From Pseudozobellia sp. WGM2 (GTDB taxonomy: Bacteria; Bacteroidota; Bacteroidia; Flavobacteriales; Flavobacteriaceae): 64,000 bases of DNA. Every line of letters starts with the position of its first letter. Position 1 is the first letter of the stretch. Both the position numbers and the translations under genes were made by a program. The notes below the pieces were generated by a model that worked only from the letters and a program-made list of their open reading frames with translations, was not told the origin of the DNA and searched no databases. Positions 1 to 64,000 of this stretch are shown here, piece after piece. The stretch lies in assembly GCF_017810075.1 (NCBI RefSeq), contig NZ_JADNYK010000001.1, forward strand, positions 620,001-684,000, given 5' to 3'.

Positions 1-2310
1 CAATGCAAATTTTTTGTTTGGGAATATATAACTACAGCCAAAATCTTGAACCAATTGGGTGGGTATTAAAAACTCTTCTAACCCTGCTACATTAGTGCCT
101 TGTTCTTCTTTATAAGAGAACTCATCAGTAAAATAGGCGTTGTAGAATAGGTTTAGACGTGCTTGATTTTGTATAATGTTATTTAATGAGTAACGCAGCG
201 ATCCGTTCATGGTGAACAAAGGAACGTTCGGTGAGTTTACAATGTTATCTTGAAGATTTTTTCTTTGTAAACTTAAACGTGATAAGTTAAAGTTAAAGCC
301 GAGGTTATTGTTGTAGCTATAGTTGATTTCTGCTTCAATGCCTTTAGAAGTAGTTTCCCTATCAAAATTTCCGTATTGAATGGTTTCACCAAGTTCTTGA
401 TTGTCTTGTGCGTCTCCTGGAAAACCGATTAAATCTTGAATTTTTCTAGAAAAAAGATTCGTAGAAATGATAAGTCCGTGTTTCTGAATGTTGAATTTTC
501 CTAATCTGAACCCCAAATTGTAATTATCGCTTATCTCCGGTTTAATGGTTAGATTGGGTTCAATATTGTCTCCGGCATCACCGAACACTTCGTTTTCATT
601 TGGCAGGCGAATAGCTTTTTCAGCAGAGGTCAGCAAGGTGATGTTTTTTAGAAGCGCAAAAGAAACCGCATAGCCATAACCATTATATTCTTTGCTACTA
701 TCGTAAACCTCATCAATTACCTCAGTGGCATCACTATTGAACTTGGGTAAGGTATTTAATACTTTTTGGCGATAATGCTTTCCGAATAGGTTTACTTTCA
801 ATCGATCATTAAAAGTATTCAGTTCGTAACTGAGAGAGTAAATATTCTTGTAAATATCGCTCGTTTGTTGAAAAGTGTTTTCTAATAGCGAAATCATCTC
901 ATCGCTATCTTGCCGGTCAAGCCCACTGTACACGTGATTTAAAAAAACTTTATGGTTCTTGTTCAGTTCGTAAGAGAGTCCCGATCTTATCGAAGCTACT
1001 TTTCTATTGATGTTAAGTAATGTCGGATTGCCTTCTTGCTGAGCACCCCAAGAATATTCGTACTCGTCTCCTTTATAATCGATGGCCCTCTTCCCTGTCC
1101 AACTATAAGCCGCACCTGTAGTATCATTAACAATGCGATTTCGCTCACCGAATAATCCAGTGACGTTTACATCCAATCCTTTTACAAAGAAATCTTTTTT
1201 GAGGTATGTCAAATTAGCCAACAAGGCATCAGACTCTAAAAACCTTCCTTTGTAGGGTATTTTGGTTACAAAGGCACCGTGCTGTACTTCCTTATAATCA
1301 TCAGAACCTGTAACACCGATTAAAAATTGATCGGCCCATTTTACATCGGTATAACCTATTTGAATCGTTCCTCCGGTTGATCTATAGGCATCATTGAATC
1401 TTTTAGTGGTTATAAGCGTTTCTACTCCTCCTAGACCCTTATCGACAATGTTTCTACCGCTTATTTCATAATCGTTGTCAGAATAATTATGAAACACAGA
1501 AGCTTTTACCGTAAAACCAGATGTATCAAAACGATATAAACCGTTAAGACTAGCCTGTACCGTATTGAATGAGCCGTATGATGCAGAGGCGTTAAAATTG
1601 CTTCTCACACCATTTTTCATCACAATATTTATAGCCCCACCTAATGCATCATCGGCCAAATGCCCAGGAACCACTCCTTTGTATACTTCTATATTCTCAA
1701 TCATAGAAGGTGGAATGCTGTTTAGATTAAAAGACGAACCGTACATCGAAATGGGAATTCCGTCAATAAAAATACGTACCGAATTACCTGATAAACCGTT
1801 TAAGGAGTACTCTACGTTAGAACCTAAACCACCGTTTTGACGAATTTTTACACCAACGGTAGTATTTAATAACTCGTTGGTCTGTACATTTCTAATACTA
1901 GCCTCTTTGGTCTCTATTACGTTTACGGCAAAACCTTTGGTCTCGATTTCGGTTTCCTTCGATTTACCATTAACAGTTACTTCGTCAAGTTCTTCAGTGT
2001 TTTCCGAAAGCTTAAAATCGATTTTAATATTTTTCTCGCTCCCCTCGATATTAACCTTTTTTGATATTGTTTTGAGGCCTATATATGATGCGGTGATTAC
2101 ATATTCACCATTGCGTATGTTCTTGATAAGGTAGTTTCCATTTTCATCGGTTTGAGAACCGGTACTGGTATTCGCGATAAATACCGTAGCACCGAAAAGA
2201 GGTTCACCGGTTACTGTTATCACTTGGCCGCTTATTCTATTAGTCGGTTGCTGAGAAAACACCTCTGTATGAAGATTGAAAAGTAAAAAGGTGAGGAACC
2301 AGTATCTCAC
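1..2310 (-). CDS. TonB-dependent receptor, C-terminus beyond window
   Basis: Outer-membrane TonB-dependent receptor; 770 residues are visible and the frame stays open to position 1, so the last barrel strands lie outside the window. The frame begins at a GTG (2308-2310); an in-frame TAG lies two codons upstream and no ATG is available. A short signal peptide ends near FSQQ, followed by a carboxypeptidase-regulatory-like domain (about 25-105) and a plug with the motifs NGLSGNSVRIFIDG and GALGGAINIV. The barrel follows. The gene is divergent from an AraC regulator at 2439, the usual arrangement for siderophore or metal receptors. Substrate is not determinable. The family call is firm; the GTG start is moderately sure. 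Confidence 0.9.
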   Translation of the reverse strand, partial: MRYWFLTFLLFNLHTEVFSQQPTNRISGQVITVTGEPLFGATVFIANTSTGSQTDENGNYLIKNIRNGEYVITASYIGLKTISKKVNIEGSEKNIKIDFKLSENTEELDEVTVNGKSKETEIETKGFAVNVIETKEASIRNVQTNELLNTTVGVKIRQNGGLGSNVEYSLNGLSGNSVRIFIDGIPISMYGSSFNLNSIPPSMIENIEVYKGVVPGHLADDALGGAINIVMKNGVRSNFNASASYGSFNTVQASLNGLYRFDTSGFTVKASVFHNYSDNDYEISGRNIVDKGLGGVETLITTKRFNDAYRSTGGTIQIGYTDVKWADQFLIGVTGSDDYKEVQHGAFVTKIPYKGRFLESDALLANLTYLKKDFFVKGLDVNVTGLFGERNRIVNDTTGAAYSWTGKRAIDYKGDEYEYSWGAQQEGNPTLLNINRKVASIRSGLSYELNKNHKVFLNHVYSGLDRQDSDEMISLLENTFQQTSDIYKNIYSLSYELNTFNDRLKVNLFGKHYRQKVLNTLPKFNSDATEVIDEVYDSSKEYNGYGYAVSFALLKNITLLTSAEKAIRLPNENEVFGDAGDNIEPNLTIKPEISDNYNLGFRLGKFNIQKHGLIISTNLFSRKIQDLIGFPGDAQDNQELGETIQYGNFDRETTSKGIEAEINYSYNNNLGFNFNLSRLSLQRKNLQDNIVNSPNVPLFTMNGSLRYSLNNIIQNQARLNLFYNAYFTDEFSYKEEQGTNVAGLEEFLIPTQLVQDFGCSYIFPNKKFAL

Positions 2311-2438
2311 TATCTATTTTTATTTAGAATGATTAAGAATAAATTGGATTGCAAAAATATATGTGTCATATTTGTTCTTTACAACGCAAAAGGAAGTTTG
2401 TATAACGTATTCGGAAGAATTATTCATCAACAACAAAC

Positions 2439-3395
2439 ATGTCGGTAACAACCAAACCACTGCCTATACCGCTTAGGGCACCCCTATATTCTAATTCACC
2501 ATTTTTAAGTGAAAGCAAAGTAATTGATTTGAAAGGAGTTAAAGGTTCTTCTTTGCTTCACGAACTGAACGGATGCACGATTTTAGAAACGCAATATAAC
2601 CTTCAAACTTCATTCAATTCAGTATCTAACCACGATAAAGGATTGGTGAAAATACATTTTCAGTTGCTAGGTAGTTGTGCTCACGAAATAGCAAAAACAC
2701 CCCGCGTAATTGAACAAGGCTACTTTAATATGTTCCGAATGCCTAAAACGGAAACTGGTTTAAATTACCAAGGTTCTATTTGTCATTCGCTGGAAGTTTT
2801 ATTTCATGAAAAGTTTTTAAAAACTGTGGTGGGCAATCTAAACAGCAGATTGACGGACTTCCTAAAATTGAAGAGCAATAAAGAACCGATTTCATTTTGG
2901 GAAAACAATCAACCCCTTGATGAAAAAAGCTGTAATCTTATTAATGAGATTAAAACTTGTACTCTTGATGGAGTATTGAAAAAATCATTTTTAGAAACCA
3001 AAGTGATAGAATTGATAGAACTTCTTTTTATTAAAAAGCCAAAATGCATTTCTCTGGGTGTTATTCCGGCGAGACCTCCGCAGATTGAAGACACGGTAAT
3101 TCATAAGGTTCATACCTACTTACATAAGAATTTAAACAAGAACATTACGATACCTCAGCTCGCCCAATTTGCCGGCATTAATACCTCTAAATTAAAGCAA
3201 GATTATAAGCAGGTCTACGGTAAAACTATTTTTAAGCACTTGACAGCCATGAGAATGACTGAGGCCCACGATTTATTAAAAGCTAAAGAGCTGACCATTG
3301 CCCACATTTCACAAACGGTCGGGTATAAAAATCCGCAACATTTTACCGTTGCATTTAAAAAATTTTACGGTTATCTGCCCAGAGAGGTTGTCTAG
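2439..3395 (+). CDS. AraC-family transcriptional regulator (PchR-like)
   Basis: A 318-aa DNA-binding regulator. The last ~100 residues form a double helix-turn-helix AraC domain (ITIPQLAQFAGINTSKL, then LTIAHISQTVGYKNPQHFT and a final FKKFYGYLPREVV). The N-terminal ~200 residues resemble the ligand-sensing part of PchR/YbtA-type regulators, which sit beside siderophore receptors. It is divergent from the TonB receptor at 1-2310 with 128 bp between the starts, so the receptor is its probable target. The ATG start gives a full family-length protein. The effector (ferric siderophore or other metal chelate) is inferred from context only. Confidence 0.88.
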   Translation: MSVTTKPLPIPLRAPLYSNSPFLSESKVIDLKGVKGSSLLHELNGCTILETQYNLQTSFNSVSNHDKGLVKIHFQLLGSCAHEIAKTPRVIEQGYFNMFRMPKTETGLNYQGSICHSLEVLFHEKFLKTVVGNLNSRLTDFLKLKSNKEPISFWENNQPLDEKSCNLINEIKTCTLDGVLKKSFLETKVIELIELLFIKKPKCISLGVIPARPPQIEDTVIHKVHTYLHKNLNKNITIPQLAQFAGINTSKLKQDYKQVYGKTIFKHLTAMRMTEAHDLLKAKELTIAHISQTVGYKNPQHFTVAFKKFYGYLPREVV

Positions 3396-3501
3396 ATTTC
3401 AATTCAGGGCAATACAGTCAGTGATTACTTTATAAGCGTTCATAGCACCGGCGAACTATGGTTATTTTCGAATTATAAATTAATGACACAAAATAGAGAC
3501 T

Positions 3502-3954
3502 ATGAACGCAGATGTAAAAAGTATAGAAAAGAAGTTGCAAGATGTAATCGATAAAAACGAAGATGCTGTAAAAGGTTTTGAGAAAGCTGCCGAAAATTCT
3601 AAAGAGGTTAGTACTAAAAACTATTTCTTGGGAAGGATAGAAAACAGAAAATCGTTTTTAAAACAATTGAAGAATGCAGTGCCAGAATTACAGTTGGGCA
3701 ATGAAAAAATTGAAGGTACCACTGCAGGAGCTGCACACCGCACTTGGATGGATGTCAAAGCATTTTTCTCAGGCGATAACGACGAATCGATGTTAGAAGA
3801 AGCGGTAAGAGGTGATAAATCGGCTATAAAGGAATACAGCGAAGTTATTGCTGAAACGCAGGTGCCTGCAAGAGTGAAAGAAATTCTCAGGGAACAACGG
3901 AGTACTATTCAAAATGATTTAGAGACATCAGACATTTTAGAAGATTTTAGATAG
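3502..3954 (+). CDS. PA2169-type four-helix-bundle protein (DUF2383)
   Basis: A 150-aa soluble protein without signal peptide or membrane segment, made of long amphipathic helices. The pattern (KLQDVIDKNEDAVKGFEKAAE, KNYFLGRIENRKSFLKQL, GTTAGAAHRTWMDVKAFF, ESMLEEAVRGDKSAIKEY) matches the DUF2383/PA2169 family, a ferritin-like bundle linked to stress responses in many bacteria. Length is normal for the family. It is a single gene followed by a strong intrinsic terminator. Biochemical activity is not established for the family. Confidence 0.82.
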   Translation: MNADVKSIEKKLQDVIDKNEDAVKGFEKAAENSKEVSTKNYFLGRIENRKSFLKQLKNAVPELQLGNEKIEGTTAGAAHRTWMDVKAFFSGDNDESMLEEAVRGDKSAIKEYSEVIAETQVPARVKEILREQRSTIQNDLETSDILEDFR

Positions 3955-3977
3955 AAAATCATTTTTAAAATAACCAA

Positions 3978-4003
3978 CCCCCTTTTTAAGGGGGTTTTTG
4001 TTT
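3978..4003 (+). terminator. Rho-independent terminator
   Basis: Perfect 7-bp stem CCCCCTT/AAGGGGG (3978-3984 and 3988-3994) with a 3-nt loop, followed by a T-run, 23 bp after the stop codon of the DUF2383 gene. Confidence 0.88.
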
Positions 4004-4146
4004 GTATTTATTTTATCCAATAGGTATATCACAATAGAAAAAGTCAATCTACTCAGCGCTTACTCTTATGCTCTGTTAGAACATCCATATATTTAAGCCT
4101 AATTAAAAGAAATCCGCTTTTTTTTTGAAAGCAAGGGAGACAGAAA

Positions 4147-5262
4147 ATGAAAAGAAGTCTGGTCAGATATAGAAATAGTAAGTTCAGAAAGGTTATAAGA
4201 AGGTATGAGAAGTATGCACCTATAATTTTCTTTATGGGTGGTTTTATTTTTGATACGTTAACCCTGGGCCGAATTGACCGACTTTACGATCTTATTGTGC
4301 TCTGCCTTCACATGTCGTTTCTAACACTAACTATTTACTTGTACAATTTGACGGAAGATGGCAAATGGAAGAACACAATTTTAGAACGCGTCGAAGAGTA
4401 TTTTCCCTTGGCGATTCAATTTTTCTTTGGCGGACTTTCAAGTGCCTATGTTATTTACTTCTCAAGAAGCGTATCGTTGTCAAAGACCGCTGCTTTCTTT
4501 TTTATTCTAATAGCAATGCTCGTGGCCAACGAACATCTTAAACGTCGAATTTCAAATAAATACTTACAGTTCAGCGTCTATTTCTTCTTGAGTTTTACCT
4601 TTTTCACCTTTATGATACCGGTTTTCGCAAAAGAAATGAGCGTTCGAATATTTCTTTATTCGGGGTTGGTCAGCCTCGGTTGTACCATTGGTTTAATAAC
4701 ATTTATTTATGCCCGAAGCGCCTCTACAAGGCACGAAATAAAACTTGCGAAACTATTGACCCTGATTTTGGGGGTTTATGCGCTTATCAATGCGTTCTAC
4801 TTTCTTAAACTTATACCGCCCGTACCGCTTGCACTTGAAGAGGGTATCGTTGCCCATAATATTAAACAGGTCAACAATGACTATATTGTGAGTTATGAAG
4901 CAGATGACGGTTTTATCTTTTGGCGAGACCATAGGTTAAAATTTGCCTTTGTGCCAGAAGAAAGGGTTTATGTTTTTTCTTCCATATTTGCTCCGACCGA
5001 TTTGAAAGAAACAATGCTACATCGCTGGTCTTGGTACAATGATAGTACAAATGAATGGTCGGTCGTCGAAGATATTCCATTCGATATTACGGGAGGTAGA
5101 GATGGCGGGTTTCGGGGTTACACCTATAAACAAAATGTTAAACCAGGGCTTTGGCAGGTAGAAGTTCTAACCGACGATGAACTTTTATTGGGGGTTATAG
5201 ACTTTGAAATTATAATGAAAGAAAATCTACAACATATTCGAATGGTTGACAAAAAGTTCTGA
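4147..5262 (+). CDS. DUF2914 domain membrane protein
   Basis: A 371-aa integral membrane protein. Several hydrophobic helices occupy roughly residues 25-225 (for example YAPIIFFMGGFIFDTLTLG, FFFILIAMLVANEHL, LAKLLTLILGVYALINAFYF). The C-terminal ~110 residues form the DUF2914 domain, with the HRWSWYNDSTNEW segment and the GLWQVEVLTDDELLLGVIDF end that typify it. The domain is presumably exposed on one face of the inner membrane; its function is unknown. It is monocistronic between a terminator and the phosphotriesterase gene. Confidence 0.85.
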   Translation: MKRSLVRYRNSKFRKVIRRYEKYAPIIFFMGGFIFDTLTLGRIDRLYDLIVLCLHMSFLTLTIYLYNLTEDGKWKNTILERVEEYFPLAIQFFFGGLSSAYVIYFSRSVSLSKTAAFFFILIAMLVANEHLKRRISNKYLQFSVYFFLSFTFFTFMIPVFAKEMSVRIFLYSGLVSLGCTIGLITFIYARSASTRHEIKLAKLLTLILGVYALINAFYFLKLIPPVPLALEEGIVAHNIKQVNNDYIVSYEADDGFIFWRDHRLKFAFVPEERVYVFSSIFAPTDLKETMLHRWSWYNDSTNEWSVVEDIPFDITGGRDGGFRGYTYKQNVKPGLWQVEVLTDDELLLGVIDFEIIMKENLQHIRMVDKKF

Positions 5263-5387
5263 TGCCCAATCAAAATTTATGTCGATTAGCACACCTTATA
5301 TTTTTCTAATTTCATTATTTATAAACACAGAGACAACAGATTCGCTATCTTAGGTAGACCGTTATAAAAGATTCGACAAGATAAGAC

Positions 5388-6419
5388 ATGATAAAAGACT
5401 TCAAATGTTTTTTTATAACCTTAACGCTTCTCTTTAGCACACTCGCCTCTGCCCAGATTTTAACGGTCAACGGTGAGATTTCTGATGACGAAATGGGTAT
5501 CTCGCTCATTCACGAACACATCATGGTCGATTGGATCGGGGCCGATAGTACAGGCTACCATAGATGGAATAGGAGGGAAGTGGTACAACGTGTCTTACCA
5601 TTTTTAGAAGACTTAAAGAAGCATGGCGTAACAACCCTTGTAGATTGTACACCAGCCTACCTCGGTCGTGACCCCTACATCTTAAAAGAGCTTTCGCATC
5701 TTTCAGGCATACAGATTTTAACGAATACCGGTTACTATGGAGTACATGACAATAAGTATATTCCTCTTGAACTGCAAAAGGCCAGTGCACAAAAAATGGC
5801 TTCCCATTGGACCGAAGAATTTAAAAGAGGAATAGATGGTTCTGGGATCAAGCCAGGATTTATCAAAATTTCGGTAAATAACAGCGGCACACTTTCCGAA
5901 GTACATGAAAAACTTATCACGGCTGCGGGATTGACCCACTTGGCAACTGGAATGACCATTGTGTCACATACAGGGGGAGATGAAGCAGCCATGGCCCAAA
6001 TTGAAGTACTAAAAAACATGGGGGTTTCACCTCGTTCTTTTGTGTGGGCCCATGCCCAAAACGGAACTATCGATGGTTATATAGAAGCCGCAAAATACGG
6101 CGCATGGATTTCATTAGATCATGTCAATGCCGGAGACCTCAATAATCCTGAGAAAAATGGAAATATTGATTGGTACGTAGCTACCCTAACTAAACTAAAA
6201 GATAAAAACATACTTCAGCAGGTGCTTGTTTCGCACGATGCCGGCTGGTACACGGTAGGAGAAACTAATGGTGGTGATTTTAGGGGGTATACAAACCTCT
6301 TTACCGAATTGATTCCTGCGCTTAAAAAACATGGGTTTTCGCAAAAAGATATCGATATGCTGTTGGTCGAAAACCCTAAAGAGGCATATATGCTAAGAAT
6401 AAAGAAAGTTCAAAATTAA
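5388..6419 (+). CDS. Exported phosphotriesterase-family amidohydrolase
   Basis: A 343-aa metal-dependent hydrolase of the phosphotriesterase/PTE-like lactonase family. A signal peptide ends at SAQ (residue ~22), so the enzyme is exported. The binuclear metal ligands are visible in order: HEH in SLIHEHIMVDW (~43), the bridging lysine in PGFIKISVN (~164), His in IVSHTGG, His in VWAHAQNG, and Asp in VSHDAGW (~283). The true substrate could be a lactone or an ester; organophosphate hydrolysis cannot be assumed. The gene stands alone with long intergenic DNA downstream. Confidence 0.88.
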   Translation: MIKDFKCFFITLTLLFSTLASAQILTVNGEISDDEMGISLIHEHIMVDWIGADSTGYHRWNRREVVQRVLPFLEDLKKHGVTTLVDCTPAYLGRDPYILKELSHLSGIQILTNTGYYGVHDNKYIPLELQKASAQKMASHWTEEFKRGIDGSGIKPGFIKISVNNSGTLSEVHEKLITAAGLTHLATGMTIVSHTGGDEAAMAQIEVLKNMGVSPRSFVWAHAQNGTIDGYIEAAKYGAWISLDHVNAGDLNNPEKNGNIDWYVATLTKLKDKNILQQVLVSHDAGWYTVGETNGGDFRGYTNLFTELIPALKKHGFSQKDIDMLLVENPKEAYMLRIKKVQN

Positions 6420-6863
6420 TTTTTGAAAGTTTACAGGCGTTATAAAATCTAGCCTTTTCAATTAAATCGGGTAATTTTTACCCATTTAAAAGTTTGCTAA
6501 TTTCCCGACATTTAACTAAGTAGTTTATATACAGTTATTTAAGATAGTTCTAAACACTAAAGAGTATCTTAGGCACATCTTTTGCTATTACTTTAATAAG
6601 ATAAGATTGATAGGTTCCCAAATCTACAATTTTTGGGTTATAAGCACCTACAAGAGACTTATACCACATGCATATACGGCGGATAGTTCCGTTACCTGTC
6701 ATCTCCTTTGTACCGATTTTAATTGCGCGTTTTAAATCATATCATCGTCGCCCGAAAATGGCAAAGATTACCTAGTACTTTCGATTTTTACCCTTATAAC
6801 AGCTTTAGCACATTATAAAAAAGTCAGCAGCAATAGAAATATAGAATCTAAAAACAGCACGTC
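6420..6863. other. 444-bp intergenic region, no gene seen
   Basis: No open frame with coding character. A small hairpin, GGGTAA-TTT-TTACCC (6469-6483), lies about 50 bp after the phosphotriesterase stop but lacks a T-run, so it is at best a weak terminator. The remainder presumably holds the promoter of the universal stress protein gene. Confidence 0.4.
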
Positions 6864-7709
6864 ATGAACAAAAAAATCTTGTTACCTACCGATTTTTCTA
6901 AAAATTCTTGGAACGCTATTCAATACGCGATCAATCTTTACGAGAATGAGCCTTGTGACTTTTATATTTTGAACACCTATGCCAAAGAAGTCTATGGTTT
7001 AGATAGCTATGAGATTTTAGATCCTGATCATCTTTTCAATAAATCTTCGGAAAAAAGGTCGAAAGAGGGCCTGGGAGATATTATGGTTCGGTTAACCTTT
7101 CTAAATGAAAATTCGAAACATCGATTTTTTGTACTTTCCTATTCTACGATGTTTTTATCTACGGTAAAAAAAGTCGTCGAAGACATGCAATTCGATTTAA
7201 TCGTAATGGGGGCGAAGGGTACCAACCTCAATCGAGCAAAACAATATGGTAAGAATACCTTAGACGTTATCGAGAATGTTCGACATTGCCCCATTTTGGT
7301 AGTTCCTACAAATGTTACGTTCAACCATCCGAAAGAAATCGTATTGGTAACCAATTTTGATAGAGATTTTAATATCGCCGAAGTAAAGCACCTAGCTGAT
7401 ATTGCTCAAATCACTAAGGCTAGTATAGAGGTGGTAAGCACTATCGACAATTGTGATCTTACCGCACATCAAAAAGAAAACAAGATGCTGTTACGTCAAA
7501 ATTTCAAGAATATCGAATACCGGTTTAGAGTGTTGCATAATGTGAAGATGAAAGCGGCCCTTAGTTGTTTTGTCGAAATCAGGCATAGTGGTATGATCAG
7601 TTATATCGACAAGAAACCGTCTTTGCTCGAATGGCTGGGCCTAGGCAGTTCTAGTCTTGGCAAATTGGGCTTTTTTAAAGATGTGCCCGTATTGGCATTG
7701 CACGGCTGA
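6864..7709 (+). CDS. Universal stress protein (tandem UspA)
   Basis: A 281-aa cytoplasmic protein of the two-domain UspA family. The first domain has the standard start KKILLPTDFSKNSWNAI and the nucleotide-loop signature VMGAKGTNLNRAKQYGKNT followed by ENVRHCPILVVP. The second half (from ~150) begins with KEIVLVTNFDRDF but its loop is degenerate, a common pattern in Bacteroidota Usp proteins where one domain keeps binding capacity. The family is linked to stress and growth arrest. Its stop codon lies inside a palindrome shared with the convergent EamA gene. Confidence 0.9.
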   Translation: MNKKILLPTDFSKNSWNAIQYAINLYENEPCDFYILNTYAKEVYGLDSYEILDPDHLFNKSSEKRSKEGLGDIMVRLTFLNENSKHRFFVLSYSTMFLSTVKKVVEDMQFDLIVMGAKGTNLNRAKQYGKNTLDVIENVRHCPILVVPTNVTFNHPKEIVLVTNFDRDFNIAEVKHLADIAQITKASIEVVSTIDNCDLTAHQKENKMLLRQNFKNIEYRFRVLHNVKMKAALSCFVEIRHSGMISYIDKKPSLLEWLGLGSSSLGKLGFFKDVPVLALHG

Positions 7710-7722
7710 TTAGCGCTAATCA
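7707..7722. terminator. Perfect palindrome across two convergent stop codons
   Basis: TGATTAGCGCTAATCA is a perfect 16-bp palindrome containing the TGA of the Usp gene at one end and the TGA of the EamA gene at the other. It may act as a shared terminator, but there is no T-run and no loop, so that role is uncertain. Confidence 0.35.
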
Positions 7723-8619
7723 ACTGTATAGAATCAAGAATACACCGATCAAAATGCCGGCCAAGGGCACGAGTTTCTTGCGTTTGTTCTGTTCTTTAAA
7801 GATGAGTCCGCCTACGACAACCGCAATGATAATTTGGCTGCGTTTGATCGCCGAAAGCAACATAATCAATGCATCTGGGTCTTGTAAGGCCTTAAAATAA
7901 AAGTAATCGGCAATCTGCAACAGTATGCCCACCATTGGTATAGACCAACGCCATTTGAACGCTTTTCGTTTTTCCGTATTCGGAAACCAGGTTATACTTA
8001 GTATTACCAAAAGAATAAGAATGGTATAAAAACAAAACCAAAATTGTAAAGTTTGCGGATTCAGGCTCAAATTCTGAATCAAAAACTTATCGTAGAGTCC
8101 GCTCGAAGCCCCTAAAAAAGTGGCTCCGATAATGGCGAATATCCATTTATTGCTTTTAAAATGAATGCCTTCCCTTTTTCCGATTCGAGAATAGAGCAAT
8201 ACCGAAAATATGATGAGAAAGAAACCAATCCACTGCGCAAAATTCGGCCTTTCTTGATAGATGAGTATCGCCCCGATAAAGGTGAAAAAGGGGCCTGCCG
8301 AGCGTATGGGCGTCACAATGGTAATCGGCAAATGTTTTAAAGCCTGATAGGCCAATAACCAAGAGCCCGCCATGATGGCGGATTTGATAAGAATATAGCC
8401 ATGTTTTTTTAGGGGGATGTCCGTCACATACAGCTGTAGCTCCATCATTCGGTCAGGGTACCAAGTAGAACCCAAGTATAATGGAAGGAGCAACAGGAAA
8501 CCAGCTGAAATAGTACCCAAAAGCACCGGAAAAACTTCGTTGCCCTGAACGGCATGTTTTTTAAGTAGGTTGTGTAATCCTAAGAATAAAGCGGCTAGAA
8601 GCCCGAGATACATCCACAT
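7720..8619 (-). CDS. EamA/DMT-superfamily permease
   Basis: A 299-aa polytopic inner-membrane protein with about ten hydrophobic helices in two repeated halves, the organisation of the drug/metabolite transporter superfamily. The first half ends with TPIRSAGPFFTFIGAILIYQERPNF, the second with LLSAIKRSQIIIAVVVGGLIFKE, the paired signature of EamA domains. Length is typical. The transported molecule cannot be inferred. It is convergent with the Usp gene and stands alone. Confidence 0.88.
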   Translation of the reverse strand: MWMYLGLLAALFLGLHNLLKKHAVQGNEVFPVLLGTISAGFLLLLPLYLGSTWYPDRMMELQLYVTDIPLKKHGYILIKSAIMAGSWLLAYQALKHLPITIVTPIRSAGPFFTFIGAILIYQERPNFAQWIGFFLIIFSVLLYSRIGKREGIHFKSNKWIFAIIGATFLGASSGLYDKFLIQNLSLNPQTLQFWFCFYTILILLVILSITWFPNTEKRKAFKWRWSIPMVGILLQIADYFYFKALQDPDALIMLLSAIKRSQIIIAVVVGGLIFKEQNKRKKLVPLAGILIGVFLILYS

Positions 8620-8846
8620 AGCGGGCGCGAAGATATTGGTTTTTTAGGGTTTGCTAACTATGGATTTCAGCAGATTTAAAAAAAGTAAAACTAGAGAACA
8701 AGAAATAGGTTTTACCTACATATAATCAAACCGATGCGGACATTCTTTTTCGGTCTTCGTTATGTCTTCCTGTAATTTTTACTAGTTAAATTTTAATATA
8801 TTTATTCACTTCAAAGCAGTATTTCCTAGAACTTTTGAATCGTAAA

Positions 8847-10061
8847 ATGTATAAAATTTTATCACTCGATGGCGGCGGTAGTTGGGCAATCATTCAATTA
8901 CTCACCTTAAGAGACCGTTATGGAAACATGAACGGTCACAAAGTACTGCGTAAATTTGATCTGGTGATTGCCAATTCTGGGGGCAGTATTGTTTTGGCCG
9001 CTTTGGCCGAGAATTATTCCATTGATAAAGCGATAAGCCTGTTTAAGGATAAGGAAAATCGGGAACGTATTTTTTATAAGAATTCGTTTCGTGACCGTTT
9101 TTTCCCCGTAGATTATTTACGGGCGTTCGGTATCGGGTTCGGTCCAAAATACAGTGCCCTAAAAAAAAGGGAAGCTTTTGAATACCTGTTTCCTGAAATG
9201 GATAAGGTACAGATGAGCGAACTGCCCAAAATTATTGGAAAAGAATCGTTGAAAATTGTGGTTTGTACCTACGATGCGCTGAACAATCGGGCCAAATTCT
9301 TTAAGTCGTATGCTTTGAACCCAGCGCGTTATGATTCGGTACGATTGACGCAGGCCATCAATGGCTCTTCAAATGCGCCGGTGCAGTATTTCGATTTTCC
9401 TGCAAGATTTAAGGCGAAAGAAAGCGATGTGTACTTTGAGTTGTGGGATGGTGCCCTTGGCGGCTTTAACAATCCCATTTTAGCGGGTATCATCGAAGCC
9501 TATAAATTGAAGGTGGACCTGAAGGACCTACAAATCGTTTCCTTAGGTACCAGCAACCCCTTAATGTCTTCCGATAGCAAAGAAAAATTTTGGGATTGGA
9601 AACTTACCGCACAAAAATATAGAAGAAAGAAACTGGCTTTTCACAGAATGAAATCTCAGCTGAGCTTCTTTGGGGAAACCGTTTTCAACCAAGCCAAGAC
9701 CATTTTATACCAACCGCCCGACACTGCCAACTATATGGCTATGATGTTTTTTAAAGCCACAACGGGCAAAGAATTGAACGACAACATCATACGCTTATCG
9801 CCTTTGATTCATTTTGATGATAAGCTTTCTACGGAAGCCGAACCACTAATAAAACAACTGTATGCGTTGGAGATGGATCTGACCAAAGACGCCCAGATAG
9901 ACTTGCTTTTACAATGTTTTAACGCCTGGAAAGCTGGCAAAATCTATAATCAACCTATTGAGTTCGAAGTAGAACGAAACAATGACCAGTTATTTCGCTT
10001 GATCGACCTATGTTACCAAGATGAATGGATAAGTGGAGAGAATGGGCGGCCGAAAATATAA
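8847..10061 (+). CDS. Patatin-like phospholipase/acyl hydrolase
   Basis: A 404-aa patatin-family serine hydrolase. The oxyanion loop is DGGGSWAI near the N-terminus, the nucleophile elbow is ANSGGS (the first glycine of GxSxG is Ala-Asn here) and the catalytic Asp lies in WDGALGG. A Ser-Asp dyad is therefore present. No signal peptide is seen, so it probably acts on membrane lipids from the cytoplasm. I prefer the ATG at 8847 over the TTG at 8835, which would add only four residues. The C-terminal third lacks recognisable motifs. Monocistronic. Confidence 0.85.
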   Translation: MYKILSLDGGGSWAIIQLLTLRDRYGNMNGHKVLRKFDLVIANSGGSIVLAALAENYSIDKAISLFKDKENRERIFYKNSFRDRFFPVDYLRAFGIGFGPKYSALKKREAFEYLFPEMDKVQMSELPKIIGKESLKIVVCTYDALNNRAKFFKSYALNPARYDSVRLTQAINGSSNAPVQYFDFPARFKAKESDVYFELWDGALGGFNNPILAGIIEAYKLKVDLKDLQIVSLGTSNPLMSSDSKEKFWDWKLTAQKYRRKKLAFHRMKSQLSFFGETVFNQAKTILYQPPDTANYMAMMFFKATTGKELNDNIIRLSPLIHFDDKLSTEAEPLIKQLYALEMDLTKDAQIDLLLQCFNAWKAGKIYNQPIEFEVERNNDQLFRLIDLCYQDEWISGENGRPKI

Positions 10062-10164
10062 TACCCAAGAAAGAAGGTTATTTTTGAGTAATATTTATAT
10101 GGTTCGAATAGATAAGAAATGTCCAAATTTTGTTTAGACCAAGTCTCATAATTCTGATTGAATT

Positions 10165-10527
10165 TTACAATAAATGCTCAATATTTTCAATATTGGCTTT
10201 ATGATATGAAATTAATCGATTTAACGATAGTTCATAGCTTAATTGCTTTAATGAATCACTAAGGTCGCTTTTGACTATCTGATCAAGGTTTTCGGTCATT
10301 TCGTTTACAATGGAATCTGTCGTATTACCCGGGTTTACCTGTAAGTTTCTTAGCATCTCAGCGGTCTGTTCCTCATGATTACAGCTAAACTTTACATAAT
10401 TGCTCAATAGATTTTGCATTCTCTTCTTTAAAAAGCTGATATCACTATCATTAAAATAGTGGTTCACTTGTTTTGCAATGGCGTAGAGGTTGCTCATCTC
10501 TTTTCCTAATAAATCGTCTCTAGTCAT
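10165..10527 (-). CDS. Small helical protein, DUF892/YciE-like bundle (weak)
   Basis: A 120-aa, wholly helical, soluble protein. The four predicted helices and the CNHEEQTAEML and HKANIENIEHLL segments recall the ferritin-like DUF892/YciE bundle, but the match is weak and the metal ligands cannot be assigned. Its nearest upstream neighbour on the same strand is the DUF4494 gene, from which it is separated by a terminator, so it is probably transcribed separately. Confidence 0.55.
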   Translation of the reverse strand: MTRDDLLGKEMSNLYAIAKQVNHYFNDSDISFLKKRMQNLLSNYVKFSCNHEEQTAEMLRNLQVNPGNTTDSIVNEMTENLDQIVKSDLSDSLKQLSYELSLNRLISYHKANIENIEHLL

Positions 10528-10644
10528 ATCTTGGTTTTAACGTGAATGTTATATCGCTTAAATCTGTGAGAAAATAGAATTTAGTCCTCACAACTAGCGG
10601 CTCATTCAGAGAATTTTGTAATCCTTTCAAGAATTGGATGAAAC

Positions 10645-10683
10645 AAAAAAGGCTATCAAACAAGTAGTTAGATAGCCTTTTTT
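10645..10683 (-). terminator. Rho-independent terminator after DUF4494 gene
   Basis: Read on the minus strand, GGCTATC (10671-10677 side) pairs with GATAGCC (10651-10657 side) across a 13-nt loop, with the stem extended by A/T pairs and ending in a T-run. It lies just after the DUF4494 stop codon. Confidence 0.85.
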
Positions 10684-10702
10684 CAAGTGTTTGTAAAATA
10701 TT

Positions 10703-11263
10703 CTATTCTTCTTCGGTAGCCATGGCATCGGCCATTTCTAAATCTTCATCATATTCTAAATTCACCGGTACCGATTCTTTTGCGGCATTGAATTTTTCCA
10801 AACGTTCCAGCTCGTCTTCCTCACCTGAAAAATAGGGGAACACATCCATCACGGGAGATTCTGCAATGGCAGGTATCGTGTATTCGCCCATAGTATCTTT
10901 CATAACACCGACGGTATTGTCATAGGCTTCTTTTACATCGTTGGCCTGAACCAATAAATACTGGTTTGTTTTACGTTCTTTTCCACTTTCTTCGTCAAAA
11001 GCAATCAACGAAACTTTTGATTTGAACCAGCGATCGGAATTCTCGAACGGATGGATTTCCGCATAATTGGCCACCTTAATATTGGTAATCTTAATTTCTT
11101 CGCTATCGCTTAAATACGCCTGCATTTCTTCTGTAATTCTACTTTCGGCCTCCGTATACGAAATCGCATCGACGAGAAAGGGTTCCGTTTTTACCTTTTG
11201 CATGCCAGATGCCTCATCAAGCTTTCTATATTTTACTTTACACTCATACCAAGTTGCACTCAT
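10703..11263 (-). CDS. DUF4494 domain protein
   Basis: A 186-aa cytoplasmic protein matching DUF4494, a family almost confined to Bacteroidota. It begins with the typical ATWYECKVKYRKLDEASGMQKVKTEPFLVDA pattern and contains a second copy-like segment SDRWFKSKVSLIAFDEESGKE. The C-terminus is acidic (DEDLEMADAMATEEE). No enzymatic motif is visible and the family has no known role. It is monocistronic with its own terminator. Confidence 0.88.
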   Translation of the reverse strand: MSATWYECKVKYRKLDEASGMQKVKTEPFLVDAISYTEAESRITEEMQAYLSDSEEIKITNIKVANYAEIHPFENSDRWFKSKVSLIAFDEESGKERKTNQYLLVQANDVKEAYDNTVGVMKDTMGEYTIPAIAESPVMDVFPYFSGEEDELERLEKFNAAKESVPVNLEYDEDLEMADAMATEEE

Positions 11264-11598
11264 ATCTATTGTTTTTGGGGTGCCAAATATACTTCTAACC
11301 TTTAGCCCCGAACAACTAAATACCGCAATAGATATTCACAATTCAGAGCTGCCGAATGCTCACTTTTGAGCCTCAGATAGTTATACTTTTATTTTTGAAG
11401 TAGTGTACTAAGAGGTTTAACATTAAAGGAAGAAATCAATTTCGATAGAGAAAAATTAAGTAAATACTTTTGGGGTTAAGAGCGTTGGAAAAAGCGCTAA
11501 AACTTATTAAAAAATTAAATATTCTCACAGGAAAACATTTTCATAACATTAAAATAAGCAACGTTTTTCAAGATTCTCTATCTGATAAGAAAAACATT

Positions 11599-13071
11599 AT
11601 GAGAAAGTTAGCAGGGTATCTAGTTGTATTTTTATTAGTCATAGGTTGTGAGGAAGACTCCGAAGGCGATGTTTTGCTCGATAGTACCTTTTCAGAGAAT
11701 TTTGCGCCATCCCCATCATTTAAAGAGTTACCGCAGGTTGAAAAATATACAGAGTACGGAGAAAATGCTTTTATCAACACCTCTGATGAGTCCGTTTCTA
11801 CATTTTCTGTCGATGCCGATGGGGCATCTTACTCCAATACCAGGCGCTTTTTAGAATTAGGGCAAAATCCGCCCCCTGCTGCGGTACGAATCGAGGAGTT
11901 TTTAAATTATTTCACCTTTGATTATGAAGAACCACTGGGGGAGGAAACCGTTTCGATTAATGGTGAGATTGCCGATTGCCCTTGGGCCGATGATCACTAT
12001 TTGATGCGTTTGGGCATGAAAGGCAAAACTATCGCCGCTTCTGAAATTCCCGATGCCAATTATGTTTTTCTTATCGACGTATCAGGCTCCATGTCTAGTC
12101 CCGAAAAGCTGGAACTTTTAAAGACCGGATTTAAGCTTATGGTCGATGAAATGCGCGATACCGATAAAATGGCCATCGTCACCTATGCGGGTGAGGCAGG
12201 CGTTTTGCTTGAGTCGACCTTTGGAGACGAGAAAGACCAGATCAAGGCCGCCATAGACCAATTGGGTGCCGGAGGTTCTACCGCTGGGGCGGAGGGTATA
12301 TTAACGGCCTATGAAATTGCAGAAAAGAACTTCATTCCCCAGGGTAACAATCGAATCATTTTGGGTTCCGATGGAGATTTTAATGTCGGGCCATCATCCA
12401 CCGAAGAACTGGTTGAACTGATTGAGGACAAAAGGGATAATGGTGTTTATTTGACCGTTCTCGGAGTAGGTACCGGTAACCTTAATGATGCTTCGATGGA
12501 ACAAATTGCCAATAAAGGAAATGGAAATTATGAATACATCGACAACATAGCACAGCTAAAAAAGGTCTTTATTCATGAAAGGGGAAAATTCTATGCCGTA
12601 GCCAAAGATTCAAAAATACAGGTGACTTTCAACGCCGATGTCGTGCAGTCGTATCGACTGATCGGGTATGAAAACCGCTCTTTAAACGAAGATGATTTTG
12701 AAGATGATACGGTCGATGCCGGTGAAATCGGTTCGGCACAAACCATTACCGCGCTTTATGAAATTGTATTGACCGAGAATACCCCTAATGGGCCTCTAGG
12801 GACTTTCGATTTCAGATATAAAAAGCCCGATACCGAAGAAAGTCGTCCGTTATCACTTGATATTGCCAATACGCCATCGTCGATTGAAAGTAGTTCAGAA
12901 AACATGCGTTTTGCAGCTGGGGTTACCGCTTTTGGTTTATTGATGAAACAATCCGAATTTAGCGGCACAGCCTCAAAAGAAATGATTTTAGACCTGACCG
13001 AAAATGCAATAGGTACCGATGAATTTGGTTATCGAACGGAATTTCGCACGCTAGTTACTAATAGCAATTAA
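11599..13071 (+). CDS. YfbK-like von Willebrand factor A lipoprotein
   Basis: A 490-aa surface or periplasmic lipoprotein. The start is placed at ATG 11599: from there a signal peptide ends in LLVIGC (lipobox), whereas the in-frame TTG at 11470 would bury it. An N-terminal YfbK domain (TFSVDADGASYSNTRRFL) is followed by a vWA domain with a complete MIDAS start, FLIDVSGSM, and a C-terminal DUF3520-type region ending VRNAIGTDEFGYR-like. vWA domains bind protein partners through a divalent metal; the partner is unknown. Monocistronic, convergent with the DUF3526 operon. Confidence 0.88.
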   Translation: MRKLAGYLVVFLLVIGCEEDSEGDVLLDSTFSENFAPSPSFKELPQVEKYTEYGENAFINTSDESVSTFSVDADGASYSNTRRFLELGQNPPPAAVRIEEFLNYFTFDYEEPLGEETVSINGEIADCPWADDHYLMRLGMKGKTIAASEIPDANYVFLIDVSGSMSSPEKLELLKTGFKLMVDEMRDTDKMAIVTYAGEAGVLLESTFGDEKDQIKAAIDQLGAGGSTAGAEGILTAYEIAEKNFIPQGNNRIILGSDGDFNVGPSSTEELVELIEDKRDNGVYLTVLGVGTGNLNDASMEQIANKGNGNYEYIDNIAQLKKVFIHERGKFYAVAKDSKIQVTFNADVVQSYRLIGYENRSLNEDDFEDDTVDAGEIGSAQTITALYEIVLTENTPNGPLGTFDFRYKKPDTEESRPLSLDIANTPSSIESSSENMRFAAGVTAFGLLMKQSEFSGTASKEMILDLTENAIGTDEFGYRTEFRTLVTNSN

Positions 13072-13160
13072 ATTTTCAAAACTACGAGGGGCTATCAGCT
13101 AGACAAACCTGATCTTTTACCAGACTTCAGCTAAAAATCAATATCTACTGAAATACTAAA

Positions 13161-13186
13161 GGGCTTGAAGCCATATCAAGCCCTTC
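13161..13186. terminator. Bidirectional intrinsic terminator
   Basis: Perfect 8-bp stem GGGCTTGA/TCAAGCCC (13161-13168 and 13176-13183) with a 7-nt loop. T-rich sequence follows it in both directions. It lies between the vWA gene and the last gene of the convergent DUF3526 operon. Confidence 0.8.
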
Positions 13187-13190
13187 TATA

Positions 13191-14531
13191 TTATAATTTC
13201 CGAAGATTTAATCCTGCTAAAACAGCTATTATAAGCGTTATCAATAAAGTGGGTAGTAACAATTTCAGCCAACTAAAACTATAATCCTGTTCATAAAATT
13301 TAGCTTCATGATTTTTCCAATCCACCGCATCGGCAGATTTATGATCAAAAATTTTGGTGTAAAAGCCTTCGCGTAAATTCTTATGGAATTCGGTCAATGA
13401 TTTCAAGAAATCCAAATGACTAAGCACATCGGTGCCCGCCAGACTATTTAGGCTTAGTTGAGCATGCATTGTAGGCACGAAAAGCGCTATCTTCTCACTC
13501 ACTGTATTACGTAACATGATTTTTTCGGTCATTTCGGCACTTGTATCCTTTGCCGCAAAGTCTCCCATGTATTGCATACCATAATACCAGATCCAACTGA
13601 ATTCATCTTCTGGCACTGGGTAGTTTTTATATTGCGGATAGGCTTTTATAAACTCCGTCATGGTTGCATCCTTTTCCAAATCCCACTTTTCATGGTAGCC
13701 ATCTCTTTGCTCTACCATGGCATCTAAAGCTTCCGGCACTTGGAAGGCATTAATTACGTAGTTGTTGACCAACGCCGGTATCAATATGGTCAATACCACC
13801 CAAATAGAAATTAGAGCCAAGGCATTAAAACTGGAGTTTCTCAACAGGGAAACCATCCAAAGACAGAGGGCACTCCAAAACAGCACATATAGAACACTCT
13901 GTACAAAAATGGCCCAGAAATTAGTATTCATGGGAATTTGTAATATAGCACTTGCCAGAAACAGGAGGAACACCAAAACAACAAAAACAAAAAGAATTCT
14001 CACCAATAGCTTTTTAAACAAAAAACCTGCTTTAGCCGATGTTTGTGCCGCCAAAATACGCCAGGTACCCAACTCCTTTTCTTCAGAATATAAATTGAAG
14101 GTCATGGCGATCAGCACCAACGGAAACAGGTAAATAATTACGAACCCTAAATCTAGGTTACCGGACATCAATAATGACGGATTCTCAAAATCGGTATCAT
14201 ATTTCTGTGCCTCTAAAGCACGAATGGTTACGGCCTGCAATAGCGGATTAACATCGCTCTGCCCAATGGAAATAGCGTTTATGTTTTGAGGTCTCTTTAT
14301 TAGGGTAAAACGTAAATAGTAGAGAAGCAACCCTAAGTCTTCTCTGTGATACGCAACATTCTTTTCAATGCTTTCTTCTTGATATACCTGTGCTGCTGCA
14401 ATTGTCTTTTCTTGCTTTACCAAATACTGCTTTCCAATGAAGATGCTTATCACCCCAACTGTTAACAAGAGAGCCAAACTGACCAAGAAAATTTTCGTTC
14501 GAAAAAATGATTTAAATAATAAACTATACAT
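13191..14531 (-). CDS. ABC-2 type permease, DUF3526 (second copy)
   Basis: A 446-aa membrane protein: one N-terminal helix, a large non-cytoplasmic domain, about five central helices, a second loop with the MLRNTVSEKIALFVPTMHAQ segment, and a final helix. This is the DUF3526 ABC-2 permease layout. The coupling-type segment LGTWRILAAQTSAKAGFLFKKLLVR is present. It abuts the related gene at 14532 with no spacer; the two presumably form a heterodimer energised by the ATPase at 18487. Substrate is unknown but linked by context to the TonB receptor of the same operon. Confidence 0.85.
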   Translation of the reverse strand: MYSLLFKSFFRTKIFLVSLALLLTVGVISIFIGKQYLVKQEKTIAAAQVYQEESIEKNVAYHREDLGLLLYYLRFTLIKRPQNINAISIGQSDVNPLLQAVTIRALEAQKYDTDFENPSLLMSGNLDLGFVIIYLFPLVLIAMTFNLYSEEKELGTWRILAAQTSAKAGFLFKKLLVRILFVFVVLVFLLFLASAILQIPMNTNFWAIFVQSVLYVLFWSALCLWMVSLLRNSSFNALALISIWVVLTILIPALVNNYVINAFQVPEALDAMVEQRDGYHEKWDLEKDATMTEFIKAYPQYKNYPVPEDEFSWIWYYGMQYMGDFAAKDTSAEMTEKIMLRNTVSEKIALFVPTMHAQLSLNSLAGTDVLSHLDFLKSLTEFHKNLREGFYTKIFDHKSADAVDWKNHEAKFYEQDYSFSWLKLLLPTLLITLIIAVLAGLNLRKL

Positions 14532-15971
14532 CTATATGGCTTTTAGGTTGGTAGACAATCGTAACAGTCCGAATAGGGCTAGCCCTCCCCAAAGCACTAA
14601 AGCTAACAAGGACATGAGCTCATTTTTGAAAATATCGGAAATGCTCAAAAAATGATATTCAAAAGGAGGGAATTCTTTCCAATATTCATTTGAAATAGTA
14701 TCAGGACCTGCTTTTCCTTTATACGGAATTAAATTCATTTGCAATTGGTTCATATCTTGTGCCAGCTTAAATCGATACGCTTCGGCCTTATCCTTAAAAT
14801 GAAGGAAAGATTGAAAATCGGTTCCGGAGAAAGCCATCGATAAATTCTTGATGGCCGTATACGGATTTACAAAGGCAGAATAGCGCTCTAGATTATTCTG
14901 CTTTCCGTATACCTCATACAAATCTTCTTGATGTTTTAAATATACTTTTGTGCTCATTGCTTCACCCTGAGACATGACAAAACCACCATAATTAAAAGGA
15001 AGATCTTCAACTTTTTCCACGTTATGTACACGTAAAACCGAATCTTTTAAGGCCTTAAAGTGCGGATCATTAGGGTCATGACTATCGCCTAACTGAGCCA
15101 AATCGTGCTCGACTGCAGTTTCCATTTCTATTTTAGACGGGGTAGGGTAAAGGTAGAAACCAATTGCCTGTAATGATTTTGGAACAATGATTACGAACAA
15201 GAGCCAAATGCCCAATAGTTTTACCAGGGCCCCCTTGGCAGTACCACTAAAAGCGGAAACCAAAATGGTAATGGCACTCAAGACACCGAAGAACAGTAGG
15301 TATGCCAGCAACAGTACAACATATCTGAATATACTATCGGCATGCATGGTATCGTGAGATTCTATCAATACAAAAAATAGAAGTACTAGAAATATGGCAC
15401 CTAGAAAAATTAGAGACAGACACCATAGACCCAACCATTTTCCGAATACAATTTCTTTTCTCGTAATGCCTTGGCCAATTAACAATTTTAAGGTTCCATT
15501 TTCCCGTTCCTGAGCAATGGTAGCAAACCCTAAATAGAAAATTAAAAGTGGTACGATTACTTTTAACAACATCGCCAGGCTGACTTCACCAAAACGTAGT
15601 AAACCTGTAGACATACTGGCTTCGGAAAAGTTGACGGTGTTCTGCTTGTGCGCTTCCAAGAAAACGGCATTACCTACAAAGTTTTCCATTCCCAGATCAA
15701 ACACACTCAACACGTGCTTTAACCTTAGGGCAAATGACCCATAGTGCGCCATACGGTGTGGATGCTTATCGGGGTTGTTTTCCCAACTTTCCTTCACTTC
15801 ATCTTGAATTTCATCTCTGGTAAAGTTTTGGTCGTGATAATTCACCCATCCGCTGTACGCAGAAAAGAGAAGAAGGCATAACATCAAAATAGATGCTATC
15901 AGCATAACCTTAGACCGAAAGGCATTTTGCCATAATTGGCGTGCCAACAATTTGATTACATTTTTTCTCAT
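14532..15971 (-). CDS. ABC-2 type permease, DUF3526 (first copy)
   Basis: A 479-aa paralogue of the following gene with the same topology: an N-terminal helix, a ~110-residue non-cytoplasmic domain, a central block of helices and a distal loop. The motif ENGTLKLLIGQGITRKEIVFGKWLG is the classic ABC-2 segment that contacts the ATPase. It lies 2 bp after the TonB receptor stop and directly before the second permease, so the genes are surely co-transcribed and probably translationally coupled. Confidence 0.86.
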   Translation of the reverse strand: MRKNVIKLLARQLWQNAFRSKVMLIASILMLCLLLFSAYSGWVNYHDQNFTRDEIQDEVKESWENNPDKHPHRMAHYGSFALRLKHVLSVFDLGMENFVGNAVFLEAHKQNTVNFSEASMSTGLLRFGEVSLAMLLKVIVPLLIFYLGFATIAQERENGTLKLLIGQGITRKEIVFGKWLGLWCLSLIFLGAIFLVLLFFVLIESHDTMHADSIFRYVVLLLAYLLFFGVLSAITILVSAFSGTAKGALVKLLGIWLLFVIIVPKSLQAIGFYLYPTPSKIEMETAVEHDLAQLGDSHDPNDPHFKALKDSVLRVHNVEKVEDLPFNYGGFVMSQGEAMSTKVYLKHQEDLYEVYGKQNNLERYSAFVNPYTAIKNLSMAFSGTDFQSFLHFKDKAEAYRFKLAQDMNQLQMNLIPYKGKAGPDTISNEYWKEFPPFEYHFLSISDIFKNELMSLLALVLWGGLALFGLLRLSTNLKAI

Positions 15972-15973
15972 AC

Positions 15974-18481
15974 TTAAAATTTATAGGTGGCCGAGAGGGT
16001 AAAGTTTCTAGGTGCCCCAGGAAACAAACGCAAATAGGTCTGCGCCCCTAGCCAATAGGTTTTATCAAAAAGGTTGCCTGCGTTCAAAGCGATTTGAAGG
16101 TTACTGGCAGTGGGAGTGTAATAAACCGCTGCATCAAAAATGGTGAAGCCAGGCACCTCAAAAGCCCTAGTGAACCATGGTATTTTACTGCCTTGGGACT
16201 GCACGCCAAAGCCGATGCCCCAATCTCTTAAAGTAGTGCCTTGTTTAAAGTTGTAGCGTGTCCAAATATTTCCACTATGTTTGGGGGTATTCTCTTTACG
16301 TAGACCTATCAATGCTGCATCGGCATCACTGATTATCTCTGCATCGATATAACTGTAAGAGGCGTTTATTTGCCAATTGGGAAGTAAATAGCCGGCAATA
16401 TCCATCTCAAAGCCACGAGAACGGTCAGCGCCGCGCTGCGTAAGTAAATCAGGGTTTGCAGGATCGTTCGCGCTCATCAAAATATTCTTCTGGTTGATTT
16501 CATAAACCGCCATATTCAGCTTGATGTGCTTTTTGAACAAGTCGGCCTTTACACCCAACTCCGTTAGGTCAGAAAGAAGTGGGTCAAACTGTGAGGCAGA
16601 ATCGTCGGACCAAAAAAATTGCCCTGTACTCGGTAATAAGGTAACCGTGTTCGATTGTGGTTGAAACCCTTCCAAATAAGTTCCGTATACGTTTACGGCA
16701 TCATTTATCTCATACGTCAAACCAATTCTTGGTATTACTTTAGAATTGGTAAATGTCAATTCATTGTTCGTATCATAATTCGTGATGTCTTCAAACCACT
16801 CGCTGCGCAAGCCCAAAATCAGGCTGATTTTTTTCCATTTTAGTTGCTCTTGAACATACACGGCATTACTGGTGGTCAATGCCGGGGGAATGGCGAACAA
16901 AGAATTAAACGTGTAATCTTCGGAAATTCGAATGGCATAATCCGGATTTTCCAAATTAAAATGCGGCACGTTGGGTAAAGGAATGGTAAGTCCGTAATAT
17001 GTAGTAGTCTGATAGGCTGCCGCGTTGGTCGCATCAAAAGAATTGGTAACGCTTCCGTCGTTCAACAAATAACCTCTTGCGGAGTTTTGACCGCCGCCAA
17101 CTTGTTTTTTCCAATAGTGTAAATCGTAGCCGACCAAGAATTTATGGGATAAACTACCTGTCTCAAAATCAAAATTGAAGTAGGCATTTAGATTGTCTAT
17201 CATCCAATTTTGCTTACGTTGTACGAAGCGCATAGCCGCCAAACTGGGAATTTCGTTTCCATCGATATCTACCCCAAATGCCGAAACGGACCGGTGTTCT
17301 TCCAAATCTTCTTTCCACGTTTGTTTCATGTATGCCGTATTGAAACTGATGGCATCTGTAAACTTGTGAGATAAACTTCCGGTCAGCATAAATTCTTTTG
17401 AATTGAAATAATCGTTCGGTGCACCAAGATTGAGACTAATAGGCGTACTGGTTAAAGAGGTGACCCCGTCTATAGCCCCAAAAATGGGTTGGCCACGATC
17501 TAAAAAGCCATTCATGTCGTTATAGATCATTTCAACATTTATGGCCGTTTTGTCATTGGGCAAATAGCTGAAAGAAGGAGAAATTAGAATAGATTTATTT
17601 TGTATCAGATCGCGATACGAGCCCGCCTCTTCATATGCTGCATTAAAACGATACAGCAACGTATTATCTTCGTTCAAAGGGCCTGTGAAATCTAATGCCC
17701 CGCGAATGGTGCTAAAACTGCCAACGGCAAAAGAGACCTCTTTGCGGTCTTCCTTTAGCGGTTTTTTAGTAACCAAGTTGATGCTTCCGCCTGGGTCGAC
17801 ACTTGCAAAACTAGCACTGGCAGGCCCTTTTATCACCTCTACTTTTTCAATATTGGTGGTTAACGGTTGAAGAAAATAGAACTGCCTGGTACGTAATCCA
17901 TTAATGATTTGCCCTTCTTCGTTTTGGCTAATGCCCCGAATATTGTATTGGTTATACACGCTGGAAGGAGTAACACCGCTCACCACTTTTACCGCATCCG
18001 CTAGTTTAAATGCCTGCCGATCGGCAATAAGTTCTTTGGTAACCGTAGAAATCGCTTGTGGTAGTTCTTTGTTCTTGATCGCTACTTTGGTCGCCGAAAA
18101 AGAATAATCGCTATTGTAATCGTTTCTCGCCCTGCCGATTACTTCAACAGACTGTAGTTGCTCTACATTTTCTTGAAGTTTTAAAGTACCCAAATCATAA
18201 TCTTTCAATTGATTGAACGATTTTTGAAAACTGAGCGATTTCATACCGATATAACTTACGGTGATCTGGTAGTTTCCGGTAGATGCAAGAGCCCAACTGA
18301 AATTTCCGTTTTCCTCTGTAATCGTACCTCCTTTTGTACCAGAATTTTTATCGGAATAGGAGAGGGTTGCGCCCAAAATTGGGGCACCGTCGTTATCCGT
18401 GACTTTACCTTTTATTGAAATTTGGGCAAATGTTACATTGCATACCAATAGCATCAGTATGACTTTTATATAGTTTTTCAT
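15974..18481 (-). CDS. TonB-dependent siderophore-type receptor
   Basis: An 835-aa outer-membrane receptor. A signal peptide ends in TFAQ, followed by a carboxypeptidase-regulatory-like domain (~20-105), a plug domain (LPQAISTVTKELIADRQAFKLADAV, YNQYNIRGI) and a 22-strand barrel ending in the aromatic TLSATYKF. The plug resembles siderophore receptors of the FhuE/FpvA type. Its position inside an ABC transporter operon suggests that one metallophore or metal complex is moved across both membranes, or that the ABC system modifies or exports a related molecule. Substrate unresolved. Confidence 0.88.
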   Translation of the reverse strand: MKNYIKVILMLLVCNVTFAQISIKGKVTDNDGAPILGATLSYSDKNSGTKGGTITEENGNFSWALASTGNYQITVSYIGMKSLSFQKSFNQLKDYDLGTLKLQENVEQLQSVEVIGRARNDYNSDYSFSATKVAIKNKELPQAISTVTKELIADRQAFKLADAVKVVSGVTPSSVYNQYNIRGISQNEEGQIINGLRTRQFYFLQPLTTNIEKVEVIKGPASASFASVDPGGSINLVTKKPLKEDRKEVSFAVGSFSTIRGALDFTGPLNEDNTLLYRFNAAYEEAGSYRDLIQNKSILISPSFSYLPNDKTAINVEMIYNDMNGFLDRGQPIFGAIDGVTSLTSTPISLNLGAPNDYFNSKEFMLTGSLSHKFTDAISFNTAYMKQTWKEDLEEHRSVSAFGVDIDGNEIPSLAAMRFVQRKQNWMIDNLNAYFNFDFETGSLSHKFLVGYDLHYWKKQVGGGQNSARGYLLNDGSVTNSFDATNAAAYQTTTYYGLTIPLPNVPHFNLENPDYAIRISEDYTFNSLFAIPPALTTSNAVYVQEQLKWKKISLILGLRSEWFEDITNYDTNNELTFTNSKVIPRIGLTYEINDAVNVYGTYLEGFQPQSNTVTLLPSTGQFFWSDDSASQFDPLLSDLTELGVKADLFKKHIKLNMAVYEINQKNILMSANDPANPDLLTQRGADRSRGFEMDIAGYLLPNWQINASYSYIDAEIISDADAALIGLRKENTPKHSGNIWTRYNFKQGTTLRDWGIGFGVQSQGSKIPWFTRAFEVPGFTIFDAAVYYTPTASNLQIALNAGNLFDKTYWLGAQTYLRLFPGAPRNFTLSATYKF

Positions 18482-18486
18482 CTGTT

Positions 18487-19176
18487 TTAAATAGTTTCTA
18501 AATAAAGTTGGTTAAGTTCGTTAGCGTCAATCTCACTGGCCTTTAGCTGCTGGGCCAAGACCCCTTCTTTCATAATACCAATGGTGGTACCCAATTCTAC
18601 CGCATTGAAAATATCATGGGTAGCCATGAAGATGACCTTGCCCATTACGGCCAGTTCTTTACAAATTTTAGTGAATTCAGCTGTCGCTTTAGGGTCTAGG
18701 CCAGAAGTGGGCTCATCCATAAAAATGACTTCCGCGTTCTTGGCAAGTGCAACGGCAATACCAACCTTTTGACGCATACCCTTAGAATACGAAGAGAGCC
18801 TTTTATGCTGTGCATCTTCCTGTAATCCGGTTTTAGTAAGAAAGTGTTCTAACTCCGGTACTGAATACGTAAAACCGGCTAAGCGGCTAAAGAAATCAAG
18901 GTTTTCTATACCGGTCAGATTTCCGTACAATTGTACTGTTTCGGGTATATAGGCCGTTAGCTTATTGGTGTCGTCTTTGCCTACTTCTTTATCGCCTACG
19001 AAGGCTTGGCCGCCATCCTTTTTAATAAATCCTAAAAAGATATTGATGGTGGTGGTCTTACCCGCACCGTTCTGGCCCAATAGGCAAAAAATTTCGCCTT
19101 TTGAAACTTCAAAAGAAACGTCTTTCAAAGCCGCTTTTCCATTATATGATTTGGTGATGTTTACTGCTTTTAGCAT
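18487..19176 (-). CDS. ABC transporter ATP-binding protein (GldA/CcmA-like)
   Basis: The cytoplasmic ATPase of the ABC system, 229 aa from the preferred ATG at 19174-19176 (MLKAVNITKSYNGK); an upstream ATG at 19213 would add 13 non-homologous residues. Walker A is GQNGAGKTTT, the signature is LSSYSKGMRQKVGIA, Walker B is VIFMDEP and the switch His is in ATHD. The family pairs with ABC-2 permeases, here the two DUF3526 proteins. It is the second gene of a five-gene operon, after a hairpin-rich leader. Confidence 0.9.
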   Translation of the reverse strand: MLKAVNITKSYNGKAALKDVSFEVSKGEIFCLLGQNGAGKTTTINIFLGFIKKDGGQAFVGDKEVGKDDTNKLTAYIPETVQLYGNLTGIENLDFFSRLAGFTYSVPELEHFLTKTGLQEDAQHKRLSSYSKGMRQKVGIAVALAKNAEVIFMDEPTSGLDPKATAEFTKICKELAVMGKVIFMATHDIFNAVELGTTIGIMKEGVLAQQLKASEIDANELNQLYLETI

Positions 19177-19273
19177 GAAAATAATATGAATTATTAGTGG
19201 ATGATAGTATTGCAAATACTGCTATTCATCGATGTTGTTTACGATAAATGCGTATTTGGCTCTATTGAAAAAT

Positions 19274-19417
19274 AACCCTTGGAGTAGGGTTGGTGCCCAT
19301 AGCGTAGCTATACACAAGCCATGTCTTGAAAATCTCTAAATACGATTAGAGACCTTTCAAGTCAAAATAACTTGAGTACGAGGTGTAGTATCCCTTGAAT
19401 ACGGGATAGTACAACCT
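19274..19417 (-). promoter_or_regulatory. Hairpin-rich leader of the ABC/TonB operon
   Basis: Within 144 bp there are successive inverted repeats: AACCCT/AGGGTT (19274-19291), ATAGC/GCTAT (19299-19311), a near-perfect 15-bp stem CTTGAAA..TCTCTAA/TTAGAGA..TTTCAAG (19325-19361), CAAGT/ACTTG overlapping it (19358-19374), and AGGTGTAGTATCCC against GGGATAGTACAACCT (19381-19417). The overlap means alternative folds are possible. This lies between the small His/Cys protein gene and the ATPase gene on the same strand, so it could be a regulatory leader or attenuator. Function inferred only. Confidence 0.5.
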
Positions 19418-19427
19418 AAAATATGGA

Positions 19428-19778
19428 CTATAATAATGATGGAGGAGGCCTAGTAAAGAGGTAACTTTCTAGGTGTCTGTTGCCAAGAAAAACATATGAT
19501 GTATTCTGGCTAATTTTTTTCTCGTAAAAAAAGGTTTCCTTTTGCGGTATAACCGGATGCTCCGCTTCTAGAAGAGGAATGAAATTGACCGCAGTGGTAA
19601 TATCACAAACCTCACAATGTTGAATGTCGGGTTCATCGGTATGATGGGTAAGCGCATGCAGGCCCGCAACCTTGAACAAGAGAATTAAGGCAACGTAAAA
19701 CAAGGCTATATTGTGCTTGACGATTTTCACTCGTGGCAGTAAAAGTAAATAATATTCTAGATTTTCCTTCGATGCCAA
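19428..19778 (-). CDS. Small His/Cys-rich membrane-anchored protein
   Basis: A 116-aa protein with one hydrophobic helix (~24-42, IALFYVALILLFKVAGLHAL) followed by HALTHHTDEPDIQHCEVCD, a cluster of histidines with a CxxC pair suited to binding a soft or transition metal. The C-terminus is polar and ends in PPPSLL. I recognise no named family. Position upstream of the ABC/TonB receptor operon on the same strand suggests a metal-related accessory role. The start codon is uncertain; an internal start near the helix is possible. Confidence 0.6.
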   Translation of the reverse strand: MASKENLEYYLLLLPRVKIVKHNIALFYVALILLFKVAGLHALTHHTDEPDIQHCEVCDITTAVNFIPLLEAEHPVIPQKETFFYEKKISQNTSYVFLGNRHLESYLFTRPPPSLL

Positions 19779-19891
19779 CTAAAAAAGAAACCTAAATACA
19801 TTTTATCTAAAAAAGTGTTCTGATACCTACCATATTAAAAATATTGGTAAAGCATTTTTCAAAAACCTTAAGAGCGAAAGAATCTTATCCG

Positions 19892-22438
19892 TTACGAGTG
19901 ACCGTTCAATATTTTCGTTAGATAATGTGCAGTTTTGCTCTGTTTGTTTTTCGCCACATTTTCCGGTATGTCCGCTACTACGATATTTCCTCCTTCTTCA
20001 CCAGCGCCAGGCCCCATATCTATGACCCAATCGCTTTCCGCAATGACTTGCATATCATGTTCCACCACAATTACGGTATTGCCGGCATCGACCAATCTGG
20101 CTAATTGAAGTTGTAATTTTTCTACATCAGTTGGGTGTAAGCCTGTTGTTGGCTCGTCTAGAATATAGAGTGTTTTTCCTCGATTTAGACGCTGCAGTTC
20201 TTTTGCCAATTTTATACGCTGGGCTTCACCACCGGAGAGTTCCGTGGCGGGTTGCCCTAGGCGTAAATAACCCAACCCTACTTCTTGCAGTACTTTGAGG
20301 GGGCGCATTACCCGTTCTTCCTCATTAAAAAAATCTGCGGCTTCGTTTACGGTCAGACCTAGAACCTGAGCAATATTTTTTTTGTTATAGGTAACCTCTA
20401 AAGTCTCGGGGTTATAACGTGTGCCCTCACAAACTGGGCAAGGCGCGTACACGCTGGGCAGAAATAAGAGCTCTACCATGACAGCGCCTTCGCCTTCACA
20501 ATTGGGACACCGTCCTTTTCCTACATTAAAAGAAAAACGCCCGGCTTTATACTTACGTGATTTGGCCAATTTTGTAGTGGAGAACAATTTTCTTACTACA
20601 TCGAACAAGCCGGTGTAGGTGGCCAAGTTGGATCGTGGTGTTCTACCGATCGGTTTTTGGTTGACTACGACCATGCGTTTTAGATGTTTTGAACCTGCGG
20701 TGATTTCTCCGCCTTGTATTGCTGTTACTTCCGGTGAAAGTGGGTCATCCCCTTCTTCCTCTTTTTCAGTAGCAATAGTGTTTCCTAGTTGAGCGGACAT
20801 CAATTCTACCAAGACCTGACTTACCAAACTACTTTTCCCTGAACCTGAAATACCGGTAACACATGTCATCACGCCCAAAGGGAAGGAGGCCTCAAGATTG
20901 TTTAAGTTGTTTTTGGTGATTCCGTTTAAGGTCAGCCATCCTGTTGGCTTTCGAGTTTTTGATTTTTTAAAAGGAAGGTCTTTAAAAAGATGCTCCCTAG
21001 TTTTCGATTTTGAAACATTTTGCAACCCGGCAGGAGGTCCGCTATAAAGAATCTCTCCACCACCTTCGCCCGCATCGGGACCTACATCTACCAACCAATC
21101 CGCATGGCGTACCACATCTAATTCGTGCTCCACAACAAAAAGGGAATTACCGCTTGCTTTCAGTCGGTCCAATGTTTTTAACAAGGCCTCGGTATCCGCA
21201 GGATGCAATCCCGCAGAAGGCTCATCTAGCACATAAACCACACCAAATAGATTACTACGTACCTGGGTCGCTAACCGTAGACGTTGGTGTTCACCGGCAG
21301 ATAGGGTAGGTGTGCTTCGTTCCAATGATAAATATCCTAGCCCCAGTTCCAGCAAAACATCCAATCTTGCCACCAGGTCTTCGGCAATACGCTGTGCCAC
21401 CAGCGTTTTCTCTTTGTGACTTTTAGCCAATTCAGTTAGGCCCGGCGCAGAACCATTTCCATAAGGAGTGAAGATGGCAAGTAGTTTTTTCAACGGTAAC
21501 CTAGAAATATCGGCAATATCATAGCCAGCAAAAGTCACGGAAAGGGACTCTGGGCGTAGGCGTTTGCCATGACAGGTAGGGCACTCGCTACTAATCATGT
21601 ATTTAGAAACACGCTTTTTCATTAAAGAACTTTGCGTATTGGCAAAGGTGTGCAACACCAGTTTTTTTGCACCCGAATAGGTACCCATATAACTGGGTTC
21701 GTGTTTGTTTTCGATGGCAAATTGAAGTTCTTCTCTATTTAAGTTTCGATATATCGGCACTTTTGGTTGTTCGTCTGTAAATAAAATCCAGTCACGATCT
21801 TTCTGTGGAAGGTCTTTCCAGGGGGTATCTACATCATAACCCAGTGTCACTAAAATATCCCGTAGATTTTTACCCTGCCAAGCCTTGGGCCATGAGTCTA
21901 TAGCACCTTCCCTAATAGTTAAGGTGTCATCAAGCACCATACTCTTTTCGGTAACTTGGTAGACCCTACCAAGCCCGTGACATTCGGGGCAAACGCCTTC
22001 CGGAGTATTGGTCGAAAATGAATCTGCATACAAAATGGGCTGATTCGGCGGATAATCGCCTGCACGAGAATACAACATGCGCAACAGATTCGACAAGGTA
22101 GTCACGGAACCAACAGAGGAGCGGGTAGTTCCCGAACCGCGTTGCTGCTGTAAGGCAACCGCAGGGGGCAAACCTTCAATCTCATCAACTTCAGGTATGG
22201 GCATTTGATGAAATAGACGACGGGCATAAGGTGACACGGACTCGAGATATCTTCGTTGCGCCTCGGCATATAGAGTGCCAAAAGCAAGAGAGGACTTGCC
22301 AGAACCCGAAATGCCGGTAAATACCACCAGTGCATCACGCGGAATTTCTAGACTTACATCTTTGAGATTATGTTGTCTTGCGCCACTAATGGCGACAAAA
22401 CCTTCTTTTTGCGCTCTTTCTTCATGCCTTTTCTCCAT
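19892..22438 (-). CDS. UvrA-like ABC ATPase (class II UvrA)
   Basis: An 848-aa soluble ABC protein of the UvrA family with two nucleotide-binding domains: Walker A GISGSGKSSLAFG (~42) and GISGSGKSSLVSQ (~535), and paired signature sequences LSAGEHQRLRLA and LSGGEAQRIKLA. The zinc modules CPECHGLG, CPTCHGKR, CPNCEGEG and CPVCEGTR are intact. It is about 90 residues shorter than canonical UvrA, consistent with loss of part of the UvrB-binding region, as in UvrA2-type paralogues linked to DNA-lesion tolerance or drug resistance. No uvrB or uvrC is nearby. Monocistronic. Confidence 0.87.
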   Translation of the reverse strand: MEKRHEERAQKEGFVAISGARQHNLKDVSLEIPRDALVVFTGISGSGKSSLAFGTLYAEAQRRYLESVSPYARRLFHQMPIPEVDEIEGLPPAVALQQQRGSGTTRSSVGSVTTLSNLLRMLYSRAGDYPPNQPILYADSFSTNTPEGVCPECHGLGRVYQVTEKSMVLDDTLTIREGAIDSWPKAWQGKNLRDILVTLGYDVDTPWKDLPQKDRDWILFTDEQPKVPIYRNLNREELQFAIENKHEPSYMGTYSGAKKLVLHTFANTQSSLMKKRVSKYMISSECPTCHGKRLRPESLSVTFAGYDIADISRLPLKKLLAIFTPYGNGSAPGLTELAKSHKEKTLVAQRIAEDLVARLDVLLELGLGYLSLERSTPTLSAGEHQRLRLATQVRSNLFGVVYVLDEPSAGLHPADTEALLKTLDRLKASGNSLFVVEHELDVVRHADWLVDVGPDAGEGGGEILYSGPPAGLQNVSKSKTREHLFKDLPFKKSKTRKPTGWLTLNGITKNNLNNLEASFPLGVMTCVTGISGSGKSSLVSQVLVELMSAQLGNTIATEKEEEGDDPLSPEVTAIQGGEITAGSKHLKRMVVVNQKPIGRTPRSNLATYTGLFDVVRKLFSTTKLAKSRKYKAGRFSFNVGKGRCPNCEGEGAVMVELLFLPSVYAPCPVCEGTRYNPETLEVTYNKKNIAQVLGLTVNEAADFFNEEERVMRPLKVLQEVGLGYLRLGQPATELSGGEAQRIKLAKELQRLNRGKTLYILDEPTTGLHPTDVEKLQLQLARLVDAGNTVIVVEHDMQVIAESDWVIDMGPGAGEEGGNIVVADIPENVAKNKQSKTAHYLTKILNGHS

Positions 22439-22713
22439 GCGGCCGAATATACCAAGAATCTATTGATATGGCTTTTAAGTTGCCCCTATTAATGAAGATG
22501 ACCGATTAAATATCTGAGAGCAAATAACTTAGTGCCTCCAAATAACCTGAGTATGGGTTTTATAAGTATCTTTAAATGCAAGTTTGGTGAAGTATCGAAA
22601 GTACCTGGTATAGAAGGGCTTCTAATTAGCAATACTTCAAAGAGTACTCGAATTTCATTGCATAACGAATAATAAAATCGAGCAATATTAGCCGACCGAC
22701 CCACATACAAGAA

Positions 22714-23442
22714 GTGCTTCATGAACTGGATCGCATTATAGATGATGCCATCGCAAATAACGACCGTCTGGGCTTTTTTGCTTATTTGTACAGAAGGGTT
22801 ACTGCCGAAATACTGAATGAAGTTCAATTGGGAAACTTTGAAGACAACGAACGAATGGAAATCTTTGATGTTGCGTTCGCCAACTATTATTTAGACGCTT
22901 ATAGCGGTCACCTAAATAACCTGAAAATAAGTAAGTCTTGGGATTTTGCTTTTAAATCTAAAAACGAACCTTTGACTATTCTACAGCATATTTTACTCGG
23001 TATCAATACGCATATTAATCTTGATTTAGGTTTGGCGGCAAGTGCTGCCATGCAAGGGCAGGAGATAGTCGACATTCAAAACGATTTCAATAAGGTAAAT
23101 ACCATACTCTTTAACATGGTGAACGAAATGCAAGACCGATTGAGTCGCGTATCGCCCATGTTGTTCTTATTGGACCTTGTGGGTAAAAATTCAGATGAAA
23201 AAGTAATCAATTTTAGTTTACAGAAGGCCAGGGAATTATCATGGTACAATGCCAATCTTTTATGGGGATTAGGTACCGGACATCAAAACGATGCCATCAA
23301 CCAAATGGATTTGGCAGTACTAGGTTTGGGAAGAGTTATCACATCGCCAAAATCTAAAATAGTTTCCTTTATACTTCGTATGATGGGCCGTTTCGAAGAA
23401 AAAAACGTGGGTACGGTAATTTCCAAATTAAGGCAAGATTAA
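22714..23442 (+). CDS. DUF5995 family protein
   Basis: A 242-aa soluble helical protein. The stretches LGFFAYLYRRVTAEI, FDVAFANYYLDAY and LTILQHILLGINTHINLDLG are the hallmarks of DUF5995, a family of unknown function with conserved His/Asn residues that could hold a metal. The frame opens at a GTG (22714); no upstream in-frame ATG exists before a stop. It lies alone between the UvrA-like gene (divergent) and the next plus-strand gene. Confidence 0.78.
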   Translation: MLHELDRIIDDAIANNDRLGFFAYLYRRVTAEILNEVQLGNFEDNERMEIFDVAFANYYLDAYSGHLNNLKISKSWDFAFKSKNEPLTILQHILLGINTHINLDLGLAASAAMQGQEIVDIQNDFNKVNTILFNMVNEMQDRLSRVSPMLFLLDLVGKNSDEKVINFSLQKARELSWYNANLLWGLGTGHQNDAINQMDLAVLGLGRVITSPKSKIVSFILRMMGRFEEKNVGTVISKLRQD

Positions 23443-23612
23443 GGCATTTTCTGCCCTGATTATTGCGCTAATTCTAATCAACACTTTACTTACCATTTCG
23501 GACTTTCATCTTTAAAAATGATTCTATAATAACATATAACTTATAAACGCTGAATTGATTAAAAGCGTTCTATTAATTTTGTGGCTCATTTACTTGACAC
23601 AATTTTAGAAGC

Positions 23613-24212
23613 TTGCTAGAGAAAAGACGACAATTGCCCCAAGAACAATTTATAGAAGAAGATTACTTCATTTATTGTTTAGAAGGGGTTGAAGAAATAG
23701 AGACGGACAAGGTTACCGAAGCACAACAAAATTTGGAGCAATTGGCCATGAAATTTGGTATTGCAAGCATTTATAAAACATGCGATACTATTGAAGGATT
23801 AGAAGACAGCTTAAATGCCCTTGTCTTAGATGATCATAATTTCAAGGATTACGAAATTATTTATCTGGTCATGGCCGGTGAAGCCAATAGCATTTGCCTA
23901 AATGGCTATTACTATAATTTACAGGAAATCGCAGAACTGTTTGAAGGCCGATTAAAGGGAAAGATCTTACACTTTTCTAATGCAAAAATTTTAGATTTGG
24001 ATGAAGACGAAGCGCAGTATTTTTTAGATGTCACCAATGCAAAAGCGATTTCTGGCTACGGAAATGCATATAACGGAATTAGCAGTGCCAATCTAGATAA
24101 GGTATTCTTTCACTTATTTAAAGAAGATGATGATATGTTCGAGGTAGTTGAAGAGCTACACCAGAGACATTACAATGTCTGTAAATTACTTGATTTCAGG
24201 TTGTATTATTAA
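23613..24212 (+). CDS. DUF6642-like protein
   Basis: A 199-aa cytoplasmic protein. The pattern EDYFIYCLEGVEEIETDK, DYEIIYLVMAGEANSICLNGYYYNLQEIAELFEG and FSNAKILDLDEDEAQYFLDVTNAKAISGYG suggests DUF6642, a CHAT/caspase-like alpha/beta fold of unknown role; I hold this name with moderate confidence. Translation must start at a TTG (23613, or 23634), since an in-frame TGA precedes and there is no ATG. Both neighbours are separated by more than 40 bp, so it is likely monocistronic. Confidence 0.65.
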   Translation: MLEKRRQLPQEQFIEEDYFIYCLEGVEEIETDKVTEAQQNLEQLAMKFGIASIYKTCDTIEGLEDSLNALVLDDHNFKDYEIIYLVMAGEANSICLNGYYYNLQEIAELFEGRLKGKILHFSNAKILDLDEDEAQYFLDVTNAKAISGYGNAYNGISSANLDKVFFHLFKEDDDMFEVVEELHQRHYNVCKLLDFRLYY

Positions 24213-24258
24213 GCCTTTAAACTACCGAGTTCATGGTCTCAAATGATTCTAATCTCAA

Positions 24259-25173
24259 TTAGTTCCTAGAGGCCCTAAATTCCTTTGGGGAATGCCCCAC
24301 TTTTTGCTTGAACAAGCGACTAAAATGTTGGGGGTATTTAAACCCTAGTTCGTAGGCAATCTCACTCACCGATTTGGCAGGGTCAAATACCCTTTCTTTG
24401 GCTACTTCGATAAGTTTGTTCTGAATGTACTCTTGAGCTGATTTTCCAGTCTCCTTTTTTACAAGATCCCCGAAATAATTGGAAGATAGGTATAACTGAT
24501 CGGCAAAATAACCTACCGAGGGCGTGCCGTGTTTTTGGGGCTTATCAGATTTGAAATACTCGTTCAACAATTCATTGAATTTAGTCATGAAAGTCAGGTT
24601 CTCCACTTCACGGGTCAAAAACTGACGGTCGTAGAATCGCATGCAATACTCTAAAAGCAGTTCAATATTTGACACGATCAATTTTTTGCTATGCTTGTCA
24701 AAGTTCTGTTCCAACTCATACTGAATTTTATCTAACAGGCTCAAAATAACCGTTCGTTCTTTAGCCGATAGGTGCAGTGCTTCCTTAACGGAATAAGAGA
24801 AAAAACTAAAATCCTCAATTTTACGTGCCAGCTCGGTACCCAGAAGTAAATCGGGGTGAAAAAGGAGTGCGTACCCTTTTGGACGAAAATTGGGGTCGTC
24901 ATACGATAAACCAACCATTTGCTCCGGTGCCACAAAGACCAAAGTTCCTTTATCATAATCGTAGGCCTTTCCCCCGTACTTCATTTTACACCCTTTGGCA
25001 TCCTTAAGAAACAGGGCATAACAATTAAAATTTAACGCATCATATTTTTTAATGACCTTACTTTCATCACCTACCTTCTCAAAATCTACCAAACCCACCA
25101 AAGGATGTAAAATCTCTTGGTTTCGTAAATTGAGATAATCGCCGACTGAATTGATGTCCAAAATATTTTTCAT
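24259..25173 (-). CDS. AraC-family transcriptional regulator
   Basis: A 304-aa regulator with an N-terminal cupin-like sensing domain (GTLVFVAPEQMVGLSYDD) and a C-terminal AraC double HTH (~200-304: SSNYFGDLVKKETGKSAQEYIQ, SVSEIAYELGFKYPQHFSRLFKQKVGHSPKEFR). It is divergent from the exported redox gene set beginning at 25339, with 165 bp between the starts, and is the obvious candidate to control it. AraC regulators beside aldo/keto reductase, flavodoxin and cupin genes are frequent in Bacteroidota. The inducer is unknown, perhaps an aldehyde or electrophile. Confidence 0.87.
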   Translation of the reverse strand: MKNILDINSVGDYLNLRNQEILHPLVGLVDFEKVGDESKVIKKYDALNFNCYALFLKDAKGCKMKYGGKAYDYDKGTLVFVAPEQMVGLSYDDPNFRPKGYALLFHPDLLLGTELARKIEDFSFFSYSVKEALHLSAKERTVILSLLDKIQYELEQNFDKHSKKLIVSNIELLLEYCMRFYDRQFLTREVENLTFMTKFNELLNEYFKSDKPQKHGTPSVGYFADQLYLSSNYFGDLVKKETGKSAQEYIQNKLIEVAKERVFDPAKSVSEIAYELGFKYPQHFSRLFKQKVGHSPKEFRASRN

Positions 25174-25338
25174 ACTTGAAATGATTGTTAGCTAAAGATA
25201 ATGTATTGTGTTCAAGCAAATCAAATCGACATTATCACATCTGTAATAGTGGTATGAACATCCGTAATTGGGGTACGCCTATTGCTTTTAATGATGGTAT
25301 TTTTGAAGAAGCAAGTATATAATTTTAAAATCATACAA

Positions 25339-25791
25339 ATGAGAACACTTATTATTACAATGTTTATAGTGCTATTTAGCTCAACATCCTTCGCGCAAAA
25401 TGTAACTTTTGAAAAAGAAATCAAAGAACTTTCCAAAGCCAAATGGCAATGGATGGCCGATAAGGATGTGGATAAGCTTGCAACGCTTTTCCACGATAAA
25501 TCTAAATTCGTACACATGAGCGGATCTTGGAAAAAGGATAGGGAACTTGAAATCATCGAATCGGGAAGTATTTGGTACAAAAACGCCGATGTGCATGACG
25601 TGGCCGTAGAAACATTTGGCGACGACACCGCAGTACTTTGGAACCGCATTACACTGACGGCACATGTAAGGGGAAATGATGTTGAAAATGAGTTTACGGT
25701 GACCGAATTCTATAAAAGGGATGGCAACGATTGGAAATTGCTCGACCTTACCTTTAGCAGTGTACGAGATACCCATAAAATTGAACACTAA
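25339..25791 (+). CDS. Exported NTF2-like (DUF4440) protein, copy 1
   Basis: A 150-aa secreted protein with an NTF2-like/SnoaL fold. ATG 25339 is chosen because a clear signal peptide ending SFAQ follows it; an upstream start at 25282 adds residues without homology. Core features are KAKWQWMADKDVDKLATLFHD, VHMSGSW and the C-terminal NDWKLLDLTFS. DUF4440 domains form cone-shaped pockets that bind or isomerise small molecules. It is followed 14 bp later by a close paralogue. Confidence 0.83.
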   Translation: MRTLIITMFIVLFSSTSFAQNVTFEKEIKELSKAKWQWMADKDVDKLATLFHDKSKFVHMSGSWKKDRELEIIESGSIWYKNADVHDVAVETFGDDTAVLWNRITLTAHVRGNDVENEFTVTEFYKRDGNDWKLLDLTFSSVRDTHKIEH

Positions 25792-25805
25792 AATTAAAGA
25801 ACAGA

Positions 25806-26255
25806 ATGATGAACAAAAAAAGGATTTTATTCGTACTGATTGCTTTTTTGGGCATACCAATGGCCATGGCACAATCCATGGATGTTGAAAAGGATATCAA
25901 GGAACTTTCCACCCAAAAATGGCAATGGATGGCCGATAAGAATGCCGATAGCCTTGCCGTGCTTTTTCACAACAAGGCCAAATTTGTTCATATGGGCGGT
26001 ACTTGGGGTAAAGACCGAGAGGTAGATATTATTAGAGGCGGATTCATTCACTACAAAAAGGCAGATGTACATGAGGTAATGGTTGAAGTGTTGAACGACA
26101 ATACCGTAATTTTATGGAACCAAATCACCTTATTGGCAGTCGTTGGCGAACGGGATGTAACCACGCCATTTATGGTGACGGAAGTTTATGTAAAGGAGGA
26201 TAATAGTTGGAAATTGGCCAATCTGACTTTTAGCAAACTAATGACAAGAGATTAA
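25806..26255 (+). CDS. Exported NTF2-like (DUF4440) protein, copy 2
   Basis: A 149-aa secreted paralogue of the preceding gene; the two share KWQWMADKxxDxLAxLFHxKxKFVHM and the flanking residues almost throughout, so a tandem duplication is evident. A signal peptide ends AMAQ. The C-terminal half diverges more (VVGERDVTTPFMVTEVYVKE), which suggests different ligand specificity. It lies 14 bp after copy 1 and about 215 bp before the aldo/keto reductase gene, which probably has an additional promoter. Confidence 0.83.
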   Translation: MMNKKRILFVLIAFLGIPMAMAQSMDVEKDIKELSTQKWQWMADKNADSLAVLFHNKAKFVHMGGTWGKDREVDIIRGGFIHYKKADVHEVMVEVLNDNTVILWNQITLLAVVGERDVTTPFMVTEVYVKEDNSWKLANLTFSKLMTRD

Positions 26256-26470
26256 AGTATCACTTCTAAATACAGTTACATCTAAAAGAGAAACTCTTAT
26301 TCAATTCTTCCTGTAAAATGGGTAGCTAAATCTGTAATATAGGTAGTTTAATGACTAATGCTCTTAATTACCTTTGATTGAGTACGTTCTGGCATTTGAA
26401 ATATGGAGGTAGTAAATAAATATTTGATGTTATGGTAACGGCCTAATTTTTTAATAAGACTTAAAAAACT

Positions 26471-27598
<1,128 letters not shown>

Positions 27599-27605
27599 AA
27601 ACGAA

Positions 27606-28205
27606 ATGAATAAATCGTTGCTGTTTTTCATCCTTTTTTCTTTCTGTTTCCAAAACGGGGCGGGTACTGAACAGCGGCAAACATCGAATAGCATCTTGAT
27701 TGTTTATTTGTCGCGCACCAATAACACCAAGGCTGTTGCAGAGATGATACACAATGAGTTCGGCGGTGATTTGGTAGCGGTAGAATTGCAGAATCCCTAT
27801 CCAGAGAACTATGATACCATGGTAAGACAAGTAGCAGAGGAAAATGCAAGTGGATTTTTACCTCCTTTAAAAACGAAGGTAGATATGGGTCAATATGATA
27901 CTATCTTCTTTGGGTTTCCGACTTGGGGCATGCAACTGCCGCCGCCCATGAAAAGTTTTTTAACTGAAAATGACTTGGAAGGAAAGGCAATAATTCCATT
28001 TAATACCAATGCTGGTTACGGATTGGGCAGTAGTTTAAAAACAATTCAGAAACTAAGCCCCGATAGTACCATTCTAGATGAATTCTCGGTTAAGGGGGGA
28101 GTGGAAAGGGATGGAATTTATTTTGTGATGGTAGGAAAACGCGAAATAGAGGTCAGGGAGGCAGTACAAAAATGGCTGCATCGAATAATGGTTGTAAAGA
28201 ATTAA
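27606..28205 (+). CDS. Flavodoxin with signal peptide
   Basis: A 199-aa flavodoxin-fold protein. Residues 1-20 form a hydrophobic signal sequence (NKSLLFFILFSFCF), unusual for a flavodoxin. The FMN phosphate loop is SRTNNTKAVAEMI (~37-49) and the second FMN-binding segment is FGFPTWGMQLPPPMKSFL, as in the Flavodoxin_4 group. It is co-transcribed with the Tat aldo/keto reductase. A periplasmic electron carrier or quinone-reductase role is an inference from the signal and its neighbours. Confidence 0.85.
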   Translation: MNKSLLFFILFSFCFQNGAGTEQRQTSNSILIVYLSRTNNTKAVAEMIHNEFGGDLVAVELQNPYPENYDTMVRQVAEENASGFLPPLKTKVDMGQYDTIFFGFPTWGMQLPPPMKSFLTENDLEGKAIIPFNTNAGYGLGSSLKTIQKLSPDSTILDEFSVKGGVERDGIYFVMVGKREIEVREAVQKWLHRIMVVKN

Positions 28206-28248
28206 AATACCGCACATTAAAGAAGCAGAATTCGATAACAACGAAAAC

Positions 28249-28692
28249 ATGATAGATCTTGGGTTACATAGAGTTTGGTTGACGGCAATTTATAGTATGA
28301 TTTTCGCTATGACTTTTGCACAGGAAAAAGGGCCTTATGGTGATGAAAACCTCTTGGAAAATATGATGGTACGTATCGCCGAAGTTGAAGTGGAAGCGGA
28401 TTACCTTGATGAATATATTTCTATTTTAAAAGAGGAAGCAGCAGCCTCTGTCCGCTTAGAGCCCGGTGTCATCTGTATATATCCCATGTTCGAAAAAGAA
28501 AATCCGGCCCAAATTCGATTGTTGGAAATCTATGTAGACAAAGCCGCTTACGAATCGCATCTGCTTACCCCTCATTTCAGACATTATAAAAAGTCCACGC
28601 TCCCTATGGTAAAATCATTGCGATTAGTTGATATGGAGGCGATTGACAAAAAGACTATGGCTACCATCTTCAAGAAGATAAATATGCAATGA
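28249..28692 (+). CDS. Exported antibiotic-biosynthesis-monooxygenase-fold protein
   Basis: A 147-aa protein with a signal sequence ending TFAQ and an ABM (dimeric alpha/beta barrel) domain: MVRIAEVEVEADYLDEYISILKEEAAASVRLEPGVICIYPM, then IRLLEIYVDKAAYESHLLTPHFRHY. The domain often oxidises quinol-like aromatics or degrades haem without added cofactors; the active role here is unknown. The gene is 43 bp after the flavodoxin gene and 113 bp before the molybdenum hydroxylase pair. Confidence 0.84.
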   Translation: MIDLGLHRVWLTAIYSMIFAMTFAQEKGPYGDENLLENMMVRIAEVEVEADYLDEYISILKEEAAASVRLEPGVICIYPMFEKENPAQIRLLEIYVDKAAYESHLLTPHFRHYKKSTLPMVKSLRLVDMEAIDKKTMATIFKKINMQ

Positions 28693-28805
28693 AGTTGTAC
28701 TAATAGCATTGAAACAACATAAATTAACAGAACAGTATCGGATTATAATATCCTAAATCTCATTAAATCAGTAACTTTAAAGCAGTCTCTATAAACAAAA
28801 ACATC

Positions 28806-29273
28806 ATGGCAAACTTCACACTAAACATCAACGGAAAAAATAAGGAGGTAGATGTTGATCCTAATACACCCATGCTCTGGGTATTGCGAGACCACCTCAA
28901 ATTGGTCGGTACCAAATATGGTTGCGGTATTGCACAATGTGGGGCATGTACCGTTCATTTAGGAGACAATGCCGTACGATCTTGTCAATTACCGGTTTCA
29001 GTGGTAGGCGAACAGAAAATCACGACCATCGAGGGACTATCGGAAAATGCCGACCATCCCGTACAAAAAGCATGGTTAGAGGTCGATGTTCCCCAATGTG
29101 GCTATTGCCAAGCGGGACAGATCATGACCGCCTCGGCCTTGTTGAAACAGAATCCGAATCCTTCTGACCCAGAAATCGAAACCGCCATGAACGGCAATAT
29201 CTGTCGCTGTGGCACCTATACTCGAATAAAAAAAGCAGTAAAAATGGCGGCAACAATCGAAGCAGACTCCTAA
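28806..29273 (+). CDS. [2Fe-2S] subunit of molybdenum hydroxylase
   Basis: A 155-aa iron-sulfur subunit of the xanthine-oxidase family, most like the IorA/isoquinoline oxidoreductase alpha type. The plant-type cluster motif is [11 protein letters not shown] with a fourth Cys in VRSCQLP; the second cluster uses CGYCQAGQ and [10 protein letters not shown]. There is no signal peptide; the subunit is probably carried across the membrane bound to the Tat-targeted large subunit encoded 18 bp downstream. It transfers electrons from the molybdenum centre to an acceptor not found in this operon. Confidence 0.93.
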
Positions 29274-29291
29274 TTCAAAAAATATAGCACC

Positions 29292-31565
29292 ATGACACAC
29301 GTAAAAACACAAATAGGGAGAAGAGCATTTCTAAAAAATACTGGTTTGGCCAGTGGAGGATTGATCATTGGTTTCAGTTGGTTGAATTCCTGTAAGCCCA
29401 AGGCAGTACCTGAAAAGGAAATGGAGATGGCCTTGGAAATGCCAAAGGAATGGTCAGAGTTTAATAGCTATATCAAAATTGGAGAAAATGGTGCGGTGAC
29501 TTTGATGGCACCCAATCCGGAATTCGGTTCCAATGTAAAAACATCATTGCCCATGATATTGGCCGAGGAATTGGATGTAGATTGGAAAATGGTCTTGATA
29601 GAACAGGCGAATTTCCATCCTGAAAAATTCGATCGCCAATTTACGGGAGGTAGTCAGGGCGTTCGCACAGGGTGGCCAGGGCTTCGGTTAGCTGGTGCCA
29701 CCGCACGCCAAATGTTGCTTATGGCAGCGTCCCAAAAGTGGAACGTACCCGTTTCAGAATTGACCACAAATAACGGAACGGTCTATCATAAAACGACTGA
29801 GCAAGAAATAGGTTACGGTGAATTGGCTTCTTTGGCCAAAGACATTACCCTACCCGAGGAGCAAGATGTACCTTTAAAAGATGTGAGCGACTTTAAAATA
29901 GTCGGTGTTTCCAAAAAAAATGTGGATACCAAAAATATTATCACAGGAAAACCACTTTTTACTATGGATTTGCAAGAGGATGGCATGTTGGTCGCCATGA
30001 TTGCCCTTCCACCTTTTGGTATGAAAATTAAATCCGTAGATGACTCGGTCGCCAAATCTATGCCCGGCATCAAAGATGTATTTACCATACAAACTTTACA
30101 GGATGATTATGAGCGCAACTTTTTTGATACCACTACCCATACCAAAATAGCCGTTGTGGTAGGAAACAGTACATGGGAAGTAATGCAGGCAAAAAAAGCC
30201 CTACGTATGGAATGGGAAGAAATTTCGGATTCTGAATTTGTAATGGCCGGTTTTCGAGGTAAAACCACGATTAAAGTGCCCGCTGGGCTTGAAAGTACCG
30301 AGAAACATAATGCAAAAATGCAGGAGATGTCTTTGAAAAGAGGGAATGTTCTTAGAAGGGACGGTAATCCGGAAGAGGCGTTCCAAAATGCGGAGAAGAT
30401 TCTAGAACGAACTTATACGGCACCCTATTTGGCCCATAACTGTATGGAGCCCGTCAACTGCTTTGCCGACGTGACCGAAAATGAGGCCGTACTTCACGCA
30501 CCGATTCAAGCTCCTGAGCTTATTTCTGGCACCCTGGCCGCTAGGTTAGGACTTCCTGAGGAAAACATTCATGTAAACCTGACCCGAATGGGGGGCGGTT
30601 TTGGTCAGAGGGCTTATGGCCACCATTTGGTAGAAGCAGCGGTAATCTCCCAAAAAATAAATGCTCCCGTAAAATTGGTCTATACTCGTGAAGATGATAT
30701 GAGCTATGGTATCTACAGACCGACCTATACAGCAACCTACAGGGCTGCCTTGGACAAGGATAATAATGTCATCGGTTTTCATGTACGTGGGGGTGGTATA
30801 CCGGAGCATCCCGTCGCGGCCAACCGTTTTCCTGCTGGAGCTATCGATAATTATTTGGCCGAGGGATGGGCTTTGGAATCTAATATAACCATAGGAGCAT
30901 TCAGGGCACCACGTTCCAACTTTATTGCCGGTGCCGAACAATCCTTTTTAGATGAGCTAGCAGAGACCATGGGCAAAGACCCTATTGATTTTAGGTTAGA
31001 ACTGCTCGATAGGGCCATGAAAAACCCCGTAGGCGAGAACAACGACTACGAGGCTGAGCGTTATGCCGGTGTGCTGAAATTGGTCAAGGAGAAATCGGGT
31101 TGGAACCAGAGCGAAAAACCAGGAATACATAGAGGGGTTTCCGCCTATTTTTGCCACAACAGTTATGTGGCGCAAGTCTTGGAATTGTCTATGGAAGGTG
31201 AAATGCCAAAAATGGAAAAAGTAACGGCCGCGATTGATTGTGGTATTGTCATAAACCCCGATTTTGCGACCAATATGGCCGAAGGTGGTATTGTAGATGG
31301 TATTGGGAACGCCATGTTCGGTGAAATGTCATTCACGAATGGAGTGCCCGACCATAAAAACTTTGACACCTATCGTATGATCAGGTTCAGCGAGGCACCA
31401 AAAACGATTGAGGTGCATTTTGTACAGAACGAAATCGACCCAACAGGATTGGGAGAACCACCCTTTCCACCGATTTTTGGAGCCTTGGCCAATGCGCTTT
31501 ATAAGGCGACGGGACAACGGCATTATCGACAGCCTTTTGTTACCGAAAAACAAATTATAGGCTAG
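29292..31565 (+). CDS. Tat-exported molybdopterin-binding subunit (aldehyde/xanthine-oxidase family)
   Basis: A 757-aa catalytic subunit with a Tat signal (GRRAFLKNTGLASGG) followed by a possible lipobox at SWLNSC. Molybdopterin-binding motifs include GGSQGVRTGWPGLR, GGGFGQRAYGHH and the catalytic-Glu segment GLGEPPFPP near the C-terminus. With the [2Fe-2S] partner it forms a periplasmic or membrane-tethered hydroxylase of the IorB/aldehyde-dehydrogenase type that oxidises aldehydes or N-heterocycles with water. No FAD subunit or cytochrome c is adjacent, so the electron acceptor is open. Confidence 0.92.
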   Translation: MTHVKTQIGRRAFLKNTGLASGGLIIGFSWLNSCKPKAVPEKEMEMALEMPKEWSEFNSYIKIGENGAVTLMAPNPEFGSNVKTSLPMILAEELDVDWKMVLIEQANFHPEKFDRQFTGGSQGVRTGWPGLRLAGATARQMLLMAASQKWNVPVSELTTNNGTVYHKTTEQEIGYGELASLAKDITLPEEQDVPLKDVSDFKIVGVSKKNVDTKNIITGKPLFTMDLQEDGMLVAMIALPPFGMKIKSVDDSVAKSMPGIKDVFTIQTLQDDYERNFFDTTTHTKIAVVVGNSTWEVMQAKKALRMEWEEISDSEFVMAGFRGKTTIKVPAGLESTEKHNAKMQEMSLKRGNVLRRDGNPEEAFQNAEKILERTYTAPYLAHNCMEPVNCFADVTENEAVLHAPIQAPELISGTLAARLGLPEENIHVNLTRMGGGFGQRAYGHHLVEAAVISQKINAPVKLVYTREDDMSYGIYRPTYTATYRAALDKDNNVIGFHVRGGGIPEHPVAANRFPAGAIDNYLAEGWALESNITIGAFRAPRSNFIAGAEQSFLDELAETMGKDPIDFRLELLDRAMKNPVGENNDYEAERYAGVLKLVKEKSGWNQSEKPGIHRGVSAYFCHNSYVAQVLELSMEGEMPKMEKVTAAIDCGIVINPDFATNMAEGGIVDGIGNAMFGEMSFTNGVPDHKNFDTYRMIRFSEAPKTIEVHFVQNEIDPTGLGEPPFPPIFGALANALYKATGQRHYRQPFVTEKQIIG

Positions 31566-31598
31566 CCATCAGAGACTGCACACATTTTAAATTAGAGT

Positions 31599-32315
31599 AT
31601 GAAAGTAAGGTTGATGTTTTATTTGTTACTGGTATTTGGTAATTTCTTAGGAGCTCAAGACTTAAGCAGCACTAAAGATTCCTTATCCTCACAGGAAAAA
31701 AGCATCATAAAAATTGCGAGTTATACGGCGCAAGGTGATTTGTTACGATTGAAAACGGCTTTGAACGATGGGCTAAACAACGGATTAACCATTAACCAAA
31801 CCAAGGAGGTTTTGGTGCATCTGTATGCTTACGCCGGTTTTCCCAGAAGTATACGCGGTTTACAGACCCTTTTACAAGTATTGGAAGACCGGAAGAATAC
31901 CGGAAAAATGGACGAGAGGGGAGTTGAAGCATCTCCAATTACCGATACGCGCAGTAAGTATGAACGCGGAAAGGAAATCTTGGAAACCTTGGTAGGCCGC
32001 TCATTGGATGGCCCAAAACCTGCCTATCAAGAATTTTCACCGGAAATGGACCGTTTCTTAAAAGAACATTTGTTCGCAGATATTTTTGAGCGTGATGTAC
32101 TCAACCATAAAGAGCGTGAACTGCTCACCATTTCCGTAATAGCCAGTTTAGGTAATTTAGAGCCTATGCTTGCAAGCCATTTCAACCTATGTTTAAATGT
32201 GGGCTGGCAGCCCGGTCAATTGCATGAATTCATCAAGATTTTAGATGAAACTACAACTGAAGAAAGTAATAAGACAGCCAAAACGGTACTTTATAAAGTA
32301 CTTGACAATCGATAA
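31599..32315 (+). CDS. Exported carboxymuconolactone-decarboxylase-family protein
   Basis: A 238-aa protein with a signal peptide ending LGAQ and two CMD/AhpD-type helical repeats: ALNDGLNNGLTINQTKEVLVHLYAYAGFPRSIRGL and LNHKERELLTISVIASLGNLEPMLASHFNLCLNVG. The AhpD CxxC pair is absent, so it is not a canonical peroxidase partner; the glutamate and histidine of the CMD active site are plausible. It follows the molybdenum hydroxylase by 33 bp and precedes the cupin gene by 16 bp. Confidence 0.86.
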   Translation: MKVRLMFYLLLVFGNFLGAQDLSSTKDSLSSQEKSIIKIASYTAQGDLLRLKTALNDGLNNGLTINQTKEVLVHLYAYAGFPRSIRGLQTLLQVLEDRKNTGKMDERGVEASPITDTRSKYERGKEILETLVGRSLDGPKPAYQEFSPEMDRFLKEHLFADIFERDVLNHKERELLTISVIASLGNLEPMLASHFNLCLNVGWQPGQLHEFIKILDETTTEESNKTAKTVLYKVLDNR

Positions 32316-32331
32316 GAATACTGATGCCGAG

Positions 32332-32799
32332 ATGAAGATACCACCCCTTTATATGACATTTTTTATGTTGGCCCTTTTAATGGGTTGTTATGAGCCAAAA
32401 GAAATTCATGAGGATGCTGCCCTATTTTCGAAAGGCGAAAAAATCACCAATGATAAATTTACGGGCACCGCCTGGCTATATATGTTGGCCACACCGGATA
32501 GTTTAAATGCCATGTACGCGGGTTTGGTCACTTTTGAACCTGGGGCACGAACCAATTGGCATTCGCATCCCACTGGGCAAATTCTCATTGCTACCAAAGG
32601 TGAAGGCTATTACCAAGAAGAAGGAGAAAGTAAACGCGTGCTTCGCCAAGGCGAAACTATAAAATGCTTACCCAACATAAAACATTGGCATGGGGCAAGC
32701 TCCAATTCGGAATTTGCACATATTGCCATATCCGACCGGGAGAAAGGACCTGCACAGTGGTTTCAGCCCGTTACGGATAAAGTATATAATGGCAACTGA
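32332..32799 (+). CDS. Cupin-domain lipoprotein
   Basis: A 155-aa lipoprotein with a single cupin barrel. I take ATG 32332, which starts a lipoprotein signal peptide (LALLMGCYEP); a start at 32245 would overlap the CMD gene. Cupin motif 1 is WHSHPTGQILIATKGEGYY and motif 2 ends PNIKHWHGAS, giving His ligands for a metal. Such cupins accompany CMD and aldo/keto reductase genes in Bacteroidota and Proteobacteria. It is the last gene of the exported redox set. Confidence 0.87.
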   Translation: MKIPPLYMTFFMLALLMGCYEPKEIHEDAALFSKGEKITNDKFTGTAWLYMLATPDSLNAMYAGLVTFEPGARTNWHSHPTGQILIATKGEGYYQEEGESKRVLRQGETIKCLPNIKHWHGASSNSEFAHIAISDREKGPAQWFQPVTDKVYNGN

Positions 32800-32983
32800 A
32801 CAATACGCTATTCAAATTTAGTTTATTAAAATGTTGGTTTTTGAGACAAACTTTAGGCCCTAAGAAAATTTTTGGTGAAATGCGCAAGCAAATAGGTGTG
32901 ACCCACGCAGTAAATTGTTGTCGGCTAGACGAAGCGAGGCCTATTTACAGGCTACGTAAGGATTAAAACACCTACTAATAGCC

Positions 32984-33868
32984 TTATTTCTGGAAGATTT
33001 TTTTAACGCCTTTAACTATAAGTAATACAACAAAGCCCACAACAAGACCCAATAGAAACTCCACCAACATAGCAGGTAAAGAGGGAAACAAGTGATGTAA
33101 AAAAGGAACATTGTGTGAAAAGATTCCGCCGGAAACCAGTAATAGGGCTATGGTACCAATAAACCCCAACGATTTTATTACTATGGGAAGGGCATTCACA
33201 AAAAAACGTCCCACCTTATCTGAAAAGCTGTTATCTTCTTCATTGAGGTTGATCAGTTTGACCCCGAATTCATCCATGCGAACAATTAGGGCAACGATCC
33301 CATATACACCTACGGTAGCCAACAGGGCCACCACAGATACTACCATGATCTGATTGACCAAAGGTGCTTCAATAACAGTACCCAAGGCTATGATTACAAT
33401 TTCAACCGAAAGTATAAAATCCGTAAGAATGGCAGATTTTATCTTTTCCTTTTCAAGTTCCAGAATATCTTCTTTGGATGGCGCTTCGGTTTTGGCATGT
33501 GGTTGCTCATGGTCATGCGGCACAAAATACTCATAGATTTTTTCGGCACCTTCATAGGCCAGGTAGAGTCCACCAAGAATGAGGATAATGGTTACAGCCA
33601 CTGGCAAAAAGGCACTTAAGAGAAAAGCAACGGGTAAAATAATGATTTTGTTGAGCAAAGAGCCTTTGGTAATGGCCCATAGTACCGGTAGTTCTCTTTT
33701 AGATACAAAGCCGGAAGCTTTCTCCGCATTTACCGCCAAATCATCACCTAAGATTCCTGCGGTTTTCTTGGTGGCTATTTTGCTCATTGAAGCAACATCA
33801 TCTAACAAGGTTGCTACATCATCTAAAATTGCGAAAAACCCGGAAGCCATATAATTAATTTTGGGCAA
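32984..33868 (-). CDS. DUF808 (YedI-like) membrane protein
   Basis: A 294-aa inner-membrane protein with an N-terminal amphipathic region carrying the family start ASGFFAILDDVATLLDDVASMSKIATKKTAGILGDDLAVNA, followed by about six to seven hydrophobic helices. This matches DUF808/YedI throughout and at full length. The function of the family is unknown. It stands alone, convergent with the cupin gene. Confidence 0.9.
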   Translation of the reverse strand: MPKINYMASGFFAILDDVATLLDDVASMSKIATKKTAGILGDDLAVNAEKASGFVSKRELPVLWAITKGSLLNKIIILPVAFLLSAFLPVAVTIILILGGLYLAYEGAEKIYEYFVPHDHEQPHAKTEAPSKEDILELEKEKIKSAILTDFILSVEIVIIALGTVIEAPLVNQIMVVSVVALLATVGVYGIVALIVRMDEFGVKLINLNEEDNSFSDKVGRFFVNALPIVIKSLGFIGTIALLLVSGGIFSHNVPFLHHLFPSLPAMLVEFLLGLVVGFVVLLIVKGVKKIFQK

Positions 33869-34072
33869 AAATAGAATATGCCTTTTAGATTGAAGTATTC
33901 AATTAGCTAAAAAATGAACGTATTTTCATGAAAATTGGTAAACTCTAAAATAATGCCCAGACACTCTCCAATAGTAGAAACCTTACTTATTTAGTACTAT
34001 TGCGCGTAGACATTTTACTTTAGAGATACTTTCTGTTCTGTATGCCCATCAATTTAGTAGTGTTAGCGTTAC

Positions 34073-35653
34073 TTAGTATACCGTTTGCTTAGTGCTACCG
34101 GCTTGAGTATATCGTATTGAAAATTTAAAAGTATTTAAATTGGCTTTTAAATGTGCGAAATCGCTGCCATTCTCCCAAATAATATCTATTTCATTTTTAG
34201 CGGAATCATTAATTTTCATGCTGCCATTGAACGCATCACATGTATTACGCAATCTCATGATATTTAGCTGGTTTAGAACGATTTTCTTTTGAAGTCCAGC
34301 GGTTACCGCTTCCATGGTCAATGTAGTTCTGTTGATTTCTTTATGTCCGCCACTGCCCGCATTATCCGCAGCATCATAATCATTCTTACCTGCAAAAATA
34401 TCCAAATACCAAACTTGGGGTATACCTGGCATAAACATTTGAATGGCCCTGGCCAATAGCAACTTTTGCTCGTTTTCGCCCAAAGCACTGAAAAATGTGG
34501 CGTTTACTTGGTAATAGGATATTTTTTCCCCTGATGGCCCATATAGATTCTTTACCCGACCTCCTCTCTCCATAATAGTGCTCATTATGGTTTCAATCTC
34601 CTTATCTTTTAGCAGGCCTTTTTGGTATGTTCCGGAGATTTCCTTTCCTTTTAGATCCAAGACCGGTATACCGTCATGGCAGCCCAACATATTTACCGTT
34701 CTATATCCCTTTTCTACAATCTCCCTTGCCCAAGTGAACAGTGCACTATGGTCTGAAGTTTCCAAAGTGTGTATCATTAATCCGGGCAGGAAAAAATCAT
34801 ATATCTGATACCCTTCATCCGCTACTTCATCATGTAAATGAAGACCATACTCGGCATGTATTTCCGGCAAAAGGGTCAATCCATTTTTCGTTGCTATTTG
34901 GTTGATCCTCTTTAAATAATCCCACGTACCGGGTTTATTAAAAAAGTTTGATTTACCGATCTCTTTATGCAAATAGGCAAAAGCATCTAAACGCAGAATA
35001 GAACAGCCATAGCTTTTTACCTTGGCCAATGTTTCTTCATAAAAGTCCCAAACTAATTGAGACTTGGCATTAACATCCATCTGGCCCAAAATACTATTGT
35101 TCTCATTATCTATTTTTTGATAAAAGGTATTCCAATAGGGTTGTTGGCTACCGTCGGGGAAAGGAACATTCAAAATGGGCAATCCTGCTTTTCTCATGAA
35201 GAGTTTATCTAAATACTCTTTCTTTGGTATGATTATGCCCTTATCGTTCAATTCTCCGTGACCTTTCCAGAAAGTATTCCAATTGATAAAAAAATCTTTG
35301 TATTTAGAGTGTTCCCCATTTTGAATCAAGTCTTTGAATTGTGGTGATGCCACCGATAAATGGTTAAGAACAATATCGAACTTCAACATAATGCCCAGTT
35401 CTTCTAAAGCCTTTAAATCATCTTTAGAAACTAGTTCTTCGTTAATGTTATAGTCAATAATCGAAAAACCTCTATCGAGGTCACTATTAAAAAAGGTAGG
35501 TAACACATAAAATAAGGAAAATACCTCTTTAAACTCGGGCATTCTAAGCATGGTAACCGTATCGCTAAGATTACTACCGATACTGTCTGGGTAGGCATTG
35601 AACATTACGCCATTTAAAATAGTATTGTTTGGTTTCATAACTGTGCTTGACAA
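34073..35653 (-). CDS. GH13 sucrose-phosphorylase-like enzyme
   Basis: A 526-aa cytoplasmic GH13 enzyme of the GH13_18 phosphorylase type. It starts VMFNAYPDSIGSNLSD, as in sucrose phosphorylases. The nucleophile Asp223 is in ILRLDAFAY, the acid/base Glu264 in LLPEIHAEY, and the stabiliser Asp327 in CHDGIPVLD. The expected reaction is sucrose + Pi to glucose-1-phosphate + fructose; glucosylglycerate or sucrose-6-phosphate phosphorolysis are alternatives. The adjacent fructokinase (3 bp away) and sugar symporter favour sucrose. It is the distal gene of a minus-strand operon. Confidence 0.87.
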   Translation of the reverse strand: MSSTVMKPNNTILNGVMFNAYPDSIGSNLSDTVTMLRMPEFKEVFSLFYVLPTFFNSDLDRGFSIIDYNINEELVSKDDLKALEELGIMLKFDIVLNHLSVASPQFKDLIQNGEHSKYKDFFINWNTFWKGHGELNDKGIIIPKKEYLDKLFMRKAGLPILNVPFPDGSQQPYWNTFYQKIDNENNSILGQMDVNAKSQLVWDFYEETLAKVKSYGCSILRLDAFAYLHKEIGKSNFFNKPGTWDYLKRINQIATKNGLTLLPEIHAEYGLHLHDEVADEGYQIYDFFLPGLMIHTLETSDHSALFTWAREIVEKGYRTVNMLGCHDGIPVLDLKGKEISGTYQKGLLKDKEIETIMSTIMERGGRVKNLYGPSGEKISYYQVNATFFSALGENEQKLLLARAIQMFMPGIPQVWYLDIFAGKNDYDAADNAGSGGHKEINRTTLTMEAVTAGLQKKIVLNQLNIMRLRNTCDAFNGSMKINDSAKNEIDIIWENGSDFAHLKANLNTFKFSIRYTQAGSTKQTVY

Positions 35654-35656
35654 TGG

Positions 35657-36589
35657 TTATAATAGTTTTGACAAAATATCGATATTATCTGGCAATCGCC
35701 CAACATTCTGTAATTTTAAGGCTGCCAACTTCAATGCCACTTCAAGACATTCTTCGATTGTTTTTTCTTTAATATAGGCGAAAAGAAAACCGGACCAAAA
35801 CGCATCTCCCGCTCCGGTAGTATCTTGTACTTTTTCTACTTTAATTGCAGGTAATGTTATAATTTCTTTCTCTTTTTGTGACAGTTTTACGCCTTTACTC
35901 CCCAGAGTTAAACAAACAATTTCCGCTCCTTCTGAATGAAAGAACTCGAAAATTTCATTGTGGGGCAGTTTTTTTTCAAACAAGCGCAGCATATCATCTT
36001 CACTAATCTTTATAAGCGGATTGAATTTACAATACGCTTTTATGACCTGAAGCGCCTGTTGTTGGCTAGACCACAGCTTTTTGGCATAATTTACATCAAT
36101 GCTCAATTTACAACCGAGGTCAAAGGCTTCCTTGGCTTTTTTTAAAATGGTGCTCTGGGCCGGTTCTTTGCTTAGGGCAAAGCAGGTCGTGTGGTATATT
36201 CTAGTATTGGAGAGTGTTTCTTTGGTTATTTGCGAATCTACAATGCAATTATCTGCTTGTCTGTAAGGGATAAAATCGGGAGTGCTTTCCGACCGGGATA
36301 CAAAGATTACACTGGTAGATGCTTCCTCCAGCTCACAAATATTATCCGTTTCGATTTGGGCCTCATCCAGTCTCTTGATTATATATTCTCCAAAACCATC
36401 GTTTCCTACAGTGGCCACCAATGAAGAACGAAGGCCTAATCGGGCACAATTCATGGCCACATTGGTAGCTGAACCTCCTAAGTATCTATGGTAATCTCTG
36501 GTATTATTTATAAGTACGCCCTGTTGGTGACCAATAAAATCAATAAGGACCTCTCCTACACTTAAAATATCTATCTTGTTGCTCAACAC
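35657..36589 (-). CDS. PfkB-family carbohydrate kinase, probable fructokinase
   Basis: A 310-aa ribokinase/PfkB kinase. The N-terminal motif GGSATNVAMNCARLG and the C-terminal signature DTTGAGDAFWSGFLFA with its catalytic Asp are intact; the length is normal. Next to a sucrose-phosphorylase-like enzyme it would phosphorylate released fructose to fructose-6-phosphate. The 2-dehydro-3-deoxygluconate kinase or another sugar is possible from sequence alone. Co-transcribed with its neighbours (3 and 10 bp gaps). Confidence 0.87.
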   Translation of the reverse strand: MLSNKIDILSVGEVLIDFIGHQQGVLINNTRDYHRYLGGSATNVAMNCARLGLRSSLVATVGNDGFGEYIIKRLDEAQIETDNICELEEASTSVIFVSRSESTPDFIPYRQADNCIVDSQITKETLSNTRIYHTTCFALSKEPAQSTILKKAKEAFDLGCKLSIDVNYAKKLWSSQQQALQVIKAYCKFNPLIKISEDDMLRLFEKKLPHNEIFEFFHSEGAEIVCLTLGSKGVKLSQKEKEIITLPAIKVEKVQDTTGAGDAFWSGFLFAYIKEKTIEECLEVALKLAALKLQNVGRLPDNIDILSKLL

Positions 36590-36599
36590 TTTTACTTTT

Positions 36600-37907
36600 T
36601 TAAAATAAGGAACTATAATTTTTTTTGTTTTCTTTGATCAAAAGCGTACAGACCGCGCTTATGAGCAACAGTACACCTGAAAAAGTAATGGCATTTCTAG
36701 GGTCATTGTCTAGCATGTTCTTCAAAATAAAGCCAAAAGACAATGTTTGTATGATCATGGGTATCACGATCATCATATTGATAATACCCATATAAACGCC
36801 ATAACGTTCTTTGGGTATAGCGGCTACTACCATAAGGTAGGGAATACCCATCATACTTGCCCAACCAATACCAAAACCTGTTATAGCAAAGAATAGCAGG
36901 TTTTTATTTTCTATATGCGGAAATGCCAAAAACCCAACGGCGGCAATGACAAGGCAAAAGGCATGTACCTTTTTTGCGCTATATTTTTTGGCTAAACCAA
37001 CTAGGGCGAATGCTACCAAAAAAGTAACAACGTTATACCACCCATTTACCAAACCTGTCCAACTTACCGCTTCACTATAAGCCTGGGTATTTTCAGGGGT
37101 AGCCTTCCAAACGGATAGGGCCACACTTTTAGATGAGTTTTGCCAATAGCAGAATAGGGCATACCATTGAAAAAGGTAAACCAAGGCCAATTGCCACATT
37201 ACTTTGGGCATTTCCTTAACTGCCCTAAAAATTTCTATCAAAGGCTCCAAAATACTCTTGCTCTCCCTAATACGTTTTAATTCTTCTGCTGTTGGTGGTA
37301 TTTCTTTGGTCTTGCTCATGCTCCACAATATGGTGGCTATAGAGCAGACGGCACCTAGGAAAAAGGAGGCGTATACCCAAGTGGGTAGAGAACCTGTAGT
37401 GCCAATAATAATAAGTGGGAATATAAACAGCGATACATTGGCAAGTACCTGGCCCAATCCCGTAAAAAAACTTTGCATCTGAAAGCCCAAAGGCTGCTGT
37501 TCTATATCCAGCTTATCGGCTATAAGGGCTCTATAAGGCTCCATGGCCGTGTTATTTCCTACGTCTAAAATCCATAATAGACCGGCCGCCATCCAAAGAG
37601 TGCTGCTATATGGGAATGCAAATAAGGTGAGGCTACATAGAATGGCGCCAATAAGAAAATAAGGCTTTCGCCTACCAAATTTTGGACTCCATGTTTTATC
37701 ACTAAGGGCGCCAATAATGGGTTGCACCAATAGACCTGTCACCGGACCTGCAAGGTGTAAAATGGGAATTTGATCCGGACTTGCCCCTAGAAAGTCGTAA
37801 ATAGGTGTAACTGCACTTTGCTGAAGACCAAAGCTGTATTGAATGCCAAAAAAGCCGACATTCATGTTCAGTATCTGCCAAAAACTAAGTTTAGGTTTTT
37901 TAAGCAT
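36600..37907 (-). CDS. MFS/GPH sugar symporter, sucrose-transporter-like
   Basis: A 435-aa inner-membrane transporter with 12 predicted helices. The first loop holds GALSDKTWSPKFGRRKPYF, with the GRR pattern shared by plant SUT and SLC45-type sucrose/maltose carriers and their bacterial relatives. The start segment NMNVGFFGIQYSFGLQQSAVTPIYDFLGA is also typical. It would carry the disaccharide from periplasm to cytoplasm after passage through the TonB receptor encoded upstream. Located between the kinase and glutaredoxin-like genes with 10-bp spacers. Confidence 0.88.
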   Translation of the reverse strand: MLKKPKLSFWQILNMNVGFFGIQYSFGLQQSAVTPIYDFLGASPDQIPILHLAGPVTGLLVQPIIGALSDKTWSPKFGRRKPYFLIGAILCSLTLFAFPYSSTLWMAAGLLWILDVGNNTAMEPYRALIADKLDIEQQPLGFQMQSFFTGLGQVLANVSLFIFPLIIIGTTGSLPTWVYASFFLGAVCSIATILWSMSKTKEIPPTAEELKRIRESKSILEPLIEIFRAVKEMPKVMWQLALVYLFQWYALFCYWQNSSKSVALSVWKATPENTQAYSEAVSWTGLVNGWYNVVTFLVAFALVGLAKKYSAKKVHAFCLVIAAVGFLAFPHIENKNLLFFAITGFGIGWASMMGIPYLMVVAAIPKERYGVYMGIINMMIVIPMIIQTLSFGFILKNMLDNDPRNAITFSGVLLLISAVCTLLIKENKKNYSSLF

Positions 37908-37917
37908 CGTTTAAGGT

Positions 37918-38283
37918 CTAGTTTGCAATCTTATTTAAGAAGGCCTCAAAATCGCTATCGTTCATAAATAGTTGTCCATTTTTATCAATCACCGGTAACG
38001 CTATTTGATCGGTTGATAATCCTGCTTTTTGAACCTTGATCAACATTTCCCGTTGTTTTACAATGTTTATATCTACGTCATAGTATGTGAACTCTATTTG
38101 TTTGCTGGTAAGAAACGACTTGGTGTCTAAACAAAAGTGGCAGGTATCACTTCCATAGATAATAATGCTTTCAGCATTTGTTTTTGATGTTGAATCCTGT
38201 TCATTATCAAGTGTCACCTCTTGGCCTAAACAGCTTACACTTAAAAATAGGGTCAAGCAACAGGTAATTAGAAAATCTTTCAT
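37918..38283 (-). CDS. Exported glutaredoxin-like protein
   Basis: A 121-aa thioredoxin-fold protein with a glutaredoxin active site CHFC in YGSDTCHFCLDTKSFL and a downstream cis-Pro region ALPVID. The start ATG at 38281-38283 is preferred because a signal peptide ending SCLGQ follows; the longer frame to 38328 would begin inside a terminator stem. Export of a monodomain glutaredoxin and its inclusion in a sugar operon are unusual. A role in receptor folding is conceivable because the receptor carries a Cys-Cys pair (GNCCQR). Confidence 0.8.
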   Translation of the reverse strand: MKDFLITCCLTLFLSVSCLGQEVTLDNEQDSTSKTNAESIIIYGSDTCHFCLDTKSFLTSKQIEFTYYDVDINIVKQREMLIKVQKAGLSTDQIALPVIDKNGQLFMNDSDFEAFLNKIAN

Positions 38284-38302
38284 CTTTAATCTTTCATGTT
38301 TA

Positions 38303-38342
38303 AGAAAAAAGAGTTGGTCCTTTAACAATTCCCAACTCTTTT
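38303..38342 (-). terminator. Intrinsic terminator/attenuator inside the sucrose operon
   Basis: On the minus strand an 11-bp stem AAAAGAGTTGG/CCAACTCTTTT (38332-38342 with 38307-38317) with a 14-nt loop is followed by further T residues, about 30 bp after the TonB receptor stop and 20 bp before the glutaredoxin-like start. Partial termination here would make the receptor transcript more abundant than the downstream metabolic genes. Confidence 0.75.
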
Positions 38343-38370
38343 CATCAACAAAACTTAAACGCTATATTAT

Positions 38371-41001
38371 TTAGAACTTGTATTGTAGCGATAAAGTGGA
38401 AGATCTACCACTGATCGATCTTGCCCTTACCAAACGGTCTGCACCAAAAGCACCGTCACCATTTCCTTCTACCTCTGTTATACCAACGGTATCAAAAAGG
38501 TTGTTCACACTCAATACCAATGAAAGTCCTTTGGTCAATCCTGCCCTTCCAATAAGGTTAAAGTATGCATAGCCAGGTATGACCAAATCATTGTCATCTT
38601 GGGCATACGACTTAGAGGTACCCAATACGCTCAACACAACTGCATGTTGCTTGGTAGCTCCAAAGTTGTAGGAAGGAGAAAGGTTATACACAAAATCTGC
38701 TTGTCTTCTAGGCGTGTTACCTTCATTGTCTCCACCATCGATTTCAGCTTTGGTCCAAGTGAGGGAACCGTTCACGGAAAAGTTCTCTCCAAAGGCTAGA
38801 GCGGTTTCCGCTTCAATACCCAGGGCCTTAAACGGATTGCCTACCGTTCTATTCAATTCATTGCTAATACCTTCATCAGTATTACTTATAAAACCGGTAA
38901 GATTGAGACTTCCGTTATTAAGTCTTTTCTTGACACCTACTTCAAGTTGCGAAAGCTCGTCGAATTGAACATCGGCCAAACCATCTGCACCATAGGTATT
39001 TCTATCGGCAGCCCTACCTGATGCACCTTTACTATATCTTGTAAATACCGCCGCACCATCGTTGATTTTATAGTTAAGACCTGCGGAGTAGGATACAAAA
39101 TTGTAGCTATCATTAACGATTTGTCCTGCATTACCAGCAATTATGGGTACAACTTGTTCAATTCCTTGAATAACACCATCACCATCATAGTCATAAGAAC
39201 CTTGACTAGTTGGACCAGCTTGAATTGTTCCGTTAACATTTACGTTCTCAAAACGTACACTACCATCAAAGTTCAATTTTTCGGTAATACCGGCATCGAT
39301 ACCAACATAAGGAGAGTTCACGTTATGTACCGTATTGTATTTACGCTGGCAGCAGTTGCCCCAGACCGGGGTTCCGTAGGAATATTGTCCATTTCTTGAA
39401 AATCCGTCAAAATCAGCCAATCTGGCTTCTCCATCTCCCTTGACCTCAGAGATAAAAGAGCTCCATTGCCATCCTATTTTGGTGTTCTGCGTTGCCGTAA
39501 ACAAACCAGCGGTAAGCCCAATATTATCACCTAGCTTTTTGGTAATCTTTGTATCGCTAAAGAAATTGCTCAAATCATCTACGGTAACATCGAACATGTG
39601 TATGATCTGTGCCAATCCGTTTTCCGGATTAAATGCCTCCCTAGCTCCATCGGAATATACCAAGGCCTCAGTTCCGGCTCCGGCGGCAGCCCTTGCCGTA
39701 GCATCAATTTCGGCCACCGTGCCCACAGCGGCGGTGAACGGAGCTACCCATTGCCCGCTATTATTTGAGTATCTTGCCTTTCCGGCTATTTTCCAATCGT
39801 TACCTAAATCAAATGAAAATTCTGCACCCAATGCTTTAGAAATAGGGTTGTTACCATTTCTAACATCGTTCACATGTCTACCGCCACCATCAAAAGGATT
39901 GGTTCCCGCACTTTGCTGTAAGTAGGCCGATTGGGTTGCGTCTCCGGTAATATCGAAACCAGGTAAATTGGAGTAGGTAGGGTCGTCATTGTTCCCTTCC
40001 AACAACATAGGCATAGGTAGGTACATGACCGATCTATCATTCAAGAATTTGGCATAAACACGCACGTAGCCGCTATTGAATTCTTTGGTGATGTTCGCTT
40101 TGAACTGCCCACCTTTGTTTCCTTGGTACCCGATATCCCTTGGTCCTTCACCGGTTCTCATAAAACCTCCCATATGAAAGGTGAGTCCGTTACCGATGGG
40201 AGAACCATATTCAAAATCAAGTCTACTGGTTTGATAATCCAATCCGAAGGTTGTTGCCAATGAACCTCCTTCAGTTTTACCAGTCTTACTGATCATGTTG
40301 ATGATACCGGCAGGTCCGTTAGAAGTTTGAGTCGATGCAGACCCCCCTCGAATGGCCTCTACTCGGCCAATATTGGAATCGATTCGCAAGAAGTTATCGG
40401 CATTTCCGAAAGAGGTATCACCGAATAAGTTGAGAGGTAGTCCATCTTCCTGAATCTGAAAATACCTAGAACCACCAGAAGATACAGGCACCCCACGAAC
40501 GTTAAAGTTAGCGTTACCTTCACCACCTGAAGATTCTGCACGAATACCCGGTATGTTTCTAAAAAGTTCACCCGCACTTCTAGGCGCCGCATTTTCAATT
40601 CGCTTGGCACCCATCGTAGAAACCGAGATACTCGATTCTAACTTTGATTTGGGGTTGACCACCCCGGTAATCACTACTTCGTCAAGAGATTCCGCATCTT
40701 CTTGCATACTGAAATTCAAGGTTTGGTCGGCGCCATTGATTTCAATGGTTTTAGACATCTTTTTAAACCCTAGGTAAGAAGCGGTCAAGGTATAGGTACC
40801 ATCCTCTAAATCGGTTATGGAATAATTACCGTCAAAATCGGTAACCGTACCGTTGGTAGTACCGTCTATAATAATGTTTACTCCGCCCAAGGGCACTTCT
40901 GCCTCGTCTGTTACCGTACCGGATATAGATTGTGCAGTTGCCACACCCCCCGAAAGCAATAACAAAATCAATAAAATCGCATTGTTTTTAATTAAACTCA
41001 T
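38371..41001 (-). CDS. TonB-dependent receptor, probable sucrose receptor
   Basis: An 876-aa outer-membrane receptor. A signal peptide ends ATAQ, then a carboxypeptidase-regulatory-like domain (~25-110), a plug (APRSAGELFRNIPGIRAESSGGEGNANFNVRGVPVSS) and a barrel ending STLSLQYKF. No SusD-like partner gene is present, so it is a stand-alone receptor comparable in role to SuxA of Xanthomonas. A WGNCCQRKYN segment gives a vicinal Cys pair in an extracellular loop. It is divergent from the LacI repressor gene across a long palindrome. Confidence 0.87.
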   Translation of the reverse strand: MSLIKNNAILLILLLLSGGVATAQSISGTVTDEAEVPLGGVNIIIDGTTNGTVTDFDGNYSITDLEDGTYTLTASYLGFKKMSKTIEINGADQTLNFSMQEDAESLDEVVITGVVNPKSKLESSISVSTMGAKRIENAAPRSAGELFRNIPGIRAESSGGEGNANFNVRGVPVSSGGSRYFQIQEDGLPLNLFGDTSFGNADNFLRIDSNIGRVEAIRGGSASTQTSNGPAGIINMISKTGKTEGGSLATTFGLDYQTSRLDFEYGSPIGNGLTFHMGGFMRTGEGPRDIGYQGNKGGQFKANITKEFNSGYVRVYAKFLNDRSVMYLPMPMLLEGNNDDPTYSNLPGFDITGDATQSAYLQQSAGTNPFDGGGRHVNDVRNGNNPISKALGAEFSFDLGNDWKIAGKARYSNNSGQWVAPFTAAVGTVAEIDATARAAAGAGTEALVYSDGAREAFNPENGLAQIIHMFDVTVDDLSNFFSDTKITKKLGDNIGLTAGLFTATQNTKIGWQWSSFISEVKGDGEARLADFDGFSRNGQYSYGTPVWGNCCQRKYNTVHNVNSPYVGIDAGITEKLNFDGSVRFENVNVNGTIQAGPTSQGSYDYDGDGVIQGIEQVVPIIAGNAGQIVNDSYNFVSYSAGLNYKINDGAAVFTRYSKGASGRAADRNTYGADGLADVQFDELSQLEVGVKKRLNNGSLNLTGFISNTDEGISNELNRTVGNPFKALGIEAETALAFGENFSVNGSLTWTKAEIDGGDNEGNTPRRQADFVYNLSPSYNFGATKQHAVVLSVLGTSKSYAQDDNDLVIPGYAYFNLIGRAGLTKGLSLVLSVNNLFDTVGITEVEGNGDGAFGADRLVRARSISGRSSTLSLQYKF

Positions 41002-41087
41002 TGGTCTTCATTTTAATTATTCAATAATTTCAATACTTAATTCTTCACGAATCTATTTTTATAGTGCATTCAAATTGTGAATAAAAG

Positions 41088-41128
41088 AATCGAAATGGTT
41101 TTCGAAATCACCGAAAACCATTTCGATT
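41088..41128. promoter_or_regulatory. 17-bp perfect inverted repeat, candidate LacI operator
   Basis: AATCGAAATGGTTTTCG (41088-41104) is the exact reverse complement of 41112-41128, separated by 7 nt. Each arm holds CGAAA-N4-TTTCG, and the arm-loop junction contains TTTCGAAA with the central CG typical of LacI-family operators. It lies between the divergent TonB receptor (start 41001) and LacI gene (start 41170), too far upstream of both to be a terminator. Likely bound by the adjacent regulator. Confidence 0.72.
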
Positions 41129-41169
41129 TCTATTTTTTAGTTTAAATTGAACTTTATAATCCGATTTTT

Positions 41170-42195
41170 ATGAATCCCGTAACCCTAAAGCAGATAGCTG
41201 AAGAATTGAATATTTCCGTTGCTACTGTATCAAAAGCTCTTAAAGACTATCCTGATGTAAGTAAGAAGACCAAGGCTTTGGTAAAAGAACTTGCAAGAAC
41301 CTTAAACTATAAACCCAATACTTTTGCGGTCAATCTGCGTACCAGAGAATCTAAGACCATAGGTTTGGTCATACCGGTAATTGTTCATCACTTCTTCTCC
41401 AATGTCATTAAAGGTATTGTGGCGCAGGCAGAAAAAAAGGGATACCTGGTCATCATCCTTCAGTCCAATGAATCTTACGAACTGGAAAAAAAACAGATCG
41501 ATCTTTTATTGAATCAGCGAGTAGATGGCATCATCATATCCTTGGCCAACGGCACTGCAGATTTTACGCATTTAAAGCACGTTTTAGAAATGGGGAAACC
41601 CCTGGTTATGTTCGATAAGATCGCTAAGATCGTTCCCTGTTCAAAGGTGGTCATAGATGATAGAAAGGCCGCTTATCTCGCCACCCAGCATTTGATAGAT
41701 ACCCGCTGTACACGCATTGCGCATTTTAGGGGCGCGCTTTTACCACAAAATTCTATCGACCGATTTTTAGGGTATAAAAAGGCCTTGTTAGACAATGGGC
41801 TACCGTACGATCCCTCTTTGGTGTATATATGTGAATGTGACGACCGAAGCTTTGAAGAGGGACAGGAAAATGCCCGGCAACTTTTAAAAGATCATAATGA
41901 TGTGGACGGTATCTTTATCAATACCGATTTGGTGGCCATTGGGGCCATGACCGAATTTAACAAGCAGGGCGTAAACGTTCCGGAAGATATTGCCATAGTT
42001 GGCTTTAGCAACTGGTTCATGTCTTCAGTTATATCTCCAACTTTAACTACGATCAACCAGCCAGGAGTACAAATGGGCAAAGCCGCCTTTAAAAGGTTGT
42101 ATAGGGAAATTAAGGCCATTAAAAAGAACAAACCCATTGCTCCCAAGGTAATTACCCTTGAAACGGAATTGATAAAAAGAGAATCTACCAAATAA
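41170..42195 (+). CDS. LacI-family transcriptional regulator
   Basis: A 341-aa repressor-type protein. The N-terminal HTH is TLKQIAEELNISVATVSKALKDYPDVS (3-30), followed by the hinge ARTLNYKPNTFA and a periplasmic-binding-like domain (~60-341) with KTIGLVIPVIVHHFFSNVIKGI, VDGIIISLANG and the SPTLTTINQPG dimer strand. It is divergent from the presumed sucrose receptor and so probably controls the minus-strand operon and itself. The effector is probably a sugar or sugar phosphate released by the pathway. Confidence 0.92.
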   Translation: MNPVTLKQIAEELNISVATVSKALKDYPDVSKKTKALVKELARTLNYKPNTFAVNLRTRESKTIGLVIPVIVHHFFSNVIKGIVAQAEKKGYLVIILQSNESYELEKKQIDLLLNQRVDGIIISLANGTADFTHLKHVLEMGKPLVMFDKIAKIVPCSKVVIDDRKAAYLATQHLIDTRCTRIAHFRGALLPQNSIDRFLGYKKALLDNGLPYDPSLVYICECDDRSFEEGQENARQLLKDHNDVDGIFINTDLVAIGAMTEFNKQGVNVPEDIAIVGFSNWFMSSVISPTLTTINQPGVQMGKAAFKRLYREIKAIKKNKPIAPKVITLETELIKRESTK

Positions 42196-42352
42196 GGGCT
42201 GATTCTAAGTTATATATGTTTCCCCTAGTACTTCAACGGTTATAGCCTCGGTATTTAGGTACGGTCTGTTTTTGATAAACTTAATATATTTAGGGAAATT
42301 TTGAGAGTAGAACTTCAACTGTTCCTACAATCAAACGACCTAAGCCAATTGT

Positions 42353-43126
42353 ATGTTACGAAACTTCCCTTTTATGCTATTGCTCTGTTTGTTCATCAGC
42401 GTTTCCTGTAAAGATGAGAAAAAGAAGAACTTTGAATTAAAACGCTCCAAAGAACTGGCTGCAAAGAACAAGGTACACAACCAACTGTTGGCTATTGAAA
42501 AAGAGCAGGGGTGGAAGTTACTTTTTGATGGGGAAACCCTTAACGGATGGCACCTGTTCAACAATCCGGATTCTACCCAACTTTCTGCTTGGGAAGTACG
42601 GGATGGATTTATTTTCTGTAATGCAACGGATGAAAGCAGGGTATATGGTGATTTGGTGACCGATACCGATTATGAGAACTACGAACTTGTTTTTGAATGG
42701 CAAATGGGCCTGAGAGGCAATGGTGGGGTTTTTGTGAATGTACAGGAGACTCCCCAATTTAAGACCACTTATGAAACGGGACCGGAATACCAATTGTTGG
42801 AGCCTTCCCATATGGATACCAAAACCCCTCTTAAAAGACCTGGATGCCTTTGGGGGCTTGCTCCGCAAATAACGGAGGTAGAAGCCAACCCGGTAGGGCA
42901 GTGGAACCAGACCAAGATTGTACAGCAAGATGGCAAAATAACCTTTTACCTCAATGGTAAAAAGACCGCCGAAGCCGATTTCAATTCTCCCGAGTGGTCA
43001 AAATTGGTAGCCCAATCCAACTTTAAGGACCGACCCCATTTCGGAAAAGCCACCAAAGGTAAAATAGCCCTACAGAACTGGTATTTTGAATCGAAGTTTC
43101 GCAATATGAAGTTGAGAGAGTTGTAG
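42353..43126 (+). CDS. DUF1080 (3-keto-disaccharide hydrolase domain) lipoprotein
   Basis: A 257-aa lipoprotein with a signal peptide ending ISVSC and a single DUF1080 domain: WKLLFDGETLNGWHLF, YENYELVFEWQMGLRGNGGVFVNV, YETGPEYQLLEP and the final IALQNWYFESKFRNMKL. The concanavalin-like jelly-roll fold binds or cleaves carbohydrates; some members hydrolyse 3-keto-glycosides. It lies 157 bp after the LacI gene, probably part of the same regulon, and could process oxidised disaccharides in the periplasm. Confidence 0.88.
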   Translation: MLRNFPFMLLLCLFISVSCKDEKKKNFELKRSKELAAKNKVHNQLLAIEKEQGWKLLFDGETLNGWHLFNNPDSTQLSAWEVRDGFIFCNATDESRVYGDLVTDTDYENYELVFEWQMGLRGNGGVFVNVQETPQFKTTYETGPEYQLLEPSHMDTKTPLKRPGCLWGLAPQITEVEANPVGQWNQTKIVQQDGKITFYLNGKKTAEADFNSPEWSKLVAQSNFKDRPHFGKATKGKIALQNWYFESKFRNMKLREL

Positions 43127-43182
43127 GTTGAATGTTTTATATTTATGGGTTTTAATGATGTGTAACAACTAAATCTTCTTTA

Positions 43183-43812
43183 ATGTCTTGTTTAAAAACC
43201 ACATACATTTCTAGTTTTGCCTGCATATTATGGTTCTTGGCTTCTTGCTCTAGTGAAAATGTAGAAGAACAACCCTTGGATGCAGCATCAAAAGAAGAAG
43301 AAATCGTTGAAGAAGTAGAGAATGAGAGTTTGCTCTCTTTTACCATAAACGGTGAAACTAGAACTACTCGTGCCGGTAAGCCTTTTGCTGCTTTTATTGA
43401 AATTACTACTGAAAACGGCAAGGAGTATGCCTTTGGCATTTCTGGGGCCGATTCCAATGATGACCTCGAGAGATGGGGATTCAGCACAAGTTTTTCTTCT
43501 GCCGATTCCGATTTTATTGTTGAAGGTATTACTGTCAGCTCCGCTGAATCGAATTTTGAAGATTTAAATATTTCTGGAGCATATGAAGATAGTCTGGTTA
43601 GAATACCCGAGAACGAAGTTCTTTTAACCGCAAAATTTAATGAAGACCTATTTTACCATTTTCAAATCATAGAGATCAATGAGGAGAACCAAATGGTATC
43701 GGGTACTTTCAGTATGGATTTATTGGACATTGAATCAAATGAAATTATGGAAATTCGCGATGGAATCTTTACCAACGCCGAATATATTCAAGAGGTAATA
43801 GAACCCAACTAA
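43183..43812 (+). CDS. Hypothetical lipoprotein
   Basis: A 209-aa protein with a signal peptide ending LASC and an acidic low-complexity linker (EEEIVEEVENE). The remaining ~150 residues look like a beta-sandwich (LLSFTINGETRTTRAGKPFAAF, EVLLTAKFNEDLFYHFQIIEINEENQMVSGTFSMDLLD). I do not recognise the family, though similar small calycin-like lipoproteins are widespread in flavobacteria. It follows the DUF1080 gene and borders the AT-rich island. Confidence 0.68.
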   Translation: MSCLKTTYISSFACILWFLASCSSENVEEQPLDAASKEEEIVEEVENESLLSFTINGETRTTRAGKPFAAFIEITTENGKEYAFGISGADSNDDLERWGFSTSFSSADSDFIVEGITVSSAESNFEDLNISGAYEDSLVRIPENEVLLTAKFNEDLFYHFQIIEINEENQMVSGTFSMDLLDIESNEIMEIRDGIFTNAEYIQEVIEPN

Positions 43813-44176
43813 TTTATCATTTAAACTTCCATTTAGGAAAGTTTGCAAGCCCGTAAGGGGTATGAATATCTCTTTGCTTTCTCGAAGAAAACGAACATCT
43901 TTCCTATACTGAAGTTTTGCGCTGTTTTACGCATTGCCAGCCGCACTGGTCTCGCCGCCACTATAAAAAGCCGACCAGGCTTTCCATATTGTCGCGTGTA
44001 CTATAATGTTCTGCGTTATGTAACTTTGCTTGGGTAAAGCAAAGTTTTCCTCACTACACTTTCTTCAAATTTTTCTTCTAAAAGTTTCCTCTTAAAAGGT
44101 AATGGAACACTTATTATGCGAACCGACGGAAGGAGGGGAGTGTAATGTGTGTGGAATGAAATCGAAGATATTTGGT
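43813..44176. repeat. Intergenic boundary region with hairpins
   Basis: No convincing full gene. A 9-bp perfect stem AACTTTGCT/AGCAAAGTT with a 7-nt loop (44022-44046) and an inverted pair CTGGTC/GACCAG (about 43946-43978) are present. The tract is more G+C-rich than the defence genes that follow and contains TGTTCTGCGTTATG, which recalls dispersed flavobacterial intergenic repeats from memory; this is unverified. It may mark one edge of the AT-rich island. Confidence 0.4.
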
Positions 44177-44191
44177 TTACAGCTTGGGTAA
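44102..44191 (+). pseudogene. 29-codon ORF resembling a heavy-metal-binding motif fragment
   Basis: A short frame, MEHLLCEPTEGGECNVCGMK followed by nine more residues, whose GGECNVCGMK resembles the GKCPKCGM end of heavy-metal-binding domains (HMBD) found on efflux proteins. It overlaps the 3' end of the E2-like gene on the other strand by 15 bp. It may be a remnant of a longer gene or chance; no upstream continuation was found. Confidence 0.25.
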
Positions 44192-44851
44192 AATATAGTT
44201 GGGATTTTGTTTAAAGAAAGGAATTAATTGCTCCTTACCATCAAAATAAATATATGGTTTTATTAAAGATAGTTCTTCGAATGCATTTTTATGACAGTTA
44301 CGAAACTTCTTTTTATGACAAAAAGGACATTTAGCCGTTCGATTTAAAATTCGTCCTTTTAAAATGAAATCAAACATTTGTACCATTTGTAAAGGAGAAC
44401 TAGCTTTAAGTTTACTTTGGTAGAATTCAATTTTGCCAAATATTCCATGAGAATATTCCCCATATAAATAGTAGCCTTCCAATTCCCTATATTTTTGGTT
44501 AGCTAGGTAAGGAATCGCATATGTTTTAATGAATTCTTTTACACGTAGTCCCTTTTTACATATAATCATTTCACTTTCCGGTACGTCGATGCAGCATGAT
44601 TCGTCGATATTTACATGCCAATCAGCAATCTTTGGAAATGCATTTCCAGTTTCAAATAAAATTGGAAACATATTAGGATATTGCCGACTTCCTTTTATTA
44701 ACACACTATATGTTTCCCAAATTTTTCCCTCCCCATCTTTAATTTCGATTTCTCCAGAAAGAAATTTCTCTCCATTCTGGGTTACTACTTCTAACTTATC
44801 ATAATGTTGGGGTATTTCTAAAATATCTTTTTCAAATTGGCTACTAATCAT
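44177..44851 (-). CDS. Stand-alone E2-like protein of type II-short CBASS
   Basis: A 224-aa protein with a UBC/E2-like core: YSVLIKGSRQYPNMFPILFE (the YP..P strand) followed by DWHVNIDESCCIDVP, where H79 and C87 fit the E2 histidine and catalytic Cys (C86 is the alternative). The C-terminal part has C175-x2-C178-x7-C186-H187, a SEC-C-like zinc site. There is no E1 or JAB gene nearby, which defines the short CBASS type; E2 proteins of this kind join the CD-NTase C-terminus to cell targets and raise its activity. Its ATG overlaps the CD-NTase stop (ATGA). Confidence 0.8.
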   Translation of the reverse strand: MISSQFEKDILEIPQHYDKLEVVTQNGEKFLSGEIEIKDGEGKIWETYSVLIKGSRQYPNMFPILFETGNAFPKIADWHVNIDESCCIDVPESEMIICKKGLRVKEFIKTYAIPYLANQKYRELEGYYLYGEYSHGIFGKIEFYQSKLKASSPLQMVQMFDFILKGRILNRTAKCPFCHKKKFRNCHKNAFEELSLIKPYIYFDGKEQLIPFFKQNPNYILPKL

Positions 44852-45849
44852 TCTTTGCGATATGGTTTTGTAGTTGGAGGAATTATAGCCCCTAAGCCGC
44901 CCGAACTGCTTGAAGTATCGTCCTTATCATCTCCTAATGGAAATCTATCTCCTAAATGATTTCTCCAATATTCTGTCGACTTTTTATAATTCTTCTCTTT
45001 AAGCGCCTCCTTCGAATCATTTATAAAATTGCTTAAGCATTGTAAAAAATACTCTTTGTCCTTGTAATCTTCCAAAAGATTTTCATCTGAAGGGGTAGTA
45101 GGACGATAGCATGAAAAACTGGCGTCAAGTTTAGCTTGGATATTAATAAGAGTCTCCTTCAAGGCGATATCATCTCTATCCTTCCGTGAAACCAGGTTCT
45201 CAGTAATTAGTATAGTCAAAATGAGACCGCTTGGCATCTTTTTGGTAGAATTGCTAAAATGCCTAAAATCAATCCAGCTTTTGCCGTATCTAACTAATTG
45301 CCTAAGTTGTGGGGTTTCATCAGCTTTATCATTGAACCAATTTGTATATTCAAGTGGATCACTTTTTATATACCCATCTCTTTTATGTGCCAATTCGGGT
45401 GAGTTGCCCTGCTTGTAATATATTGGCTGATCAATATGATGACCATCGGAAAATACTGTTCTTACGCAAGTATTTTTATCTATTGGGGGCGTGCTAGTAT
45501 GGCCATCGACCGCTTGACAAATCCACGAGTGGTATGTTGCGGTAGAGGGCCTATCACTAGGTGATTTATCGCCAATAAAGTAGATACCATCATCGACATC
45601 ATATTTCAAAATAGTTTTTTCGGTTCCTTCAACTATTATTTTTCTCGGAATTGGGTTCACAATGGTGTCGGTTGACATAGAACCCTGCCCGTCAAATTTA
45701 GGCTTTTCATTTTCCGGTTGATTTTCTTTGAACCAATTTCTGACTTTTTTTCTTAGGTCTTTCCTTGATTTTTTTAATTCTTTTTTTCGAAAATCCGTGA
45801 GCTTAATTTTCCCATTAAACTCTTTAAAGTGTTCATTACAATTTGCCAT
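44848..45849 (-). CDS. CD-NTase (DncV-like cyclic oligonucleotide synthase)
   Basis: A 333-aa nucleotidyltransferase that senses phage infection and makes a cyclic di- or oligonucleotide. The active site is G54-Q-G-S57, then Y83-DVDDG with metal ligands D84 and D86, and a third Asp140 in HHIDQPIYY; LVRYGKSWIDF is typical of the DncV side of the family. The product cannot be read from sequence. The C-terminal tail (SSSSGGLGAIIPPTTK...) is flexible and would be the expected substrate of the E2-like protein, though it does not end in Gly. It lies 6 bp downstream of the effector gene. Confidence 0.9.
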   Translation of the reverse strand: MANCNEHFKEFNGKIKLTDFRKKELKKSRKDLRKKVRNWFKENQPENEKPKFDGQGSMSTDTIVNPIPRKIIVEGTEKTILKYDVDDGIYFIGDKSPSDRPSTATYHSWICQAVDGHTSTPPIDKNTCVRTVFSDGHHIDQPIYYKQGNSPELAHKRDGYIKSDPLEYTNWFNDKADETPQLRQLVRYGKSWIDFRHFSNSTKKMPSGLILTILITENLVSRKDRDDIALKETLINIQAKLDASFSCYRPTTPSDENLLEDYKDKEYFLQCLSNFINDSKEALKEKNYKKSTEYWRNHLGDRFPLGDDKDDTSSSSGGLGAIIPPTTKPYRKE

Positions 45850-45855
45850 TTTTCA

Positions 45856-46479
45856 TTATTTAATATGGTTAGTGTTCTTACTTTGAAATTTCAAGTCTAT
45901 TTTACCTTTGGTCTGATATGGAAGCCTTTCGGTGTAGTATTTCCCTATTAAATGCTTTCCATCTTTATTCTCGACCGCTTTTAGCATCTCGGTTCCAAAA
46001 TGCGGGCAAAAATCAAGTTCAAAATTTCCCTCGTTCAAATAATTGTAGAGTATGGAGAAGGTTCCATCTTTTTCTTTTATTATGCTAGCCTCTATACTTC
46101 TGGACAAAGAGGACATTGTACCATCTTTCCTTTTGGTCCATGAATTAACTACTATGTCCGAACCATTCTGAGTAATTACTTTGATATGTTCCAATTCATC
46201 TTTGACTTTTTGACACTTTTCATCAGTAAACTCGAATAACAAAGTTCCTGTATATGTGCCAGAAAAATCGGGAACACTGTACAGCCAACTAAATGGTCTG
46301 ACATTCCAGAGGTATTTGTTTATTAAAGCGAATAAAAACGACGTTAATGCAAATATGGAAAAAGACATACCCCAATGACTGGAGATGTAAACATTAGTAA
46401 AATAGAGGAGTAGTCCTAGCGCAATACACAACGGAATAAAGCTTTCGGGTTTCAAGTATCTAAGATTAAATCTATCCAT
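45856..46479 (-). CDS. cap15: Cap15-like CBASS effector (two helices plus beta-barrel)
   Basis: A 207-aa protein with two adjacent transmembrane helices (~14-32 and ~36-52) and a soluble beta-rich domain starting VPDFSGTYTGTLLFEF, the signature of the SMODS-associated beta-barrel found in Cap15. In characterised Cap15 proteins, cyclic-nucleotide binding by the barrel leads to oligomerisation and inner-membrane disruption, killing the infected cell. The gene directly precedes the CD-NTase, the normal CBASS arrangement. The family call is strong from topology and the FSGTYTG motif. Confidence 0.82.
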   Translation of the reverse strand: MDRFNLRYLKPESFIPLCIALGLLLYFTNVYISSHWGMSFSIFALTSFLFALINKYLWNVRPFSWLYSVPDFSGTYTGTLLFEFTDEKCQKVKDELEHIKVITQNGSDIVVNSWTKRKDGTMSSLSRSIEASIIKEKDGTFSILYNYLNEGNFELDFCPHFGTEMLKAVENKDGKHLIGKYYTERLPYQTKGKIDLKFQSKNTNHIK

Positions 46480-46541
46480 AGGTTAATTATTTTCAGTTAT
46501 TATCATAAATACTCTCACATAAAGCTCTAGAAATCCTGAGC

Positions 46542-46715
46542 TTACTTTTCTTTTCTAACGCCTTTGAATTTGCCGCCAGTAGTTTTTACATCCATAAATC
46601 TTCCCGTTTCAGTATCTCTCTTTACAAAGAGTTTTGTTTTCGGGTTTAATACTTGGGAACGGCCTTTTACAGCTCCTTTTCTTGCGTTGTCTCCTATGGG
46701 TGGATTTTTAGCCAC
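46542..46715 (-). CDS. 57-aa basic protein heading the CBASS operon
   Basis: A small strongly basic protein, GTG start at 46713-46715, stop TAA at 46542-46544. It reads AKNPPIGDNARKGAVKGRSQ and ends GRFMDVK...GGKFKGVRKEK. The composition and evenly spaced glycines suggest a nucleic-acid-binding or ribosome-like extension; I recall similar short proteins in diverse bacteria but no assigned function. It lies 62 bp before the Cap15-like gene on the same strand and directly downstream of the shared promoter, so it is the first gene of the operon. The longest opposite-strand frame here is only its antisense shadow. Confidence 0.7.
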   Translation of the reverse strand: MAKNPPIGDNARKGAVKGRSQVLNPKTKLFVKRDTETGRFMDVKTTGGKFKGVRKEK

Positions 46716-46908
46716 TTTTTTGTTTTTTATAAGATTAATATTTATCTAATTATAAGTATATGCTCACATTTTTTCATATTTTGCCATTACCAATCAAAAC
46801 AGTGAGTAATCTATTATACTGTCTTACAATTGTATATGCTCATGAACTTTGTTTTTTTGCCATTTGGGCGGATATTTTTTAATATGGATGAGCATATTCT
46901 ATTGAAAT
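46716..46908. promoter_or_regulatory. Divergent promoter with three TGAGCATATWC boxes
   Basis: The 193-bp gap between the CBASS operon and the sigma-factor operon carries the same 11-bp box three times: 46756-46766 and 46832-46842 (read on the minus strand, TGAGCATATAC, pointing at CBASS) and 46889-46899 (plus strand, TGAGCATATTC, pointing at the sigma gene, whose ATG is at 46909). Nine positions are identical in all copies. They could be elements recognised by the adjacent sigma-like protein or operators for another regulator. Confidence 0.65.
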
Positions 46909-47523
46909 ATGGCTTTAGCGAGTAAAAAAGAAATTCTTGAGCACCTAGATTCCATTGATTTGAATGAACTTTTGGATAGGATGGAGAACTACGTCCGAAC
47001 TCGTTTTTATAATAAATCTGAGAAAGAACGAGAAGGGTTTGATTACCTTGATTTTTGTTATAATGTTCTAGTCAAAGCTTCAACAGGAGTTAGAAATTGG
47101 GATAAGGAAAAGACTTCTTTTGATAATTTTATTTTCGGATCTTTAAGAAGTGATTTATTTAACTTCTTTAGAAAACAAAAAAATAAGAAGAATGAAGAGG
47201 GAAATTTGCAAACCACAGAGCAAGAAATATACTTAATTGAAATAAATGACTTTGTTGAACTAGATGAAGTTGAAGCTGAAGATGAACCTCCAGATATAGA
47301 TTTTAAAGATATATGCGAAGACGCTCTGAAATCATTGAGGGAACAAGGAGCAGACAAATTGGAAATAGAAGTGTTTGAATGTTGGCTAGCTGGTTATTAT
47401 AAGCCAAAAGAAATAGCTGACTTGTGTAACATAGATACCACAGAAGTAAATAATACTGTCAAAAGACTTTCTAGAAAAACTATTAAGTTAAAAGAAAAAT
47501 GGATAAGCTTAAAAAAATCGTAG
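46909..47523 (+). CDS. ECF-like sigma factor beside CBASS
   Basis: A 204-aa sigma-70-family protein. Region 2 is visible as FDYLDFCYNVLVKASTGVRNWDKEKTSFDNFIFGSLRSDLFNFFRKQ (~44-90), corresponding to the core-binding and -10 recognition helices, and region 4 as ALKSLREQ...GYYKPKEIADLCNIDTTEVNNTVKRLSRKTI (~145-195). An acidic linker joins them. It is divergent from the CBASS operon and overlaps the next gene by 25 bp. I infer that it activates CBASS and its own operon; a phage or mobile-element origin is also possible. Confidence 0.75.
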   Translation: MALASKKEILEHLDSIDLNELLDRMENYVRTRFYNKSEKEREGFDYLDFCYNVLVKASTGVRNWDKEKTSFDNFIFGSLRSDLFNFFRKQKNKKNEEGNLQTTEQEIYLIEINDFVELDEVEAEDEPPDIDFKDICEDALKSLREQGADKLEIEVFECWLAGYYKPKEIADLCNIDTTEVNNTVKRLSRKTIKLKEKWISLKKS

Positions 47524-47897
47524 ATAAAGGTTTTACCGAGAACTATCTTTTTGGAGATATAAATGATATTCGCAAAAGTTTATCTGATTATGGAGTCAAT
47601 TTAGATGATAATAGGCAGCGTCAAAACAAGCTGATTAAACAATTAAAGTTTAAACTTCGTTCATCTATATACAAAGAAAAAAATGAAAACCTTTTGCTTA
47701 AGGCAACAGAATCATTTCAAGAAGCTATAAATAAGGGGCTAGAAAAACCAATTGCTTATTTGAATAACCTGATTAAAGAGAATCAATTGTTAGTGCAGTA
47801 TAACAATTTGGACAAGTTAAGCTCCGATGAAATAAAAGAAATCATTAAAGACCAAAATTTGATTGAAATAATTGAGTTACTTGAAAACGAACAGTAA
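47499..47897 (+). CDS. Small helical protein, candidate sigma antagonist
   Basis: A 132-aa soluble, highly charged, helical protein with no recognisable family (LKKIVDKGFTENYLFGDINDIRKSLSDYGV at the start, then long amphipathic helices ending IIELLENEQ). Its ATG lies inside the sigma gene (25-bp overlap) and its end overlaps the metallopeptidase frame (26 bp), so the three are made in fixed proportion. The position between a sigma factor and an ImmA/IrrE protease suggests an antagonist that the protease destroys; this is inference from gene order. Confidence 0.6.
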   Translation: MDKLKKIVDKGFTENYLFGDINDIRKSLSDYGVNLDDNRQRQNKLIKQLKFKLRSSIYKEKNENLLLKATESFQEAINKGLEKPIAYLNNLIKENQLLVQYNNLDKLSSDEIKEIIKDQNLIEIIELLENEQ

Positions 47898-48681
47898 AGG
47901 GAAAAATAAGGCTAAAGAGGTCCTAAATGAAATTGGTTTTGATGAAATAACAGAGCTTACAAATTCAGATTTAGTTAGTGGTTTTGGTATACTTTTTATT
48001 GCTGAACCCTTAAAAAATGCCGATGGAAAAATCATAAGAGGTAAAACCAAGACCATAATAAAAGTAAACTCGTTAATACCTTATCCACAAAGAATACGCT
48101 ACGTAGTTGCACACGAATTAGGACATTATTTTTTACATGAAAAATTGGAAATCCACACGGACAATTCTAAAACACTAAACTGGTTCAAAGTAGAAGACCA
48201 AGCAAAAAGGGGATTACAGGAATTTGAAGCGAATGATTTTGCTTCAGAATTATTAATGCCTGAAAAGGTTTTTCGTCAATTTATCAAGCATAAACCTTTT
48301 AGTCCTTCTTTAATAAAGGAAATATCTGATAGATTTCATACCAGCTTAACGTCTGTAGTTTATAGATTAATAACTTTAGATGTGTTTCCATTATTAGTTG
48401 TTTTCATTTCTGATGGATTAGTAAGATATTGGAGAAAATCCCCAGATTTGAAAGGTTGGCTAAAAGATCTTACCAAGCTTTCTCCACCCGAGGATTCCGT
48501 TGCAAAAGAATATATTGACTCCGATTATGATTTTATCTATAAAGGAGATGAAAAAGCTCAAGAAATAGACCGTTCCACTTGGTTTAAATTGTACGAAAAT
48601 CAAGAAGATTCTGATTTTATGGAGTATTGCATTCCTACCATGCAGTATAAAACTATAATCAGTATAATATGGGAAGCTTAG
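47872..48681 (+). CDS. ImmA/IrrE-family metallopeptidase
   Basis: A 269-aa protein with a zinc-peptidase core: RYVVAHELGHYFLH (HELGH at 81-85) and the downstream glutamate helix FEANDFASELLMP. This is the ImmA/IrrE (DUF955) pattern; known members cleave a repressor (ImmR, DdrO) after DNA damage, and CapP cleaves CapH to induce CBASS. The C-terminal ~110 residues form an unrecognised domain that may sense a signal. The frame begins at TTG 47872 or 47881, with no ATG available, overlapping the previous gene. Confidence 0.85.
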   Translation: MSYLKTNSKGKNKAKEVLNEIGFDEITELTNSDLVSGFGILFIAEPLKNADGKIIRGKTKTIIKVNSLIPYPQRIRYVVAHELGHYFLHEKLEIHTDNSKTLNWFKVEDQAKRGLQEFEANDFASELLMPEKVFRQFIKHKPFSPSLIKEISDRFHTSLTSVVYRLITLDVFPLLVVFISDGLVRYWRKSPDLKGWLKDLTKLSPPEDSVAKEYIDSDYDFIYKGDEKAQEIDRSTWFKLYENQEDSDFMEYCIPTMQYKTIISIIWEA

Positions 48682-49041
48682 TTTTTTTGGCCTAAGAGAA
48701 TTTTAGTTCATGGCTTGCTTATTATTTCTTAAAGGTATTCATGAACCTCCTTCGTCGGTTTGGCTAAAACAATAGGGGAGAGGAGCTTTAAGAATTTTAG
48801 GGGGCTGGTTACCATAATTGTTGACGTCTGTATTGGTTGTTTTATCTTAATGAAGTCTTAAGAGTTACAATGGATCCTAAAATTTAGCGAACGACCCGTA
48901 CATTGTTTCCAAAATTATCTGTAAACCTCAAATTTAAAGTCATTTATAAATGCCACATACAGATAATAGGAATACAGGGAAATAGTATCATGAGAAGGTT
49001 CCTTATTCTCAAAATTGTTTTTGGTAATGGTTAAGGCGAGT
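48682..49041. other. 360-bp intergenic region, nothing recognised
   Basis: Lies between the 3' ends of the protease operon and the convergent membrane-protein pair. No frame with coding character and no convincing terminator was found. Confidence 0.4.
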
Positions 49042-49281
49042 TTATTTGAGCCAGTAACCAATAATCCCTCCAATCATTGTACTACCAAGTTCCGAGTTAT
49101 CCGAATAAAGAGAAAGATAAATAGAGAATCCAAGTAGCACGACTGTTACAATTATTCTCCCTATCGCTTTTATTTTATCATTTTCGTTCGCGGAGGACGG
49201 GTTGTTATCTCCTAAATGTACTGGATTCGGATTTATCGCATTTAATGTCTCTTTGACTGTTGTACCAAATAACTTAACCAT
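49042..49281 (-). CDS. 79-aa protein with two C-terminal membrane helices
   Basis: A small protein with a polar N-terminal half (NPNPVHLGDNNPSSANENDK) and two hydrophobic helices (IGRIIVTVVLLGFSIYLSLY and STMIGGIIGYWL). Short two-helix proteins ending GGIIGYWLK occur among phage holin-like and defence-associated proteins, but I cannot assign a family. It starts 6 bp after the 466-aa protein gene ends, so the two form an operon. Confidence 0.6.
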   Translation of the reverse strand: MVKLFGTTVKETLNAINPNPVHLGDNNPSSANENDKIKAIGRIIVTVVLLGFSIYLSLYSDNSELGSTMIGGIIGYWLK

Positions 49282-49287
49282 GATAAT

Positions 49288-50688
49288 TTATTTTTTTGAT
49301 TTAATATTATGATAAATTAAGAATCCACTTCCGCCAACGGCACCTCCGCCTGTAACCCCGGCTATAGCCGTAACTACTAATTTTGTTTTTAATCTTTGCG
49401 TTAATTTTAAATTGTATTCATTTATTGTTTCAAGCCAGAACTCGTCACTATTTGACAAATTCATAGATTTAGCGGTTTTGATGGATTCAACTATATCATC
49501 AAAATTCACAAAATCTGTCGTAATGTGACCGCCGGTCTCTAAGCTTTTTAGATTATGACTGTTACAAGTTATATAATCAGAAATACCATAATGGGCAGGT
49601 TGTTGACCAAATAAGGAATTGTCTACATTGTTAAAAATGACAACTGGTGAGTCTTTGTTTCTTTTTGCTTTGTTCAGAGCAAAAATCAATTCATTTTCGT
49701 TTTCAACAATTAAATTAAAATTATTCTCACCTATTTTTTCCACTGTTCTATATATCTCATTCGTCTGTTCATCAGAAATGTTAAACAATGATTTCAGTTT
49801 CGTTTTATTTTTAGAGGCGACATAAATAAACTTAATTTTCTCTGGTTCAACATCTATATCCGTTAAGAAGGATTTGTAAGTTCTAATAAATTTCACTCCT
49901 TTATTTGATAAAGAGTGAACTAACTTTTTGCTTAAAGGTGCATTTAATATAATCTTAGAATTTTTCTGAAGACCAATCCCGTTTAAAGGGTTAGTATGAG
50001 AATTCTGTCTAGTTCCTCGGGTAGTATTTATAATTACGGAATTTTCGTCTATTGATTTGACAAGAACATAACTTTCATATCTTTTAGGGGTAGCCGTAAT
50101 TCTTCTGTTTGTTAGTTTTGAAAGAGTTTTTGCTTGTTTTTCATTTAGTGACATTCCCTTTAATAGTCCAAATAACTCATGTTTATTACTTTGAATGGGG
50201 AGGTGTCGTAAATCTTCTGGAACGATTCGATATTTCGCATATTTTAGATTTTTAAACCTTAAAAAGTTATTTTTAAATTCATTTGTAATTGTACTTTCGG
50301 CACCGAAATCACTACTTAATTCATCAATATCGTTTAAAAACCCGCTTACTTCCTTACTGAAGTGTTTCCAAGAATATGAATTGGAGTTCTTAATTGATTT
50401 AATCAGGAGTTTCTTTTCACCTTGAGTTAAATTAACATTGTCGAAAACACTCTTTTCGAAATTACTATTGTCAGCAGATTTATATGTGCTTTCTAAAAAT
50501 TTATCGGAAACCTTAGCCGCATCATCTATTTTATTATTTAAACTTTTCGGAATTTTTTTAAAGCTCTTTGTTGTAGATTTTTTACATGCGTTTATAAGAA
50601 CATTATCCGTACATCTGCTCAATCCGACAAGAAGTAAAATTATAGTAGCCCCAATTTTTGGTAATTTTTTTCCCATACCAATGAACAA
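49288..50688 (-). CDS. 466-aa membrane-anchored protein of unknown family
   Basis: A protein with an N-terminal hydrophobic signal anchor (IGATIILLLVGLSRC; Arg at -1 argues against a true lipobox), a helical, charged middle, an alpha/beta-looking segment from ~285 (KIKFIYVAS, DSPVVIFNNVDN, ISDYITCNSHNLKS) and a C-terminal Gly-rich helix (LVVTAIAGVTGGGAVGGSGF). The two anchors leave a ~420-residue domain on one side of the membrane. I recognise no family. It sits in the AT-rich island next to CBASS, paired with a small membrane protein, so a defence or conflict role is possible. The ATG at 50676 (MGKK) is an alternative start. Confidence 0.65.
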   Translation of the reverse strand: MFIGMGKKLPKIGATIILLLVGLSRCTDNVLINACKKSTTKSFKKIPKSLNNKIDDAAKVSDKFLESTYKSADNSNFEKSVFDNVNLTQGEKKLLIKSIKNSNSYSWKHFSKEVSGFLNDIDELSSDFGAESTITNEFKNNFLRFKNLKYAKYRIVPEDLRHLPIQSNKHELFGLLKGMSLNEKQAKTLSKLTNRRITATPKRYESYVLVKSIDENSVIINTTRGTRQNSHTNPLNGIGLQKNSKIILNAPLSKKLVHSLSNKGVKFIRTYKSFLTDIDVEPEKIKFIYVASKNKTKLKSLFNISDEQTNEIYRTVEKIGENNFNLIVENENELIFALNKAKRNKDSPVVIFNNVDNSLFGQQPAHYGISDYITCNSHNLKSLETGGHITTDFVNFDDIVESIKTAKSMNLSNSDEFWLETINEYNLKLTQRLKTKLVVTAIAGVTGGGAVGGSGFLIYHNIKSKK

Positions 50689-50873
50689 TATTAATAAAAA
50701 TGACCTATTGCGTTTTGAGGGAAATCAACGATTATATTAAACTTTTACAAAATAAACTTAGGGGGAGATACTTAAGAATTCTAAGTTAAAAAATTAATCC
50801 TAAATAGGTTAGTTATTTTATAATTTATCTAATATCTATTGTGAGGCTTGCTTTTAACTTTAATTGTATATTT

Positions 50874-51065
50874 ATGAAGTCAACCCGTTCAAAAATAAAA
50901 AGATTCTCAATAAAAGAAAATGACCGGGAAGGAGTTGATTTTGTTGTCACAGATTCTAATGGCAAATGGCATTCAATCTGAAATATTTTTCAAGCCAATG
51001 GATTTGATTGCTCTACAAAGCATGAAAATGAGGGCTTCAGTTACAATACCGAAGGTCTATTTTAA
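50874..51065 (+). pseudogene. Small gene with in-frame TGA (36 + 27 codons)
   Basis: A frame from ATG 50874 encodes 35 residues (STRSKIKRFSIKENDREG at the start, GKWHSI at the end) to a TGA at 50979, then continues in the same frame for 27 more codons (NIFQANGFDCSTKHENEGFS region) to TAA at 51063. The downstream part has the same coding character, so this looks like a 63-codon gene interrupted by a nonsense mutation. A genuine 35-aa protein is the alternative. Confidence 0.35.
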
Positions 51066-51171
51066 ATAATGTTAGGAACACGTTCAAAAAAAACTTCAAA
51101 CAAGATGAGAGGTTAGCAAGTGCTTAGAAATTATCTCGCTCTGCCGGCGCACCATCTCGCTCATATTTCTA

Positions 51172-51188
51172 AAGGTCTACCAGACCTT
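51172..51188. repeat. Short hairpin
   Basis: AAGGTCT-ACC-AGACCTT, a perfect 7-bp stem with a 3-nt loop in gene-free DNA, followed by an A-rich tract. No neighbouring intact gene would use it as a terminator. Confidence 0.5.
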
Positions 51189-51288
51189 CAAAAATACTTC
51201 CGTTAGCTGTTGCGGCAAGCTACCGAGAATGCCTGTGAAAAATTTATTGATCTTTCTGCCAGAAATGCCATCAGCATCAACTCGCACA

Positions 51289-51319
51289 AAATTTCAAAGA
51301 TTCTCAATCTTTGAAATTT
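51289..51319. repeat. 14-bp perfect hairpin, first copy of a dispersed element
   Basis: AAATTTCAAAGATT-CTC-AATCTTTGAAATTT. A related element lies at 52130-52158 in opposite orientation; both are joined to TTGTGCG on the same side of the element, so the similarity extends past the stem. It lies in the 1.5-kb stretch without intact genes. Confidence 0.7.
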
Positions 51320-51850
51320 ATGTCGTGGCGTTGGCAAGCGTTGGCAAGTTATTCGCTGATATTTATTTTTTTTAAAGGAGCTCATGAATGCTTTGCATTT
51401 GTGTTTTAAAAGCAATCGAACGATTGGTGTGCGGCAATTTTATGCTTCGGCTTCGCTCAGCACAGGCGGCACGACTAATTATGAGTACAGACGGAATGTT
51501 TCTCGCTGGAGTTTCTACGAAATTGAAATTCTCTAAAAAGTTTTTTCTGTGTGGAAAATTTGAAGCTACGTAAATTGGAAAGGTTGATGACCCTGTTGTG
51601 AGTTTTGATCAATTCTCAAAGCTTGAGGGATATTTTACATCATAGACCCGCGAAGCGCCGATGAACTCCTATAAAAAACAATATATGAGCATCGTGAATA
51701 ATTATAGCTACTGATGTTTTGAACATTTCAGTAAAACAGCTTTGACATAATATCTGACGATATGAACCTAAAGGCCTCATATCTGATATTATATCAAATA
51801 CACGGTATGCGTCGTTTTACAGATTAACCAGATTGTACTATAATTTATAT

Positions 51851-52270
51851 TATGTAAAATAGGATAATTAAAAGCCCACTATCACCATATTTTACACCAA
51901 ATGAAATATCTTGCTTAGAAAGTCCTTCAGCATCATCTCGCCGACTTTTAAATCATCCACAGGATAATTCAAAAGCTCGCGTATGTAAAATAGAATAATT
52001 AGAAGCCCACTATCACCATATTTTACACCAAATGAAATATCTTGCTTGAAAGTCCATCAACACCATCTCGCCGATTTTTAAATCATCCACAGGGTAATTC
52101 AAAAGCTCGCGTATGTCAAATACGGCATTAATTCTTAAGATTGAGAATCTTTAGAATTTTGTGCGGGATGGCGCGCTGGCATTAACTATCGTGCTGCTAA
52201 GTCCAACACCTCGGCTAGCCTACAAAGTAAAATCACCTACAGGATAATTCAAAAGCTCTCGTACGTAACA
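51851..52270. repeat. Degenerate tandem repeat, period ~130 bp
   Basis: Two almost identical ~131-bp units (51851-51981 and 51982-52111) share TATGTAAAATAG, AGCCCACTATCACCATATTT, AATGAAATATCTTGCTT, ATCTCGCCGA and TAATTCAAAAGCTCGCGTA. A third, more divergent unit (AAGTCC at 52199, then ACAGGATAATTCAAAAGCTC to about 52260) follows; its start is replaced by the second copy of the hairpin element. No protein is encoded. Units are too long for CRISPR, and the sequence is conserved across the unit rather than alternating with spacers. Confidence 0.8.
52130..52158. repeat. Second copy of hairpin element, inverted
   Basis: AATTCTTAAGATT-GAG-AATCTTTAGAATT, a 13-bp stem with one mismatch, followed by TTTGTGCGGGATGGC. 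It matches the reverse complement of the element at 51289-51319 including the flanking TTGTGCG. Confidence 0.65.
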
Positions 52271-52330
52271 TTGAATATTGTAGACCTTCTCCTCCGTTAT
52301 AGAAATAAATCTCAAAAAGCAGCGCTTCTA

Positions 52331-52714
52331 TTAGGCTATGGTAGTTTCGGTAACTTTTACATCCCGAAGATATTCCACCACTTCACTGGCAAAATTCTGA
52401 AACCGGTCTAGATGTTTCTGTAGCATACCAGAGCAGCGTGCCGATGCATTTTCGTCACTGCGCAGCTCGGTGATGATATTTTCGTTCGAATGAGCCAATT
52501 CCGAAACATTCTCCTTCAACTCATTAAATCTAACGAATTGATGATAGGTTTTGGGCTCGCACAAGTAAGATGAAAGTTTACGCGAAAACTGATCAATATC
52601 ACGTTGATTTCTATCCAAGCGTTTAAGTTGCACATTTTTATCATTGGTAAATTGTGCCTTTGTAGTCGTATTCTCGTAAACAGTCATTTCAAACGTTGTA
52701 GTTAAAGCAGTCAA
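52331..52714 (-). CDS. Helical coiled-coil protein, paralogue A
   Basis: A 127-aa charged helical protein without signal peptide or membrane segment. The core LKRLDRNQRDIDQFSRKLSSYLCEPKTYHQFVRFNELKENV is clearly related to the next gene (52873), sharing LxRNQRxxxQ, the CEPKTY box and DENAS/DENSM. Family not recognised; a four-helix or coiled-coil bundle is likely. It is separated from its paralogue by 158 bp and may have its own promoter. Confidence 0.68.
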   Translation of the reverse strand: MTALTTTFEMTVYENTTTKAQFTNDKNVQLKRLDRNQRDIDQFSRKLSSYLCEPKTYHQFVRFNELKENVSELAHSNENIITELRSDENASARCSGMLQKHLDRFQNFASEVVEYLRDVKVTETTIA

Positions 52715-52872
52715 ATTCTATACAAATGTATTCGTAACTTCCTATAAATGTTTGTGCTAACGGTTTTTTAACTTAAAATTCACAACCTATTTACTGAAAC
52801 GCCAAAATAAAGCTTAAAATATGTTAAATTGACTTATTAAGTAAGCTTTTTCTTAAACTGAGAGTTTAAGTT

Positions 52873-53205
52873 TTATTCACAATTCGACAAATAGTCCTCT
52901 ATATTCTCATGCAATTTTCTAAATTCCGAGAGTTGTTTTTTAGCTTCGCTAACATATTCACCCATGCTATTTTCGTCTCCCTTAAGTGCGTGAATAACTT
53001 CTTTGTGGTTTTTGCTACAACGGTCCATCGTATTTTTTAGAGCCTCTATTCTTTCAAACAGATTATAGGTTTTGGGCTCACAACGGTATGACCGCAACTG
53101 ACTGCGCATTTGAGATAAATTACGTTGGTTACGTTCAAGCCTGACGATTAGGGCATTGCTATCTCCCTCGCGGAGATGATGAAGATTTTTTTTGAATTTT
53201 TCCAT
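52873..53205 (-). CDS. Helical coiled-coil protein, paralogue B
   Basis: A 110-aa paralogue of the preceding entry, with IVRLERNQRNLSQMRSQLRSYRCEPKTYNLFERIEALKNTM and a similar C-terminal helix. The invariant Cys in CEPKTY is notable. Soluble; no family recognised. The pair must come from tandem duplication followed by divergence, mainly at the N-termini. Divergent from the HPF gene. Confidence 0.68.
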   Translation of the reverse strand: MEKFKKNLHHLREGDSNALIVRLERNQRNLSQMRSQLRSYRCEPKTYNLFERIEALKNTMDRCSKNHKEVIHALKGDENSMGEYVSEAKKQLSEFRKLHENIEDYLSNCE

Positions 53206-53402
53206 GGCGCATAGATTTAGGGGTCAAACTGTAGGATTTTAACAAGGTTACTTCTTAAAGCTACAAAAAATACATCTACAACGTTTTCGTATGAGTAGGA
53301 ATTTTCAAGTTTTAACAATAATTTATTCCTTCGATTTGTAGCTGTGGCAATAAATAATTCTTTTCGGCACCAAAGCGCTTACTTCCACTGGTAACTTGCA
53401 GT

Positions 53403-53705
53403 ATGGAAATAATTTTTGAGTACGATAACGTAAGTGCCAGTGAACGCTTAGAAGAGTTGGCCACAAATAAGATCAATAAACTAGTTGATAAATTCGATTT
53501 CTTGGTACGAGCCGATGTATTTTTTAAAAAAGAAAATACGTCAACACCAGAAACCGGATTGGTCTGTAACATACGCCTAAGCGCTCCCGGCCCACGATTG
53601 TTCGCCGAATCGAGTAATGAGAGTTTTGAAGCTTCCATCAAAGAATCGGTGTCTAGTCTAGAACGACAGTTAAAAAAGAGAAAAGAAGAACTAAAATCAC
53701 ACTAA
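53403..53705 (+). CDS. Ribosome hibernation-promoting factor (HPF/RaiA family, short)
   Basis: A 100-aa protein with the beta-alpha-beta-beta-beta-alpha layout of short HPF/YfiA: IIFEYDNVSASERLEELATNKINKLVDKFD, VRADVFFKKE, CNIRLSAPGPRLFAESSNESFEASIKESVSSLERQLKKRKEEL. Short HPFs bind the 30S decoding region and promote 100S dimers or block translation in stationary phase. It lies 3 bp before the ArsC-like gene, so the two are co-transcribed. Confidence 0.87.
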   Translation: MEIIFEYDNVSASERLEELATNKINKLVDKFDFLVRADVFFKKENTSTPETGLVCNIRLSAPGPRLFAESSNESFEASIKESVSSLERQLKKRKEELKSH

Positions 53706-53708
53706 ACT

Positions 53709-54170
53709 ATGAACGATATGAGTGTTCTAACAACTGATGAAAAATTACTGACCTTGGTGTACAGTTCCACTTCACACTTGGGCAAGCAGGTTTTGGGCTA
53801 TGTGCAAGGGGCAGGTGAACATCTGCGTACCATCGATATCGCCGAGACCAATCTGGGCCACGCGGTATGGGTAACCTTGGCAGATGGATTAAACAAAGAT
53901 TTAGGAGAACTTTTTTCCTTAGACAATACCGAAACCTTGGATATTGAGAGTAGTAATTCTTTTGATACCGATGATTGGTTGAAGTTGATTGATAAAAATC
54001 CGTCACTTTTGCAGAACCCGATTGCCATAAAGGGTAAAAACTTTATGCAAGTCACCGGTAGATCTCAGGTCTTGAAGTTTTTCGGGGTCGATTCCGCAGG
54101 ATTGGAAAAAAAGAATTTGGGCGACTCCCCTACCACTTCGTCAACGACTAAAGACGAATCGTTCATATAA
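53709..54170 (+). CDS. ArsC/Spx-fold protein without usual active-site Cys
   Basis: A 153-aa thioredoxin-like protein of the arsenate-reductase (ArsC) family, recognised from DWLKLIDKNPSLLQNPIAIKGKNFMQVTGRSQVLKFFG. The N-terminal active-site region reads YSSTSHLGKQVLGY, where the CxxC or single Cys of ArsC/Spx is absent, so redox catalysis is unlikely. It follows the HPF gene by 3 bp and ends at a strong terminator. A structural or regulatory role is inferred. Confidence 0.75.
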   Translation: MNDMSVLTTDEKLLTLVYSSTSHLGKQVLGYVQGAGEHLRTIDIAETNLGHAVWVTLADGLNKDLGELFSLDNTETLDIESSNSFDTDDWLKLIDKNPSLLQNPIAIKGKNFMQVTGRSQVLKFFGVDSAGLEKKNLGDSPTTSSTTKDESFI

Positions 54171-54191
54171 GATTCTCAAATAATTTAAATG

Positions 54192-54220
54192 AAAAAGCCA
54201 CCTAATCGGTGGCTTTTTTT
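54192..54220. terminator. Intrinsic terminator (bidirectional)
   Basis: AAAAAGCCACC-TAATC-GGTGGCTTTTT: a 6-bp G/C-rich stem extended by A/T pairs with a T-run on the plus strand and an A-run that serves the opposite strand. It closes the HPF/ArsC operon and the convergent 117-aa gene. Confidence 0.88.
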
Positions 54221-54572
54221 ATTGTTCGCTTTCGTCGTCTTCAAATTCGAGCTTGGCCATTGTTTTCGACAGCCGTGCCGAATAGGGTTTTTGCAAAATA
54301 TCGTTTAAGAGTCGCTCTCTTCTCCTTTCTGAAATATCCAAGGTATCAACAATTTCACGAGTACGCTGTATTTCGGCCATTCGTTCTTCCTTTAAATCTA
54401 CCCGTTCTTCCGGAGATAATATCATTTGTGGCTCAAACCGTTCCATAACCGTATACTTGGTTACTTCGTGCGACTGCTTTTTTTCTTGTGCCTGTAACGT
54501 AGTGCTTGCAGCAGTACATGCCAATGCCAGGCATATACCCTTTAAAAGTGATTTTTTCATAGGGGGTTTCAT
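54219..54572 (-). CDS. Hypothetical exported protein
   Basis: A 117-aa protein with a signal peptide ending TLQAQ. The mature part is charged and helical (SPEERVDLKEERMAEIQRTREIVDTLDISERRRERLLNDIL) with an acidic tail EFEDDESEQ. Not recognised as a named family; small secreted helical proteins of this style are common in flavobacteria. The first Met (54572) and the fifth codon Met are both possible starts. Confidence 0.68.
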   Translation of the reverse strand: MKPPMKKSLLKGICLALACTAASTTLQAQEKKQSHEVTKYTVMERFEPQMILSPEERVDLKEERMAEIQRTREIVDTLDISERRRERLLNDILQKPYSARLSKTMAKLEFEDDESEQ

Positions 54573-54700
54573 ATAGTCTCTATGCTAATTTATGAATTAT
54601 TCGATTATTCTTTCAGGGCATCGTATAATATCTGGTCGAACGGCAAAACAATTCGACAAAATGAAATATTATCCCGTACTTTGCCTTTCAAGCTGTGCTT

Positions 54701-55213
54701 ATGTGTAGAAATGGCGTACTCCTCCTTGTAATTTGCTTCATCTTACAGAATACCTATGCCCAGAATACGACGGATATTTCTTCTGCGGATATCACTTTTA
54801 CCTTTATCTCTAAGAATGTTGATGGCAGTATTTCCGGCTTTAAGTCTAGCTCGAATATTGACTTGGCACATATCGAAAATTCGAAATTCGTGGGTTCGGT
54901 AGCCGTTGAAACCCTAAAAACAGGAAATTTCATTCGAGATTGGTCCCTCAAGGGCAACAAATATTTCGATGCCGATTCACACCCGCGGCTATCGTTTGAA
55001 AGTACCGAAATTGTTAAAATGGATGATGGCAGTTATTCCGTTAACGGAAACCTTACGATTAAAGGAATAGAAAAGCCGATTACCTTTCGCATTGAACGAA
55101 AAGATAATCGGCTTCTAGGTACCACCACCCTATTTACTTCCGATTATGACATCCATATTAAAAATCAAAGGGAAGAAAACAAGGTACTCGTTACCCTAAA
55201 ACTAATGCTTTAA
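54701..55213 (+). CDS. Exported YceI-family protein
   Basis: A 170-aa secreted protein with a signal peptide ending TYAQ. The YceI lipocalin-like barrel is visible in ADITFTFISKNVDGSISGFKSSSNID, FDADSHPRLSFESTEIVK and YSVNGNLTIKGIEKPITFRIE. Family members bind long-chain isoprenoids or fatty amides in the periplasm. ATG 54701 is preferred to the GTG at 54695. Its stop codon directly abuts the end of the convergent F420-type oxidoreductase gene. Confidence 0.87.
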   Translation: MCRNGVLLLVICFILQNTYAQNTTDISSADITFTFISKNVDGSISGFKSSSNIDLAHIENSKFVGSVAVETLKTGNFIRDWSLKGNKYFDADSHPRLSFESTEIVKMDDGSYSVNGNLTIKGIEKPITFRIERKDNRLLGTTTLFTSDYDIHIKNQREENKVLVTLKLML

Positions 55214-55846
55214 CTACGAAATATTCAGCATGGATCGTAACTCTTGCTGATCGGTACTTACGCCATATACTTTCTCATCGACTTCCATAGCCTTGGTGCT
55301 ACCTAAATCGCCCACGTATATGGGTATGAAGCCGATATCGCGAATCAGCTTGTCGGTGACCTCTCTACTCTTGGCATCTTGGGCCGCAAAAGGTACCGCC
55401 ATGGGGTTCGAATCGTCAAAAGCGCGTTCTTTTAAATCTTTCGCATGAATCGTATTGAAAGCTTTTGCCGTAAAGGCCGTTGAAAATTTCAACGCGGTAT
55501 ACTCCGAAGCATTTCTATTATCGTCACGTACGTCTTGAGCAATTTCCCCATCCGTTTCCGGATACGGGTTTGTCGCATCGATTATTACTTTATTACCGTA
55601 TTCACCGGCAAACACCTCGGCCGTCTCGTTTATGGCCTTAAAAGGTGTAGCTAAAAGGTACGCATCGGCGTTGGCCTCAAAAGCCTCGGCCACACTTACC
55701 GCTTTGGCTTTATCACCGGCTTCACGCACGATATCGCCCAATTCTTCGGGGTGACGTGAGCTAAAAAGCACTTCGTGCCCGGCCTGGGCCCAATGCTTGC
55801 CCAAGGTTCCTCCGATATTTCCACTTCCAATTATTCCTATTTTCAT
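55214..55846 (-). CDS. NADPH-dependent F420 reductase-like oxidoreductase
   Basis: A 210-aa Rossmann protein: GIIGSGNIGGTLGKHWAQAGHEVLFSSRHPEEL carries the NADP-binding Gly motif and the SSR phosphate-binding segment, followed by IDATNPYPE. This is the F420_oxidored/FNO-like family, which in bacteria without F420 reduces other substrates or acts as an NADP-dependent dehydrogenase. Last gene of a minus-strand series with a peroxiredoxin-like protein and a nitroreductase (70 bp gap to the former). Confidence 0.85.
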   Translation of the reverse strand: MKIGIIGSGNIGGTLGKHWAQAGHEVLFSSRHPEELGDIVREAGDKAKAVSVAEAFEANADAYLLATPFKAINETAEVFAGEYGNKVIIDATNPYPETDGEIAQDVRDDNRNASEYTALKFSTAFTAKAFNTIHAKDLKERAFDDSNPMAVPFAAQDAKSREVTDKLIRDIGFIPIYVGDLGSTKAMEVDEKVYGVSTDQQELRSMLNIS

Positions 55847-55917
55847 TTTTCAATTATTTTATTCCGTCTTACGGATGATTTATATCTCTTTTCAACCTTT
55901 GAAATTGCAGTGCCAAT

Positions 55918-56454
55918 TTAGGCTATCGCTTCTTCTAACAACACTTCAGATTCTCCCCTCGCAGGATAATCTTCTTTCTTGACATAATCGATCATTTTCA
56001 AAATATCATCGAAACCAGGTCTTGCAAATGGCATGGTCTGAATAGATGATGCATATAAGGTATTATCGGGTTTTACAAAGAAAATTCCTGGTTCTGAGAA
56101 TTGTTCAGGCTCTTTTTCGGAAATTCCTTCAGATATGAACAAGCCCCACTCGCGTGCTTGTTCCATGGTGAGCCCATAAGCCAAGGGCAATTCCGGAATT
56201 TTCCATTCTTCCGCAGTTTTTTTAGCGAGTTCTTCCGTATTTGAACTAACGGCTATAACGTTTACCCCGCGTTCTTTAAACTTATCTAATTTACCGGCCA
56301 ATTCTTCGAGCTGAATTTTGCAGATAGGGCAATGTATGCCACGATAAAAAACAATCATGGTGAACGTATCACTATCTTGGGCGCTTAGTTTCCACTTGGT
56401 ATCATTGATTAAATTAAGTTCTAATTGGGGTACTTCTTTTCTAGGTAATAGCAT
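55918..56454 (-). CDS. Peroxiredoxin-like (AhpC/TSA) protein
   Basis: A 178-aa thioredoxin-fold protein of the peroxiredoxin-like family. The peroxidatic Cys region is YRGIHCPICKIQLEELAGK with a CPIC pair, and the Arg-containing FARPGFDDIL segment lies near the C-terminus. No signal peptide. It follows a small secreted protein gene by 9 bp, which supports an operon with the nitroreductase gene upstream. Expected role: reduction of peroxides or organic hydroperoxides. Confidence 0.85.
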   Translation of the reverse strand: MLLPRKEVPQLELNLINDTKWKLSAQDSDTFTMIVFYRGIHCPICKIQLEELAGKLDKFKERGVNVIAVSSNTEELAKKTAEEWKIPELPLAYGLTMEQAREWGLFISEGISEKEPEQFSEPGIFFVKPDNTLYASSIQTMPFARPGFDDILKMIDYVKKEDYPARGESEVLLEEAIA

Positions 56455-56463
56455 ATATAAATT

Positions 56464-56856
56464 TTAATGATTAATAGTATCGACCACTATCGAAACCGGT
56501 TGTATATCTTGTTTTACTTTGATATACCGCTTCAATTGGGGTCTCGTTAAAATATTCGCCATTTCGGCACGTTGCTGCTGTGCCAATTGCGACAGCAAAT
56601 GCAACTTATCCTCAGGGCTCATTTCTGAACGTTGAATTTTGTTTTCACGAGTCAGAAATTCTTGCAGCTTCTTTTGAAATAGCAAGGTCTGATTGCCGCT
56701 CATGACCAACTCAGGTTGGTAGGCCTGGGTCAAAGATTTTGCCCATGCCTCACTGTTTCGGTTTCCCTCTTGAAAGTAAGTATCTTGCCCTCGAAGGTTC
56801 GCTACAATACCAACTCCTGAAAATAGTAATGCCCAAAATGTCGAATTCTTTTTCAT
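56464..56856 (-). CDS. Small exported helical protein
   Basis: A 130-aa protein from the preferred ATG at 56854-56856, which begins a signal peptide (MKKNSTFWALLFSGVGIV) ending near LRGQ; a longer frame to 56979 overlaps the nitroreductase gene. The mature part is helical and Gln/Arg-rich (LLSQLAQQQRAEMANILTRPQLKRYIKVKQ), similar in style to Spy/CpxP-like or other small chaperone-type proteins, but not clearly one of them. It lies 4 bp after the nitroreductase gene. Confidence 0.68.
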   Translation of the reverse strand: MKKNSTFWALLFSGVGIVANLRGQDTYFQEGNRNSEAWAKSLTQAYQPELVMSGNQTLLFQKKLQEFLTRENKIQRSEMSPEDKLHLLSQLAQQQRAEMANILTRPQLKRYIKVKQDIQPVSIVVDTINH

Positions 56857-56860
56857 TTTT

Positions 56861-57478
56861 TTATTTTTCCTGTGGATGGTTCCACGCATTCTCAAATACG
56901 AACTTGTGTTGCGGTTCTCGTGTTCTATCCGCTGTTTCCTGCTCTTGCAGTTCATCGGAAAGTTTTTCCAGTTCCCCACCGTAATAACCTATGGCCACCG
57001 CAGTGGTCACGTGATATCCCTCGGGTACTTCGAAGACTTCTTGTGCTTTCTTCCAATCGACACCGGCCATATGATGTACGGCAATGCCCATATATTGTGC
57101 TTGTACCGACAAGCTTCCCATACCAAGACCTAAATCGTGAAGGGCATGAAAATTTTCTTCCCCATCGGGTTTGTTCTCCTTATAGGCCGTTAGCATTAAA
57201 ACAGGTGCATTACTGGCCCAAGTTTGATTAAAATCGCTTAAACAGTTTAAGATTTTGTCATAACCATCACTGCCCTTGTGGGCGTAAATAAATCGCCATG
57301 GTTGAAGATTACTTGAACTGGCAGACCATCGAACCGCTTCGAAAAGCCGTTTTAAGTTAGCATCGTCAATGGGTTTTTCGTCAAAAACTCTCGGACTGTA
57401 CCGCTGTTTTAAAAGCGCGTATATTTCATAATCGTTGCCCGCGATTTTGTCTAGGGCAATTTGTTCTATCTCGTTCAT
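56861..57478 (-). CDS. Nitroreductase-family FMN enzyme
   Basis: A 205-aa nitroreductase: RYSPRVFDEKPIDDANLKRLFEAVRWSASSSNLQPWRF includes the FMN-phosphate Arg-Tyr-Ser and the SxNxQPW segment, and LGLGMGSLSVQAQYMGI and AVAIGYYG follow. These flavoenzymes reduce nitroaromatics or quinones with NAD(P)H. First gene of a minus-strand operon with a small secreted protein, the peroxiredoxin-like protein and the F420-reductase-like protein. Confidence 0.9.
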   Translation of the reverse strand: MNEIEQIALDKIAGNDYEIYALLKQRYSPRVFDEKPIDDANLKRLFEAVRWSASSSNLQPWRFIYAHKGSDGYDKILNCLSDFNQTWASNAPVLMLTAYKENKPDGEENFHALHDLGLGMGSLSVQAQYMGIAVHHMAGVDWKKAQEVFEVPEGYHVTTAVAIGYYGGELEKLSDELQEQETADRTREPQHKFVFENAWNHPQEK

Positions 57479-57657
57479 ATCTCAAAAATTTTTCATTAGC
57501 AATTTGCTCTAAATTACATCTGAACAGAAGAATTGTTTAACGCTACACATTTGTTTTTTGATGGATTCAGAATACAATCATTTGGGTCTATTACCGTATC
57601 AAATGGGTCAATGAAAATGCTAGAAATTGCTAACTTCGCCGCTTCAAAATCGAACTT

Positions 57658-58608
57658 ATGTGGGTGTGGATTCTCTTTATTGCATTGGTCATATTTTTCT
57701 TGGCATTAGACCTTGGTGTTTTTCACAAAAATGAACACGTAATCAAAAGTAAGGAGGCCGGTATTTGGACGGCCGTTTGGGTTTCCGTGGCGCTGGGCTT
57801 CAGTGGAGTCATCTATTGGCTTTTTTCAAGTGGTTTGGTCGAGAACCCGACAGGCCTTACCCCGAACAATGCCGTACTCAAATACATTACCGGCTATTTG
57901 ATAGAATTGTCCCTAAGTATTGACAACGTTTTTGTAATTGCCGTGATATTCACCTCATTCAACATACCGGCATTATACCAGCATCGGGTATTGTTCTGGG
58001 GCATTTTGGGCGCTATTGTTTTTCGCGGATTGATGATTGTCTTTGGGGTCGCCCTGATTACCAAGTTCGAATGGATTATATATGTATTCGGAGTTTTTCT
58101 ATTGTACACTGCCTATAAAATGCTGAAATCCGATGATAGCGACTTTGACCCTAAGAACTCTTGGGTTTTTAGGCAGGTAAAGAAAATATTTCCTATTACG
58201 GGAACACTTCATGGTCATGATTTCTTCGTGAAACGGATGGGCGTCAATGCTGCCACTCCCCTTTTTATGGCACTTATCGTTATCGAGTTGACCGATGTTC
58301 TGTTCGCTTTAGACAGTATTCCCGCTATTTTAGCCATTACCGCCGACCCGTTTATCGTATTCAGTTCGAACATTTTGGCCATTCTCGGTTTGAGGTCGAT
58401 GTATTTCTTAATTTCGCGCATGCTCGAAAAATTCCGTTATATCAACTACAGTTTGGTGGTCATTTTAGCATTTGTAGGGTTGAAAATGCTGTTCTCACAT
58501 CAGATAGAGTTACCAGAGTGGGTTTCACTTACTGTAATAGCGGTATCGTTACTTGCTGGCATTCTGGCTTCACTTTTCCTGCCACAGAAAGAGGAAGAGA
58601 TTATTTGA
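57658..58608 (+). CDS. TerC/Alx-family membrane protein
   Basis: A 316-aa inner-membrane protein with eight to nine helices. The conserved TerC motifs are ELSLSIDNVFVIAVIF and VIELTDVLFALDSIPAILAIT, both with acidic residues inside helices thought to bind or move metal ions. Members (Alx, TerC, MeeF) are linked to Mn2+ export and to tellurite resistance; here no other ter gene is near, so manganese homeostasis is the better inference. Monocistronic, 96 bp before the MscS gene. Confidence 0.9.
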   Translation: MWVWILFIALVIFFLALDLGVFHKNEHVIKSKEAGIWTAVWVSVALGFSGVIYWLFSSGLVENPTGLTPNNAVLKYITGYLIELSLSIDNVFVIAVIFTSFNIPALYQHRVLFWGILGAIVFRGLMIVFGVALITKFEWIIYVFGVFLLYTAYKMLKSDDSDFDPKNSWVFRQVKKIFPITGTLHGHDFFVKRMGVNAATPLFMALIVIELTDVLFALDSIPAILAITADPFIVFSSNILAILGLRSMYFLISRMLEKFRYINYSLVVILAFVGLKMLFSHQIELPEWVSLTVIAVSLLAGILASLFLPQKEEEII

Positions 58609-58704
58609 TTATCAGATAGATAAAGCCAGTTTTCTTTTTCATTGAGGTCATAAGGTCTTTCTACTAGCCCTAATTTTAGCATTCTTGAATTGTAACATTC
58701 AATT

Positions 58705-59604
58705 ATGCAAAAAACGGACACTACAATTACCGAATCACTGGTCTCATTTTACGACCGATTTATAGAGCAATTGCCGGGCATCGGCATGGGTATTCTTATC
58801 ATTATACTGGGCCTTTTATTGGGGTCTTGGTTAGGCCGGTTCGCACGAAGGCGATTATCGGCAAAAACCGATGACCCCTTAATGAGTCGTTTTTTAGGTA
58901 AGGCCATCAAATATACTTCAATTGTTATAGCGATTATGCTGGCCTTGAACGCAGCTGGTCTTGGAGGCATAGCGGCAGGTATTCTAACCGCTGCAGGTGC
59001 TAGTGCAGTGGTATTGGGTTTTGCCTTTAAAGATATCGGTGAAAACTTTATTGCCGGAATTATCCTCGCTTTTAGCCGACCCTTTGATGTGAACGACACC
59101 GTAGAGATTGGCAGCAATTTTGGTAAGGTAAAAGCATTGGAGTTCAGGTACACCAAATTGAAAACCTTCGATGGTAAAGATGTTTATATTCCCAATAGTG
59201 ACGTGCTTACCGAACCCGTAACCAATTTTACCGAAGATGGTTTTTTCCGATGGGATTTTGTTCTGGGTATCGCTTACGAAGACAATATCGAAGGTGCGAA
59301 GAAAACCGTTTTAGAGGCATTGCGAAAAGAACCGGGGGTCATTGAAGATGAAGAGCATGAAAATTTTGTTATAGAGGATGAGTTGGCCACAAGTACCGTA
59401 AACCTAAAGGTCTTCTTTTGGGTAGATACTAAGGACTTTAGGCGTATGGCCTTGATTACGAAAGGAAATGTGGTGAGAAACGTCAAGGAAGCCCTAGAGG
59501 ATGCGGGGTATTATATGCCGGCCGATATTCATGAAATCAAACTCTATGGTGGAGAGACCGAATTTCCGGTCCGTTTACAGCAACAGGCTAACAAAGAGAG
59601 TTAA
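58705..59604 (+). CDS. MscS-type mechanosensitive channel
   Basis: A 299-aa channel of the small-conductance mechanosensitive family. Two N-terminal helices lead to the Gly/Ala-rich pore helix GGIAAGILTAAGASAVVLGFAFKDIGENFIAGIIL, then the beta domain RPFDVNDTVEIGSNFGKVKALEFRYTKLKTFDGKDVYIPNSDVL typical of MscS, and a C-terminal alpha/beta vestibule. It releases solutes on osmotic downshock. Convergent with the PKS cluster, 4 bp from the next stop codon. Confidence 0.93.
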   Translation: MQKTDTTITESLVSFYDRFIEQLPGIGMGILIIILGLLLGSWLGRFARRRLSAKTDDPLMSRFLGKAIKYTSIVIAIMLALNAAGLGGIAAGILTAAGASAVVLGFAFKDIGENFIAGIILAFSRPFDVNDTVEIGSNFGKVKALEFRYTKLKTFDGKDVYIPNSDVLTEPVTNFTEDGFFRWDFVLGIAYEDNIEGAKKTVLEALRKEPGVIEDEEHENFVIEDELATSTVNLKVFFWVDTKDFRRMALITKGNVVRNVKEALEDAGYYMPADIHEIKLYGGETEFPVRLQQQANKES

Positions 59605-59608
59605 TGAA

Positions 59609-60037
59609 CTACTTGTTACTACTAAAACTCTTGTAAATCTTATTGACCGCCCAATTGCCTAACGGAAAATAGAGGGCAAAAAAAAGGGCCATTCCCAAAG
59701 CAAAATTTCGGATTCCGAAAAACTGGTCCAATAAATTGTTAGGGTAAGCATATGAAGTTTCGAACCAGTATCCACCGAACTCCAAGAGCCCCATAGCAAT
59801 CAATCCGTAGGCATATTGCATATGAAAAGGAAGATTGCGTAGCAAGAGTGAAATGGGCACCATATACAAAATGTAGCAGGTGATTACCTGCCACCAAAAC
59901 GTGAATTTGGCAATTTCAACAGTGGCACCGAACCAGTTCATACCCAATCCCCATAGAAAATAAACAGTACAGTAAGTAAAAATCAGTCGCCTATCGACCT
60001 GAAATTTGGCCTTGGCCCAAGACAAATATTCGTTCAT
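59609..60037 (-). CDS. Small membrane protein at end of PKS cluster
   Basis: A 142-aa protein with four predicted transmembrane helices (YCTVYFLWGLGMNWFG, ITCYILYMVPISLLL, YGLIAMGLLEFGGYWF, ALGMALFFALYFPLGNWAV). I recognise no family. Its start overlaps the ACP gene stop by 4 bp, so it belongs to the type III PKS operon and may handle or anchor its lipid-like product. Confidence 0.68.
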   Translation of the reverse strand: MNEYLSWAKAKFQVDRRLIFTYCTVYFLWGLGMNWFGATVEIAKFTFWWQVITCYILYMVPISLLLRNLPFHMQYAYGLIAMGLLEFGGYWFETSYAYPNNLLDQFFGIRNFALGMALFFALYFPLGNWAVNKIYKSFSSNK

Positions 60038-60294
60038 GAGTTCTTATTGGCAATTTTGGAGTCTATAATTTGTAGAGCATCTTCTACGGTTTGCATAGTA
60101 TCCATATCATCGTTCTCTAACATGATGTCAAATTCGTCTTCAACATCAAGTACAATATCGACAAGATTGGCAGAATTTATATTCAAGTCATTTATCAAGT
60201 GACTCTTTATATCTATGTAATCAACCGACACATCTTCAGGTAGATACAATTTAATTATATTACGTAATTTTTCGTATTTGATATTCTCGTCCAT
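60034..60294 (-). CDS. Acyl carrier protein
   Basis: An 86-aa acyl carrier protein from the preferred ATG at 60292-60294; a longer frame to 60351 would overlap the ketosynthase gene. The four-helix ACP pattern is present, with the phosphopantetheine Ser in DLNINSANLVDIVLDVEDEFD (NSA instead of the usual DSL) and acidic helix 2. It would carry the growing acyl chain for the adjacent ketosynthase, dehydratase and reductase. 25 bp after the ketosynthase stop. Confidence 0.87.
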   Translation of the reverse strand: MDENIKYEKLRNIIKLYLPEDVSVDYIDIKSHLINDLNINSANLVDIVLDVEDEFDIMLENDDMDTMQTVEDALQIIDSKIANKNS

Positions 60295-60319
60295 CCGCTT
60301 ATGGGCTGTGCCCTCAGTA

Positions 60320-61591
60320 TTAATTAACTCGCTTAAAAATAACACAAGCATTTACATCACCAAAACCAAAACTGGCTTTGGCCAGAATATTTGGTCTATA
60401 ATCTATGGTACTTTTAGGAATTCGCCCCGTAGGTAATAGTTTTTCAATATCGGGATGTAGGTCTTCACAATTGGCGTTTCCGAATACCTTATTCAATTGA
60501 AACTGTAATACTGAAGCCACACACTCAATACTGCCCGCTGCCGATAAACAGTGCCCGAAAAGCCCTTTAAAAGAATTGATTATCGGAAAATCTTTACCAT
60601 TTCTTTCTAGAGCTTGGCTCCAGTTTTCTATCTCAAGCGCATCTTTGGCGGTAGCCGTTAAATGACCGTTGATACTATCTATATCGGATATTTGAATACC
60701 CGCTTGCCGAACTGCGGCCGTAATACAACGTTGCACCGCTTCTGAGTTGGGTGCAGTCATGGAGCCTTCTCCACGTTGACCACCACTGTTAATGGCGCCA
60801 CCGAGTACCTCTGCATATATTTTAGCCCCTCTAGCCCTCGCACTCTCCAAAGATTCCAAGACCAGAGCCCCTGCCCCACTACCCGGCACAAATCCAGCCG
60901 CCGAGGCGCTCATGGGCCTGCTTGCCTTTTCTGGATTATCGTTAAAATTTCTGGGCAAAATGCGCATGGCATCGAATCCGCCCCATACATAGGGGCCGCT
61001 ATCGCTGCAACTGCCCACCAACATTCTTTCCGCTTGACCGGCTTTAATCCGTTCATAGCCCATTAAAACACCTTCGGTACCCGTGGTACAGGCCGAAGAA
61101 TTGGTCGTAACTTGATTACCACAACCCAAAATTCCACCTAAATAGGCGCTGATACCTGAAGCCATGGTCTGAATCACCGTTGTGCTACCCAATCGACGCA
61201 CCTGCCCCTCATCTACTTGAAGCATAGCTTCATGAAATTTTGCAATACCCAAGGTGCCAGACCCGAATATAATGCCACTATCCCAATCGGGTCGGTCATC
61301 GGGAGCCTTTTTTAATCCGGCATCGGCCCAAGCATCGGTACCGGCAATTACTCCATAAATGATTCCCGAGGCTTTGAGTCCCCTCAATTGTAAAGGCGTA
61401 AAATAATTTTGTAATAGTGCCTCGGAAATTTGGGGTTCCCCAGCTATTTGACAACCGAATTTCAATTCTTTCAGTTTAGGAATAAACCGGATTCCGCTTT
61501 TGCCGTGAATCATGGCATCACCGAATTCCTTTAAACCAATTCCGTTAGGGGCGCAAACGCCCAAACCTGTAACGACGACCCGCCTAGACAT
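60320..61591 (-). CDS. Beta-ketoacyl-ACP synthase (FabF-like)
   Basis: A 423-aa thiolase-fold ketosynthase. It starts RRVVVTGLGVCAPNG; the catalytic Cys168 is in NSSACTTGTEGV, the first His in NGHLTATAKDALEIE (GHLT instead of the usual AHGT) and the second in LFGHCLSAAGSIE. FabF/KasB-like enzymes condense malonyl-ACP with an acyl chain. Its ATG overlaps the dehydratase stop by 8 bp. In this cluster it probably builds the starter acyl group for the type III PKS. Confidence 0.9.
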   Translation of the reverse strand: MSRRVVVTGLGVCAPNGIGLKEFGDAMIHGKSGIRFIPKLKELKFGCQIAGEPQISEALLQNYFTPLQLRGLKASGIIYGVIAGTDAWADAGLKKAPDDRPDWDSGIIFGSGTLGIAKFHEAMLQVDEGQVRRLGSTTVIQTMASGISAYLGGILGCGNQVTTNSSACTTGTEGVLMGYERIKAGQAERMLVGSCSDSGPYVWGGFDAMRILPRNFNDNPEKASRPMSASAAGFVPGSGAGALVLESLESARARGAKIYAEVLGGAINSGGQRGEGSMTAPNSEAVQRCITAAVRQAGIQISDIDSINGHLTATAKDALEIENWSQALERNGKDFPIINSFKGLFGHCLSAAGSIECVASVLQFQLNKVFGNANCEDLHPDIEKLLPTGRIPKSTIDYRPNILAKASFGFGDVNACVIFKRVN

Positions 61592-62060
61592 GTTGTACAG
61601 GGTTTATCATTCCGGCAATGGTGCCCTTACAGACCAGTTGTTGAGTAGAGTTGTACATTTTCACCTCGCATTTTAATTTATGAAACCGAAAGTATACTTT
61701 TTTAGAAACAACCTTCACCGTTTCACCCGGAAGTACGGGTACTAAAAATTCCATTTCAGAACTACTGAGACCAATTTGCAATTCAGCACTCTCACTTGTA
61801 CTTTCTTTATCCATTAAATGAATTCCTAAGCAAACTACTCCTATCTGTGCACAGCACTCGGTAAGAATCACTCCCGGTGTAACAGGATTGTTTTTAAAAT
61901 GGCCTTTATAAAAATCGGATTCCGTATCAAAAGTATAGATGCCCTCGACCTCGTTATCGTTCACCTTAAATAATTGATCTACAAATAAAAAAGGCTTATT
62001 ATAAGGGAGCTTTTCTAGTATGTCGTTCATTTGTTCATAAAGTTTAATGCTTGTGAGCAT
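61584..62060 (-). CDS. FabZ-like 3-hydroxyacyl-ACP dehydratase
   Basis: A 158-aa hot-dog fold protein. The FabZ signature is present as GHFKNNPVTPGVILTECCAQIG, with the catalytic His and Glu in place, preceded by LPYNKPFLFVDQL. It would dehydrate the 3-hydroxyacyl intermediate made in this pathway. Its start overlaps the last base of the SDR gene and its end overlaps the ketosynthase start, which shows tight coupling. Confidence 0.9.
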   Translation of the reverse strand: MLTSIKLYEQMNDILEKLPYNKPFLFVDQLFKVNDNEVEGIYTFDTESDFYKGHFKNNPVTPGVILTECCAQIGVVCLGIHLMDKESTSESAELQIGLSSSEMEFLVPVLPGETVKVVSKKVYFRFHKLKCEVKMYNSTQQLVCKGTIAGMINPVQHV

Positions 62061-62851
62061 TACTGTAAACTTTCGCCACCATCAACTTTGATAATCGTTC
62101 CTGTAATCCAACGGGCTTCGTCTGTGGTCAACAGATAAACGGCATTCGCCACATCTTCAGGAACCGTTAACCTACCATTCGGATTGCGTTTTAAGGCGTT
62201 TTTTTTAATCGTATCATGCCCCGGTATCATTTGAAATGCCTTGGTTTCAGTGGTACCCGCCTGAACACAGTTTGCTTTTATACCCAAAGGAGCAAATTCC
62301 AAGGCAATATTACGGGTTAAAGCCTCTAGTGTTACTTTAGCAGCGGAAACTGCACTATACCCTTGCCAGGCACGCGTATTGCCCTCACTGGTAAACGATA
62401 TGATTCTTGTATCATCAGCGAACAGACCTTCGCGTAATAAGGCCTTCGTCCAATCATAAAGGCTTAGAGCCATGGCGTTTAAAGTGATTTGAAAATCTTG
62501 TAGATCTAAAACATTTTCCTCGGGCGAATACATCGGTTTAAGGCTTCCTTTAGCAATGCTATGCACTAAAACCTTAATAAAACCTTCGGGAGTAATCAAC
62601 TGTTTTATGGCCTGAATCGTCTGGGTTCTTTTCTCGATATGGGTCACATCGATGTTGTAATGTTCGAAACGAACATCATTTGAAGTAATTTCTTTAAAGT
62701 CGTTCGTAATCTCTTTAAAATCAGCCTTTCTATCCCGGTGAACAATCAATATATGAAACCCGTGTTTCGCAAGCTTTTTAGCCGTAGCCAAGCCCAGGCC
62801 ACTGCTACCGCCCAATATCAGGGCCCATTCATTTTTCTTCTTTACATCCAT
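62060..62851 (-). CDS. FabI/SDR-type reductase of the PKS cluster
   Basis: A 263-aa short-chain dehydrogenase. The cofactor loop is LGGSSGLGLATAKKLAKHG and the catalytic pair is Y-x6-K in YSAVSAAKVTLEALTRNIA, the spacing of enoyl-ACP reductases (FabI) rather than FabG (Y-x3-K). The C-terminus GRLTVPEDVANAVYLLTTDEARWITGTIIKVDGGESL is typical of both. An enoyl- or ketoacyl-reductase role in the pathway is inferred. Confidence 0.85.
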   Translation of the reverse strand: MDVKKKNEWALILGGSSGLGLATAKKLAKHGFHILIVHRDRKADFKEITNDFKEITSNDVRFEHYNIDVTHIEKRTQTIQAIKQLITPEGFIKVLVHSIAKGSLKPMYSPEENVLDLQDFQITLNAMALSLYDWTKALLREGLFADDTRIISFTSEGNTRAWQGYSAVSAAKVTLEALTRNIALEFAPLGIKANCVQAGTTETKAFQMIPGHDTIKKNALKRNPNGRLTVPEDVANAVYLLTTDEARWITGTIIKVDGGESLQ

Positions 62852-62883
62852 ACAAATAACAGAACACTAAATTCTTAAAACGT

Positions 62884-63939
62884 CTACCACTCCAATAAAA
62901 CCCGTTGCGCAGAAAAACCGGGTCCGAAACTTAGAACAAGGCCCTGCTCCCCCTCTTTGATTTCCTTTTCTAAAAAACGTTCTAGCACATACAATACTGT
63001 AGCGCTACTCATGTTGCCATATGCCCTAAGCACTTCGCGGGTATCATCTATATTTTTGTCCATGGTACCGAATAACGCTTCCACCGTCTGCACAATTTTA
63101 CGACCCCCTGGGTGAAAAATCAAATGCTCGATTTTATCTATGGAAGTTCCATATTTTTCCAAGAAGGGATGAACGATATCAGGAAAATGTTCTGAAATAG
63201 TTTCGGGCACGGCAATATCCAAGACCATCTTGAGTCCGTGATTGGTCAAATCAAAACCCATCATGTGGGTAGCTTCTGGAAAATGATACATTCCACCTCC
63301 GATAATTTTAGGGCCGTTACTAATTTCTTCGGATGATAAGAGCACACAGGCCGCTCCGTCACCAAAAATAGCCGCACTGACCATATTGGCCATCGAAAAA
63401 TCGTTAAGCTGAAAAGTGGCCGTTGGGCTTTCGACCGCCACTACCGCAGCACGCTTTCCAGGATTGGATTTTAAGAAATTATGGGCATAAATGAGCCCAG
63501 ATACCCCTGCAGCGCATCCCATCTCAGTTACCGGAAGTCTTACGACATCCTGTTTGAGCCCTAAATCTTCTATTAAATAGGCATCTAAAGAAGGTATCAT
63601 GATGCCGGTACAACTTACGGTAATAATATAATCCAAAGAAACAGCCGACCAATCGCTCTTGGTCAATGCTTTTTGCAAAACCGATTTTCCCAATTTTTTG
63701 GCCTCTCGAACATAAATAGCGTTTTTATCTTCAAAGGAGGTCATCGTAAAAACCTCTTCCGGACTCATAATACTATAACGTTCATCAACAGCGGCCCCTT
63801 CAAAAATCTTTATGACCTTTCTTCTATATCTCTCATCTTGATCGCCCAACCAAGTTTCGACCAGGGGAATAATATCTTCAGTTTTGCGGCTATACGGAGG
63901 CAATTCTTTGGCCACTGCCGCTACTCGAACTTCATTCAT
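62884..63939 (-). CDS. Type III polyketide synthase (chalcone-synthase-like)
   Basis: A 351-aa type III PKS. The triad is Cys142 in TEMGCAAGVSG, His276 in LIFHPGGRK and Asn309 in YGNMSSATV, and the GPGFSAQRVLLEW end matches bacterial type III PKSs. These enzymes extend an acyl-CoA or acyl-ACP starter with malonyl units and cyclise it to alkylresorcinols, alkylpyrones or phloroglucinols. The downstream KAS, FabZ, SDR and ACP genes suggest that a dedicated fatty-acid-like starter is supplied. Its ATG overlaps the stop of an upstream frame (ATGA). Confidence 0.92.
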   Translation of the reverse strand: MNEVRVAAVAKELPPYSRKTEDIIPLVETWLGDQDERYRRKVIKIFEGAAVDERYSIMSPEEVFTMTSFEDKNAIYVREAKKLGKSVLQKALTKSDWSAVSLDYIITVSCTGIMIPSLDAYLIEDLGLKQDVVRLPVTEMGCAAGVSGLIYAHNFLKSNPGKRAAVVAVESPTATFQLNDFSMANMVSAAIFGDGAACVLLSSEEISNGPKIIGGGMYHFPEATHMMGFDLTNHGLKMVLDIAVPETISEHFPDIVHPFLEKYGTSIDKIEHLIFHPGGRKIVQTVEALFGTMDKNIDDTREVLRAYGNMSSATVLYVLERFLEKEIKEGEQGLVLSFGPGFSAQRVLLEW

Positions 63940-64000
63940 AAATTTTGGTTAGCCGTTTTTGGGGTCATGACCCATACATATCGAAAGGCCCATTTCCACT
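63936..64000 (-). CDS. 3' end of an upstream gene (partial)
   Basis: All three minus-strand frames are open at the window edge. The one ending in TGA at 63936-63938 overlaps the PKS ATG as ATGA and gives the C-terminus WKWAFRYVWVMTPKTANQNL, the most likely reading given the tight overlaps elsewhere in this operon. Alternatives end at 63949 (DPKNG) or 63965 (DMYGS). No family can be assigned from 20 residues; methyltransferases and oxidoreductases commonly occupy this place. Confidence 0.4.
   Translation of the reverse strand, partial: WKWAFRYVWVMTPKTANQNL

Follow-up and report, generated by a model that had tools for sequence, protein, structure and literature searches.

Autoregulated ECF sigma factors are two-domain sigma proteins with a bipartite promoter, spaced by approximately 16 nt, upstream of their own operon. 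The original paper on CapH+CapP is reportedly that of Lau et al. 2022. It is still an open question how self-killing defence systems are held silent and then activated. According to the available part of one account (PMC13373217), CapP-type ImmA/IrrE proteases are encoded beside diverse immune operons, activation of CapH+CapP by single-stranded DNA has been reported, and CapW, CapH+CapP and CapK+CapS are DNA-damage-responsive defence regulators acting by relief of repression. In the Calp system (CalpL-CalpT-CalpS of type III CRISPR), a protease cleaves the anti-sigma factor CalpT, and this cut presumably sets CalpS free (PMC11417357, likewise available in part).

The locus analysed here lies in a 64,000-nucleotide stretch of DNA from Pseudozobellia sp. 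WGM2; this whole stretch is called the window below. It carries a CBASS operon and, divergently, a cassette of three genes coding for an ECF-like sigma factor, a protein termed X and a CapP-type protease (Table 1). Like CapH+CapP, it places a CapP-type protease by diverse immune operons (PMC13373217, same part). Unlike CapH+CapP, the partner is a sigma factor together with X and not a helix-turn-helix repressor, and the DNA element is promoter-like, not operator-like; the adjacent CapH repressor that would define CapH+CapP is missing, its place being taken by sigma and an all-helical X without significant Pfam match. With Calp, the precedent for antiviral defence through a sigma factor that a protease sets free, the locus shares the putative logic of protease, anti-sigma and ECF sigma factor. 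CalpL, however, is a SAVED-Lon protease that cA4 activates (for both points, the accessible portion of PMC11417357). No SAVED-Lon protease is found here, the protease being of M78/CapP metallopeptidase type; moreover, no solved protein was detected as a relative of X, and the sequence allows the target promoters to be read. CapK+CapS, again a regulator pair located by diverse immune operons and responsive to single-stranded DNA (PMC13373217, in part), consists of a kinase and a STAS-wHTH repressor, without sigma factor and without protease. From ECF sigma factors in general, the present one differs by co-encoded CapP, by apparently driving a neighbouring defence operon and by its own -35/-10 letters. 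The parts are thus known from CapH+CapP and from the sigma/anti-sigma/protease set of Calp. The literature searched yielded no account of the combination: neither a sigma factor paired with CapP nor this promoter is described among the literature matches listed, in which preprints and subscription papers are thinly covered.

Table 1. Genes and predicted promoters of the locus, with positions in the window
Feature	Position	Strand	Basis or remarks
E2-like protein, CBASS operon	44177..44851	-	PDLC00865 4e-59
DncV-like CD-NTase (CBASS cGAMP synthase)	44848..45849	-	PF21654 9.2e-15; PDLC00774 5.6e-119; NF041078 7.9e-65
Cap15 two-transmembrane CBASS effector	45856..46479	-	PF18153 3.6e-10; PDLC00669 3.5e-64
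57-aa protein, first defence-operon gene, GTG start	46542..46715	-	no Pfam match
Predicted proximal CBASS promoter	46756..46786	-	-35 TGGCAA 46786-46781, N16, -10 AGCATA 46764-46759
Predicted distal CBASS promoter	46832..46862	-	-35 TGGCAA 46862-46857, N16, -10 AGCATA 46840-46835
Predicted sigma-operon promoter	46869..46899	+	-35-like CGGATA 46869-46874, N16, -10-like AGCATA 46891-46896
ECF-like sigma factor, 204 aa	46909..47523	+	TIGR02937 6.5e-10, model, Foldseek; sigma2 + sigma4, disordered linker
Protein X, 132 aa, all-helical, candidate anti-sigma	47499..47897	+	overlaps both neighbour genes
CapP-type ImmA/IrrE metalloprotease	47872..48681	+	capP 1.6e-58; M78 1.2e-15; solved CapP 7t5t

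The first cassette protein is a sigma factor as judged by profile and, roughly, by the fold of its model. Its TIGR02937 score is just below cut-off, and 14 of 16 sigma homologues match this profile. The model (mean pLDDT 68) consists of helical blocks 6-96 and 132-203, with a linker (95-129) below 50. Among the Foldseek matches listed, sigma factors largely prevail and ECF SigH is among the best; TM-scores are low (0.23-0.34, query-normalised) and a single match reaches E <= 0.001. Presence of sigma2 and sigma4 regions without sigma3 is as expected of an ECF sigma factor, and so is a bipartite promoter for autoregulation in front of the sigma operon, which is recognised at the sequence level only.

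For X, no relatives of note were found in Pfam, NCBIfam or PDB. Profile search gave only weak unrelated matches, the best being ribosomal protein S20 (0.0092), and the AlphaFold model, of moderate quality (pLDDT 78.6, pTM 0.53), had no PDB match at E <= 0.001. A recognisable anti-sigma fold was thus found neither by model search nor by profile search, and X is like no solved anti-sigma factor in sequence or fold. The protease has the IrrE/M78 domain with HExxH, conserved in all 16 aligned homologues, as well as the C-terminal part of CapP; the profile covers residues 62-275 of 291 in 7t5t, its best solved relative. Genes of sigma and X overlap at 47499-47523, and those of X and CapP at 47872-47897, the latter only if CapP begins at TTG. 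These overlaps suggest matched amounts of the three proteins. On the other side, CD-NTase, effector and E2 together satisfy the definition of CBASS (Cap15 type). Downstream of the cassette, a 466-aa ORF (49288-50688, minus strand) matches nothing in Pfam or PADLOC, even with E values up to 1 allowed.

The sequence-only reading had noticed three directional copies of TGAGCATATWC between the CBASS and sigma genes. All of them are exact and on the strands claimed, TGAGCATATAC at 46756-46766 and 46832-46842 (both minus) and TGAGCATATTC at 46889-46899 (plus); they spread over 144 bases and no further exact copy occurs in the window. The additional agreement that it had mentioned on either side of the boxes resolves into a TGGMAA-like hexamer exactly 16 nt 5' of AGCATA in each of the three, an element that, like X and CapP, this reading had not recognised. 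The box is hence interpreted as one half, the downstream and -10-like one, of a bipartite unit (approximately TGGMAA-N16-AGCATA), the 16-nt spacer of which corresponds to ECF-type promoter spacing. One unit points toward the sigma gene and two toward the CBASS operon. The predicted distal CBASS and sigma promoters stand back to back, their -35 hexamers separated by 6 nt, and the proximal CBASS promoter is solitary, without inverted partner. Since the sigma-side -10 is followed after only 12 nt by the ATG at 46909, a near-leaderless sigma transcript is predicted. Across the nine closest loci, the sigma-side box keeps one constant distance to the start codon, and the proximal solitary unit is present in eight of them, being missing in L012. 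The sigma-side -35 of the window, CGGATA, is weaker than the versions of its relatives (TGGATA or TGGAAA in the other eight).

Concerning the genome background, the proposal would have failed had the box been common throughout this genome. It is not: there are 7 exact copies of TGAGCATATWC in 4,701,663 bases (4.70 Mb), against none for the pattern read backwards. The four copies outside the window all lie within ORFs and lack a -35-like element at the right distance, as they are not among genomic matches of YGGMWA-N16-AGCATA. The count of the 11-mer alone was rejected as evidence, being uninformative once mismatches are allowed: with up to two, 30 occurrences were found in the window versus a shuffle mean of 31.8. 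The bipartite pattern [TC]GG[ACT]WW-N13..18-AGCAT matches 3 times within 260 bases ahead of the sigma start codon, compared with a mean of 0.023 when this stretch is shuffled by dinucleotides (any match in 7 of 300 shuffles). Genome-wide, a relaxed bipartite pattern occurs at background level (11 versus 9 for its reversed control), and so does a looser one (5 versus 4). Of the eight other genomic matches of the relaxed pattern, seven overlap an ORF of at least 60 aa, and the eighth (L060) is intergenic, aimed at the 3' end of a gene. We therefore rely on comparative evidence and claim no wider regulon.

Cassettes of this type were collected from 29 distinct Bacteroidota loci (window, L008-L014, L025, L027, L029-L033, L044-L046, L073-L078 and L115-L119; L026 and L028 repeat L008 and L014). 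Profiles of sigma, X and CapP match neighbouring ORFs, in that order, in 28 of them. For 13 loci (window, L009, L012, L014, L027, L029-L033, L044-L046) the match is by construction, because their rows built one or more of the profiles. The loci retrieved from the class and the phylum were found by X alone, and their sigma and CapP neighbours therefore represent independent support. In L116, the ORF in sigma position (197 aa) is not scored by the sigma profile, and the CapP ORF of L117 has just 141 aa. Sigma matches were found in 10 of 397 family genomes (1e-20), CapP matches in 10 of 395 order genomes (1e-15), four of them of a distant type, and X matches in 8 of 395 class and 10 of 395 phylum genomes (1e-6; the samples overlap). 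G227, the only other congeneric genome sampled, lacks both the sigma and the CD-NTase, which agrees with what a mobile island would show. Search of plasmids for sigma gave no match and search of phages for CapP two weak partial ones, so that no mobile carrier was identified.

Where identified, the divergent operon varies among cassette loci. By profile, it contains a PycC-like cyclase with PycTM and E2 (L013), SMODS with Sa_NUDIX (L014), DarT and DarG with a 416-aa protein (L009), a CD-NTase with a phospholipase (L031) or with E1-E2 (L044), a CD-NTase (L075, L078), BilD (L076) or a weak E1-like match (L045). The CBASS type of the window recurs in L008 (BLAST, on its copy L026), relatives of E2 were recognised by BLAST alone in L029, L030 and L033, and for the first large gene of L073 nothing better than a weak match (0.001) was obtained. 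L077 lacks a divergent defence operon; its cassette (L077:3133-7732) adjoins a gene for a TnsB-like transposase. The defence-gene scan left out L027, L032, L118, L119 and large genes of L115-L117, and covered only the small first gene of L046 and L074. The operon of L013 (4377-6577) looks like an unusual mix of Pycsar-like and E2 genes.

The partner in L010, L011, L012 and L025 is a protein of 414-416 aa. We observed it at L009:5127-6377, L010:5337-6581, L012:5603-6850, L025:5149-6399 and L048:5541-6785, once followed by DarT-HD and DarG. The members scanned had no PADLOC match (L010) and no Pfam match (L009, L012); it is possibly an unrecognised defence protein. Further, a small protein heads or sits in many cassette-side operons, unrelated small families taking that place: the 57-aa family in the window operon (46542-46715), DUF2188 (L073:6510-6743, L115:6650-6895, L116:4296-4544), DUF1508 (L074:5484-5828, L046:7848-8213) and DUF3892 (L044:7447-7761, L117:4891-5151).

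Comparison of homologous loci, by which the sequence-only reading had suggested that its proposal might stand or fall, revealed that the box is conserved. Within 260 bases upstream of sigma, the bipartite unit is present in 17 of 22 loci with sigma-like, X-like and CapP genes; L046-L050 lack it, L047-L050 being of the distant type. A total of 42 units was found, 41 of which have a spacer of exactly 16 even though 13-18 were permitted; the single exception, in L044 at -215, is located within a divergent 104-aa ORF. The set includes close kin (sigma is 87-91% identical to that of the window in five loci of one set of seven), and 17 of 22 is therefore not a count of independent events. The sigma start used for L031 is not a start codon, and its boxes were found regardless.

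A scan free of any motif, scoring every back-to-back 6-N-6 pair in the 120 bases upstream of 22 sigma genes, gave a concordant picture. At spacer 16, 17 of the 22 loci score 11 or 12 of 12, versus 1 of 220 shuffles. The number of such loci is highest at this spacer and the mean score at 15; spacers 13-17 yield 13-17 loci, since matching runs past the hexamers, spacer 10 yields three and spacer 22 one. Lower scores were obtained for L076 and L078 (10 each), L074 (9), L118 (7) and the window itself (9), whose own pair is thus missed; among the 17 high-scoring loci, the pair in L077 is probably due to chance. Five phylum-level loci, L115-L119, were fetched by X after the general pair pattern had been fixed. 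In three of them, L115, L117 and (more weakly, with TTG hexamers) L116, this pattern detects both boxes upstream of sigma, and within 3 kb it also has stray matches at other places in L115-L118; in L119 both boxes were found by the motif-free scan, and L118 has a matching box on one side only. In 20 located pairs, 0-7 bp separate the -35 hexamers. It can be inferred that they are probably too close for two polymerases at once, and the pair may therefore fire alternately.

Relatives of the window CD-NTase occur in 17 of 397 family genomes, and two of these, the window genome and G225 (L008), have the cassette type together with boxes. No bipartite unit is located upstream of the operon in the other 15 (L049, L096-L109; only 260 bases were covered in L049), the only pattern matches being inside ORFs elsewhere in L107 and L108. 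Three of the 15 (L049, L096, L100) have the distant cassette type. Because boxes also precede unrelated operons, they are inferred to belong with the cassette rather than with the defence operon.

Within a locus, the letters of the two boxes change together and those of the spacers do not. For the 13 loci assessed with the general pattern, using free columns only and not those fixed by the pattern, -10 boxes differ by 2.54 mismatches within locus versus 4.26 when re-paired (0 of 20000 permutations). Agreement of the -35 is less sharp (260 of 20000) and that of the spacer is absent (14892 of 20000). When each sigma cluster is represented by a single locus, the respective values are 3, 86 and 18317 of 20000. 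A 16-locus version employed locus-specific patterns for L046, L076 and L078; as these risk circularity, the test was repeated without them, and the picture is the same in both versions. The box also follows sigma divergence: in a Mantel test on 20 loci, the further apart two sigma proteins are, the more their sigma-side box cores differ (r 0.56, 0 of 5000 permutations), and this relation is weaker for the spacer (r 0.24, 43 of 5000). Box distances include L046, L078 and L119 via special patterns, and shared ancestry of whole loci contributes to the correlation. The sigma tree groups L115-L117 (AGCTA boxes), L045 with L073, L075 with L076, and L046 with L119; box letters are identical or almost so within each of the first three groups, and L046 and L119 jointly depart from AGCAT. 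L074 has an AGCTA sigma-side box, yet its sigma groups apart from the other AGCTA loci.

Promoter elements of the adjacent sigma factor and operators of a coregulator were the two alternatives originally offered for the boxes. The former is the better supported, the boxes being conserved, rare in the genome and linked to sigma: they are absent from the 15 relatives with the same CBASS and without this cassette type, and both elements vary with sigma. We consider it very probable that the three boxes are -10 halves of ECF-type promoters read by the adjacent sigma factor, in the absence of start-site, binding or expression data. RNA polymerase with this sigma would read all three TGGMAA-N16-AGCATA promoters, one driving the sigma-X-CapP operon, i.e. 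positive autoregulation, and two the divergent CBASS operon. X would act as anti-sigma factor keeping sigma inactive, until an infecting phage or damage to DNA switches CapP on, probably via single-stranded DNA; CapP would then cleave X, and freed sigma would switch on the defence genes and amplify itself. Binding and inhibition of sigma by X, the trigger, the cleavage and the release are all inferred: X as anti-sigma and CapP as its protease by analogy with CapH+CapP and Calp, and nothing computed shows X binding sigma or being cut by CapP. On this full chain, promoters included, our judgement is evenly divided. The cassette itself is read as a portable module, set by evolution beside many defence operons with matching promoters on both sides. 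Our judgement is just as undecided on the broader picture of an immune switch of a new kind, in which an X-silenced sigma and a CapP sensing phage-made single-stranded DNA and cleaving X would fire a dedicated back-to-back promoter pair; this pair would have co-evolved with its sigma and come to lie by CBASS, Pycsar-like, DarTG and Bil operons across Bacteroidota, giving each island a private transcription system insulated from the remaining genome.

A sigma factor with private promoters would amount to positive control: without the switch the genes would stay silent, and after triggering the system would amplify itself. As the promoter code can be read from the sequence, the model lends itself to direct testing. 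Matching box pairs offer a route to genes belonging to such switches, and the loci form a natural set of apparently co-evolved sigma/promoter pairs.

With promoters and sigma left as they are, control itself might be different, CapP being an off-switch that destroys sigma, or X an activator or chaperone. This is rather unlikely in our view and still has to be taken seriously, as the three proteins are connected by gene order and conservation alone and X has no solved anti-sigma factor among its likenesses. What speaks for inhibitor removal instead are the gene overlaps (the second one conditional on the TTG start), with the matched amounts they suggest, and the course of like systems, Calp (PMC11417357) and CapH+CapP (PMC13373217), in which, in those parts of both papers that are available, the protease removes the inhibitor.

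Back-to-back -35 hexamers form an inverted repeat, which could also be an operator; perfect 13-nt arms are present in L045 (around one base) and in L119. The boxes might accordingly bind a repressor, either X or the helix-turn-helix part of the sigma-like protein in a CapH-like role, that is relieved by CapP cleavage, with promoters read by the housekeeping sigma; in CapH+CapP, CapP does cleave a repressor (PMC13373217, accessible part). Such an operator is, however, difficult to reconcile with a unit that is non-palindromic and two-part, with freely varying letters in its 16-nt spacer, that occurs as a solitary copy without inverted partner in eight of the nine closest loci, and that accompanies a regulator with both sigma2 and sigma4 regions. 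The housekeeping promoter consensus of Bacteroidota is TTTG/TANNTTTG. No full promoter of this kind is found in 46716-46908, only one-mismatch matches to the -7 half, and the operator appears improbable. Chance repetition in an A+T-rich intergenic stretch, to which shuffle-level 11-mer counts and the genome-wide level of the relaxed pattern would be agreeable, is refuted practically beyond doubt by the motif-free scan, by box concordance within loci and by the position, orientation and spacing that 17 of 22 loci have kept.

In L013, a 57-bp tandem duplication lies between the two defence-side promoters (intergenic, 6805-6918), and the proximal box is at -207, compared with the usual position of about -150.

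The distant cassettes, which combine a sigma-like protein, a protein of 101-114 aa and CapP, are located at L047:6066-7795, L048:3505-5288, L049:3339-5107, L050:8966-10767, L096:3218-4998 and L100:5778-7567, and these loci were excluded from the 29-locus box family. Those of L049, L096 and L100 adjoin CBASS with a relative of the window CD-NTase. No TGG-N16-AGCAT units were found at the distant cassettes; instead, a palindrome upstream in L049 and direct repeats in L050 were noticed by eye.
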